A DNA stretch of 38,057 bases, from positions 1-38,057 of the IMG/VR virus record IMGVR_UViG_3300021091_000185. One strand, given 5' to 3'. This document shows positions 1 through 38,057 of the stretch, in pieces. Under the pieces are notes generated by a model that saw only the letters and a program-made list of their open reading frames with translations, had not been told where the DNA came from and did no database searches. The DNA comes from a virus. How positions within the stretch are numbered: the first letter of the stretch is position 1; each line of letters begins with the position of its first letter. The position numbers and the translations under genes were made by a program.

Positions 1-463
1 CAAACACATAATCCATCTCCGGTGTTCCGAAGTAGCGCCTGTACTGACCGGCAGGCGTCGTGGGAAATGCGGGCGGTTGAACAAGCGTTGCAGGGATTAC
101 GCGAGGTGATTCTGGCGTAACAGGATCTACTCTAGAGCCTGCTGCTGGGGGTGCCGCTACTGAGCCCCGCTCTTGTTTATCTTTTTCAGCAAAGTATTTA
201 AGAGATTCTTCAATTAACTTCTTTTCATTTGCATTTGCCGGCCCCTCCAATGTTGCGTACGCTAGTCCGGGTAAGCCAAAACCTAAGTATGACGCTTGTC
301 TTTTTAGGTCTGAAGGTAAGGGCAATTTTTGAATAGTTTCTTCTAAAACAATTAAGGCTAAGTTGAACGGGTTTAAAGGATTAAAAGCTTTTCCTACTGC
401 CCCTAGTCTTGTAGTCGGGACCCTAGTTTGAAAAGGGTTTAAAGCTACTGGAAAACGACGCAC
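1..463 (-). CDS. Hypothetical virion-type protein, C-terminus cut off by window edge
   Basis: An open frame on the minus strand runs from a GTG at 463-461 to the first base of the window without a stop, giving about 154 residues of an incomplete protein. No ATG is available; an in-frame TAA lies a few codons upstream of the GTG and no clear ribosome binding site is seen, so the start is tentative. The N-terminal part is rich in Asn, Pro and Leu, followed by a moderately hydrophobic stretch and then a Pro/Ala/Thr-rich tail. The style resembles the Ala/Pro-rich internal proteins at 2779-5737 and 21400-22965. I do not recognise the family. It is transcribed away from the dCMP deaminase gene at 495. 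Confidence 0.55.
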   Translation of the reverse strand, partial: MRRFPVALNPFQTRVPTTRLGAVGKAFNPLNPFNLALIVLEETIQKLPLPSDLKRQASYLGFGLPGLAYATLEGPANANEKKLIEESLKYFAEKDKQERGSVAAPPAAGSRVDPVTPESPRVIPATLVQPPAFPTTPAGQYRRYFGTPEMDYVF

Positions 464-494
464 AGCTACACAGCTACTTTTATTCTTTTATTTT

Positions 495-935
495 ATGTCC
501 TGGGATCTTCGATTTCTTAATCTCGCTAAACAAATTGCAAACTGGAGTAAAGACCCTTCGACAAAAGTCGGGGCTATAGCGGTTCGAGACCGTAGAATTC
601 TTGCGACGGGTTACAACGGATTTCCACGCGGCGTGGCAGACCTCCCCGGTCGTTTGCTCAATCGCAAAGAGAAGCTTCTTCGGGTTGTCCACGCTGAGGC
701 AAACATCATTGCCCAAGCTGCTCGCAACGGTATTTCTTTGGAGGACGCGACAATTTATGTCTGGCCGTTCTTACCCTGCAGTAACTGCTGCACACTTTTG
801 ATCCAGTCAGGGATTTCCCGCGTGGTTGCCCCTCACATCCCCATACCCGATCGTTGGGCACACAATTTTAATTTGTCTAAGTCTATGTTTACTGAGGCTG
901 ACGTAGAGCTTGTGTTAGTTGACTCTACGGTTTGA
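495..935 (+). CDS. Deoxycytidylate (dCMP) deaminase
   Basis: This 146-residue protein belongs to the zinc-dependent cytidine/dCMP deaminase superfamily. The enzyme converts dCMP to dUMP, feeding dTTP synthesis during phage replication. Visible motifs are PSTKVGA near residues 21-27, GYNGFPRG at 39-46, the zinc and catalytic motif HAE at 66-68, and PCSNC at 94-98, so the zinc ligands are H66, C95 and C98 with E68 as proton shuttle. The length is typical for phage dCMP deaminases. The ATG at 495 has no obvious Shine-Dalgarno sequence. The 3' end overlaps the convergent methyltransferase gene by 11 nt. A cytidine deaminase or riboflavin-type deaminase is less likely because of the YNG motif. Confidence 0.9.
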   Translation: MSWDLRFLNLAKQIANWSKDPSTKVGAIAVRDRRILATGYNGFPRGVADLPGRLLNRKEKLLRVVHAEANIIAQAARNGISLEDATIYVWPFLPCSNCCTLLIQSGISRVVAPHIPIPDRWAHNFNLSKSMFTEADVELVLVDSTV

Positions 936-1653
936 CAGCTAAAAACATATTGTTGAACGGACGGATCTCGGCGATGTTGTAATTTAAACTAGTTAAATAA
1001 TTGAAAAGCTCTTTCTTCTTGGAGGCGTACCAGCTATTGGTGTTTGCTTCGAAGATGATCGGAGGGTAGTCATTTTTCTTCAAAGTCAATGCGGCGCCTT
1101 GTAGTGCTTTGAGTTCGTTGCCTTCGATATCCATTTTTATTAAACCGATGTCTTTCAGTCGGTGATTATCAATAGCGGTTGTTTTAACTTTTTCTTCGCG
1201 TAAAACTTGCTGATTTTTTTGAGGCGTCAATAAGGTTGACCCGCCGCCATCTTCTGATACGACGTATAAAGTCATGTTTTGGTTGGCCCCCGGCAGATCG
1301 GTTAACGCCTCGTGGTACGGCTGGATGTTGTCAATCTCATTAATAAAGATGTTTCCGCAAAGTTGAAAAAACGTGCGTTTCTGGGCTTCAAAAGCAACAA
1401 CGTTATTAAAGTGTGCAGCCAAAAGAATCGAATATGCGCCCATGTGTGCGCCACAGTCGACGAAGGTTTTGGTCTTGTCTCCGAATTTTTCTGCGGCCCA
1501 CTGGATGATCGGGAGCTCAGGCACCCCAACTTGGAGCATCTGACAACGCCCCGAATCGTCATCGTGCATCAAAAAACCAAGCTCCGGCGTGGGGACAATC
1601 AGGCGACGGCCTTCATTGTTCGCGGTTTCGGGTCCCCACAGGTATGTTGTCAC
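925..1653 (-). CDS. FkbM-family SAM-dependent methyltransferase
   Basis: The 242-residue protein carries the SAM-binding motif FVDCGAHMGAYS at about residues 64-75 and the hallmark FkbM signature KMDIEGNELKAL at about 173-184, followed by FEAN near 201-204. FkbM methyltransferases usually O-methylate sugars or polyketide-like acceptors. In phages they commonly sit with glycosyltransferases. The start is a GTG at 1653-1651. A 39-nt gap separates it from the divergent glycosyltransferase at 1693, so the two may share a control region. The 3' end overlaps dCMP deaminase convergently. The acceptor is unknown; a glycan on the virion or host surface is an inference from the several sugar genes in this window. 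Confidence 0.87.
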   Translation of the reverse strand: MTTYLWGPETANNEGRRLIVPTPELGFLMHDDDSGRCQMLQVGVPELPIIQWAAEKFGDKTKTFVDCGAHMGAYSILLAAHFNNVVAFEAQKRTFFQLCGNIFINEIDNIQPYHEALTDLPGANQNMTLYVVSEDGGGSTLLTPQKNQQVLREEKVKTTAIDNHRLKDIGLIKMDIEGNELKALQGAALTLKKNDYPPIIFEANTNSWYASKKKELFNYLTSLNYNIAEIRPFNNMFLAVKP

Positions 1654-1670
1654 TTAAGGTTTGAGTCAGT

Positions 1671-1687
1671 GCTAACATACTAACAGC
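1671..1687 (+). promoter_or_regulatory. Candidate promoter-like motif shared by two glycosyltransferase genes
   Basis: The 17-mer GCTAACATACTAACAGC lies just upstream of the GTG of the glycosyltransferase at 1693. A near copy with three mismatches, GCTAGTATACTGACAGC, lies at 13105-13121 upstream of the GT17 gene, which also begins with GTG. The core CATACT/TATACT resembles a -10 box. No good -35 box is seen, so the function is uncertain. Confidence 0.3.
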
Positions 1688-1692
1688 CGCGA

Positions 1693-2466
1693 GTGAAAAT
1701 GACCATACCTGTAATGGGCACAGCTGTCGTAAACGCCCCTCATTGGGTGTATCGTTTATTGTATAGTATCGATTATCCTGTAGATACTTTTGTTGTTTTT
1801 AACAATAATGGGCGCGGCCAGATTACGGAAGAATTGGATTATTTAACTAAGGTTCCTCATCAATATGTGAAGAAGGTTGTTGTCGCACACATGCCCGCCA
1901 ATGTCGGGTGCTCTGGAGCCTGGAATTTAATTATTAAGTGCTTCATGCAGTCACCTTATTGGGTGGTTGTTAATCACGACCTTATGTTTACGCCTGGGTT
2001 TTTGGCGAAGGCTGTGGAGCACGCTCAAGATGCTGAAACGGGTATCGTCCACGGAGAGAACGGCAGCTGGGATTTTTTCCTTTTAAAGGATTGGGTTGTA
2101 CAGAATTACGGGTTGTTTGATGAAAATCTGTATCCGGCTTATTGCGAGGACATGGACTATGGGATGCGGTTTAAACACAAAGATTTAAAGAGGTGTCTGA
2201 GTGTCGGCGTTCCGTATTACCACGGGCGTACAAGCGGTGATTATCAAGACGGATCTCAGACTTGGCGAAGTGAACCAGAGTTAGCTAACGGTATTCATTA
2301 CGCGCATGAAATGAACAAAGAGTATTTGCACGCTAAGTGGAATCCGGCTTGGCAAGCACATGTGGATGGGGAGGTTTATGCGAATCCGTTTAATAATCCA
2401 GGTATTCCGCTTGATTTCACTACGTATGATCTGCACTTCGTGCGGAGTAAAAACTTAGGGTTTTAA
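1693..2466 (+). CDS. GT2-like (GT-A fold) glycosyltransferase
   Basis: This protein of 257 residues resembles GT2-family (GT-A fold) nucleotide-sugar glycosyltransferases. Supporting features are the early strand FVVFNNNG (33-40), NVGCSGAWN (70-78), the NHDLMFTPG segment (94-102) at the usual place of the metal-binding DxD, and FDENLYPAYCEDMDYGMR (142-159), which matches the C-terminal ED/D..R acceptor-site motif of the family. The annotated start is GTG at 1693; an in-frame ATG two codons later (1699) is equally possible. It diverges from the FkbM methyltransferase. Substrate and acceptor cannot be read from the sequence. It is one of four glycosyltransferase-type genes in this window, and modification of a virion or host-surface glycan is an inference. 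Confidence 0.82.
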   Translation: MKMTIPVMGTAVVNAPHWVYRLLYSIDYPVDTFVVFNNNGRGQITEELDYLTKVPHQYVKKVVVAHMPANVGCSGAWNLIIKCFMQSPYWVVVNHDLMFTPGFLAKAVEHAQDAETGIVHGENGSWDFFLLKDWVVQNYGLFDENLYPAYCEDMDYGMRFKHKDLKRCLSVGVPYYHGRTSGDYQDGSQTWRSEPELANGIHYAHEMNKEYLHAKWNPAWQAHVDGEVYANPFNNPGIPLDFTTYDLHFVRSKNLGF

Positions 2467-2516
2467 GAAAAATCTGTTGTTTTGGTTAATATTATTGGCA
2501 ACATGGTGTTAGGCGG

Positions 2517-2801
2517 ATGCCTTTTTACTCCTCTTATCCTGCGTGCGGGCGGCTCGTAAATACACTTAAAGGGTTGTTGGACACCCGTGGCGTTTCGTCA
2601 TTTAAATTAAGTAAAATTTCAAATCTATCGCCGACTACAACGCGAAAAATCTATACGGATGAGCGCTACATACCCTCACCTGATGTTCTGGAACGTATTT
2701 GTTTAAGTTTAGAGATTCAACCTGGCGATATTTTGCAGATTTCTCCTAAACTAGAGTTATCAGTAGCGGTGTGTTCTGGTGTTCTCTCCTCAGGAATATG
2801 A
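2517..2801 (+). CDS. XRE/Cro-type helix-turn-helix protein
   Basis: This 94-residue protein contains a Cro/C1-type HTH domain at about residues 12-75: the pattern FKLSKISNLSPTTTRKIYT followed by IPSPDVLERICLSLEI and PGDIL is typical of XRE regulators. It probably binds DNA as a small transcription regulator. The Ser/Val-rich tail after residue 80 may simply reflect the overlap with the next gene, whose GTG start at 2779 lies 23 nt inside this frame. It precedes a run of virion-type genes on the same strand and could regulate them, but no operator is evident. Confidence 0.75.
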   Translation: MPFYSSYPACGRLVNTLKGLLDTRGVSSFKLSKISNLSPTTTRKIYTDERYIPSPDVLERICLSLEIQPGDILQISPKLELSVAVCSGVLSSGI

Positions 2802-3285
2802 GTTAGCGGCTCGGGTTTTAGGTCTGCCGGTGCCTAAGACTCCTGCGGAGAAAGCCGCCGCTGCTCCGATGACCGCCGTGGTTATCCGCAATTTTGATCG
2901 GGCTATGCCTCCGATGCCTGGTATGGAGGCGGAAGAAGGAACTTATACCGGTGCCACGCGTTCTTTAAATCCCCAACCTAATACTCAACAACCGGAAGCT
3001 AGAGTTGCACTGGGTCGCAGGCTTCAGGCAGGAGTTGTCAGCAACGACGATACGGAGGAGTTAGAAGAACTGATGATGCTCATCCTCAGTAACCCTGAGG
3101 TTATGGCGTTGTTTATGAATTTTATTGAGAATATGGGATTGGCTTCGGATGAGTCTGGGGAATATCTGAGCAGCCAGCGTCCGCTTGAATACGACTTACC
3201 TAACTACGGCGGACAATACTCTGTTCTTAATGCACCGTCGAGCAGCACTATTCCTGCTTCAGTCCGGTTCCGGGAACTTGGTTGA
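2779..3285 (+). CDS. Hypothetical virion-type protein
   Basis: This 168-residue protein starts at a GTG (2779) that overlaps the end of the HTH gene; CTCCTCAGGA just inside it is the only SD-like run nearby, so the start rests on frame and gene packing. The N-terminus FSPQEYELAARVLGLP is predicted helical. Residues 40-85 are Pro/Gly-rich, an acidic helix with NDDTEELEELMMLILSNPEV follows at about 89-108, and the C-terminus is Ser/Pro-rich. No domain is recognised. Its position at the head of a tight cluster of Ala/Gln-rich proteins suggests a minor or internal virion component, which is an inference from context only. Confidence 0.6.
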   Translation: MFSPQEYELAARVLGLPVPKTPAEKAAAAPMTAVVIRNFDRAMPPMPGMEAEEGTYTGATRSLNPQPNTQQPEARVALGRRLQAGVVSNDDTEELEELMMLILSNPEVMALFMNFIENMGLASDESGEYLSSQRPLEYDLPNYGGQYSVLNAPSSSTIPASVRFRELG

Positions 3286-3287
3286 TC

Positions 3288-3518
3288 ATGGATCGCTTTA
3301 GTGAGTTAAAAGAAAAAGATGTTAGGCGTATTGCACCGGATCTAGATGCAGCGTCTTTTTTGCGACTTTATTTAACTTCTAATTTTCCTCAGACTGCCGC
3401 GTGGGCTTCTGATGAGCAGAAAAATGCTGGCGTGATACCGCAACTGATCAAAGAGGATGTAAACTATAAAAAGAAGCCTTTAAACGGCACTTCTTTCGAT
3501 AATCCGGCGAAAAGCTAA
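3288..3518 (+). CDS. Small hypothetical protein
   Basis: A 76-residue frame starting at ATG 3288, three codons after the previous stop. A TTG at 3282 that overlaps that stop is an alternative start adding two residues. The protein begins DRFSELKEKDVRRIAPDLD and ends Lys/Asn-rich. A mostly helical fold is likely and no family is recognised. Its stop overlaps the next start in a TAATG junction, so translational coupling with the following virion-type gene is probable. Confidence 0.6.
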   Translation: MDRFSELKEKDVRRIAPDLDAASFLRLYLTSNFPQTAAWASDEQKNAGVIPQLIKEDVNYKKKPLNGTSFDNPAKS

Positions 3519-4123
3519 TGGCAAACCCAGCGAAAACTTTAGGTGCCGGCGCACTCGGAGCCCTCGCTGTACAAGCTACGGGTGAGGTCATAGGTAATGC
3601 CCTAAGTTCTTTACTTGGCGGTGCTGCTAAAAACGTACAAGGTGCTACGGCTCCCACGCAGTATCCTGTCAGTCAAACAGCGGGCCGAAGTAAATACTTT
3701 TTTGCGCCTGAGCTGGGTTTAGCTTATCAGCAGTATTACGAAAGCACTCTTCCTAGGATTCGTGCTTTAAATGCTTTATCTAATTCTCTGGGTTTGGGGG
3801 ATATTGCTCAGGAACCCGCTAGCCCGCAGGAGTTTGCTGAGTTCCAAACTCAACTGACTGAAGAGCAAGCAGAAAATTTAACGAACCGACTTATTCGTGA
3901 AACTGTTGCTGAAAGGCAGTTTGATTATCTGGGGCGCGGTCTTGAAGCTCAAGCTGAGGTAGAAACTCAGAAACAGAAGTCTCTGGGCGAGATTCAGCGT
4001 CAGCGAGTTCAATCTGGTTATGAGGCTGCTTCCAGTGTATTGAATAAAGCTATTGAGAACGTGTTGGCTCGCGAGCGGTTTGAAAACAATACCGCTATTG
4101 CGGAATTAGCCAAACCTATCTGA
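3518..4123 (+). CDS. Putative internal virion protein with hydrophobic N-terminus
   Basis: This 201-residue protein starts in a TAATG overlap with the previous gene. Residues 8-38 form a Gly/Ala-rich glycine-zipper-like hydrophobic segment (GAGALGALAVQATGEVIGNA and on). The rest is Gln/Glu/Ala-rich and helical, with a long probable coiled coil at about 105-195 containing QTQLTEEQAENLTNRL and EVETQKQKSLGEIQRQR. This organisation, a membrane-active N-terminus followed by long helices, is seen in phage proteins ejected into the host envelope. The following two genes look similar. A role as an ejected internal protein is an inference and no sequence family is identified. Confidence 0.6.
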   Translation: MANPAKTLGAGALGALAVQATGEVIGNALSSLLGGAAKNVQGATAPTQYPVSQTAGRSKYFFAPELGLAYQQYYESTLPRIRALNALSNSLGLGDIAQEPASPQEFAEFQTQLTEEQAENLTNRLIRETVAERQFDYLGRGLEAQAEVETQKQKSLGEIQRQRVQSGYEAASSVLNKAIENVLARERFENNTAIAELAKPI

Positions 4124-4134
4124 GGAGAATAATT

Positions 4135-4941
4135 ATGTTGGTGTTTCAGGATCAAGACAAGCCTAACGAGCTTTTAGAGCAAACTATAAGCGCTCTGACT
4201 TCGGTTACTCCCGGCGTGGGTGGCTCTGAAGCTTTAGGCCTTGCTTTTAGTCTACCTACTCTTAGTTCACTCGCTTCCTACGTTGCTTCTGGGAGTAAAG
4301 AACCCTCTGTGGGTACAGCTAAAAAGGATCCTGAAAGAGGGCTAGTTTTTTACGCAGGTAAGAATTACGGGTTTCAAACTCCTGAGTCGTATAAAAAGAT
4401 TTATGGGGGACTGCCTAGTGGGTATGAATCCGCGTCAAAGCGCCAATCTGAGTCGGCGGGTTCTTCGGATTCAGACGCGGCAGCATCTACTGCAGCAGAT
4501 GGTGAGCCGGATTGGACTCAAGGAACTGGTGGCGCTGAAGGTCAAGCACCGCGCCCAGCAGCGCTCCCTGGGTCTACCACACCTCCCATTCCGCAGTCCC
4601 CAGTTGACTTCGGCTCTCTCATAGACATCATTAAAGATTTTGATAAAAAGCGCGGAGAATACATTGAGCAAGATTTAGGATCCGCTGTTCAGCGGATGCT
4701 TGTCACAAATATGCTCTCTATGCGCCAGTCGCGAGAGAACACAAAACGGCAAGTCGAATTAAAGAATATCGAAGCGTGGCAGAACATCGAGCGTGCCCGT
4801 ATTCAGGCTAACGCACTCCAAGCTTCGGCTTTAGCTCAGACCGCTTATCTCTCACAGATCCCCAATGCGGGAGTAATGACTGCTATGAATGAAGCCTTTA
4901 AGGGAGCTATGGCTCCTTTCGAAGATTTTAGCCTGAAGTAA
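4135..4941 (+). CDS. Putative internal virion protein
   Basis: This 268-residue protein is preceded by a good Shine-Dalgarno sequence (GAGGAG shortly before ATG 4135). The N-terminal 90 residues include an Ala/Leu/Ser stretch (LGLAFSLPTLSSLASYVASG, about 42-61). Residues 100-160 are a Ser/Ala/Pro-rich disordered linker. Residues 165-268 are helical, Gln/Ala-rich and include RENTKRQVELKNIEAWQNIE. No catalytic motif is visible. It lies between two proteins of comparable composition, and the three probably act together in the particle, for example as core or ejection proteins. The assignment rests on composition and neighbours only. Confidence 0.6.
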   Translation: MLVFQDQDKPNELLEQTISALTSVTPGVGGSEALGLAFSLPTLSSLASYVASGSKEPSVGTAKKDPERGLVFYAGKNYGFQTPESYKKIYGGLPSGYESASKRQSESAGSSDSDAAASTAADGEPDWTQGTGGAEGQAPRPAALPGSTTPPIPQSPVDFGSLIDIIKDFDKKRGEYIEQDLGSAVQRMLVTNMLSMRQSRENTKRQVELKNIEAWQNIERARIQANALQASALAQTAYLSQIPNAGVMTAMNEAFKGAMAPFEDFSLK

Positions 4942-4945
4942 AGCC

Positions 4946-5737
4946 ATGGCTCTCCCTGCACTCGGTGCCGCTATTGCAGCCAACCCTATAGGCGCAATTT
5001 CTGCTGGCGGCACTTTACTAGGTGGCATAGGGTCGATTATCGGAGCTTCTAGAAGAGCACCTGCCGCTTCCGCTGCTCCTCTTGATTACGCTTCTTTATA
5101 CAGTGCTGCTTTAGCTCCTGGTCAGCAGGCTTTGACCACGGAGGCAATGGTCCTCGCTCAAATGATGGCCCCGTATTTAGGTACGGAGGCTATGACGAGC
5201 AAAGTGCTTGGTCAGACTCAGTATGACCAATTTAAATTAGCCGCAGAAAAAGAACAGACTCGCGCAGGGCTTTTAGCTGGTATTGCATCACAGTATGCCT
5301 CTAGCGCAATTGGTAACGAAGATTTAGCAGCTAAAGCTAAAACTGCTACTGAGATGCTGGGCATTGAGACTGCCGCAGCTTTAACCAAACAATACTCTCA
5401 AGCCGCTCAGAATATCCAAGAACGGACGTTGATGGGCGAGACTTCGTTGCTCAACCCCACCACGCAAGCATTAGCTAACGCTGGTCAATCTGCGTTACAA
5501 ACTAAGAATCAGTTAGCTGGTGGGATTGCAGCCACTAACTTAGATATTTCTAAGCGTCAAGAGGACACTCGAAACGCAGCCCTTCTTCAGCGTGGTCAGA
5601 CCGAAGGCCAACGTGTTCTCCAACGTGAGAAATACGAAGGGCAGATGGCGCTGTCTGAACAAGCTTTCCAACAAGCTATGGCACAAAGGCGATTTGGTGC
5701 TGGAATGGCTTTAGCTGGGCAGCGAGCTTTCGGATGA
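4946..5737 (+). CDS. Putative internal virion protein with glycine-zipper N-terminus
   Basis: This 263-residue Ala/Gln-rich protein opens with a hydrophobic, small-residue segment (ALPALGAAIAANPIGAISAG, then GGTLLGGIGSIIGA up to about residue 34), which could insert in a membrane. The remainder is almost entirely helical with many Gln and Ala, such as the C-terminal stretch of LLQRGQTEGQRVLQREKYEG. This pattern resembles the small internal or ejection proteins of podoviruses. The gene starts 5 nt after the previous one ends, and its stop overlaps the next start (ATGA), which indicates one operon. Confidence 0.6.
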   Translation: MALPALGAAIAANPIGAISAGGTLLGGIGSIIGASRRAPAASAAPLDYASLYSAALAPGQQALTTEAMVLAQMMAPYLGTEAMTSKVLGQTQYDQFKLAAEKEQTRAGLLAGIASQYASSAIGNEDLAAKAKTATEMLGIETAAALTKQYSQAAQNIQERTLMGETSLLNPTTQALANAGQSALQTKNQLAGGIAATNLDISKRQEDTRNAALLQRGQTEGQRVLQREKYEGQMALSEQAFQQAMAQRRFGAGMALAGQRAFG

Positions 5738-6264
5738 TTAAATCTCAAATAGGTGACTCCACTACGGTTGCGGATTGGCTTGCAAATTTACCTAAGTCTC
5801 AAAAAGACGCTTTTGTTTTTTACGCCAAGAACGCAACTAGCGATATTGAGGCTTATCTATACGCTCGGTTTTTAAAGCCCGCGTACGCTGGCAGCATCTC
5901 TGATTTAACCGCGTGGGTACAAGAAAAGTATCCTAAAAATGACTTGCGTAAGCTTCTGCTTATCGAGATTGATGGTCTCCAAGATGATATTAAAAACGTC
6001 AGAGATATGACCGTAAACAGTATGCTAGATTACGCCACTGCTGCTACTAAAATCTCCGCGTTACAAAAAGAGTTACGTTCTCATATTCAAGCTGTTCGGG
6101 CTATCTCTGACGGCCTCGATCGGCGCGGATTACTGCTTGCTGGAGCTGACCGTTGTTTGCGCGAACTGATTCAAACATTCGACGGCCAGCCTACGATTCA
6201 AGCTCTCCTCGATGACTCCAGTTTCCTGGTTTGGTCGACTCTGGAGCGTGAAGAGAAGTCCTAA
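5734..6264 (+). CDS. Hypothetical protein, last gene of the virion cluster
   Basis: This 176-residue protein begins in an ATGA overlap with the preceding gene. It is predicted to be helical, with LLLIEIDGLQDDIKNVRDMT (about 71-90) and a second long helix ISALQKELRSHIQAVRAISD, but no family is recognised. Translational coupling suggests that it belongs functionally with the Ala/Gln-rich proteins before it. A small chaperone or core protein is possible but unproven. Its 3' end overlaps the convergent beta-propeller gene by 4 nt. Confidence 0.55.
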   Translation: MIKSQIGDSTTVADWLANLPKSQKDAFVFYAKNATSDIEAYLYARFLKPAYAGSISDLTAWVQEKYPKNDLRKLLLIEIDGLQDDIKNVRDMTVNSMLDYATAATKISALQKELRSHIQAVRAISDGLDRRGLLLAGADRCLRELIQTFDGQPTIQALLDDSSFLVWSTLEREEKS

Positions 6265-7343
6265 TCAACTCGCTCCATTTGCTTCATTACGGATTCCAGC
6301 GGGCACCGCATAATTCCAATAAATGCGTCGTTAACCCCTAGGGGTAGTACAAGGTCAGTGCTTACAACGTGGGCGCTGAAGGGAAGAATTACAGCGGGCT
6401 GATTTGATACTGGTGTGCCAAAACAATCTGTCCAACGGATCAGTTGGTCATTTAGAGATCCAGAGAACAGAGGTTTTTTAACAACGTATAAAACTTTAGA
6501 GAAGGCCTTATCGATGATGTAGGCGCTTAAATGATAAAGGAGATATAGCTGACCATTTTGGTCATACGCCATATGTTTCCAGTGATAAAAGATCAAGTAG
6601 CCGTATCCCAAGTCCACAGGAGCCGTGGAGTTAAAAGTGGGTGCTCCTTTTGTAACTTCATCTAGAGCTGATGTATCAATCTCGATATCGTCGCCTTTTT
6701 CGCATTTAAAAGTCAGCGGGCGAGTCGAGTACAGACAACGCAGTTCACCTTTATGCGTAAAGAAGCACCAGTTTTTCTCCGGCACACCTTTTTCGCGGTT
6801 TTTACCGATGGGAGGCAACACAGCTTTTGTCGCATTGCCGAAGTCATCGATGTACGCGACGATAACTTTGGGTTGATCGAATAACTTTCTGCCGTCTTTG
6901 TTGTACTTGCTGGCGTACGTCGAAGCGACGAACTGTACGTACAAGTCATTATCAGGTCCGGAAAACAACCGTGGATCTTCATAGCTGAGCCGATGTCCTG
7001 CTTGACGTAATGGTTTGGCTCCTACAATAGTAGAGTCGTCATGAAGTAGCCCTAAGTAAATATCAGTAGGTTTATTGTTTAGGTAGAAATACTTATTGTC
7101 GTATCTAAAACCAAAAGATTCTGGCTGTGACCGCCACGCGATGTAAGTTTTGTTGTTAGTAAACAGTAGGGACGGACTGAAGTTCGCAACGGAACCTTCA
7201 GGTAAACCTTTGTTGATGCGAGTAAAGCTCCCGTTTAGAGCCCGTGCTTGGGTATATACATCGGGTATACCCGGTTGTTCGCACGTGATTGGGTGCAGAG
7301 CGGAGCTATACGTGTGATAAAAACGGTGAGTTGTTTGCGACAT
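6261..7343 (-). CDS. GH130-like five-bladed beta-propeller protein (glycoside phosphorylase/hydrolase-like)
   Basis: The 360-residue protein shows the blade signatures of the GH130/GH43-like five-bladed propeller superfamily: FSPSLLFTNNKTYIAWRS (55-72), SYEDPRLF (120-127), PEKNWCFF (188-195), LYSTRP (204-209) and NSTAPVDLGYGYLIFYHW (238-255). In GH130 enzymes the equivalent ED and KNW segments line the active site for beta-mannoside phosphorolysis or hydrolysis. The Asp of YEDPRL is a good candidate catalytic acid. The start ATG at 7343 is one base upstream of the end of the GT4 gene, so the two form a minus-strand pair. The substrate is unknown. A sugar-binding or nucleotide-sugar glycosyltransferase-accessory role is also possible. 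Confidence 0.7.
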   Translation of the reverse strand: MSQTTHRFYHTYSSALHPITCEQPGIPDVYTQARALNGSFTRINKGLPEGSVANFSPSLLFTNNKTYIAWRSQPESFGFRYDNKYFYLNNKPTDIYLGLLHDDSTIVGAKPLRQAGHRLSYEDPRLFSGPDNDLYVQFVASTYASKYNKDGRKLFDQPKVIVAYIDDFGNATKAVLPPIGKNREKGVPEKNWCFFTHKGELRCLYSTRPLTFKCEKGDDIEIDTSALDEVTKGAPTFNSTAPVDLGYGYLIFYHWKHMAYDQNGQLYLLYHLSAYIIDKAFSKVLYVVKKPLFSGSLNDQLIRWTDCFGTPVSNQPAVILPFSAHVVSTDLVLPLGVNDAFIGIMRCPLESVMKQMERVD

Positions 7344-7344
7344 T

Positions 7345-8517
7345 TCAAGCTCCGAGATCTCTGATGACTTGATTAAATCCGGCGGCGACGTTTTCCCACC
7401 GGTATTCTTTCCGCTGCGTTACGGCATAACAGGCTTCAGCAACTTCGTCGTAGGTTTCTTTGTTTGTGTACAGCTCGGTAAGCTGCCGCGCCGCGTGGTC
7501 TACGTCGATCAATCCGCGCTCAACCCCCAAATCTTTATCTACAACCCAAGTGCTGATGTCTGTCAGCATGGCCGCCTCACTCCAGATATCGAAGCAGGCG
7601 GTGTGATTTGGCACGATCTGAGGTTTTTTGCAGCTGGCGTGTTCGAATGACACGAGACCCCATCCTTCTCCGTTGGATGTATTGATTCCTACGTCACAGC
7701 AGTTATAGATTGTGTTTAGGCGTTCGTCTGACGGAGCGTCCATGTAGTTGATGTGCTGCGACGTAACCGCCATACGGTTGGTGTGGTCCAAACCGTTTTT
7801 GTTCATCTCTCGTACGAACAACGGAATTATGTCCCAACCCATATCCTTTGTGCCCATGTGCATGTACAACATGGTGTCGGGTTTATCGATAGCAAACTTG
7901 GCGAAAGCTTTGATCGTCAGATCGATGCACTTACGAGGTTGATTTCGGTTAGCGTTGAGGACGATGAATTTGTCATCGCCCAAACTTAATTTGCTCCTAG
8001 CTTCTGCCCGTGGAATGCTATTAAAGCGAGACACATCCACGCCGTGCGGGATAACTCCAAGACGTTCCGTTTGGATTCCGTGGTTGAGGATTCTCTTGGC
8101 TGATTCCACGGTAAATGTGATTGCCATATCCCACGCGGGGATATTCCGCAACATGTCTGCGTAATACGCTTCGCTATCGATCGGGAAGTATGTAACAAAC
8201 TTAAACTTCAGTTCGTCTTTTAGGAATTGAACTCTCTCCCATACTTGGTTGCAGACCCAAATATCCTGCAGACAAAAGAAAAAGTCCGGCCTTACTTTTG
8301 TAAGAATTTCTGGTAATCGAGGGATACCAAAACGATCACTGCAGTTAACGTTGGCGGCAGGATAAACCGTAAAAGGATAATCGTGCGGATCACCCGTGGC
8401 GTTTAAACCGACTACCGAAACTTCGTGATCTTTACACAGATATTCAAGGACACTATGTGTTACTCTGGCGAATCCTGTATTACAACATGCGTCACCGTAC
8501 CAAAGGATTTTCGCCAT
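7345..8517 (-). CDS. GT4/GT1-type glycosyltransferase (GT-B fold)
   Basis: I start this gene at the ATG at 8517, giving 390 residues. A longer frame to 8613 would overlap the terminase start and adds a sequence unlike the family. The N-terminus MAKILWYGDACCNTGFARVT is the usual first Rossmann strand and glycine loop. PHGVDVSRF (157-165), VLNANRNQPRK (186-196) and GEGWGLVSFEHASCKKPQIV (283-302) are the donor-binding hallmarks of GT4-family retaining glycosyltransferases. It is paired with the GH130-like gene downstream and has its own promoter-like sequence at 8533-8562. The acceptor is unknown. Confidence 0.88.
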   Translation of the reverse strand: MAKILWYGDACCNTGFARVTHSVLEYLCKDHEVSVVGLNATGDPHDYPFTVYPAANVNCSDRFGIPRLPEILTKVRPDFFFCLQDIWVCNQVWERVQFLKDELKFKFVTYFPIDSEAYYADMLRNIPAWDMAITFTVESAKRILNHGIQTERLGVIPHGVDVSRFNSIPRAEARSKLSLGDDKFIVLNANRNQPRKCIDLTIKAFAKFAIDKPDTMLYMHMGTKDMGWDIIPLFVREMNKNGLDHTNRMAVTSQHINYMDAPSDERLNTIYNCCDVGINTSNGEGWGLVSFEHASCKKPQIVPNHTACFDIWSEAAMLTDISTWVVDKDLGVERGLIDVDHAARQLTELYTNKETYDEVAEACYAVTQRKEYRWENVAAGFNQVIRDLGA

Positions 8518-8532
8518 TTCTGATGTATTATC

Positions 8533-8562
8533 TGAATACGAGTAATATAGCTGCACTGTCAA
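8533..8562 (-). promoter_or_regulatory. Sigma70-type promoter for the GT4/GH130-like pair
   Basis: On the minus strand a perfect TTGACA (-35, plus-strand 8557-8562) is followed after 18 nt by TATTCA (-10, plus-strand 8533-8538), 15 nt before the GT4 ATG at 8517. It suggests expression by host-type RNA polymerase independently of the virion genes. It is a sequence match only. Confidence 0.55.
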
Positions 8563-8571
8563 CTTACTGAT

Positions 8572-10092
8572 ATGCCTAGCCGCGAAACTTTTGCATATCG
8601 GCGAGCAGCGCAAATGCGTGCGCTCAGGGCAACAGAGGATACATCAAATAATACGGATACAATTTATTCGCGAGCGGCAAATGACTTTAAGGTATTCTGT
8701 ACGGTACTGGATAAACCGCCAGCACAACATATGCTGGAATGGCACAGGGAACTTATAACTGGAGAGTCAAATAAATATTTATTAGATATTGCTGGCTCTA
8801 ACGTTGATATTTTATCTCCACGGGGATCGGCTAAATCGACGATGCTCAACCTGTTCACCGCGTGGTGTATCGGGAGACATACAACAGCTCAGCGACCGTT
8901 GCAGATTATTTATGTCTCGTACAACATCGCAACAGCCATACCCAAAAGCCGGATTATCCGTCAGATTGTTGATAGCTCTGAGTTTAAAAAAGTCTTTCCG
9001 AAAGTTCAGTTGAAGGCGGGGATGCAGTCGGACATTGGCTGGTCCATCGACTTTGATTTTGCGGGAATCCCTCGTGTGGGCGATGAGGAGTTTACGTTGC
9101 GTGCGGCGGGTCTCCGAGGTTCGATTACGTCAAAACGTGCTCACCTTGTTATTGTAGATGACCCTATTAAGTCTAGTGCAGATATTAAAAACCCTACTAT
9201 TAGGGATGAAATGAATAACAACTGGTCATCGGTTATCGCCCCAATTATTTTTGAAGGTGGGCGAGCGATATGTCTGGGCACCCGGTTCCACCCCTTAGAC
9301 ATTCATAAAACGATGTTTGTACCTGAGAAGGGCTGGAAACAAGTAACACAAGAAGCGATTACGTATGACAACCACGGAAATCCTGTCAGTTATTGGCCAG
9401 AACAGTGGTCGGCGGAGTATCTGCTAGGGCAGAAAGAACTTGACCCCGTGGCATTTGCCTTCCAGTATCAACAGCAGCCGGTGATGACTTCTGATCTGGT
9501 TGTGTCGCCAGATCTGCTGGTTAAAGGTGAAGTAGTCACAGAATTCGACACATTAGCCGTCGGAATCGATCTTTCAGCTAGTAAAAACGAAACCAGCGAT
9601 TACACCGCTTTTGTTCTGGGCGGTCGTTTGGGCGACAAGTATTACATCATCGATTCCCATCAATGCCGGTCAATTGGCAACTTGGAGAAGATCGATTTGC
9701 TGTGCGATATGTTGCTGGAGTGGGGCATCCTGGGGATGCACGAAGATAAATTTGTTCCTACGTATTCGACAATCACTCTGATTGTTGAGGCTGTTGCGTA
9801 CCAGGCTTCATTGGCAGCCGACTTACGTCGGGTGCTTGTAAACGAAAGAGAGTTGGGAAATCTTCATATTCACGAAGTTAAAGGTTTTAGGGGCGATAAG
9901 ATTGCGCGTTTCCGCGGGACCTTAGGGTTGTTAGAAAATAAGAAAATTATCTTTAATAAGTACCGTAAGTTTGACGCTCTGTTCGATCAGCTCATTAATG
10001 TAGGAGCGACGGCCCACGATGACTTGCTCGACGCGTACACCTGGCTAATCCAGTACCTGCAGCGGCGTGGGAACTTCAGTATCGAGTATTGA
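8572..10092 (+). CDS. terL: Terminase large subunit
   Basis: This 506-residue protein is the DNA-packaging motor. The ATPase domain shows a Walker A-like SPRGSAKST (82-90), Walker B HLVIVDDP (191-198) and the coupling motif LGTRFH (235-240). The nuclease (RNase H-like) domain shows GIDLSASK with D333, IVEAV with E406, and HDDLLDAYTW with D483/D484/D487. The enzyme cuts concatemeric DNA and pumps it through the portal. No terminase small subunit is evident next to it; one of the small upstream or downstream genes may serve. It starts 55 nt from the divergent GT4 gene, and that spacer also holds the minus-strand promoter. Confidence 0.93.
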   Translation: MPSRETFAYRRAAQMRALRATEDTSNNTDTIYSRAANDFKVFCTVLDKPPAQHMLEWHRELITGESNKYLLDIAGSNVDILSPRGSAKSTMLNLFTAWCIGRHTTAQRPLQIIYVSYNIATAIPKSRIIRQIVDSSEFKKVFPKVQLKAGMQSDIGWSIDFDFAGIPRVGDEEFTLRAAGLRGSITSKRAHLVIVDDPIKSSADIKNPTIRDEMNNNWSSVIAPIIFEGGRAICLGTRFHPLDIHKTMFVPEKGWKQVTQEAITYDNHGNPVSYWPEQWSAEYLLGQKELDPVAFAFQYQQQPVMTSDLVVSPDLLVKGEVVTEFDTLAVGIDLSASKNETSDYTAFVLGGRLGDKYYIIDSHQCRSIGNLEKIDLLCDMLLEWGILGMHEDKFVPTYSTITLIVEAVAYQASLAADLRRVLVNERELGNLHIHEVKGFRGDKIARFRGTLGLLENKKIIFNKYRKFDALFDQLINVGATAHDDLLDAYTWLIQYLQRRGNFSIEY

Positions 10093-10142
10093 TATTCTGT
10101 AGTTTTTATACGGTTTTATTTGCTGGAAATTCACGTTAAACC

Positions 10143-11042
10143 ATGAAGCTCAAGGGTTCCTTTGCGAAAAACGGCCCGTCGATCTGGGTCGCCATTACCG
10201 CCCATAAACCGTTATCCCGTCTAAGTTCTCTTATCAAAGTATTAAACGAATACCAGCAATATGAGGCTCAAGTCTATGCTAATATTTACGTTGATTACGA
10301 CTCTCAAGACGACGTTCCGAAGCTAGAAGCGGAGCTTGAGCAGTTCGATAAGTTAAAAATTGAGGTGAGGGTAGCTTCACCTGGATACGAAAATTGGTAT
10401 CTCACGTGGGCGCACAAGACTGATTTAGCGCTCGCGATCCTTAATCGAAAAGCAAATTTTTATATTTATCAAGAAAATGATGTTCTAATTCGCTGGGATA
10501 ACTTTAACTATTACCGTAAATGGAAACCCGTATTAAGTCGTTATGGCCTAGAGCCTGGTTTTACGTTGTTTGAACAATTTGAAGGTAAGAAAATCCCGGT
10601 GGGGAACTACGAGCGGTGGAGCCTTACTCGTGAGACTCCGAATGTTTGGCACGATATTGGTTTTACGGTGCCGAAATTATTAGTTATTGACTATGACGTT
10701 GACTTTTTCATTCAGCTTGGTAGTCCTTATTACTGCGGAATGATCTTAAATCAGGAAGACGGTGAGCGCTACATAAGGACAGATAGTTTTGATCCAAGTA
10801 AAAGTTATGAAAAAGTAGGTATCCGAAATTGGCCTATCGCTGACCGCAGTTCAATGGGCGTGGCGTTCGAGGATCTGCCCACGGGGCACGAACATAGGCG
10901 GTGTGTGCCTGTATCCAAAGTTAAAGACCACTATGAAATTATCCCGTGTGGTCTGATTGAACACGACGATACTAAATATTCGAAACAATTTAAAGAAAAG
11001 AACAAGGAGCTAATATGTGTGGAAGACATGCTTACTTTGTAA
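10143..11042 (+). CDS. Putative glycosyltransferase-like protein
   Basis: This 299-residue protein has a plausible GT-A-like layout: SIWVAITAHKPLSRLSSLIK (13-32) resembles the first strand and helix, IYVDYDSQDD (48-57) the second strand, and FYIYQENDVLIRWDNF (106-121) resembles the strand carrying an acidic metal-binding motif (END). The region HDIGFTVPKLLVIDYDVDFF and several Trp residues follow. I cannot place it in a named family from the sequence alone. It lies just downstream of terL, in keeping with other sugar genes dropped between virion genes. A non-enzymatic role cannot be excluded. Confidence 0.5.
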   Translation: MKLKGSFAKNGPSIWVAITAHKPLSRLSSLIKVLNEYQQYEAQVYANIYVDYDSQDDVPKLEAELEQFDKLKIEVRVASPGYENWYLTWAHKTDLALAILNRKANFYIYQENDVLIRWDNFNYYRKWKPVLSRYGLEPGFTLFEQFEGKKIPVGNYERWSLTRETPNVWHDIGFTVPKLLVIDYDVDFFIQLGSPYYCGMILNQEDGERYIRTDSFDPSKSYEKVGIRNWPIADRSSMGVAFEDLPTGHEHRRCVPVSKVKDHYEIIPCGLIEHDDTKYSKQFKEKNKELICVEDMLTL

Positions 11043-11163
11043 GTCAAATTGATTCCGCGTGGAGCTGAATACGTTCATATATGCTATTTTCTGTCCGGTA
11101 GCGATCGGTGTGAAACTCTCCGCCGAGAAGACGCATACCGTTTACGACGTTTTGTAGAGCTCC

Positions 11164-11406
11164 ATGGCGGAACAATCTACTGGTTTGATCCCGCCTGAGG
11201 ATCCAGCAGTTAAACCTAGTTATTATCGGCGCGATGGTTTGGAGTGTTATGACGTACAGAAAGCGTCTATGGGTTTAACTAAGTACCAAGGTTATCTAGA
11301 GGGCTGTGTTCAAAAGTATTTGTGGAGATGGGAGCAAAAAAACGGAAAACAAGATTTAGAAAAAGCGCTCGAGTATTTGGTTAAACTAATAGAAACACTC
11401 GAATAA
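11164..11406 (+). CDS. DUF3310 family protein
   Basis: The 80-residue protein matches the DUF3310 pattern seen in many phages: PSYYRRDGLECYDV at about 18-31 followed by YLEGCVQKYLWRWEQKNG (44-61) and a DLEKALEYLVKLI helix (64-76). Family members are small helical proteins, sometimes annotated as nucleotide kinase-like, without a firmly known function. The preceding 121-nt gap holds no recognised signal. The next gene follows after one nucleotide. Confidence 0.82.
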   Translation: MAEQSTGLIPPEDPAVKPSYYRRDGLECYDVQKASMGLTKYQGYLEGCVQKYLWRWEQKNGKQDLEKALEYLVKLIETLE

Positions 11407-11407
11407 A

Positions 11408-11695
11408 ATGGACGTTAGAGCTTTTGGTTCTATTTACTCTCAAAGCGGAACCTTACCCTATACCAGCGGGCACTACATTATCCCCGCTTCAGGTACTCAA
11501 CGTTTTCCGGCTTGTCGGGCAATCTATATCCCCGCTAAATCAGATAAAACGGCAGGTAAAATTGTAGGTGAGATGGCGGATATGAGAGGCCAAGTCATCA
11601 CCGTGGATAATATTGCGGGCGATGTTATTTATCCCATTTCGATGACAATGATCAGCGGATCTTCGACTGTTGTTGGCGTTATCGCTTTTTACTGA
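11408..11695 (+). CDS. Small beta-rich virion-type protein
   Basis: This 95-residue protein has low charge and is rich in Ile, Val, Ser, Thr and Gly, with alternating strands such as GHYIIPASGTQRFPACRAIY and a C-terminal ISMTMISGSSTVVGVIAFY. Such proteins are often head decoration or fibre-associated beta-sandwiches. No cysteine cluster or catalytic motif is present. It starts one base after the DUF3310 gene, and its stop overlaps the next start (TGATG). The virion assignment is an inference. Confidence 0.6.
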   Translation: MDVRAFGSIYSQSGTLPYTSGHYIIPASGTQRFPACRAIYIPAKSDKTAGKIVGEMADMRGQVITVDNIAGDVIYPISMTMISGSSTVVGVIAFY

Positions 11696-11925
11696 TGGCC
11701 GAAGTCGCTAAAAAACGAGATCCAGCTAAATGGGCAGCAGCTAAAGCAAAAGCCCGCAAAAAATTAGGAGGCCATAGTGCGCGAGCCATGCAATTAGCGA
11801 CCAAATACTATAAAGATGCGGGCGGACGTTACGAAGGTAAAAAATCTTCGGAAAATCGACTCTCTCGTTGGACTAAAGAGGATTGGCAAACGCGTGAGGA
11901 ATATGAAAAATCCAACAATGAATGA
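11695..11925 (+). CDS. DUF5872-like small basic protein
   Basis: The 76-residue Lys/Ala-rich protein has the pattern KWAAAKAKARKKLGGHSARA (12-31), MQLATKYYKDAGGRY (32-46) and RLSRWTKEDW (55-64). This resembles the DUF5872 family found in phages and large viruses, whose members are short, basic and of unknown function; nucleic acid binding is plausible. It starts in a TGATG overlap with the previous gene and ends 23 nt inside the next one. The family assignment is from memory of the motif, not from a search. Confidence 0.65.
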   Translation: MAEVAKKRDPAKWAAAKAKARKKLGGHSARAMQLATKYYKDAGGRYEGKKSSENRLSRWTKEDWQTREEYEKSNNE

Positions 11926-12355
11926 AATTCCTGCATCAAAGTCTCCACGAGGAGAATTACTACTAGAAAAAAAGATCACCGAAGTTTCTTCTGCGTGTCC
12001 TTTGTCAACAACGGATATCGAAGAAAACGTTAAAAACAGGAATTGGACTATTGAAAAATTTAACTACGGTCCTCTAAACCCTGATTGTCCTGATCCAGGT
12101 TTTTGGGAACATAAAGCAGCTATGTGGGACACGGATATAGCCCACGCGCAAACTGCTCGTTGTGGTAATTGCGCAGCGTTTGATCAATCTCCCCGAGTTC
12201 TTGTCTGCATTGAACAAGGAATTAATGAAACTAAAGCGGCGGATCCTAGAGACGTTATGGATCTAGCTGATTTAGGATATTGTCAGTTATTTAAATTTAA
12301 GTGCGCGGCTCAGCGATCCTGTGACGCGTGGCTTCACGGGGGGCCTATCCGCTAA
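11903..12355 (+). CDS. Cysteine-rich putative metal or iron-sulfur protein
   Basis: I start at ATG 11903 because GAGGA lies immediately upstream; a longer upstream frame runs inside the DUF5872-like gene. The 150-residue protein has an unstructured N-terminus and a C-terminal cysteine cluster: C87 and C90 (CGNC), C102, C127, C134 and C140 (SCDAW). The arrangement CxxC-x11-C-x24-C-x6-C-x5-C suggests a small zinc or iron-sulfur domain, possibly like high-potential iron-sulfur proteins. No enzymatic function can be inferred. The stop overlaps the next start in TAATG. Confidence 0.65.
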   Translation: MKNPTMNEIPASKSPRGELLLEKKITEVSSACPLSTTDIEENVKNRNWTIEKFNYGPLNPDCPDPGFWEHKAAMWDTDIAHAQTARCGNCAAFDQSPRVLVCIEQGINETKAADPRDVMDLADLGYCQLFKFKCAAQRSCDAWLHGGPIR

Positions 12356-12570
12356 TGGACTTAGAAACTCTTTTATCTAGTTTGCATTCTGGAGGTGCTT
12401 TTCGATCCAGTTGGCGCCAATCTGTTTTACCTGAGGCTTCTGATTTTGCTTCTTGGTTAGCGAAAGATGCTTCTCCAAGCCAGTATTCGATCATGGCTTC
12501 CTTAGTCGATCGGACTAAGGATGAGCTTTTAGCTAAAGCTTTACAGGATCGCGCCATTATGGCGATGTGA
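12355..12570 (+). CDS. Small hypothetical protein
   Basis: A 71-residue frame beginning at the ATG of a TAATG junction. A longer version from 12328 would overlap the cysteine-rich gene and is less likely. It reads as a helical protein (DLETLLSSLHSGGAF, then RTKDELLAKALQDRAIMAM) with no known motif. Tight spacing on both sides, with the next ATG 1 nt after its stop, supports translation as part of the small-gene operon from 11164 to 14143. Confidence 0.55.
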   Translation: MDLETLLSSLHSGGAFRSSWRQSVLPEASDFASWLAKDASPSQYSIMASLVDRTKDELLAKALQDRAIMAM

Positions 12571-12571
12571 T

Positions 12572-12799
12572 ATGGCTGATCTTGCACGCGAAAAAGGACG
12601 CACAGAGCGCTACCTTCCCAAACGAGCGTGGGCTTCTCTGGATCCTGAAGAACGTCGTGCCACGGATGAAGCTAAAAAACGAGCTACTGCAGGTAATAAA
12701 CCTGTAAATACTCGTGTGCCTAATACAGAAAAAGCTAGAGAAGCTCGCCGAAAAGCGTCAGAATACATAAAGCGTCGCATTCAGAAAACGAATGGCTAA
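12572..12799 (+). CDS. Small basic helical protein
   Basis: This 75-residue protein is very rich in Arg, Lys, Glu and Ala (DEAKKRATAGNKP, EKAREARRKASEYIKRRIQK). It is probably helical and may bind nucleic acid. No family is recognised. Its end overlaps the next gene by 8 nt, so the two are likely to be translationally coupled. Confidence 0.55.
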   Translation: MADLAREKGRTERYLPKRAWASLDPEERRATDEAKKRATAGNKPVNTRVPNTEKAREARRKASEYIKRRIQKTNG

Positions 12800-13109
12800 T
12801 CCGTTTGAAAAATCTGCGCGTTTTTTCGGAAACGCATACGGGAAGCTAGAAGCTGCGACGGAAGCAGAGAGTTTTCAAGAGCGTCCGGGGTTTTTGAACA
12901 ATCGCTATGTAGCCGATTCGGATCAGGCTAGTCTCTACGGTGCTGTTCCTCCGCAAATGGGGGCTTATGGTGAGGATAAAGGACCTTATGAGGATATTGA
13001 AAGCGTGAAGGAAGATCTTTTACAAAGAGCTAAATCAGGAAAACAGTCTTCTAATGGTTCTTTTGTTGTTCGTGCGGAGGGCGGTACTAATCCGGCGGTT
13101 CAGAGCTAG
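12792..13109 (+). CDS. Small hypothetical protein
   Basis: A 105-residue protein starting within the end of the preceding gene. It begins ANPFEKSARFFGNAYGKLEA, has a Gly/Pro-rich middle (VPPQMGAYGEDKGPYEDIES) and ends Ser/Gly-rich. It carries no recognisable domain. The GTG-started GT17 gene follows after a 25-nt gap that holds a promoter-like motif. Confidence 0.55.
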   Translation: MANPFEKSARFFGNAYGKLEAATEAESFQERPGFLNNRYVADSDQASLYGAVPPQMGAYGEDKGPYEDIESVKEDLLQRAKSGKQSSNGSFVVRAEGGTNPAVQS

Positions 13110-13121
13110 TATACTGACAGC
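13105..13121 (+). promoter_or_regulatory. Candidate promoter-like motif upstream of the GT17 gene
   Basis: GCTAGTATACTGACAGC contains TATACT, a reasonable -10 box, and matches the motif at 1671-1687 at 14 of 17 positions. A related core, ATACTGTCAG, occurs at 27581-27590. No -35 box is obvious, so this is only a candidate. Confidence 0.3.
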
Positions 13122-13134
13122 TTCGTGATCTCTC

Positions 13135-13977
13135 GTGCTGTTTGATTGCTTCCTTTATTTTGACGAAAAGGAGCTTTTAGAGCTTCGGATCAATATTCTT
13201 AAGGACATCGTTGATGGTTTTATCATCACGGATGGCAATCGAACATTCCGTGGAGACCCAAAACCTTTTACTTGCATCGATACCATTCGCGAGTTAGGGC
13301 TTCCTGAAGAGAAGATTCAAGTTCTTCACGTTGAGTTACCTTCTTTTGAGGAGATCCAAATTCCTTGGGCTCGTGAGTACGCACAACGTGATGCTCTTGG
13401 GGTGGGGATGCGTATGTGTCCTCCTGATTCAGTGTTTTTCTTTAGTGATGTTGATGAAATTCCTAGGCCCGACAAGCTTTTAGAGGCTGTAGAAGTCGCA
13501 AAAGCTGATCCTGAACGGTGTGTTCGGCTCTCGATGCCTATGTTTTATGGCCGAGCTGATCTGCGGGTTAAAGATCCAAAAGGTTCAGATGACAAAGCAC
13601 CTAATAGTTGGACTTGCGGCACCGTGGTTTTATATGATCACTTAGATCAAACTCCTTCGCAGATTCGACAAAACTCAAACGATATTGTTTTGGGGGCTTG
13701 TGATGCCGGTTGGCATTTTTCTTGGATGGGCGATGCTGCCCGAATGAAAAAAAAAGTTACTTCGTTCTCTCACTGTTTTGACGATATACCTAATTCGGTT
13801 GCTCCCGCTAACAGTGATGAAATGTTGGCTCACTTAGATACATATAAAGCAAAAGCCGGAGGAACTGATCCACTAGGACGTTCAGACCATATTTTGGAAC
13901 CTTATCCGCATGAACTTTTACCGCCCGAATTGTTTAAACTAAAAAGAGTAAGATCATATTTGCTTCCCGATGGCTGA
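13135..13977 (+). CDS. GT17-family glycosyltransferase
   Basis: The 280-residue protein fits glycosyltransferase family 17 (beta-1,4-N-acetylglucosaminyltransferase-like). The N-terminus LFDCFLYFDEKELLELRIN (2-20), ADG-like FIITDGNRTFRG (29-40), REYAQRD (80-86) and the metal-binding SDVDEIPRP (104-112) are the characteristic elements, with GWHFSWMGD later on. It starts at GTG 13135, just after the promoter-like motif at 13105-13121. Its last 8 nt overlap a tiny Lys-rich gene. Family members transfer sugars in glycan synthesis; in a phage the acceptor is not known. Confidence 0.87.
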   Translation: MLFDCFLYFDEKELLELRINILKDIVDGFIITDGNRTFRGDPKPFTCIDTIRELGLPEEKIQVLHVELPSFEEIQIPWAREYAQRDALGVGMRMCPPDSVFFFSDVDEIPRPDKLLEAVEVAKADPERCVRLSMPMFYGRADLRVKDPKGSDDKAPNSWTCGTVVLYDHLDQTPSQIRQNSNDIVLGACDAGWHFSWMGDAARMKKKVTSFSHCFDDIPNSVAPANSDEMLAHLDTYKAKAGGTDPLGRSDHILEPYPHELLPPELFKLKRVRSYLLPDG

Positions 13978-14143
13978 TCGAATGCCTAAAGAGCTTCTAG
14001 AGCACTTCAAAAGGAAGCAATCTGACGGTGCTGATGAAAAAAAAGGCGCCGAAGACTCGGATGACTCTAAAAAAGAGGCTCTTCGTAAAGCGCGGAAGGC
14101 TAAAATCATGCGCCGCGAAGAAAAACAGAAATCCGGTCGTTGA
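13970..14143 (+). CDS. Small highly charged protein
   Basis: A 57-residue frame begins at ATG 13970, overlapping the end of the GT17 gene by 8 nt, and ends with TGA at 14141-14143. It starts MADRMPKELLEHFKRKQSDG, continues with an acidic Asp/Glu/Lys section, and ends in a basic helix (RKARKAKIMRREEKQKSGR). The composition and the position before the portal gene would suit a small nucleic acid-binding or assembly protein. No family is recognised. Codon use and the tight overlap support it as a real gene. Confidence 0.55.
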   Translation: MADRMPKELLEHFKRKQSDGADEKKGAEDSDDSKKEALRKARKAKIMRREEKQKSGR

Positions 14144-14173
14144 ATTCGGCCTCCACACGTAAATTAGAAGGCC

Positions 14174-16405
14174 ATGGCGGACAATTTAAGCATTCGACAA
14201 CGTTTTAGCGAGATCTTAGAGGCTTCCCGCTCCCAAGATCGAAGCAAACAATCCGCCACGATGGTTGTGTTGAGTCATTTGCAGCAGATGACGCTGCTTA
14301 TGATCAAAAAAGGTCTGTTTTTCTATTGTGAGCAGGATACTTACAAGTCTCGAACAAAGTTTTTAGACTCTTTAATTTCTTTAAATAAATTAGATATTCG
14401 TTTTCCGGCGATCATTCGAAATTTTTTGATCGACGGCTGCGGGCTCTTTTATTTTCGGCCTGACCAAAAATTAAAATATCAAATTTACTTTTTTTCCAAG
14501 AATCAATACCGCGTTTATCACGATGTAAACGGTGACATAGAGGAAGTTATCATTCTTTACAGCTATAAAGTTCGCAACTCGACTTTAGGTTTGCCTGCGG
14601 ACACTTATGGGCAAAACAAGCGTTACGTCCGTATTTCGATCACTGCAGATTTTATTAAGGAGTTCGAATCGAACAGTGAGCTCAGTTTTGAGCTGGAACC
14701 TGGCAGTGTTTTAACTCCTAAGAACAGTCGTCCCAACGATTTAGGGTTTATTCCTGCTGTTGAGGTTTTAAATAAACCTAATAGCAGCGGCACTGAGGGC
14801 GAGGGTGAATTCGAACCCTTCATGGAGCAAATTGTGCTTCATGATGCGATGACCAAAAACATCGCTAAAAATATTGAGTTTTTTGGTAACCCCACGCTGA
14901 TTAGTTCGCGGCCTAGAAGCGATCTGGTCGAAGCTTCGGATGCAGACCGGACTTTCCGCCCGACAATCAGCAGCCAAAGCGGTTTTGCTGGTCGCGATAC
15001 TCCTTCAACTCGGGTTTCGGAGCCTTTTGGCTCCAATTCGATGCTTGGTGGTTTGCGAGTTCCGCGCATTATCGCAAACGTCGAACCTTCCGACCGCGTG
15101 GGTTACATGACCCCCGATCCGGTCAATGGGGATATGAATCGTTACGCATTATTACTGCGTGAAGAGATTCGTACGGCTTTGGGCGGTGTTGATGAAATTT
15201 CGATTTCGGCTGGCGCTACTGCGACCGAAATTAAAGGTCTTATGGGTCGGGCTCAAGCCACGGCGTTACGTAAGAACAAGAGTTTCTTGACTTATGGTTT
15301 CTGCCGTCTTTTGGAGATGATCCTTTATCACCAAGAGGTTATTTTCCGCGAGAGCTTTATGTCTGTTTCTGGCATGGAGCCTCCTAAACCCCCTAAAGAA
15401 GATAGCGAAGAAGCTGTTGATCGTTATCGCAGGCGGCTTGCTAAATTCGAAGAGAGCGTTGATCTTGCGGTTCAAACAGCCCTCCAGGAAAATAAAGTCC
15501 CCCGTGGTGTTTACGGATTACCTCCTGATGGTGATCGGGATGTTACATATCGCTTCCAAGGAGATGTGTATGAGGACACTGCCTACGACATCAATCAAAA
15601 ATCGATTGTTGTCAGAAACTTGCAGGAGTTAGGGGTTGATAGCGTCGAGGCGCTTAAATATCTCTTCCCTGATAAGACTGACTCCGAACGTGCCGAAATG
15701 CTGAAGGGATTTCCTTTCAGAATGATTCAACAAACTCAAGGCGCATTTTCGCAATTTCTACTATTATTGAATCAGATGTTGCAAGCGCCACATCCACTAG
15801 CGCCGAATCAACCCTTAGCGGCTGATCCTCGGCTAAACATAACGCCCCTGCTTTACAGGACGTTTGACCACCTTGCGCAAGAACTGACTTACTCGGGCAG
15901 CTATGAGCCAGCAGATCCCAGCTTCGATCCCGAGCCCGGTATCCCCGGCGGTAGCGGCCCCACAGGCAGCGCCCTCCCCGGATACGGGCTCAACGTCCTA
16001 CCCCCAATGGGTAGCACATACCCAGGCGGCACCTTCGGCAGTTATGCCCCAAGCGCCGTCGCAGGCAACACCGGCTACGGTCCCTTCTACCAACAGCCAG
16101 TCCAGCCAGTCTCAGTCAACGTCCTTCCCGTCGAATCCGTGGGAGGCGGCTATGGGCAGCCTGGAGCGGGTAGTCTCCCGGCTCTCCCCGTCCCCCAGCC
16201 AGACAGCACAGTATCCGCAGTACCAAACAGCGCCGCAGGATACTCAACTTTACAGTCAGAGTTTACAGGCCCAGCCGTATCTTTACCAAGCACCTACGGC
16301 TCAGCCGACCTCTTACAACAACGGGTATACGACCCAAACTTCTTATCCGACTTCTACGGAGCAACAAGCTCCGCAACTAAGCGCGGAAAGCGCCGCAGTC
16401 GTTAA
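14174..16405 (+). CDS. Portal protein with a long overprinted C-terminal extension
   Basis: The 743-residue protein resembles phage portal proteins in its N-terminal 570 residues: an N-terminal helical and beta wing region with SRTKFLDSLISLNKLDIRFP and FLIDGCGLFYFRPDQ, a tunnel region with EPFMEQIVLHDAMTKNIAKN, and a stem/clip section with LLREEIRTALGGVDEISISA. It forms the dodecameric ring through which DNA is packaged. From residue 577 the frame overlaps the scaffold-like gene (15903) for 503 nt. Here the portal frame becomes Pro/Gly/Ser/Tyr-rich and ends in the basic TKRGKRRSR, unlike typical portals. Whether the full extension is used in the particle is unknown. Confidence 0.85.
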   Translation: MADNLSIRQRFSEILEASRSQDRSKQSATMVVLSHLQQMTLLMIKKGLFFYCEQDTYKSRTKFLDSLISLNKLDIRFPAIIRNFLIDGCGLFYFRPDQKLKYQIYFFSKNQYRVYHDVNGDIEEVIILYSYKVRNSTLGLPADTYGQNKRYVRISITADFIKEFESNSELSFELEPGSVLTPKNSRPNDLGFIPAVEVLNKPNSSGTEGEGEFEPFMEQIVLHDAMTKNIAKNIEFFGNPTLISSRPRSDLVEASDADRTFRPTISSQSGFAGRDTPSTRVSEPFGSNSMLGGLRVPRIIANVEPSDRVGYMTPDPVNGDMNRYALLLREEIRTALGGVDEISISAGATATEIKGLMGRAQATALRKNKSFLTYGFCRLLEMILYHQEVIFRESFMSVSGMEPPKPPKEDSEEAVDRYRRRLAKFEESVDLAVQTALQENKVPRGVYGLPPDGDRDVTYRFQGDVYEDTAYDINQKSIVVRNLQELGVDSVEALKYLFPDKTDSERAEMLKGFPFRMIQQTQGAFSQFLLLLNQMLQAPHPLAPNQPLAADPRLNITPLLYRTFDHLAQELTYSGSYEPADPSFDPEPGIPGGSGPTGSALPGYGLNVLPPMGSTYPGGTFGSYAPSAVAGNTGYGPFYQQPVQPVSVNVLPVESVGGGYGQPGAGSLPALPVPQPDSTVSAVPNSAAGYSTLQSEFTGPAVSLPSTYGSADLLQQRVYDPNFLSDFYGATSSATKRGKRRSR

Positions 16406-16811
16406 TCACTTTGGTCTGGAAGCCCCTGGCATTCTGAACCAATATGCGGTGACGCTTGAGGATGCTCTCATTTCCCAGCACGAAACCCTGGAAAATGTGG
16501 CCGTTCGTGGTGCCGCCATGCAGCACATCCTGACTGATCCTGATCAGTTAGCCGACTATACCAACCGCTTCTTCACTGAGGTTTACCCCGTGGATACGGA
16601 AGAGCCCACAGTGAATTACGAGCCTCAGTACAACCAGATGCCCGCTATCCCGGCTTCTGCTTTAGCTGGTGCTCCTAACCCGAATGCTGAGGGTCAGTGG
16701 GAAGGTTTCACCGAAGCGATGAACCGCAACCCCGAACAAGCGTGGCGTTATCTGTCCCAGATGAACCCCGATGCTTTCCGCAGCAAACTCCTGTTCATGG
16801 ATAATGCCTGA
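15903..16811 (+). CDS. Putative scaffolding protein, overlapping the portal gene
   Basis: The 302-residue protein begins inside the portal gene in a shifted frame and continues 406 nt past its stop. Residues 1-165 are Pro/Gln/Ser/Thr-rich and probably disordered. Residues 165-302 are more ordered and acidic (HFGLEAPGILNQYAVTLEDA, then NPEQAWRYLSQMNPDAFRSK). Position between portal and capsid genes, length, and an acidic helical C-terminus fit a scaffolding protein; a head protease is less likely because no catalytic motif is seen. The start has a weak ribosome binding site, so translation may be coupled to portal translation. A strong terminator follows. Confidence 0.65.
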   Translation: MSQQIPASIPSPVSPAVAAPQAAPSPDTGSTSYPQWVAHTQAAPSAVMPQAPSQATPATVPSTNSQSSQSQSTSFPSNPWEAAMGSLERVVSRLSPSPSQTAQYPQYQTAPQDTQLYSQSLQAQPYLYQAPTAQPTSYNNGYTTQTSYPTSTEQQAPQLSAESAAVVNHFGLEAPGILNQYAVTLEDALISQHETLENVAVRGAAMQHILTDPDQLADYTNRFFTEVYPVDTEEPTVNYEPQYNQMPAIPASALAGAPNPNAEGQWEGFTEAMNRNPEQAWRYLSQMNPDAFRSKLLFMDNA

Positions 16812-16833
16812 TTCAAGGTAAACCTGTAATATG

Positions 16834-16866
16834 AACCCTGTTTAGAGATAAACAGGGTTTTTTATT
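16834..16866 (+). terminator. Rho-independent terminator after the scaffold-like gene
   Basis: A perfect 11-bp stem (AACCCTGTTTA paired with TAAACAGGGTT) encloses a GAGA tetraloop and is followed by a run of T interrupted by one A. It ends the portal/scaffold transcript 23 nt after the scaffold stop. Confidence 0.88.
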
Positions 16867-16954
16867 ATGTGCGCCCGCCACGTTATACCAAGTTCTTTTG
16901 GCCACTTTTCTGGGACAGGTTTAGTTAATATTGAGGAAGGGTTTTTAATTTAAA

Positions 16955-17137
16955 ATGCCTTTTAGGAGCGAAGCGCAGCGCCGTAAATTTTATGCAATGA
17001 GTGAACGAGGTGAAATTTCAAAAGCAAAAGTAGCTGAGTACGAAAAAGAAACTGAGGGTGATTTACCCGAGCGAGTCAAAGCAAAGCAAAAAGCCCGCAA
17101 GTATACTGAAACTAAGAAAGGTCAATCCAATGCCTAA
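16955..17137 (+). CDS. Small conserved phage-type basic protein
   Basis: A 60-residue protein beginning MPFRSEAQRRKFYAMSERGE, followed by a Lys/Glu-rich helix ending ARKYTETKKGQSNA. Similar short proteins opening with MPF(K/R)SEAQRRKFYA are familiar from phage genomes, but their function is not known to me. It lies between the scaffold terminator and the capsid gene. Its last 8 nt overlap the next gene. Confidence 0.65.
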   Translation: MPFRSEAQRRKFYAMSERGEISKAKVAEYEKETEGDLPERVKAKQKARKYTETKKGQSNA

Positions 17138-17297
17138 TCCTCTCGGTCGTCGTCGTTCAAGCGCTGTTGGAGAGATCGAGCAGCTCAAAAAACAACTTGA
17201 AAGTTTGACTGAAAGTTATGCCCGCGATATGCAAAATATCAGCGCAGATATGGCCTCTTTGAGTCAAAAAGTAGAGCCTCCGACATCTGCGGAATAA
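17130..17297 (+). CDS. Small coiled-coil protein
   Basis: The frame is read from ATG 17130, which lies over the end of the preceding gene and has AAGAAAGG upstream; a longer version from 17058 would be wholly inside that gene. The 55-residue protein has a basic start (PNPLGRRRSSAV) and a heptad-like helix (IEQLKKQLESLTESYARDMQ, then ISADMASLSQKV). It probably oligomerises through this coiled coil. Function unknown. Confidence 0.55.
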   Translation: MPNPLGRRRSSAVGEIEQLKKQLESLTESYARDMQNISADMASLSQKVEPPTSAE

Positions 17298-17346
17298 CTT
17301 TTAGTTGTTTTAAAAACTTATACTAGGGGTATCCCGCGAGATCACC

Positions 17347-18099
17347 GTGGTTTATACCCCCCTAAGTAATTATAAATACGATAGCGGATTTCATCGCATT
17401 CAAACAGGCCCTAATCACGAAGGATATATTGTTGTAAGCTCAGGTATTCAGGACATCGGAGCAGACAACGGAATTATCACTGCGGGTCCTCCAAATAGCG
17501 GGACTTGGTATGTGACAAATGCGTGGCGAACCGTCCCGCAGGCTGTGTCTGGTTATTGGGTCGATTATCAAGACAACGATTATCTCCCTTCTGGTTCTTT
17601 AAGTGCTTATACAGGGTATCGACCTTATTCGACAACAAAAATCGCTAATGCCAAGGTCGCTACGGCAATAGGACCTGAATACGGCACTCGCAATGAAGGT
17701 AAATATACGTATTACGCGGGAACTGCACCTTCCGATCAGGCGTACAACCCCTATAACACGCCGGAGGGAAACACAGCGGCTGAAGGTAAGACCGGCGGTG
17801 GCGTTACCCACAAAAACTATGAGGGCACTCTTTTAACTAATTCTCTGGGGTCTCAGGGAACTTCTAACCGTGCAGAGTGGACTTATAATCCTCCTGTTTA
17901 CTGTAAAACTTATACAGAGACAGTACGTTCTGATACTCCTGGTTTAATGTCGTCGGCTTTACGGTACATCTACCGAGGTCGCTCAACTCGGTACGCGTAC
18001 AATTACGGCTCTATTTATTTGCAGAACTCTGAGTCTGTACGAAATATTGTCCGCACCTTCAGCGCCACGGTCAATTCGAGTAACCAACGAAATATTTAA
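17347..18099 (+). CDS. Putative beta-rich virion protein
   Basis: A 250-residue protein with GTG start at 17347 and a promoter-like TATACT at 17319-17324. It is very rich in Tyr, Ser, Thr, Gly and Asn with few hydrophobic helices, as in beta-structured surface or fibre proteins; segments include GYIVVSSGIQDIGADNG and ALRYIYRGRSTRYAYNYGSI. It sits just before the capsid gene. A head fibre, spike or decoration role is a guess from composition and place. No family was recognised. Confidence 0.55.
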   Translation: MVYTPLSNYKYDSGFHRIQTGPNHEGYIVVSSGIQDIGADNGIITAGPPNSGTWYVTNAWRTVPQAVSGYWVDYQDNDYLPSGSLSAYTGYRPYSTTKIANAKVATAIGPEYGTRNEGKYTYYAGTAPSDQAYNPYNTPEGNTAAEGKTGGGVTHKNYEGTLLTNSLGSQGTSNRAEWTYNPPVYCKTYTETVRSDTPGLMSSALRYIYRGRSTRYAYNYGSIYLQNSESVRNIVRTFSATVNSSNQRNI

Positions 18100-18165
18100 C
18101 GCTATAAATGCAACTTTTACTCTGCTTTTCTTGTGTTTCTGAGTTAAATTAAATATGTAGTTTTC

Positions 18166-18170
18166 GGAGG
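18166..18170 (+). promoter_or_regulatory. Ribosome binding site fixing the TTG start of the capsid gene
   Basis: GGAGG at 18166-18170 is 8 nt upstream of TTG at 18179. No ATG or GTG is available near the beginning of the frame, so this site decides the start of the capsid gene. Confidence 0.7.
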
Positions 18171-18178
18171 TTGGCGCT

Positions 18179-19294
18179 TTGTTCGTCGACAATGATTTTC
18201 CGAAGCTGCTCGGTGCCGAGCTTTACCGTCCGCATCCTGCGTACGTTGTAGAGATGGCAGCGGAGCCTGTGGTTGTTCATGACTTCTCGAAACAACCAGG
18301 CCAAACCGTGCAGCTTGACCGCTATCGTTTCTGGGGTAACCCCGGTAGCAAAGAATCTCGTGAGCGCACTGCAGAGCAGACCATTGGTACTGCTAACAGC
18401 CGCAATATCGTTAAGGACAAAGTGCTGGTTACTCTTAAAGAGTACACTGGCCCTGCTGACCCGAGCGATCCGACTCAACCCAGCACCTTTAAGATTGCTC
18501 GCGAGACCCTGATTACCGCTCAGCGTCTGCTGCTTGATACCGGTAATCTCACTGCTTTCCACCAATCCATCGGTTCGCTGACTCTGCTCGACGATTATCG
18601 TCGTTGGCGCGATCGGGTGTTCATCAATGAACTCCTGAAAGCTGTCTCCAAGGGTCAGGCTTCTGACAGCCAAGGTGGTTACTACTACCCCGGCGATTTA
18701 GCCGTTGGTAGCCTCACCTACTCCAACGCCGAGCAAGCTAAGTTCGACGTTAAGGATGACCTTCTGCGCGTGGTTAAGTCCATGCGTAAGCGTAACGTTC
18801 CGACCTATCAGGACGGTTTCTATCGTTGCGTATGTGATCCGACCTTCCTGATGCACCTGCGTCAGAACAGCGACTTCCGTGAAGTTGCTCGTTACCCCGG
18901 TAACGGTCAGATCAACCCCCTCATGTCGGCTATGCAGCCCAACGCTGCGCTGTACATGGGTCAAGGCTTCGGCCAAGCCACCTTCGTGGCGGGCGAGCCG
19001 ATTATGCCTACCGGTTTTGTTTTTGAAGGCGTGCGATTCTTCGAATCGACCAACATGCCCTCTCAAACTGCCACCGCAAGCATCGGAGGTACTTCCTCTT
19101 CTTACGATTCTGCGATTGGTATGTTCTTCGGTCCTCAAAGCGTTGGCGTGGGTATCGGCGGTAACAACGCTCAGGTGCTGCTCAACAACAACGACGACTT
19201 CAGCCGTTTCATCATGATGATTTGGAGCCTGTACGCAGGTTTCGAACTCCTGAATGCTGATTTCGCCACCGTTGCATACTCCTTTAACGCTTGA
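18179..19294 (+). CDS. Major capsid protein
   Basis: This 371-residue protein is assigned as the major capsid protein on its position after portal and scaffold, its length, and its content. There is an extended N-terminal arm with YRFWGNPGSKESRERTAEQT (49-68), an E-loop-like section, an alpha-rich core (TLLDDYRRWRDRVFINELLK), and a C-terminal section ending LLNADFATVAYSFNA. No T4- or T7-specific motif is claimed; an HK97-like fold is the expected one. Codon choice here is distinctly more C/G-ending than in the neighbours, typical of a very highly expressed gene. It starts at TTG after a strong GGAGG. The stop lies just before the strong ribosome binding site of the next gene. Confidence 0.82.
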   Translation: MFVDNDFPKLLGAELYRPHPAYVVEMAAEPVVVHDFSKQPGQTVQLDRYRFWGNPGSKESRERTAEQTIGTANSRNIVKDKVLVTLKEYTGPADPSDPTQPSTFKIARETLITAQRLLLDTGNLTAFHQSIGSLTLLDDYRRWRDRVFINELLKAVSKGQASDSQGGYYYPGDLAVGSLTYSNAEQAKFDVKDDLLRVVKSMRKRNVPTYQDGFYRCVCDPTFLMHLRQNSDFREVARYPGNGQINPLMSAMQPNAALYMGQGFGQATFVAGEPIMPTGFVFEGVRFFESTNMPSQTATASIGGTSSSYDSAIGMFFGPQSVGVGIGGNNAQVLLNNNDDFSRFIMMIWSLYAGFELLNADFATVAYSFNA

Positions 19295-19308
19295 GGAGGT
19301 AACTAACG

Positions 19309-20172
19309 ATGGCTATTAACCCCGCACAAATCTCGGTTGCCAAGATCTATCCTGGTAACTACACCAACGTTCTCCGTTTCTGGCATTCCACCAGCAACTT
19401 CAGTTTCCTAAACGAGAACGGCACTAGTGAGACCTACACCAACCAGCCAATTGGCGGTCCTGTTGGTGTTGTGTTCCGTCCCGGTTGGATTGCTCAGCAG
19501 GCTGTGGGCTATGTTGACCTTTCTTATAAGGCCAGCACTAGCACCAATCAGCTGGACTATTACACCCAGCCGTACGCTTCCGGCCAAAACAGCACGAACG
19601 AACCGTTCAAAGCTGCGGATATTATTATCCCGTCTCCCGATTATCACAAGGACATTCGCGCCGACATTACTGACGGCATCACTGTTCCTTCTGGTGCTTA
19701 CATCTATCGGGTTTCTGTTCGGCTGGATGGTGGCGATGTGATCACCAGCGGTATCGCTGGCGCTCAAACCGCTCCTGGCCTCGGCGTGGGTCCTGCCCTG
19801 TCTTCGGGTCTGACCACCGCTCCCAGCCCCAGTGGCTTCTTTGCCAATATCGTTGGCTCGAACAGCCGTATCGAAAACGGTTCGTTCAGCTCCAGCAACG
19901 CCTGGAACAGCGCCACCATGCACGTGGTTACCACGGACATTAAGTACCGTCTGTGCAGCACCGCTACTGTTCCTGGCTCTGGTCTGGGTCTCGGTTCCGG
20001 CGTGTACGATCCCCGTGCCAAAGCTAACAAGCTGTCTGGCAAGAACAAAGCTCTGGGTATCTGCGAAGTCTGCTGGCTTGTTCCCGACGAAGCGCCCAAG
20101 CGCGACGATCTGGCTCTTCAGCCCGGCGGCGTTGTGGAGTCCAGCGTGTATACCTCGACTGTGCCAGGCTGA
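19309..20172 (+). CDS. Abundant virion protein (decoration or second head protein)
   Basis: This 287-residue protein follows the capsid gene by 14 nt with a strong GAGGAGG site 9-10 nt before ATG. Codon use is the same high-expression style as the capsid gene, which argues for an abundant virion component. The sequence is beta-rich with Ser/Gly/Thr linkers (for example GLTTAPSPSGFFANIVGSNS); the C-terminal region includes CEVCWLVPDEAPKRDDLALQ. No family is recognised. A decoration or cementing protein is the likely role, but a tail-tube-like protein cannot be ruled out. A terminator follows. Confidence 0.65.
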   Translation: MAINPAQISVAKIYPGNYTNVLRFWHSTSNFSFLNENGTSETYTNQPIGGPVGVVFRPGWIAQQAVGYVDLSYKASTSTNQLDYYTQPYASGQNSTNEPFKAADIIIPSPDYHKDIRADITDGITVPSGAYIYRVSVRLDGGDVITSGIAGAQTAPGLGVGPALSSGLTTAPSPSGFFANIVGSNSRIENGSFSSSNAWNSATMHVVTTDIKYRLCSTATVPGSGLGLGSGVYDPRAKANKLSGKNKALGICEVCWLVPDEAPKRDDLALQPGGVVESSVYTSTVPG

Positions 20173-20197
20173 CATAATTAAATCGCATGGATGCGAG

Positions 20198-20227
20198 CCC
20201 CTCTCTCTTCGGAGAGGGGTTTTTTTT
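20198..20227 (+). terminator. Rho-independent terminator after the capsid operon
   Basis: An 8-bp GC-rich stem (CCCCTCTC with GAGAGGGG) and a short loop are followed directly by eight T residues. It ends the high-expression capsid transcript. Confidence 0.88.
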
Positions 20228-20236
20228 CGTCTTTTG

Positions 20237-20245
20237 TGCTATAAC
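20237..20245 (+). promoter_or_regulatory. Extended -10 promoter candidate
   Basis: TGCTATAAC fits an extended -10 box (TGnTATAAT with one mismatch). It lies just after the terminator and 25 nt before the next ATG, a sensible place for a new promoter. No clear -35 is visible. Confidence 0.4.
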
Positions 20246-20269
20246 TTAGTTCAGATTACTGTCTACATA

Positions 20270-20704
20270 ATGACTGCTGTCACCATGAAAGAGTACACTT
20301 TTACTCCCAATGGCGTAAAAATTGAGGTACTGAGTGAGCATGATGAAGGCGAATATAAAATGGTGCGTTCTTTGACTACCGGTAAGGTTTTCTTTGCGCA
20401 CAAAAATCAGATTAATGAGGAGACAAAAGAACCTGTTGAGGTCGATAAAGGAACCAAGCAGCGTCGTGGACGCCAGTTGGTTAAACCTGAAGTTCAAGCG
20501 GCCAACCGCGTAAATATTAACTCGGCCACCCCTCAGCTCTTAACCCAAGTTTTAAAGGGCGTTGGCTTAAAAACAGCGATTGAAATTAAAGAACTTCAAC
20601 AGTCTCTACCTGGAGAAAGGTTTACTAAGTTAGACCAGCTTAAATCTATCTCTCGTATTGACTGGGATTCTGTTTTAGAAGGCGACCATGTTTATGTCGA
20701 ATAA
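20270..20704 (+). CDS. Helix-hairpin-helix protein
   Basis: I start at ATG 20270, downstream of terminator and promoter candidate; a longer in-frame extension would read back through the terminator and the preceding gene and is rejected. An ATG at 20285 is an alternative. The 144-residue protein has a beta-rich N-terminus (residues 7-46), a charged linker, and a helix-hairpin-helix region RVNINSATPQLLTQVLKGVG (80-99) continuing to about 135, resembling ComEA-type DNA-binding motifs. It may bind DNA non-specifically. The genomic place, before a connector-type gene, might mean that it is in the head-completion set. Confidence 0.75.
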   Translation: MTAVTMKEYTFTPNGVKIEVLSEHDEGEYKMVRSLTTGKVFFAHKNQINEETKEPVEVDKGTKQRRGRQLVKPEVQAANRVNINSATPQLLTQVLKGVGLKTAIEIKELQQSLPGERFTKLDQLKSISRIDWDSVLEGDHVYVE

Positions 20705-20741
20705 AGAGTTAGACTATAAAACAGAATAAGTAGCCTTATAA

Positions 20742-21362
20742 ATGGCTCAGCTTACAGTACAAGAGCTAGAGCAAATCCAGTCATACCTTGCTGGTCAAGG
20801 TGTTGTATTTCAACCTGATACCACAGACGCTACAAAGCGTGAAGTGGTTTACGCAGCTATTAATCAGCTGTCGCGTAACCCTGCTCAAGTTTTTGGTTAT
20901 CGTTTAGACGATTTTAACTTTAGTCGTGTAGCGTATCACCTCGGGTATAACATTGCCACAGTTCCTGCGGGCGACTATGCCCGGTTAATGGAAGCCTGTA
21001 ACGCTATCCCTAGTGAGTTCTATTACGACAAAATTGTTCAACAAATTGAGCGCTGTGAAGAAGCTGAGCGATTAACAGAACTTGCAACCGGTCGCGCAAC
21101 AAGTCGCCAAGAAACAATTTTGGGCGACGTTAGTCGTTCAATCAACATTCAGGACAAACGCGAAACGGCTCGAATTTGGCGTGAAAACTATTTATATGAG
21201 TGTGATCGTCTCGCCCATATGCTGTATATCCCGAATTACCGAGACCCCGTGGCAGCACGGTATCGCTTTGAGCGGAGTGGCGCAGAGTTTATTCAGGCGA
21301 TTCCCGGTCCTCCTGATATTTCACGATCTGATCGACTGTATTTCTACGCCAACTGGCGCTAA
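20742..21362 (+). CDS. Putative head-tail connector/adaptor protein
   Basis: This 206-residue, mostly helical protein includes LTVQELEQIQSYLAGQGVVF and a Glu-rich helix KIVQQIERCEEAERLTELAT, ending in PGPPDISRSDRLYFYANWR. Length, helical character and position after the capsid genes are compatible with an adaptor that joins the portal to the tail. I do not recognise a specific family, so the name is an inference from synteny. It begins 37 nt after the HhH gene and has a weak ribosome binding site. Confidence 0.5.
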   Translation: MAQLTVQELEQIQSYLAGQGVVFQPDTTDATKREVVYAAINQLSRNPAQVFGYRLDDFNFSRVAYHLGYNIATVPAGDYARLMEACNAIPSEFYYDKIVQQIERCEEAERLTELATGRATSRQETILGDVSRSINIQDKRETARIWRENYLYECDRLAHMLYIPNYRDPVAARYRFERSGAEFIQAIPGPPDISRSDRLYFYANWR

Positions 21363-21399
21363 CATAAAAGGTAAAGATTATCTCTAACTGAGGTTAGAT

Positions 21400-22965
21400 A
21401 TGAGCCTTCGTTCAGCTTTGAGCGGACCTTTTAAACTAGATGACGCTCTTCGTCAGTTTGGCCCTGTTATTAGGATGGCTTTTCCTGATTTGTTTCAGGG
21501 AGCAACGAAAACAATACCCCGGCCTGCTGCTGTACGGCCCCAAACTGTGGTTCAAGGAGAGTTGTTGACTCGCGCTGGACAGGCTCAAAATTTTACAGGG
21601 GGGCGAACTCCTTTTATTAGGACTAGTCCTGTTCCTGTTCGTAGAGGCGATGATGTTATTCCTTCACAGATTCCTGGGCGAGAAGCTCCTGGTCAGTTAA
21701 ATATTTTTGGTGGTCGTGCCGCTGGGGCTCCTCCTGCTCCCGCGCCTGCTTTCCGGACCACTCGGGTACAAGGCCCCACTAGTCCCGCTGCTTTAGACCT
21801 GTACTCTAAAGATCCGGGAACTTACGACAGCATTAAGCGTTTAGCTGATCAAGCTACGAGTTATTACGGAAAGCCAGTCTCTGTGGACGATCTAATCGGA
21901 CCCGGAGGTACTGATTTTCTTAAAAAACTGGAATTAGATCGAGTATCCCCGACTTCTTTAGTTCCTTCTCCTGGCGGTGCACTTAGACCTCCTGTACCTC
22001 CCGGTTCTTCTCAGTTAGCGGCTCGTCAAGCTGGAGAATTAGTTCCTTCTCCCGGTGGTCGTATTAGTGCTCCTGAGGAAATTATCGACGTTTCTGTTCG
22101 CGAGTTACAGAACGCTGCTGGCGGTCTTCGTCAGGTTGACCTTAAAAAAGCTTTACTTGCAGCCGGGATCGGTTCTGCAGCTTTAGGCACGGGTTATCTT
22201 CTGAGTCAAGAAGGAACAGTTAAACCGGCTGGGATCCCAGGGCAGCTGGGTCCGACGAGCGCTAACCCTGAAATGGGTTTAGTGAACGACCCTGCAGCAG
22301 CTCCGCCTCAGCGTGGTTTTTACGGCGGACAAGAGACTCCTGTCTACAGGGGTGCCGACGGTCAAACTGTAATTGTTACCCCCGGAGATCGAGACGAATC
22401 TTTGCGGGCCATGAAGCAACAGTACGTTTCTAAAGCCGGAACACCCGCTCGTCAATTAGAGGACTATTACCGTCAGCGGGAGGTATACGCCAAAGTGCCT
22501 TCCGTTAACGTAAAAGTTATCGGCGAATTGACTAGTCGAGGAGAGCTTGATACACCAGAGCTTAAAGCTTGGGCTGCTGCTAATCCGACTTTGGCTTATG
22601 AACTTCTTCGTAAAAAATACGGTATAAGTGATGTGATGAATCAACAAATGCCCCAAGTTAGACAATACGAATTAGGTAGTTCTCTCGGTACTAATAACCT
22701 CAACAATGCGATCGGTAACGCACAAGCTACTGCAGAAGCCGCTTTAGGTCAGCAGGGTGCTTACGATGTTGCTTCGGCGGCTGCACCGATCATGTATGAA
22801 AAAGTGGGAGCTCTTCGGTTTAATCCCGCTGCCGCTGAAGCTTTAGGTTCAGTAAATGCTTATCGTCCAGAAGCTTCTCCAATTGATGCTGATGCGTATG
22901 CTCGACTTGCTGAGTTTTATAAGAAGCAACCAAGTCAGTATAGAAATAGCTCTACTGGGTATTGA
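21400..22965 (+). CDS. Large Pro/Ala-rich virion protein with one hydrophobic segment
   Basis: This 521-residue protein has long Pro/Ala/Gly/Arg-rich low-complexity parts (about 35-130 and 180-240) with repeats of the type LVPSPGG. A hydrophobic segment LKKALLAAGIGSAALGTGYL lies near 247-266 and could be membrane-spanning, while the C-terminal 150 residues are Ala-rich and helical. The composition resembles internal or ejection proteins and the partial protein at 1-463. No lytic motif is seen. It may be part of the internal core. A short hairpin spans its stop codon. Confidence 0.55.
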   Translation: MSLRSALSGPFKLDDALRQFGPVIRMAFPDLFQGATKTIPRPAAVRPQTVVQGELLTRAGQAQNFTGGRTPFIRTSPVPVRRGDDVIPSQIPGREAPGQLNIFGGRAAGAPPAPAPAFRTTRVQGPTSPAALDLYSKDPGTYDSIKRLADQATSYYGKPVSVDDLIGPGGTDFLKKLELDRVSPTSLVPSPGGALRPPVPPGSSQLAARQAGELVPSPGGRISAPEEIIDVSVRELQNAAGGLRQVDLKKALLAAGIGSAALGTGYLLSQEGTVKPAGIPGQLGPTSANPEMGLVNDPAAAPPQRGFYGGQETPVYRGADGQTVIVTPGDRDESLRAMKQQYVSKAGTPARQLEDYYRQREVYAKVPSVNVKVIGELTSRGELDTPELKAWAAANPTLAYELLRKKYGISDVMNQQMPQVRQYELGSSLGTNNLNNAIGNAQATAEAALGQQGAYDVASAAAPIMYEKVGALRFNPAAAEALGSVNAYRPEASPIDADAYARLAEFYKKQPSQYRNSSTGY

Positions 22966-22973
22966 TCCCAGTA
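22953..22973 (+). other. Hairpin spanning the stop codon
   Basis: TACTGGG and CCCAGTA form a 7-bp stem with a 7-nt loop that contains part of the stop codon region. No T-run follows, so it is not a standard terminator. It could protect the mRNA end or affect translation of the next gene. Confidence 0.35.
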
Positions 22974-22997
22974 AACTAGTATCAGCGCTATTTAGTT

Positions 22998-23495
22998 ATG
23001 ACTAGCTCGTACTGGAACCCTGCTGAGAATCAATCTACAGTAGATTGGAACTCTTCTTTCAGTTATACCCCAACAAGCGCCCCTAGCGTTTCCACGGCTT
23101 ACGACACCTCGTGGACCTCTCTGCCTTCATGGAGCTCCGCTGAAAGTTATCCCTCGACGCTTCTTTTACCTCTTTCCCCTTCGCAACAACCTTTTGATTT
23201 ACCTCCTTCCCCTTCGCAACAACCTTTTGACTGGGGCGCTGCTATCGCAGCTAGCAAAGATTTAATGGGAGGTATCGCCAATTTAATCGCAGGCATCCGT
23301 GGCGTACCTGTTGGTTACGGTGGTCAAATGGCGGGCTCTAATTTAGCTGATTACCTTCAATCAAAAAAAGAAGACACTTATTTAAAGGATTTGTTGGAGA
23401 GTTTACGGAAAGGGAAAGATAAGGACGATACAGATACTCGTTTAAGTCCTTTAAAAACTTCCAATATTTTTGGGTCGTCATCTTATCTGGACTAA
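22998..23495 (+). CDS. Small Ser/Pro-rich virion protein with tandem repeat
   Basis: This 165-residue protein has a Ser/Trp/Thr-rich N-terminus and two tandem 11-residue repeats (LPLSPSQQPFD and LPPSPSQQPFD, about residues 57-78). A short hydrophobic helical part (LMGGIANLIAGIRGVPVG) and a Lys/Asp-rich tail follow. No family is recognised. A linker or core protein is possible. It lies between two virion-type genes, and a terminator-like hairpin follows. Confidence 0.5.
   Translation: MTSSYWNPAENQSTVDWNSSFSYTPTSAPSVSTAYDTSWTSLPSWSSAESYPSTLLLPLSPSQQPFDLPPSPSQQPFDWGAAIAASKDLMGGIANLIAGIRGVPVGYGGQMAGSNLADYLQSKKEDTYLKDLLESLRKGKDKDDTDTRLSPLKTSNIFGSSSYLD
23166..23231 (+). repeat. Two tandem 33-nt repeats inside the Ser/Pro-rich gene
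   Basis: Copies at 23166-23198 and 23199-23231 are identical except for one base (T at 23174, C at 23207). The period is 11 codons. Near-identity suggests recent duplication by slippage. Confidence 0.9.
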
Positions 23496-23500
23496 TTGAC

Positions 23501-23533
23501 GCCATAAGATTTATTATGGCTTAGACTTTTTTT
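23501..23533 (+). terminator. Terminator-like hairpin
   Basis: GCCATAA and TTATGGC form a 7-bp stem, with seven T starting 6 nt after it (23527-23533). The distance to the T-run makes this a weak terminator candidate. Confidence 0.45.
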
Positions 23534-23562
23534 AGTACCCGATTGGGTTATAGGGGGTTCCT

Positions 23563-24117
23563 TTGAGCAGCACTTCTACAAACAAGTCGCCTTGTCTTGT
23601 CGATCGCCCTTTTCTTCGCGGCGCGAGGATTACGAGTTCGACGCCTACGTGCGATCCCACGAACCCTAACCTTACTGATCTAATTCAGTTAGTCCGCGTG
23701 GGCGACCTGCCTTCTGAAGACGCGGCTTTTGTCGAAGACATTACGGTTGTCAGCAACGAAGATTACCCTGACCGTAAAGGTATTCGTACAGCCGATATTG
23801 GACTTTATGTTTATGCACCTAATCAGGGCGCACCGTCGACTTCTGCTGCGCTCATGGTGGGGCGTTTTGAAGTTGGTTTAAGCGGGAGCACATTTGGTTA
23901 TCCCCTGCCTGTTCAGCTGTTTGCTGTTAGTGCGCCTGTGCCTCAGGTTGGAGACACCACGCTTGAGGCTCCGATCCAAATTGGTAAAGGTGAGGGCCTA
24001 TATTTAGAGAAGGGCTATATCCTCTGTGCGGGTTATATCGGCACAGGCCCGACAGCGGTTTCCGGTGGCTTAAGCCCTTCGGGGATCACGATTTGGGCTC
24101 AGGGCGGCTTCTACTAA
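23563..24117 (+). CDS. Small virion-type beta-rich protein
   Basis: A 184-residue protein read from TTG 23563; AGGGGG lies about 6 nt upstream and no ATG occurs at the start. The sequence is beta-rich (RKGIRTADIGLYVYAPNQGA, then APIQIGKGEGLYLEKGYILC) with few charges, compatible with a jelly-roll or decoration protein. It might be a head or tail surface protein. No family is recognised. The hairpin/ribosome-binding element at 24124-24146 follows. Confidence 0.55.
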   Translation: MSSTSTNKSPCLVDRPFLRGARITSSTPTCDPTNPNLTDLIQLVRVGDLPSEDAAFVEDITVVSNEDYPDRKGIRTADIGLYVYAPNQGAPSTSAALMVGRFEVGLSGSTFGYPLPVQLFAVSAPVPQVGDTTLEAPIQIGKGEGLYLEKGYILCAGYIGTGPTAVSGGLSPSGITIWAQGGFY

Positions 24118-24123
24118 AGCTCC

Positions 24124-24146
24124 GAGAGGAGGTGACCCCTCTTTTT
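24124..24146 (+). terminator. Hairpin with T-run that contains a perfect Shine-Dalgarno sequence
   Basis: AGAGG(A)GG pairs with CCCCTCT around a TGA loop, with a T-run at 24142-24146, as in an intrinsic terminator. The left arm and loop also contain AGGAGGTGA (24127-24135), a perfect match to the 16S anti-SD, 19 nt from the next ATG. It may act as terminator, as translation control, or both. Confidence 0.5.
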
Positions 24147-24154
24147 AATCCGCC

Positions 24155-25678
24155 ATGGCTCGTAAAAAGGGTTCGGATAATTTTAACTTTCAGAGTTTTA
24201 AAGCAAATAAAAGTGTAGAGCCGACAAAAAAGATTAAAGGTTCCGATAACGTCGGCGAGTTATTACGTCCACTACCTTTTAAACGGAGGTTTAGACCTGC
24301 TCTTAATACAAAAGACTTTAGTTTAGTCAGTGAATATGACTACGTATCCCTCTGGACTCGTTGGCGGCGTGGTTATGAGCTGAGCATGTATTCTCAGCAA
24401 GCTTATGAAGGGCTTGCTTATACCTTTAAATACTACATTCAAAATCCTGGCGTAGGTTTATACCTTCCCGGTATGTGTTTCATGTATCCGACTACGCGGG
24501 CGGATATGCGGATGTGGATGGTCGGTATTCGTCCGCGAGATTCTTTTAATTTTCTTGATTTTGGTTACGCTATTTCGTCTGTAACTCAGTACGACAGCAC
24601 AACGTATGCCGTCAGATTAAATTCAAGGTTTGGTGCTCCCGTATCTTTTTTCACAGGAGAGGTTTTATCTAATCGGTTTAATGCAGATGGTAGTGTAAAA
24701 CTTTTTGGGTACAACAACTATACGGTTACCGCAGTTGGCTTTAACAACGTTCCATTAGATCCGGGTTATGCCCCGATTTTTGACACTTTGTTTTTATCTG
24801 TTGCCCAGCAATATAGTTGGAGTGTTGTTGATGCTAATACGATGAGCGTACCCGCTACTGGCCCTCCCGCCGTGGGGGAGTATCTCACCACGGAAATGCG
24901 GGCTCAGTGTACGTGTCCAGATTTCTTGGGGCGCGAGAACTTTAACCTCTACGATATGTCTTTGCGGATGCGGTATCCCTATACTCGCCCGCAAAATCTT
25001 GATCCGGGTTTTTATGACACAGGTAAAACTGGGGATCGCGAAGTTAATACGATCGATTATCCAGGTTCTGCTCGGGCTTTTGGTTTTATTTATCTAAATG
25101 AGATTTATAACATCCCGAGTGTAAGTGAGCGCAGCTACTCAGATCCCAACCTTTATTATTACCAACCCAAATGGTGTAAGCATATTTATGCGGCTATGTG
25201 GGATCTTCAGAGACGTTACGGAGAGGAGAACGCGACCTCCCCGTGGCTGCCTCAACCAAATGACGAGCCTTTAAATGAATACTATCGAGAGAAACTTAAT
25301 ATTGATTTAAATAAACAGTTTACATTTTTAAAACGGGAAAAAGATCTGGTTTGGTGGCAACGATATAGCCCCACTCGGGATGATATGCCCGATCGAATGA
25401 TGAATTCGGATATGTACAATATGATGACAAAGACTCTAAATATCGGTGACTTGGAGTCTTTTGAGGCGCTAACTGCGCCTAAATTTGAAATGTTTAACGT
25501 TGATGAATTTGATCCTTTTGCGCCTATAGCTCTTACTAATCTAAATACTTACGACGGGGGGCTGTACGCCAATGGTGTCTTAGTTTCGGGAGCTGTTAAC
25601 ATCATTAACGGGACTACATATTTAAACGGAACTCAAGTCCCTCCTCTAGCTAACGCCCTTAATGGCGGTACGTATTAA
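24155..25678 (+). CDS. Virion-type protein with SWIM-like zinc signature
   Basis: This 507-residue, Tyr/Asn/Phe-rich protein is of virion type by place and composition. Residues 252-254 (CTC) and 341-343 (CKH) form the CxC...CxH signature of SWIM zinc-binding domains, with helix IYAAMWDLQRRYG after it. The C-terminal 50 residues carry fibre-like motifs (YANGVLVSGAVN, YLNGTQVPP). A SWIM motif normally mediates nucleic acid or protein contact. Here it could be a zinc-stabilised domain in a neck or tail protein. The ATG is 19 nt from the perfect SD in the preceding hairpin. The specific role is unknown. Confidence 0.6.
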   Translation: MARKKGSDNFNFQSFKANKSVEPTKKIKGSDNVGELLRPLPFKRRFRPALNTKDFSLVSEYDYVSLWTRWRRGYELSMYSQQAYEGLAYTFKYYIQNPGVGLYLPGMCFMYPTTRADMRMWMVGIRPRDSFNFLDFGYAISSVTQYDSTTYAVRLNSRFGAPVSFFTGEVLSNRFNADGSVKLFGYNNYTVTAVGFNNVPLDPGYAPIFDTLFLSVAQQYSWSVVDANTMSVPATGPPAVGEYLTTEMRAQCTCPDFLGRENFNLYDMSLRMRYPYTRPQNLDPGFYDTGKTGDREVNTIDYPGSARAFGFIYLNEIYNIPSVSERSYSDPNLYYYQPKWCKHIYAAMWDLQRRYGEENATSPWLPQPNDEPLNEYYREKLNIDLNKQFTFLKREKDLVWWQRYSPTRDDMPDRMMNSDMYNMMTKTLNIGDLESFEALTAPKFEMFNVDEFDPFAPIALTNLNTYDGGLYANGVLVSGAVNIINGTTYLNGTQVPPLANALNGGTY

Positions 25679-25680
25679 AG

Positions 25681-26355
25681 ATGACATCCACACCTTTTAT
25701 TATTTTGATGAAACGTTCGGGTCAGAACTCTGATCGACCGAGCGGAACAATCATTCAGGGCGGAGAGTTAGCTCTTAACTTTGGCGCTAATGATCCTGGA
25801 CTTTACTTTGAGGACTCAGCAGGGGCTGTAAGAAAGATCGGTCCGGGGGCGTACGGAACAACAGCACCTAACTCAAGCCCCGTGGGATTGGCAGGCAATT
25901 CAGTAGGAGAGCAGTGGGTAGATGCGACCGCAGCAATTAATTATTTAAAAGTTTGGACTGGCGCTGCTTGGGTTAAAATCAGTGCTGGGTTTGCTGATTC
26001 AGCTACAGTTGCTAATTCGGCAACTATTGCCGGTAGTGCTCAAACTTGCACTCTTGCTTCAGGTGCCGTACTTGCTTCAGGTGCTATCAGTGCTCTCACA
26101 TCCTCTGGGTGTATTCAAGCTTCTGGTGCTGTGTTAGCTTCTGGAGCAATTGGAGCTCGATTAGCCTCTGGGTGTATTCAAGCTTCTGGTGCTGTGTTAG
26201 CGTCAGGCGCTGTGCGTGGATCAAGCGTAGTGCTGAGCGGATTACCAGGACCTAGTACAGAACCGTCAGGCTCTTTGTATTATCAAATTCAATCTTCCGG
26301 TGTATTTGCCGCCGGTCTCTATGTCCGAGTCTTAGATACTTGGTTATTGACTTAA
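25681..26355 (+). CDS. Tail-fibre-like protein with repeats
   Basis: The 224-residue protein begins just 2 nt after the previous stop. Residues 25-95 resemble the N-terminal module of tail fibres (LALNFGANDPGLYFEDSAGA, then GEQWVDATAAINYLKVWTGA). Residues 110-190 are built from SGAVLASGAI-type repeats and the C-terminus is beta-rich. Such repeats form trimeric beta- or helical shafts in phage fibres. The gene shares SG-rich repeat style with the fibre genes at 34347-37302. Confidence 0.7.
   Translation: MTSTPFIILMKRSGQNSDRPSGTIIQGGELALNFGANDPGLYFEDSAGAVRKIGPGAYGTTAPNSSPVGLAGNSVGEQWVDATAAINYLKVWTGAAWVKISAGFADSATVANSATIAGSAQTCTLASGAVLASGAISALTSSGCIQASGAVLASGAIGARLASGCIQASGAVLASGAVRGSSVVLSGLPGPSTEPSGSLYYQIQSSGVFAAGLYVRVLDTWLLT
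26102..26201 (+). repeat. Two 37-nt direct repeats, 63 nt apart, in a fibre gene
   Basis: Copies at 26102-26138 and 26165-26201 are identical over 37 nt. The period of 63 nt is 21 codons, so it keeps the reading frame and corresponds to the SGCIQASGAVLASGA shaft repeat. Confidence 0.85.
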
Positions 26356-26882
26356 TCGCGAAGAGTAGATTTTAAGAACCACGCGGCTTTAAACATCGCT
26401 CCCACAACGTCAGCCATATAATTCTCGACATCGGGAGCTTTAACTTCACGGGCCATCTCTCCTACATCTTTTGCCATCATTCCCGCTGCTTCAAGATTCT
26501 TTAAATAAACCGTAAGCATTTCGCGGGCTTCATAAGATTTTACATGCTTAAAACCTTTGCAAGCGCCCTGAAGTCCTCGGGCGCACATAGGCATTAAGAA
26601 ATCCATTGAGCGCACATACTCAGCGATTTGATCGAACTGAGCGATGTGTGCGTCATACTGCTCTTTCAAGAACTCGTGGATAGGAAGGAATAAAGGTCCT
26701 TCAATATTCAGATGAATTAAATGTGACTGAGTGTAAAGCTGATTAATGTAAGACCCGAAGGTAATCAGTTGAGTAATTAACTCCTCAACCGATACCTTCG
26801 GGTTAACATCTTCCTGCTCTTCGATAATCAGCGTCGCCTGTGGCGCAACGGGGGACGTTACGAACGAGCCGGAGTAAGTCAT
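26352..26882 (-). CDS. Dps/ferritin-like protein
   Basis: This 176-residue protein has the Dps (DNA starvation protection) pattern: YTQSHLIHLNIEGPLFLPIH (50-69), EFLKEQYDAHIAQFDQIAEY (70-89) and a C-terminal helix bundle. Compared with E. coli Dps, H57, H69, D84 and E88 occupy ferroxidase ligand positions 51, 63, 78 and 82. The residue at the Asp67 position is K73, so iron oxidation may be altered. Dps proteins form 12-mers that store iron, detoxify peroxide and can bind DNA. The ATG follows the HTH gene stop by 1 nt, so the two form one minus-strand operon. Its 3' end overlaps the convergent fibre gene by 4 nt. Confidence 0.8.
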   Translation of the reverse strand: MTYSGSFVTSPVAPQATLIIEEQEDVNPKVSVEELITQLITFGSYINQLYTQSHLIHLNIEGPLFLPIHEFLKEQYDAHIAQFDQIAEYVRSMDFLMPMCARGLQGACKGFKHVKSYEAREMLTVYLKNLEAAGMMAKDVGEMAREVKAPDVENYMADVVGAMFKAAWFLKSTLRD

Positions 26883-26883
26883 G

Positions 26884-27153
26884 TTAGAGAGTGCAAGCTG
26901 CAGTAGCCAGCGTGGGTTCTTCTTCAGTTACTTTAGCGTTGGAAGAGCTTTGAAGATAATGTTCGAGAGCAATTTTGTTGACACGATAGAGCGACTTGGC
27001 TCCATTGGGCTGCAGGTTCACGTAGACAGTTTTAGGCCAGCCGCCGGGTTGGTTTGCTTCCGAAAGAGCAATGCGCTTGCGCACAAAACCGGAGCTGCAG
27101 TTCAAAAGTTCTGCAGTTTCGGCGATGGTAAGAAGAGTTTTACCGTCCGACAT
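26884..27153 (-). CDS. Excisionase/MerR-type helix-turn-helix protein
   Basis: This 89-residue protein has an N-terminal winged-helix HTH of the HTH_17/excisionase type: LLTIAETAELLNCSSGFVRK (7-26) followed by a wing that includes LYRVNKIALEHYLQ (55-68). The tail is acidic and Ala/Thr-rich. It is the first gene of a two-gene operon with the Dps-like gene, separated by 1 nt, and may autoregulate the operon. No operator is identified. The 130-nt gap upstream separates it from the divergent gene at 27283. Confidence 0.7.
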   Translation of the reverse strand: MSDGKTLLTIAETAELLNCSSGFVRKRIALSEANQPGGWPKTVYVNLQPNGAKSLYRVNKIALEHYLQSSSNAKVTEEEPTLATAACTL

Positions 27154-27282
27154 TGTGTAAGTCGAGAAAAAGTAACGGGTGTATGTTAGCTCTGTTTCTT
27201 CTATGAGCTATGATTCTGGTGAGTCTTACGGAGTTCTTAAGATTTGCTTGGGTTATTATGTAGAAAGACTGTTTTAAGTGTT

Positions 27283-27576
27283 ATGACTATCCGTATTGCA
27301 GGTGAAATATTTAAAGGTTTTAATCAGCCAAAACGAGATGTTCAAAGTGGAAAGGAGTTTTCCGTGGCAGCTAAAGAGGGCGAGACAGTGCGTTTAGTTC
27401 GCTTTGGTGATCCGAATATGGAGAATCGTAGTGATGACCCAGAGCGCCGTAAAGCATTCCGTTCGCGCCACAGCTGTGATGAGAAAAAGAGTAAACTCAC
27501 TCCGGGGTACTGGTCTTGTCGCGCATGGAGCGCTATCCCGGTCTTAATTGGACTTTCTTCCGCTTTATTAATGTAA
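27283..27576 (+). CDS. DUF6321-like conserved small phage protein
   Basis: I start at ATG 27283, where the conserved part begins; the frame opens further at 27244 but that part is unlike the family. The 97-residue protein contains FKGFNQPKRDVQSGKEF (10-26), VAAKEGETVRLVRFGDPNME (28-47), the Arg-rich DPERRKAFRSRHSC (51-64) and LTPGYWSCRAWS (72-83). This pattern resembles the DUF6321 family and related small phage proteins; the function is not known to me. The C-terminus is hydrophobic (IPVLIGLSSALLM). Confidence 0.65.
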   Translation: MTIRIAGEIFKGFNQPKRDVQSGKEFSVAAKEGETVRLVRFGDPNMENRSDDPERRKAFRSRHSCDEKKSKLTPGYWSCRAWSAIPVLIGLSSALLM

Positions 27577-27696
27577 TTTAATACTGTCAGTCTATTTGGG
27601 TGTTTACTGTGCGTTTTAGAGTTTAATTTGTTAAGAAGTGTAGCTAGGATGAGTTTTTGCGAGTAAAGCTAGACTTTAAATAGACGCTTTAAAGCG

Positions 27697-27951
27697 ATGG
27701 CTTCTCATAGGTCTAATGAGTCTCAAAACATAAATTGCGGATTGACGTTGGAAGATGAATTTGTCTTGACTCGAATTCGAACAAAAGCTCACTGTCTTAA
27801 AGGTAAGGCTAGAGATCAGTTTTTTTGGGCCACGGTGTTTAAGTTAGTTTGTCGGGAGCGAGCTTATAAAACGGTCATGGATGAAGTAGGTATTGCTATG
27901 GACACTAACATGAGTTTATTTGATGACGAGGATCTTAACCCCGTCGAGTAA
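27697..27951 (+). CDS. Small helical protein with NblA-like features
   Basis: The 84-residue protein has LTLEDEFVL at 16-24 followed without gaps by a helix and then VCRERAYKTVM (51-61). Phycobilisome degradation protein NblA has the same order and spacing: LxLExEFxL, a helix, then a (R/K)(D/E)xxY(R/K)xxL segment. NblA acts as an adaptor for phycobilisome proteolysis, and freshwater cyanophages are known to carry nblA. The middle section here (KAHCLKGKARDQFFWATVF) does not resemble NblA well, so the match is tentative. The N-terminal extension of about 15 residues and the acidic tail are extra. Otherwise it is a hypothetical protein. Confidence 0.5.
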   Translation: MASHRSNESQNINCGLTLEDEFVLTRIRTKAHCLKGKARDQFFWATVFKLVCRERAYKTVMDEVGIAMDTNMSLFDDEDLNPVE

Positions 27952-28004
27952 GACAAAGATTAAAAGCTAAAATAAAAAGGGCAGGTTTTTTTCGAGCACA
28001 GGTA

Positions 28005-29339
28005 ATGTCTGTTGATTATCGTCAAATTGCTCGGCAAAAAGCCTATAAATACGGTTTGCTTCCTGATGTTTTTGAACGTCAGATTCAAGCAGAATCTGGG
28101 TTTAATCCTTCCGCTGTTTCTGAAGCCGGTGCTTTAGGTATTGCTCAAATCATGCCGGAGACCGCCCGTGGTTGGGGGGTTAATCCGCGTGATCCTGTTG
28201 CAGCGTTAGATGCGGCAGCTAAAAATATGGCTGCTTATATTAAAACTTATGGAGGATTTTCTACTCAAGATCCTGTTAAAGTTCGACAAGCTTATGAGAA
28301 AGGACTACAAGCGTATAATGCTGGTCCTGGCTCCGTAGGAAAATATTTACCGCAAGAGACTAAAAACTACATTCAGAAAATTATTGGTCCCGATAAATTT
28401 AGTTTTACTGAGGCTTTAAAAGGACGTTCATTTGGTCCTCAGTCGGCTGTTTCGCAAACAGAAAGGGCTGTTTCTCCTATCGTTCTGCCTAAGTTTAATT
28501 TTCAAGAAGCGATGAAAAACATCGTACAAGATTATGTAGCTAAACAAATAACTCCTTCTCAGGCTGGCGGAAATCCTGAAGAATATTTGATGTTGGCAAA
28601 TAAATTAGAGGAGGAAGGTTCAGAAGAATCGAACGAATTAGCTAATGTGTATCGACAAAAAGCGTTAGAGGTCGCGGGGGCCTCTACCGTAACCATGGCG
28701 GCGGATCCTTTGGATTTAGTTAAACAAATTATAAGTGCTAAAAGTCAAGAAGTAAACTATAACCAAGAAGTAAATCGATTAGAAGATATGTTAAATAAAG
28801 CCGTGGGCGCACAGCCGCGTTCTGCTCAAGGTGCTTCTACAAGGGGTCCTTTAACCCCCGGTCGCGGTATTTCAATCCCCGGTGTAACAATCACATCTGC
28901 TATAGACACTTCCGGTGAACCCGGTTTTGACTTTACTATTGGCGGAGGCAAGCGAGGGACGCCCTTCCCCGTTCCGTTTAAAGCACAAGTTTTAAAAGTT
29001 GTCGGAGATCAAAATTGGGAAACTCGACTTGAAACAAGCAAGGGAGGCCCCCGTGGTTACGGTAATTATGTGGATGTACGAGCTACTGACCCCAATACTG
29101 GTCGACCTTTTGATGTTCGCTTCGCTCACTTTGACAAAGTTAACCCCAACATTAAAGCTGGAGATGTTATAAACCCCGGTACTTTAATTGGTACTCAAGG
29201 CAGAACTGGATCCACCACAGGGGCTCATGTTTCTGCAGATTTTTATGATCCAGATAAAACTACAACAAGCCAAGAAATTCTGCAGATTCGTAATCGGATA
29301 CGCGATAGACTAGCTAAAGGGTTACCGGCACTTTATTAA
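28005..29339 (+). CDS. Virion transglycosylase with C-terminal M23-like domain
   Basis: This 444-residue protein opens with a lytic transglycosylase (SLT) domain at about 4-130: QAESGFNPSAVSEAGALGIA (28-47) with catalytic E30, AQIMPETA (47-54) and YNAGPGSV (104-111). Residues 135-285 are a helical linker. Residues 290-425 resemble M23 peptidase (LytM) folds, with GYGNYVDVRA, VRFAHFDKVN, IKAGDVINPGTLIGTQGRTG and TGAHVSADFYD. The expected HxxxD and HxH zinc ligands are partly missing (EPGFD at 305-309, HVS at 408-410). It is likely a virion-associated wall-degrading protein that opens peptidoglycan during entry; a lysin role is less likely. Confidence 0.85.
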   Translation: MSVDYRQIARQKAYKYGLLPDVFERQIQAESGFNPSAVSEAGALGIAQIMPETARGWGVNPRDPVAALDAAAKNMAAYIKTYGGFSTQDPVKVRQAYEKGLQAYNAGPGSVGKYLPQETKNYIQKIIGPDKFSFTEALKGRSFGPQSAVSQTERAVSPIVLPKFNFQEAMKNIVQDYVAKQITPSQAGGNPEEYLMLANKLEEEGSEESNELANVYRQKALEVAGASTVTMAADPLDLVKQIISAKSQEVNYNQEVNRLEDMLNKAVGAQPRSAQGASTRGPLTPGRGISIPGVTITSAIDTSGEPGFDFTIGGGKRGTPFPVPFKAQVLKVVGDQNWETRLETSKGGPRGYGNYVDVRATDPNTGRPFDVRFAHFDKVNPNIKAGDVINPGTLIGTQGRTGSTTGAHVSADFYDPDKTTTSQEILQIRNRIRDRLAKGLPALY

Positions 29340-29341
29340 AA

Positions 29342-29929
29342 ATGTCTAGACCAGCTACGCCTCCTTCTGCTGACTATGCGGGTTACGCTGAGCAGGCTAA
29401 AAAAACCGTCGACAAAGCCTTAGAAAGCCAGAAAACTTTGGCAAAGGATATGCGGGGCCGTGGCGAAGAGATGCGTCTTTTAGGTGAAAGGTCTCAAAAA
29501 GAACTAAGTAAACTATATGGGCTTACTGGCGAGCAAGCTATTGATCTATATGAAAGGCGGTTTGATCAATCTATTCCTCAGGTCGCTAGAACATACGCCG
29601 CCGCATTAAAAAACTTTGATCCAGCGTTGCTTTCATCTCCTTCAGCTGGCCGCTTCTCTGATTTTATTCGTGGAGCGGCAGATGAATATCGTCAAGCTCT
29701 CCGAGGTGAGGGAGAATTAGGAAGCCAACGACTTTATAAAGCGATCGAAGCCCCGAAGACATCTTTCGGTTCCGTGGCTACCGATCCAGCATTTAATGTT
29801 TTGCAAGATCGCACATTTATGGAGACTGCACAAATGCCCCCTACTATTCGTAGCGATGTTGAATCTATGAAATCTTTATATCAGTATGCCCCCGCAGCTA
29901 AATTTAGGGAATTTACTTATAACATTTAA
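29342..29929 (+). CDS. Hypothetical helical virion-type protein
   Basis: A 195-residue protein starting 2 nt after the transglycosylase gene. It is Ala/Lys/Glu/Arg-rich and helical: EQAKKTVDKALESQKTLAKD, then RGEEMRLLGERSQKELSKLY, with a C-terminal Pro/Tyr-rich section. Coupling to the transglycosylase suggests another internal protein. No family is recognised. Confidence 0.55.
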   Translation: MSRPATPPSADYAGYAEQAKKTVDKALESQKTLAKDMRGRGEEMRLLGERSQKELSKLYGLTGEQAIDLYERRFDQSIPQVARTYAAALKNFDPALLSSPSAGRFSDFIRGAADEYRQALRGEGELGSQRLYKAIEAPKTSFGSVATDPAFNVLQDRTFMETAQMPPTIRSDVESMKSLYQYAPAAKFREFTYNI

Positions 29930-29961
29930 TAAGTTAAAAACGTTATAAATAAAGTGAATAA

Positions 29962-30255
29962 ATGTTCAATATAAATAAACCTAGTAAACATGAGAGGAGC
30001 ATCGCTTTTCATGCGGAGGCTCCTTTTGCTAAGCATGACTATCGATTTCGCAGTCGAGATATCATTCGGCTAGCCGGACAGGTGTGGGGTGAAAGTCAGT
30101 CTGAGCGGGCTGATCGTTTACGTCGTGAGCGGATGTTTAAGAAAGCAAAACAAATACCCGTTGGTCTGGGTTTTGCCAACAGAGATAGTTTTGGGCCAGA
30201 CGATACTTATAACTCTGTAAGTTTTCTTAGTAGTATACCCTTCCAAGGGGACTAA
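29962..30255 (+). CDS. Small basic hypothetical protein
   Basis: A 97-residue protein rich in Arg and Lys with HDYRFRSRDIIRLAGQVWGE and RADRLRRERMFKKAKQIPVG. It may bind nucleic acid, but no domain is recognised. AT-rich DNA with TATAAATA lies just before its start, similar to late promoter boxes of T4-like phages, though the match is short. Its 3' end overlaps the convergent Dam-like gene by 29 nt. Confidence 0.5.
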   Translation: MFNINKPSKHERSIAFHAEAPFAKHDYRFRSRDIIRLAGQVWGESQSERADRLRRERMFKKAKQIPVGLGFANRDSFGPDDTYNSVSFLSSIPFQGD

Positions 30256-30805
30256 ATAAAGTATAAAAGTCTAATATTCTGTCTTCTGTATTAATTGAAG
30301 AAGGTAAATAAAGTAAAAAGCCTAGACAACGTGTATTCTTAATTTTAGGTAACCCCGGAGCATCAATATATAATTCTGGAGGTTCTTTTAAGATACAAAT
30401 AGGGAAGTCAAAGTTTAACTTTTGTGTTACTAAAAGAGCGACTTGAGTTGATGTCAAGAAAATAATAGCTTCTTCAAATTCTCCTCTTGTGTATTTTTTT
30501 ACAGCTTCTTCTAACCAAACTCTTTGCGCCGATTTTTGAAATCTGCGGCGTCTGTTAAAAATTAAAACTTCACGAGGTTGTTCAGAACTAGATAAAACAT
30601 CCCGTGGCGGATAAAGATATACGCTTTGAGCTTTCCACTGTTGAATTAGTCCGTTATCTTCATGTTTAAAAAACCGTCTAGCGTTAACGATTGTGTTTGC
30701 ATGATCACTAGAAGCAGGATCTAAGTCTATCTTCCCTCCAAAAAAGGAGGTTACAGTGCCGATTACATCGGGTGGTGAGACGAAATCAATCTCCGCTAAA
30801 GGCAT
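30227..30805 (-). CDS. Phage Dam-like (N6-adenine methyltransferase family) protein with altered catalytic motif
   Basis: This 192-residue protein resembles phage DNA N-6-adenine-methyltransferase (Dam/PF05869-like) proteins: FVSPPDVIGTVTSFFGG (8-24), LDPASSDHAN (28-37), NGLIQQWKAQSVYLYPPRD (51-69) and a C-terminal half with IFLTSTQ and CLGFLLYLPS. In active enzymes the fourth segment reads (N/D)PP(Y/F); here it reads YPPR (65-68), so methyl transfer may be lost. The 3' end overlaps a convergent gene and the 5' end overlaps the next upstream minus-strand gene by 20 nt. It may be a non-catalytic DNA-binding or decoy protein. Confidence 0.65.
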   Translation of the reverse strand: MPLAEIDFVSPPDVIGTVTSFFGGKIDLDPASSDHANTIVNARRFFKHEDNGLIQQWKAQSVYLYPPRDVLSSSEQPREVLIFNRRRRFQKSAQRVWLEEAVKKYTRGEFEEAIIFLTSTQVALLVTQKLNFDFPICILKEPPELYIDAPGLPKIKNTRCLGFLLYLPSSINTEDRILDFYTLFSPLGRVYY

Positions 30806-31208
30806 TTGAGAACTCGTTAATGCGTTCTTGAGTTTTTTCTGGATCTATAACATGTATGCTCATTGTTGAGCTATCGATCATAACAACTACAGGTTTGTTA
30901 TTTTCTTCCTCTCTGTTAATAACGTTGATTAGTTTAAGTAAAAAGTCTTTTAAGTCTTCGTTTAACACTTCTTCTGCCAAACTTATATCATTTTGAATAT
31001 CATTAATTGTCATATATTGACTCTTTTCAGGTGCTTTAGGGTTAAAAAATAAGGCACCTTTACCGTCAGCTTTACGAAACTCAGCATACAAAGTTACTAC
31101 ATCGCTAACGATCATCTTTACAGTATTTAGCGCAATCCTGTTTTGGACTTCGCTTTTACTAAAAAGCTGTTTAGCCAGTTGATTTAACCCTTGGTTGTGA
31201 GACATCAT
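30786..31208 (-). CDS. Hypothetical protein of the minus-strand island
   Basis: A 140-residue protein read from the ATG at 31208, which overlaps the previous stop in TGATG; a longer frame from 31232 is less likely because of that coupling. Predicted helical, with ISLAEEVLNEDLKDFLLKLI (about 75-94) and a C-terminal beta-alpha segment PVVVMIDSSTMSIHVIDPEK. No domain is recognised. It ends within the Dam-like gene start, so all three genes from 31516 to 30227 form one operon. Confidence 0.55.
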   Translation of the reverse strand: MMSHNQGLNQLAKQLFSKSEVQNRIALNTVKMIVSDVVTLYAEFRKADGKGALFFNPKAPEKSQYMTINDIQNDISLAEEVLNEDLKDFLLKLINVINREEENNKPVVVMIDSSTMSIHVIDPEKTQERINEFSNAFSGD

Positions 31209-31516
31209 CAGTACCCTGTAAAAGAAGTCCAAGCATCCTGGAGCACTCTAACCGCATCAAACAAAAAATTCGCGGGATTGGTGTCCGTCGGATCCAATCT
31301 GCAGTAATGTCTACCCTCTACTAAACCAGACTTACCTTGAGACGTAAGTCCTTGGTAGACTAACTTATCTACAGTGACTAAAGGAACTCCGAGACGACTA
31401 GCTATAGCTTTTTTGTTAACAAACGCCGTGGTTAAATTATTCGCCTGAGAATTCGCAAGCATTTGTAAACTTGTATCAATACTTCGTAAAACATCTAAAA
31501 CTTCTTTGTTGTTCAT
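31208..31516 (-). CDS. Helix-turn-helix protein (excisionase/MerR-like)
   Basis: This 102-residue protein contains an N-terminal helix (EVLDVLRSIDTSLQMLANSQ) and a winged HTH-like segment VNKKAIASRLGVPLVTVDKL (33-52) with a following wing (GRHYCRL). It is likely to be a small DNA-binding regulator. The 139-nt gap upstream holds a palindrome and an interrupted inverted repeat that could be its binding sites. It is the first gene of the three-gene minus-strand operon ending at 30227. Confidence 0.6.
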   Translation of the reverse strand: MNNKEVLDVLRSIDTSLQMLANSQANNLTTAFVNKKAIASRLGVPLVTVDKLVYQGLTSQGKSGLVEGRHYCRLDPTDTNPANFLFDAVRVLQDAWTSFTGY

Positions 31517-31539
31517 AGCAAATAATGAGGGGGCCGCCT

Positions 31540-31561
31540 AAGCACTTGGCACCAAGCACTT
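31540..31561. repeat. AAGCACTT direct repeats flanking a near-palindrome
   Basis: AAGCACTT occurs at 31540-31547 and 31554-31561. Between and over them lies CTTGGCACCAAG (31545-31556), a near-perfect dyad. It lies upstream of the HTH gene and could be an operator. Confidence 0.45.
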
Positions 31562-31615
31562 CGGATCGTTTACAAAGTGCCGGAAACGGTAAAAACGACA
31601 CTTACCCCCACGGTA

Positions 31616-31645
31616 CTGACTCAAGACCGTTCTTACAAGAGTCAG
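31616..31645. repeat. Nested inverted repeat in the island intergenic region
   Basis: CTGACTC (31616-31622) pairs with GAGTCAG (31639-31645). Inside it AAGA (31623-31626) and TCTT (31631-31634) form a second stem around CCGT. There is no T-run on either strand, so an operator or RNA structure is more likely than a terminator. Confidence 0.5.
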
Positions 31646-31655
31646 CTCGTACAGT

Positions 31656-32081
31656 CTAGAGATGTTGGAGCCAATTGCTGTCCGATAACTCTGTTAAAAG
31701 AGTCTTTTTTCTGTTAAAACCGTATTTAACTGTTTTATTTATTTTGGGTTGTTCAAAACGTGACCTGTGGTGTGCCGGATTAACACAGCCAATAGTCGAA
31801 CAAATTCTCTTCAGTTTAAAGTTTCCTATGTCAGCTTTATAAAAACCGTACAGTACATTTTCAATACTGTACTTTTTACGTTCTATACGCAGTTGTGTGT
31901 AAGAACTTTTCCAGCATTCACATAAGTCTCGATTTTGTAACGTTAACTGAGTAAAAAGAGCCCTAAGTTCAGGGCTAATTTTATTTAAATCTGGTTCACA
32001 AAGGGGATTATTAATCTCTGCGATACACTCTTCGCAGAAATTACCTTCTTTTATGTGATTTTGGTTTCTTAAGCAAGTCAA
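31656..32081 (-). CDS. Zinc-finger, HNH-derived protein (short form)
   Basis: The 141-residue protein has an N-terminal CxxC pair (C16, C19, with C3 before it) and a C-terminal treble-clef-like signature ICSTIGCVNPAHHRSRF (93-109), where C94, C99 and H104 are the likely zinc ligands. CxNPxH is typical of HNH endonucleases, but the first catalytic His of HNH is missing here. It shares this architecture with the protein at 32712-33371, and the two are probably related. A DNA-binding role without cleavage is an inference. It sits downstream of the coiled-coil gene at 32078 (4-nt overlap). Confidence 0.6.
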   Translation of the reverse strand: MTCLRNQNHIKEGNFCEECIAEINNPLCEPDLNKISPELRALFTQLTLQNRDLCECWKSSYTQLRIERKKYSIENVLYGFYKADIGNFKLKRICSTIGCVNPAHHRSRFEQPKINKTVKYGFNRKKTLLTELSDSNWLQHL

Positions 32082-32497
32082 AGTAGTGCTTCTAATTTTT
32101 CAAAGATGTCGCTAGGGTCTTCTATTAAAAGATTAATAAGCTGATGCAATTTTTGTTCACAGCTATCTCCTTCTGTTTTGGGTTCAGAAAGAAGCATCCA
32201 ATAGGTATAAGCGTTTAAGAGGTACATGTGTGTTTGTTTAGCCCGCAAAGCTTGTGCTTTCCAGCGTTCATACTCAAAGCTACTATTGTGTCTGCTCTTT
32301 CCTGTTTTTAATTCGAGCTCTCGAATCTCAATCTGAAGGTCAATGTCTTGAATCGTGTAGTTAATCGCTGATATTTTGGCTTTACACTCCTCAAACGAAG
32401 TTGGTTGGGGGTTGTCTGAATAAATCCATGTGGGGAGATTTTCGATAACAAATTCTTTATCCCACAAAATTGTTTTTGGTTCTTGTGTAATAGTCAT
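32078..32497 (-). CDS. Hypothetical helical protein
   Basis: A 139-residue protein with a long central helical stretch (SAINYTIQDIDLQIEIRELE and on to LRAKQTHMYLLNAYTYWMLL), probably a coiled coil. No family is recognised. It overlaps both neighbours by 4 nt, so it is part of the minus-strand island operon. Its role could be oligomerisation or partner binding for the neighbouring regulators. Confidence 0.6.
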   Translation of the reverse strand: MTITQEPKTILWDKEFVIENLPTWIYSDNPQPTSFEECKAKISAINYTIQDIDLQIEIRELELKTGKSRHNSSFEYERWKAQALRAKQTHMYLLNAYTYWMLLSEPKTEGDSCEQKLHQLINLLIEDPSDIFEKLEALL

Positions 32498-32826
32498 AAA
32501 CCTAATACTGAGCGAATGAGGGTGCTAAAACTGCCGTCGATAACATAAAGAATATGTGACTCAAACGAGACCTTTTTAATGAGACCGTTTTTTTGAAGTT
32601 GTTTTAAATCCCGATGTAGCTTTTGTTTGGGTAAACCGATCTCGCTGAGGATTTCTTTTGTCGATAGAGGCTGTCGAAAGTTTAGCAGATGTAGTAGTTC
32701 TGCATGAAATCTCACACAAGCAACGACTTTTTTAAGTTTGTAATCGTTTTGAGTGATATTGAACGGCTGTATTTTGTTTGCAACAGCTCCTGGATTGTTC
32801 TGCAGCTTATGTTCTTTGTTAGCCAT
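32494..32826 (-). CDS. Winged helix-turn-helix regulator
   Basis: The 110-residue protein has a winged-helix domain at about 39-100: RFHAELLHLLNFRQPLSTKE (39-58), ILSEIGLPKQKLHRDLKQLQ (59-78), KNGLIKKVSFESHILYVIDG (79-98). It is of ArsR/MarR-like type and should bind DNA. ATG at 32826 has GGAGG (plus-strand 32837-32841 complement) 10 nt upstream, which supports this start. However, that start overlaps the upstream gene by 115 nt. An in-frame GTG at 32715, placed exactly in a GTGA overlap with the upstream stop, would give a 73-residue protein with the complete domain. Confidence 0.65.
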   Translation of the reverse strand: MANKEHKLQNNPGAVANKIQPFNITQNDYKLKKVVACVRFHAELLHLLNFRQPLSTKEILSEIGLPKQKLHRDLKQLQKNGLIKKVSFESHILYVIDGSFSTLIRSVLGL

Positions 32827-33371
32827 GACTTAACATCCTCCTTCATTTGTGGTGTGACTTTAATAGCTGGACTAGCGGCAGTCATGAGGTGATAAGGATT
32901 CACGCAGTTAGCGTCCCCACAAGTTGTCATAACCTTATCTGATCGCTTAAGCGTGATGTTAAAGAATTTTGTGTACACGAAACGCCGTGGCCGCATAATC
33001 ACGCCTTCCTTGCTGTCAACAAGACGTTGTAGCTGTACCGGAAGGTATAGATGTTGATCCTTTGTGAGTGATGGGCGGTTCTGTGTAAACCATACGGCTA
33101 CTCGATCAGAGGTAGTTCGCGCATTCCTTAATTCATTCAGGCAAGTTGGACAAGCCAACATCCCCGTAGGAGCCCTCGTTTTTCGACTATCTGATAAAGA
33201 TAAATATATAGGGGCGCTTCGAAGGCACTTGCAGGTGTATACACACCCGTCTACACGTTCCTCAACTGTGAAAGAGTCAAGGGTGTACGTTTTTAGGAGC
33301 TTACCTTTTGGTTTAGGTATCGATTCTGGCTCTAGCAAGCCAAAGACGGCTGCTAGGTCTAGCGTACGCAT
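32712..33371 (-). CDS. Zinc-finger, HNH-derived protein with C-terminal HTH
   Basis: I start at ATG 33371 (219 residues); a GTG at 33413 adds 14 residues. The protein has an N-terminal zinc-ribbon-like part with C47, C49, C74 and C77 (CKC ... CPTC), then CGDANCVNPYHL (151-162) with C151, C156 and H161, the same CxNPxH treble-clef as in the 141-residue protein at 31656. A C-terminal HTH-like segment VTPQMKEDVKSWLTKNISCR (172-191) and following helices may recognise DNA. HNH-type endonucleases use the equivalent fold, but the first catalytic His is missing, so a regulator is more likely. Confidence 0.65.
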   Translation of the reverse strand: MRTLDLAAVFGLLEPESIPKPKGKLLKTYTLDSFTVEERVDGCVYTCKCLRSAPIYLSLSDSRKTRAPTGMLACPTCLNELRNARTTSDRVAVWFTQNRPSLTKDQHLYLPVQLQRLVDSKEGVIMRPRRFVYTKFFNITLKRSDKVMTTCGDANCVNPYHLMTAASPAIKVTPQMKEDVKSWLTKNISCRTIQELLQTKYSRSISLKTITNLKKSLLV

Positions 33372-33684
33372 GAACTGGCACGATATGATCTGATATGCAC
33401 ACAAGGATAGCACGGGTGCTTCTGTTTTAAGAAATTTTTTTCTCTAAAGGAAAAACTTAACGGGACTTTCTTTCGCTTAGCCGTTTTTACATACTTTTTA
33501 CTGGTTCGTAAGCTCAGTTTTCTTAGACACCGTGGACACTATTATTATAATTTAATTTTAAATAATTTAAAAAACTCTGCTAACACGCAATTCACGTTAA
33601 GTTGAGAGTTGCAGAAAAGTGTTTTGAAAACTACGTCACAAAAAAACGCTGTGGCAACACAACAGTCACATTTTTTAAAAACGT
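33372..33684. promoter_or_regulatory. AT-rich divergent control region
   Basis: This 313-nt stretch has no gene I can support. It separates the minus-strand regulator island from the plus-strand genes. Positions 33540-33575 are nearly pure A/T. TATAAT at 33546-33551 with TTAGAC at 33523-33528 (17-nt spacing) is a reasonable plus-strand promoter; ATTATAAT also reads as a -10 box on the minus strand. A CCGTGG word lies at 33530, between the two boxes. It probably contains divergent promoters. Confidence 0.5.
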
Positions 33685-33888
33685 ATGGTACTCTTAAGGG
33701 AATCTGCACCCGGTGTGCCCCCAATGACTCCTGTAGCAGAAACCGTCCAAAATTTCCTTGATAAGCCTGACGCCGACTATTGGCAAGAGTGTCGTCGGCG
33801 AGCTGAAAGGCTCAACATGCCTGCCTGGTTACTTGCTGAAAACGAGTTTCGGCACCGCGATCTTGACAGGGTGTCTGATGCGGGGTAA
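33685..33888 (+). CDS. Small hypothetical protein
   Basis: A 67-residue protein starting at ATG 33685, with no ribosome binding site; ATG 33724 is an alternative. It contains VAETVQNFLDKPDADYWQEC and RAERLNMPAWLLAENEFRHR, probably helical. No family is recognised. It is the first gene to the right of the divergent control region and is followed after 3 nt by the sigma-like gene. Confidence 0.5.
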   Translation: MVLLRESAPGVPPMTPVAETVQNFLDKPDADYWQECRRRAERLNMPAWLLAENEFRHRDLDRVSDAG

Positions 33889-33891
33889 TTT

Positions 33892-34269
33892 TTGCTGAGT
33901 TTACACCTTATCTACGTGACTCACGCTCACCAACGACGCCTCAGACGCGAAAAATTTGAGGAAATGTATGAACTTTATATGGACGGGGCCAAACTGACAG
34001 TCATCGGTGAAAAGTTTGGTATATCTAAGCAACGAGTTAATCAAATTCTTAAAGCGGCAGCTTCTGATGAGGAATACTCCTTAATTAAGAGAGAATCTGA
34101 CCGTAGGAGAAACTCTACATGGCAAGATCGAGAGATTATTAATCTGTTGGATAACGGCTACACCTGTTACAACGTTTCAACAATTTTAAATATCTCACTC
34201 AGTGCAGTTAAACGAGCATCAGCTCGCCGAAATCGAATTAAAAAAGCGCAAGAAGTGGCTCAAAAATAG
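33892..34269 (+). CDS. Sigma-region-4-like double HTH protein
   Basis: This 125-residue protein is read from TTG 33892; GTG 33916 is an alternative and no ATG exists before 33961. Residues 27-56 (ELYMDGAKLTVIGEKFGISK, then QRVNQILKAA) match the sigma factor region 4 HTH, which recognises the -35 promoter element. A second HTH-like segment is at 82-112 (INLLDNGYTCYNVSTILNIS). It has no region 2, so it is not a complete sigma factor. It may be a late-gene activator or anti-sigma-like co-factor. It lies before the tail fibre genes. Confidence 0.6.
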   Translation: MLSLHLIYVTHAHQRRLRREKFEEMYELYMDGAKLTVIGEKFGISKQRVNQILKAAASDEEYSLIKRESDRRRNSTWQDREIINLLDNGYTCYNVSTILNISLSAVKRASARRNRIKKAQEVAQK

Positions 34270-34346
34270 GAATTTTTCGTTACTACACGGATTATTTTTT
34301 CCTATGCTGTAGAATCAAAAGAGGAGGCTAGCCCTAGAATATTTAC

Positions 34347-35297
34347 ATGACCCTAGCTCCTTGTACAACTCACGGAAGTACATACAGAGCCCTGCATGAG
34401 CAGAACTTTCGCGGGGTTGTCGAAGTAATTGAGCAAATTTTACTGACGGTATCCGGTGTGGGAACGACCAGCTACTCGAAATGTGCAGCAGGCTACCCCT
34501 GGAACTTTGAAGGTGTCGTCCGAGCGTTAGAGGATCTAAATACTTCGATTAGCGGTATTACTTCTAACGATTATGTTTTAGGTGGCTCAGGAATTTATAT
34601 AACTACAAGTGGATCTTACATTTTAATTAATAACATTAACCCTCAATTTGTTGCTGGTTCTGGGGTCTTCTTTACAGATCTCGGTAACGGTCAATCTTCT
34701 ATTAACGCCAGTCTTTCTGGTATTTCTTACTACGCTGGTTCTGGCTTATATCTCGCACCTGGAAACGAGTTTAACGTTAACTATGACAGTGTTTTCCAGA
34801 ACAGTGTTTCTGGACACATTTTCGGTGAAGGGACTAATAGTGTTAGTTACAGCGGCAACACAGTCACTGTTAGCGGTCGTGTTGAAGAGCTTACTAAGTC
34901 TTACACGGCTGGTGAATCTTTAATCCTGGGCGACATTGTTTATGTCAGCGGTGTCTCAGTGTTTAAGGCAACAGCCTTGAGCGGCGTGGATACCACTAGA
35001 TATAACCCTATCGGTGCTGTAACGATTTCTGGTAGCACGGGCCAAACAGTTACTGTTAATTCTGACAATATTGTTTCGTTTACCTCAAATAATATTACGG
35101 CTGAGTCTAATTTAGTTGCTGGCGAACTGTATTATTTATCTAAGTATCCTGGTCAGATCACTCGCTACAGCACTGCTTCCGGTATTGTCGCGTTGTCTGG
35201 TAATAATCAGTACGGATCTCTTGTTTATGTGGGTCGTGCCTTAAGTTCGACTCAACTTGAGGTTGAGATTCAACCCAAGATTATTCTTACTGAATGA
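34347..35297 (+). CDS. Tail fibre protein
   Basis: This 316-residue protein starts at ATG 34347, with GGAGG 19 nt upstream, unusually far away. The N-terminal ~70 residues include YSKCAAGYPWNFEGVVRALE, which would be the tail-attachment module. The rest is beta-rich with many SG, NS and TS motifs (GSGIYITTSGSYILINNI, SYSGNTVTVSGRVEEL, YTAGESLILGDIVYVSG), as in trimeric fibre shafts. It is the first of three fibre genes in a row. Confidence 0.7.
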   Translation: MTLAPCTTHGSTYRALHEQNFRGVVEVIEQILLTVSGVGTTSYSKCAAGYPWNFEGVVRALEDLNTSISGITSNDYVLGGSGIYITTSGSYILINNINPQFVAGSGVFFTDLGNGQSSINASLSGISYYAGSGLYLAPGNEFNVNYDSVFQNSVSGHIFGEGTNSVSYSGNTVTVSGRVEELTKSYTAGESLILGDIVYVSGVSVFKATALSGVDTTRYNPIGAVTISGSTGQTVTVNSDNIVSFTSNNITAESNLVAGELYYLSKYPGQITRYSTASGIVALSGNNQYGSLVYVGRALSSTQLEVEIQPKIILTE

Positions 35298-35325
35298 GCG
35301 GTAGACTTAGTTAGAGATTTTTAGC

Positions 35326-35934
35326 ATGACACTACGCACTCCCCTCATTCTGATCAGCGGCATTACGTCGCAACTGCCTGGGGGCGATACTGTTCCCGGC
35401 ACGGATACTGTTGCTCAGGCTTCGGGGAACGCTGCACTGGTTTTAGCTAGCGAAGCTTTAGCTAGCGGCAATTTGGGGATTGCTAATGCCGCAATTGCAC
35501 TGGCTTCTGGTAACGCTGCTTTAGTCAGCGCAGCTACAGCTCAGGCTTCAGGCAATGCGGCCCTTGTGATCGCCGTGGCGGCACTACCCGCTTCCGGGGG
35601 TACACTTACTGGAAATGTAGCTAATATCGCTTCTGGTTATTTTGAGTTACCTGAAGGCACTACAGGAGAACGACCTGCTTCACCCAGCGCCGGCATGGTC
35701 CGGTTTAATACTTCGACTGGAAAATATGAAGGTTATAACGGTTTTGTTTGGCGTCCTTTAGGCAATGTTCCTACGGGTTCGGGCGTTGATGAAGTCTTTT
35801 ATGAGAACGATCAAATTGTTACCGGATCTTATGAAATTACTTCTAACAAGAATGCAATGAGCGCAGGTACAATCTCTTTAGCGAGCGGAGTTACGGTTGT
35901 AATCCCTTCCGGTTCCGCCTGGATTATCGTTTAA
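35326..35934 (+). CDS. Tail fibre protein with 14-residue repeats
   Basis: This 202-residue protein carries ASGNAALV-type motifs at residues 32, 46, 60 and 74, exactly 14 apart, a coiled or helical shaft. The C-terminal half has the fibre module GYFELPEGTTGERPASPSAG (104-123) and FNTSTGKYEGYNGFVWRPLG (127-146). It is probably part of a multi-component fibre with the genes before and after. Confidence 0.7.
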   Translation: MTLRTPLILISGITSQLPGGDTVPGTDTVAQASGNAALVLASEALASGNLGIANAAIALASGNAALVSAATAQASGNAALVIAVAALPASGGTLTGNVANIASGYFELPEGTTGERPASPSAGMVRFNTSTGKYEGYNGFVWRPLGNVPTGSGVDEVFYENDQIVTGSYEITSNKNAMSAGTISLASGVTVVIPSGSAWIIV

Positions 35935-35949
35935 TAAACGACCACAATT

Positions 35950-37302
35950 ATGGCCAAACTTCGTCTTACTGGGGATACTTCTGGTTTTACCGAAGTTTCG
36001 TCACCTGCCGTGGCAGGAAACGCAAATATTATTCTGCCAAGTGGTGTTGGACAGGCCAATCAATTTTTACGTAATACAGAGACATCAGGAACTCTTGGTT
36101 GGTCTAATGTTATTGAGACGGCTACAGGTGTCGGGATTAATACAGTTTCGCCTGATGCTAATTTAAGTGTTAGTGGCGTAGCTTCTTTTGCTGCGGGCAC
36201 ATCAGGCACGCCTTCAATCGCAGCGTTTGGGGATTTAAATACAGGTATTTACTTTCCTTCTGCAGATACAGTCGCTTTTACTGCGGGCGGAAAGGAGTCG
36301 TCTCGAATTAATAACTCCGGGATTTTATTAGTTGGCACGACGAACGCTAACGGCACTGCGTTAGTTCAAGTTAGCGGCGATGTTTTAGTTAATAGTGTTA
36401 ACGGCGGCCCGCTGGCGGGGTTCAGAAATGCCATCATCAATGGCGGAATGCAGGTCGCCCAGAGAGCAGCACCAACTATTACAGGTACACCGCAGTACGG
36501 AAAGGCGGACAGGTTTCTTGCTTATATTTCCGGCGGAACTGGCATCAGCGGAACAATTGACCAAAGTGCTGATGCACAATTTAAGTCCGGGTACAGGCTC
36601 TGGCTGGCGAGCCTCGGTTACACCAATGGCACCTGGGCAATTCAGCAAAGAATTGAATCTTTTAATTCAGTCGGACTGAATGGGTTAACCGTCACGGTGT
36701 CATTCAAAATCTATCACGACTTTGGGTCTTCTCGCGCTGTTGGTGTTAGCCTTTCAAAAGCAAACGCACTTGACAACTTTGGCTCAGTAACTGCTGTCGC
36801 AGCCTATACATCACCCGCGCTTACGTCAGGTGCTTACTCCAACGTCAGTTGCTCGTTTGCAATAGGAGCGTCAGACGCAACCAACGGCCTTTTGCTGCAA
36901 ATAAATGACAGCTCATCCACAACCGTGTCTGCAAAGAATATTCTCATTGGCGACGTACAGCTAGAGATTGGTTCAGTAGCAACTCCATTTGAACGCAGGC
37001 CGATCGGGATGGAGTTGGCGTTGTGTCAGAGGTATTTTCATAAAGGAGCAAGTCTTGGCAGCGGCAAGAGAATGTATAACAGTACGGGTGTTTTTAACGG
37101 AATGAATGTTTCAGTTGACTTTCCAGTTACAATGAGAACATCTCCAACAATAGCAGTTATAGTAGATATAACTGACGCTGCCCCTATTGCTGGCGGTGCT
37201 GCAGGTACGGATATTACTATTCACGGATTCACTGCTTATACAAATATTAATAACGGTGCTTTTCTTGATTATCACTCTCATACTGCATCTGCTGAATTGT
37301 AA
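35950..37302 (+). CDS. Tail fibre with receptor-binding-type C-terminal domain
   Basis: The 450-residue protein has a beta-rich N-terminal shaft (residues 1-150) and a C-terminal module starting near 155: FRNAIINGGMQVAQR (158-172), GKADRFLAYI, a QQRIESFNSVGLNG segment, VSFKIYHDFG, IGDVQLEIGSVATPFERRP and LCQRYFHKG. This module is widespread at fibre ends of phages and is likely to bind carbohydrate receptors. Codon choice switches at about 36415 to many AGA/AGG, unlike the rest of the window, which suggests that the module was acquired recently. The stop overlaps the next start in TAATG. Confidence 0.78.
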   Translation: MAKLRLTGDTSGFTEVSSPAVAGNANIILPSGVGQANQFLRNTETSGTLGWSNVIETATGVGINTVSPDANLSVSGVASFAAGTSGTPSIAAFGDLNTGIYFPSADTVAFTAGGKESSRINNSGILLVGTTNANGTALVQVSGDVLVNSVNGGPLAGFRNAIINGGMQVAQRAAPTITGTPQYGKADRFLAYISGGTGISGTIDQSADAQFKSGYRLWLASLGYTNGTWAIQQRIESFNSVGLNGLTVTVSFKIYHDFGSSRAVGVSLSKANALDNFGSVTAVAAYTSPALTSGAYSNVSCSFAIGASDATNGLLLQINDSSSTTVSAKNILIGDVQLEIGSVATPFERRPIGMELALCQRYFHKGASLGSGKRMYNSTGVFNGMNVSVDFPVTMRTSPTIAVIVDITDAAPIAGGAAGTDITIHGFTAYTNINNGAFLDYHSHTASAEL

Positions 37303-37532
37303 TGACCTACCAACTCACCACCGGCGACACCATCCTTCGCCTCACCGATAACGCTTTTATCCCACCAGACCCTGGTAACACCGACTATCAACAGTATCTT
37401 CTCTGGTTAGAAGAAGGTAACACTCCTCTACCACCAGACCCCATTCCTGAACCAGAACCTCTAACTCCTCAACAAAAACTAGAAGCAGCAGGACTTACAG
37501 TAGAAGAACTCAAAGATCTTCTTGGGTTATAA
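37302..37532 (+). CDS. Small tail-fibre-associated protein (assembly or chaperone-like)
   Basis: A 76-residue protein starting in a TAATG overlap with the fibre gene. It includes the segment YQQYLLWLEEGNTPLPPDP, which resembles conserved ends of fibre and fibre-assembly proteins, and a C-terminal helix LTPQQKLEAAGLTVEELKDL. Coupling to the fibre gene suggests an assembly factor or a fibre tip. Function not certain. Confidence 0.6.
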   Translation: MTYQLTTGDTILRLTDNAFIPPDPGNTDYQQYLLWLEEGNTPLPPDPIPEPEPLTPQQKLEAAGLTVEELKDLLGL

Positions 37533-37579
37533 ATACTCAAAAAGTAAGTCATATCTAGGCAATCAAACGCACGATAATC

Positions 37580-37588
37580 TGTTATAAT
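37580..37588 (+). promoter_or_regulatory. Extended -10 promoter upstream of glutaredoxin
   Basis: TGTTATAAT is a perfect extended -10 box (TGn followed by TATAAT), 23 nt before ATG 37612. A -35 box is not obvious, as expected for extended -10 promoters recognised by host-type RNA polymerase. Confidence 0.6.
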
Positions 37589-37611
37589 ATACATAAAATA
37601 AAAAGAAACAT

Positions 37612-37848
37612 ATGAACTTCACTGTGTATAGTAAAGAGGGGTGTGAACATTGCTATAAAGTTAAACAAGTTCTTGAGTTGACAGGAAGTAACTTTGTAGT
37701 TTATAATTTAGGAGAGCACTTCACTAAAAAAGAATTTTATGCCGAGTTTGGGGAAGGGTCAACATTTCCACAAGTCATTTGCGACGATCAAAAATTAGGA
37801 GGATCCGTTGACACAATCAAATTCCTCAAAGAAAACCAAATCGTCTGA
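37612..37848 (+). CDS. Glutaredoxin
   Basis: The 78-residue protein has the glutaredoxin pattern: FTVYSKEGCEHCYKVKQVL (3-21) with redox pair C11/C14 (CEHC instead of the more usual CPYC), cis-Pro TFPQV (51-55) and the glutathione-binding KLGGSVDTIKFL (61-72). It would reduce disulfides, for example in ribonucleotide reductase, as in many T4-like and cyanobacterial phages. An extended -10 promoter is close by. Its last 41 nt overlap the next gene. The length is typical for phage glutaredoxins. Confidence 0.92.
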   Translation: MNFTVYSKEGCEHCYKVKQVLELTGSNFVVYNLGEHFTKKEFYAEFGEGSTFPQVICDDQKLGGSVDTIKFLKENQIV

Positions 37849-38057
37849 TAGGACCATAAATAAAACTGACGACCACTTTAACCGTGGCATTGAACTTATA
37901 CTTAATGGAGGAAAAAGAAAGCAAACACAACCGTTTCACATTATCTTTGAAAAGATAGTTTGCTTTCTAAATCGGGAAGTTACTATCTATTTTGAGTTTT
38001 CCTTTAAGTCAAGGAAAAGAAAAGTAGTTTCCCGGAGAAAAAGAAATGTTAGCAGTT
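37808..38057 (+). CDS. Hypothetical protein, 3' end beyond the window
   Basis: An open frame starts at TTG 37808, with GGAGG at 37798-37802 five nt upstream inside the glutaredoxin gene, and runs to the end of the window (83 codons, no stop). The protein starts with a Lys/Ser-rich part (TQSNSSKKTKSSDRTINKTD), then HFNRGIELILNGGKRKQTQP (23-42) and a Phe/Lys-rich part (IYFEFSFKSRKRKVVSRRKR). It continues beyond the window. I do not know the family. The strong ribosome binding site and unbroken frame support translation coupled to glutaredoxin. Confidence 0.55.
   Translation, partial: MTQSNSSKKTKSSDRTINKTDDHFNRGIELILNGGKRKQTQPFHIIFEKIVCFLNREVTIYFEFSFKSRKRKVVSRRKRNVSS

Follow-up and report, generated by a model that had tools for sequence, protein, structure and literature searches.

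In phage λ, the scaffold protein Nu3 is coded inside the upstream head gene C and in the same frame, Nu3 being the C-terminal part of C. The locus described here is similar in that a scaffold-like gene is nested in a head gene; in this case, however, two different frames are used and the proteins bear no relation to each other. Overlapping genes in viruses, including same-strand +1 overlaps, are a known kind of arrangement (PMC8903798, PMC8227390). The overlaps of DNA viruses have a median length of 15.6 nt, and those in the +1 frame have a median of 14 nt with an interquartile range of 8 to 26 nt (PMC8903798). Compared with these usual +1 overlaps, the overlap in the family of the window (by which we mean the whole stretch of viral DNA analysed, 38,057 nt) is 476 to 677 nt long and lies between two genes of head morphogenesis, the second of which is a putative scaffold gene. 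A long out-of-frame overlap is uncommon in DNA viruses; here, it is family-wide in a cyanophage lineage and is missing from the reference annotation. A literature search, which covered mostly non-subscription papers, found no report of an out-of-frame portal/scaffold overlap.

Among 50,697 phage records the only relative, besides a weak match to phage A-HIS1, is Synechococcus phage S-EIV1 (KJ410740). It has the same genes in the same +1 arrangement, a 554-nt overlap that we re-derived from the sequence, and a portal that is 43% identical to that of the window. It differs in how the locus is annotated, since in GenBank the second gene is represented only by the part that follows the portal (AHV82225.1), and both genes are entered as hypothetical. 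The conserved ORF of this second gene in S-EIV1 is 325 aa long (KJ410740 59287-60264; L081 7736-8713), as against 133 aa in GenBank. In the Acaryochloris phage A-HIS1, ORF063 (FN436268) is a distant portal of PHROG 20475, matched over residues 32-409 with an hhalign probability of 96% and E=2.8e-9. ORF063, however, has just 460 aa, is without a tail, and shares an ordinary 4-nt overlap with the downstream gene. That downstream gene was considered as a distant scaffold outgroup and was set aside, as it is unrelated to the second gene of the window family.

In the window, the first gene occupies 14174..16405 on the + strand and codes for 743 aa, including the overlapped C-terminal tail. The second, scaffold-like gene lies at 15903..16811 on the same strand; it starts with an ATG at a position conserved in the family and codes for 302 aa in the +1 frame relative to the portal. 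The two genes share the 503 nt of 15903..16405, and the preliminary description, which had claimed a same-strand overlap of this length in different frames, was exact in its coordinates. The first gene is a tailed-phage portal protein, as both its fold and its position indicate. Its product matches PHROG 20475 over residues 8-692 with E = 2.6e-164 and PHROG 64 (portal) weakly, with E=1.1e-6, while a sequence search of the PDB gave no detectable match. The AlphaFold model of the protein matches the solved portals of T7, PhiV-1, SPP1, 80alpha and others (Foldseek, probability 1.00, E ~1e-11 to 1e-9); the likeness to T7-type and other tailed-phage portals is one of fold (E ~1e-11). The matched portal chains are mostly of 390-664 residues, and most are therefore shorter than the portal of the window. 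In addition, the gene is located between the genes for the large terminase (8572-10092, PHROG 38) and the major capsid protein (18179-19294, PHROG 1357).

The folded core of the portal, residues 1-573 (14174..15892, + strand), ends in the AlphaFold model with a last ordered helix at residues 557-573, and pLDDT is below 50 for residues 571-672. The overlap starts at residue 577, three codons on, so the earlier remark that portal proteins usually end near the residue where the overlap starts agrees with the predicted structure. From there, the portals of the family run on for about 165-225 codons past the folded domain, across the N-terminal half of the next gene. This tail is predicted to be mostly disordered. 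Two weak helices, 711-719 and 723-728, in a low-confidence region of the model, coincide with a motif, GSADL...DPNFLSDFY (residues 709-728; 16298..16357, + strand), of which G709 and D712 are invariant and P721 nearly so in 45 diverse portals. The basic stretch that had been noticed at the end of the tail, the KRGKRRSR region at 16370..16402 (+ strand), is confirmed and is conserved: the last 20 residues carry a net charge of +3 to +10 in all 45 of these portals.

The second protein lies between the portal and the major capsid protein in gene order, in the window and in S-EIV1 alike. Its AlphaFold model, of low overall confidence (pLDDT 47), has a disordered N-terminal half and a helical C-terminal half (residues 161-300; 16383..16802, + strand, mostly outside the overlap), with helices at residues 261-300 reaching pLDDT values of 65-84. 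The one exception to the predicted disorder of the N-terminal half is a helix at residues 79-93, within the overlap (16137..16181, + strand), which bears the conserved NPW motif (NPWE in the window); P79 and A83 are invariant and N78 is nearly invariant. Searches of PHROG, Pfam and the PDB gave no family match for this protein, which is weak evidence given that scaffolds diverge fast. Judging from gene position and predicted architecture, rather than from family membership, we consider it likely that the second protein is the capsid scaffold.

Each of the 201 unique sequences has an in-frame stop 6-18 nt upstream of the second start, and no further start codon lies in the interval. In the window, it is the TGA at 15885..15887 (+ strand), 18 nt upstream of the ATG and kept in all 65 sequences of the window clade. 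A stop at such a place means that a frameshift further upstream cannot be the source of the protein; as far as the reading frame tells, the TGA shows that the scaffold-like gene is initiated independently and is not reached by an upstream frameshift fusion. A clear Shine-Dalgarno sequence, AAAGGAG or GTAAGGAG, precedes the scaffold start in clades 0 and 2 (the clades are introduced below), and none is obvious before the scaffold ATG in clade 1, that of the window. A hairpin across this ATG in the window is not unusual (z = -0.12). Judging from the gene layout, the portal and the second protein would be separate products of the same DNA, the second made from its own conserved start.

From scans of viral contigs and a single scan of genome contigs we obtained about 300 loci, of which we counted the 235 in which the portal end and a complete second gene are both present. 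The overlap is kept in 233 of these, with a length of 476-677 nt, always in the +1 frame and with an ATG or GTG start. In the two exceptions (L194 and L237), the conserved motifs of both proteins switch frame part-way, apparently the result of an indel in the contig and not the mark of a lineage without the overlap. A further six loci came from a second search pattern, built on a different stretch of the portal. The overlap is present in every one of them, and in two the contig ends within the second gene. Apart from the two frameshifted contigs, then, none of the relatives has a stop in the portal frame, which was the check proposed when the overlap was first noted. Sufficient core for classification was present in 200 unique sequences, which fall into four clades, numbered 0 to 3, between which the portal cores are 54-61% identical; S-EIV1 is in clade 0 and the window in clade 1. 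This S-EIV1-like cyanophage lineage with the overlap was found in both lakes and seas. Some contigs of the family (L164-L173) come from genome bins labelled Euryarchaeota, Bacteroidetes, Blastopirellula or Rhodobacteraceae; these are probably mis-binned phage.

To measure selection, we worked clade by clade with pairs of close, non-shared relatives. For the window clade, the rate of change per site in the overlap is 0.012 where both proteins are altered and 0.032-0.033 where just one is. Changes silent in both frames run at 0.107 per site in this clade, about as fast as synonymous changes do beyond the overlap, and a second value of 0.116 was obtained. Because such changes run at a normal rate, the DNA of the overlap is not mutationally cold. 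The stratified ratio of nonsynonymous to synonymous change (N/S) in the window clade is 0.333 for the portal given the scaffold (CI 0.26-0.39) and 0.375 for the scaffold given the portal (CI 0.30-0.45); the S-EIV1 clade gives 0.578 for the portal and 0.309 for the scaffold. In the four remaining frames of this DNA, one forward and three antisense, N/S is 0.83-1.22 (0.85-1.17 in the window clade), and therefore composition is no explanation of the low values. Assuming a higher transition bias leaves the result unaltered. Synonymous change in the scaffold frame is 0.007-0.044 throughout the overlap and rises to 0.07-0.12 past the portal stop. The frame-aware test that the preliminary description had called for thus finds purifying selection in both coding frames and in none of the other four. 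With both frames open and conserved, and with selection confined to these two, the overlap is by the comparative record a dual-coding one.

Stop avoidance tells the same of the portal frame. Wherever a scaffold codon may end in T and the next begins with AA, AG or GA, that T makes a portal stop, and only sites at which the amino acid permits it were counted. In the overlap, none of 4523 permitted sites has the stop-making T, as against 1929 of 5013 (38%) downstream; in the reverse direction, the count is 0 of 1795 sites in the overlap versus 36% outside. With about 22 stop-capable places per sequence, we calculate that an unconstrained frame would stay open with a probability of ~2e-5 per independent lineage. 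The improbability of a chance-open frame had been argued from the window alone, where the case is modest: the portal frame is stop-free with P = 0.014 under shuffling of the scaffold codons within amino acids and with P = 0.0004 under genome codon usage, and the scaffold frame is open given the portal tail with P = 0.02 to 0.06. It is the comparative evidence that decides the matter, and a chance open frame is ruled out by stop avoidance and the selection tests together. The shift to C-rich composition and the low complexity of the overlap are real, with 50% C at portal wobble positions, yet they are not the reason why the portal frame is open. All in all, we regard it as highly probable, on sequence grounds, that the overlap is real, dual-coding and selected in both frames.

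Directly before the overlap, the portal gene has a block of reduced synonymous change (15722..15901, + strand), in which the portal-frame synonymous rate is 0.01-0.06 versus ~0.12 upstream. The drop is about three-fold and extends over ~175 nt in the window clade and ~270 nt in the S-EIV1 clade. A hidden third ORF was rejected as its cause, since there are stops in every other frame. With RNAalifold windows over the block, nothing more than a short hairpin was seen in clade 1 (z -2.6 to -3.6 around -200), and nothing at all in clade 0; a wider gap-free alignment of the block contained few compensatory changes, and a search of Rfam gave nothing above noise. The minimum free energy in clade 0 is below that of synonymous shuffles (z about -2 to -2.6). 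It is possible that the block is an internal promoter or a translation signal for the second gene.

Such a signal bears on the idea that the overlap serves chiefly in expression control, by coupled or tuned translation or by transcription of the scaffold gene, with the tail as a tolerated by-product of little function. A promoter or translation signal of this sort may lie in the quiet block, which in two clades occupies the ~175-270 nt ahead of the scaffold start, and the tail is less constrained than the scaffold in clade 0 (0.58 vs 0.31). Against this, expression control has no need of a 165-codon tail, since a stop right after the core would do; the tail is under constraint of its own, with some motif residues invariant and the end always basic; and there is neither a significant hairpin at the start nor a convincing covarying structure in the block. 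We therefore hold this explanation to be unlikely.

A programmed +1 frameshift within the overlap, by which portal and scaffold would be physically linked in one fusion protein as a third product, would fit with the order of the frames, always portal and then +1, and with the fact that both are open for ~500 nt, so that a shift anywhere in this stretch gives a fusion. However, we identified no site for such a shift, the scaffold is started from a codon of its own, and the constraint is explained without any fusion, which makes this product very improbable. It is slightly less credible still that the overlap codes for nothing but the portal and that the second gene begins past the portal stop, as in the GenBank entry of S-EIV1, where the gene start is placed at 59863. 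The conserved helices of the second protein do lie mostly beyond the overlap, but N/S in the scaffold frame is 0.31-0.38 within it, and the upstream start, the frame and the NPW helix are conserved, with a Shine-Dalgarno sequence at that start in clades 0 and 2. The converse, that the scaffold frame alone is functional and the portal frame is open only as the scaffold N-terminal half is C-rich and poor in residues that make +1 stops, has in its favour the low complexity of the region and the 1.4% of single-sequence shuffles that keep the portal frame open, but it is already refuted by the selection tests (portal N/S 0.33-0.58 given the scaffold, vs ~1 in control frames), with which the total avoidance of permissible stop-making bases and the tail motif residues invariant across clades agree, and its chance of being right is negligible.

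With regard to the origin of the dual-coding overlap, all clades have the start of the second gene only a few codons away from where the portal fold ends. As an ordinary next gene would begin at just this place, the simplest reading would be that a portal stop next to the scaffold start was lost later on, and that the overlap arose in this way. The portal of A-HIS1, which has no tail and a 4-nt overlap, suits a later loss of the stop, but its neighbour is unrelated to the second gene. Codon usage points to the scaffold frame as the native one in clade 1, and to the portal frame in clades 0, 2 and 3; dating the two frames by this criterion was abandoned, as the clades contradict each other. The earlier proposal of an overprinted portal tail, newer than the scaffold reading, is favoured only in an indirect way by the start position and by the tailless A-HIS1, while codon usage does not bear it out consistently.

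The C-termini of known portals point into the capsid interior. We propose, therefore, that twelve tails of 165-225 residues would hang from the portal crown into the procapsid, and that their GSADL motif and basic end would contact scaffold or DNA in head assembly or packaging. Such a contact of the tail with scaffold or DNA, raised in the preliminary description along with the idea that it might fix portal and scaffold together, would be the most likely use of the tail, and we see about even chances for it. As predicted from the models, the overlap joins two mostly disordered arms with short conserved motifs. A +1 overlap of disordered segments rich in Pro, Gln, Ser and Gly would likely allow both frames to vary fairly freely while neither is easily lost, and the overlap would persist in this manner. 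It is tempting to go further and to imagine that the two disordered arms bind each other, the portal tails recruiting the N-terminal half of the scaffold, so that one DNA segment would set the specificity of assembly initiation on both sides. This is doubtful; if it were so, portal and scaffold would be evolutionarily locked together. If the scaffold call holds, head initiation at the portal could be tested by single mutations that are silent in one frame only. The family also offers about 200 natural sequences for the study of two disordered proteins that share one DNA.

Two features beside the gene pair may be mentioned. A 280-aa ORF at 13135-13977 adjoins the portal gene; it has no PHROG match and, by our impression, may resemble a glycosyltransferase. 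After the scaffold stop, a strong terminator-like hairpin at 16833-16860, with 12 pairs and a T run, sets the portal and scaffold genes apart from the downstream capsid gene.
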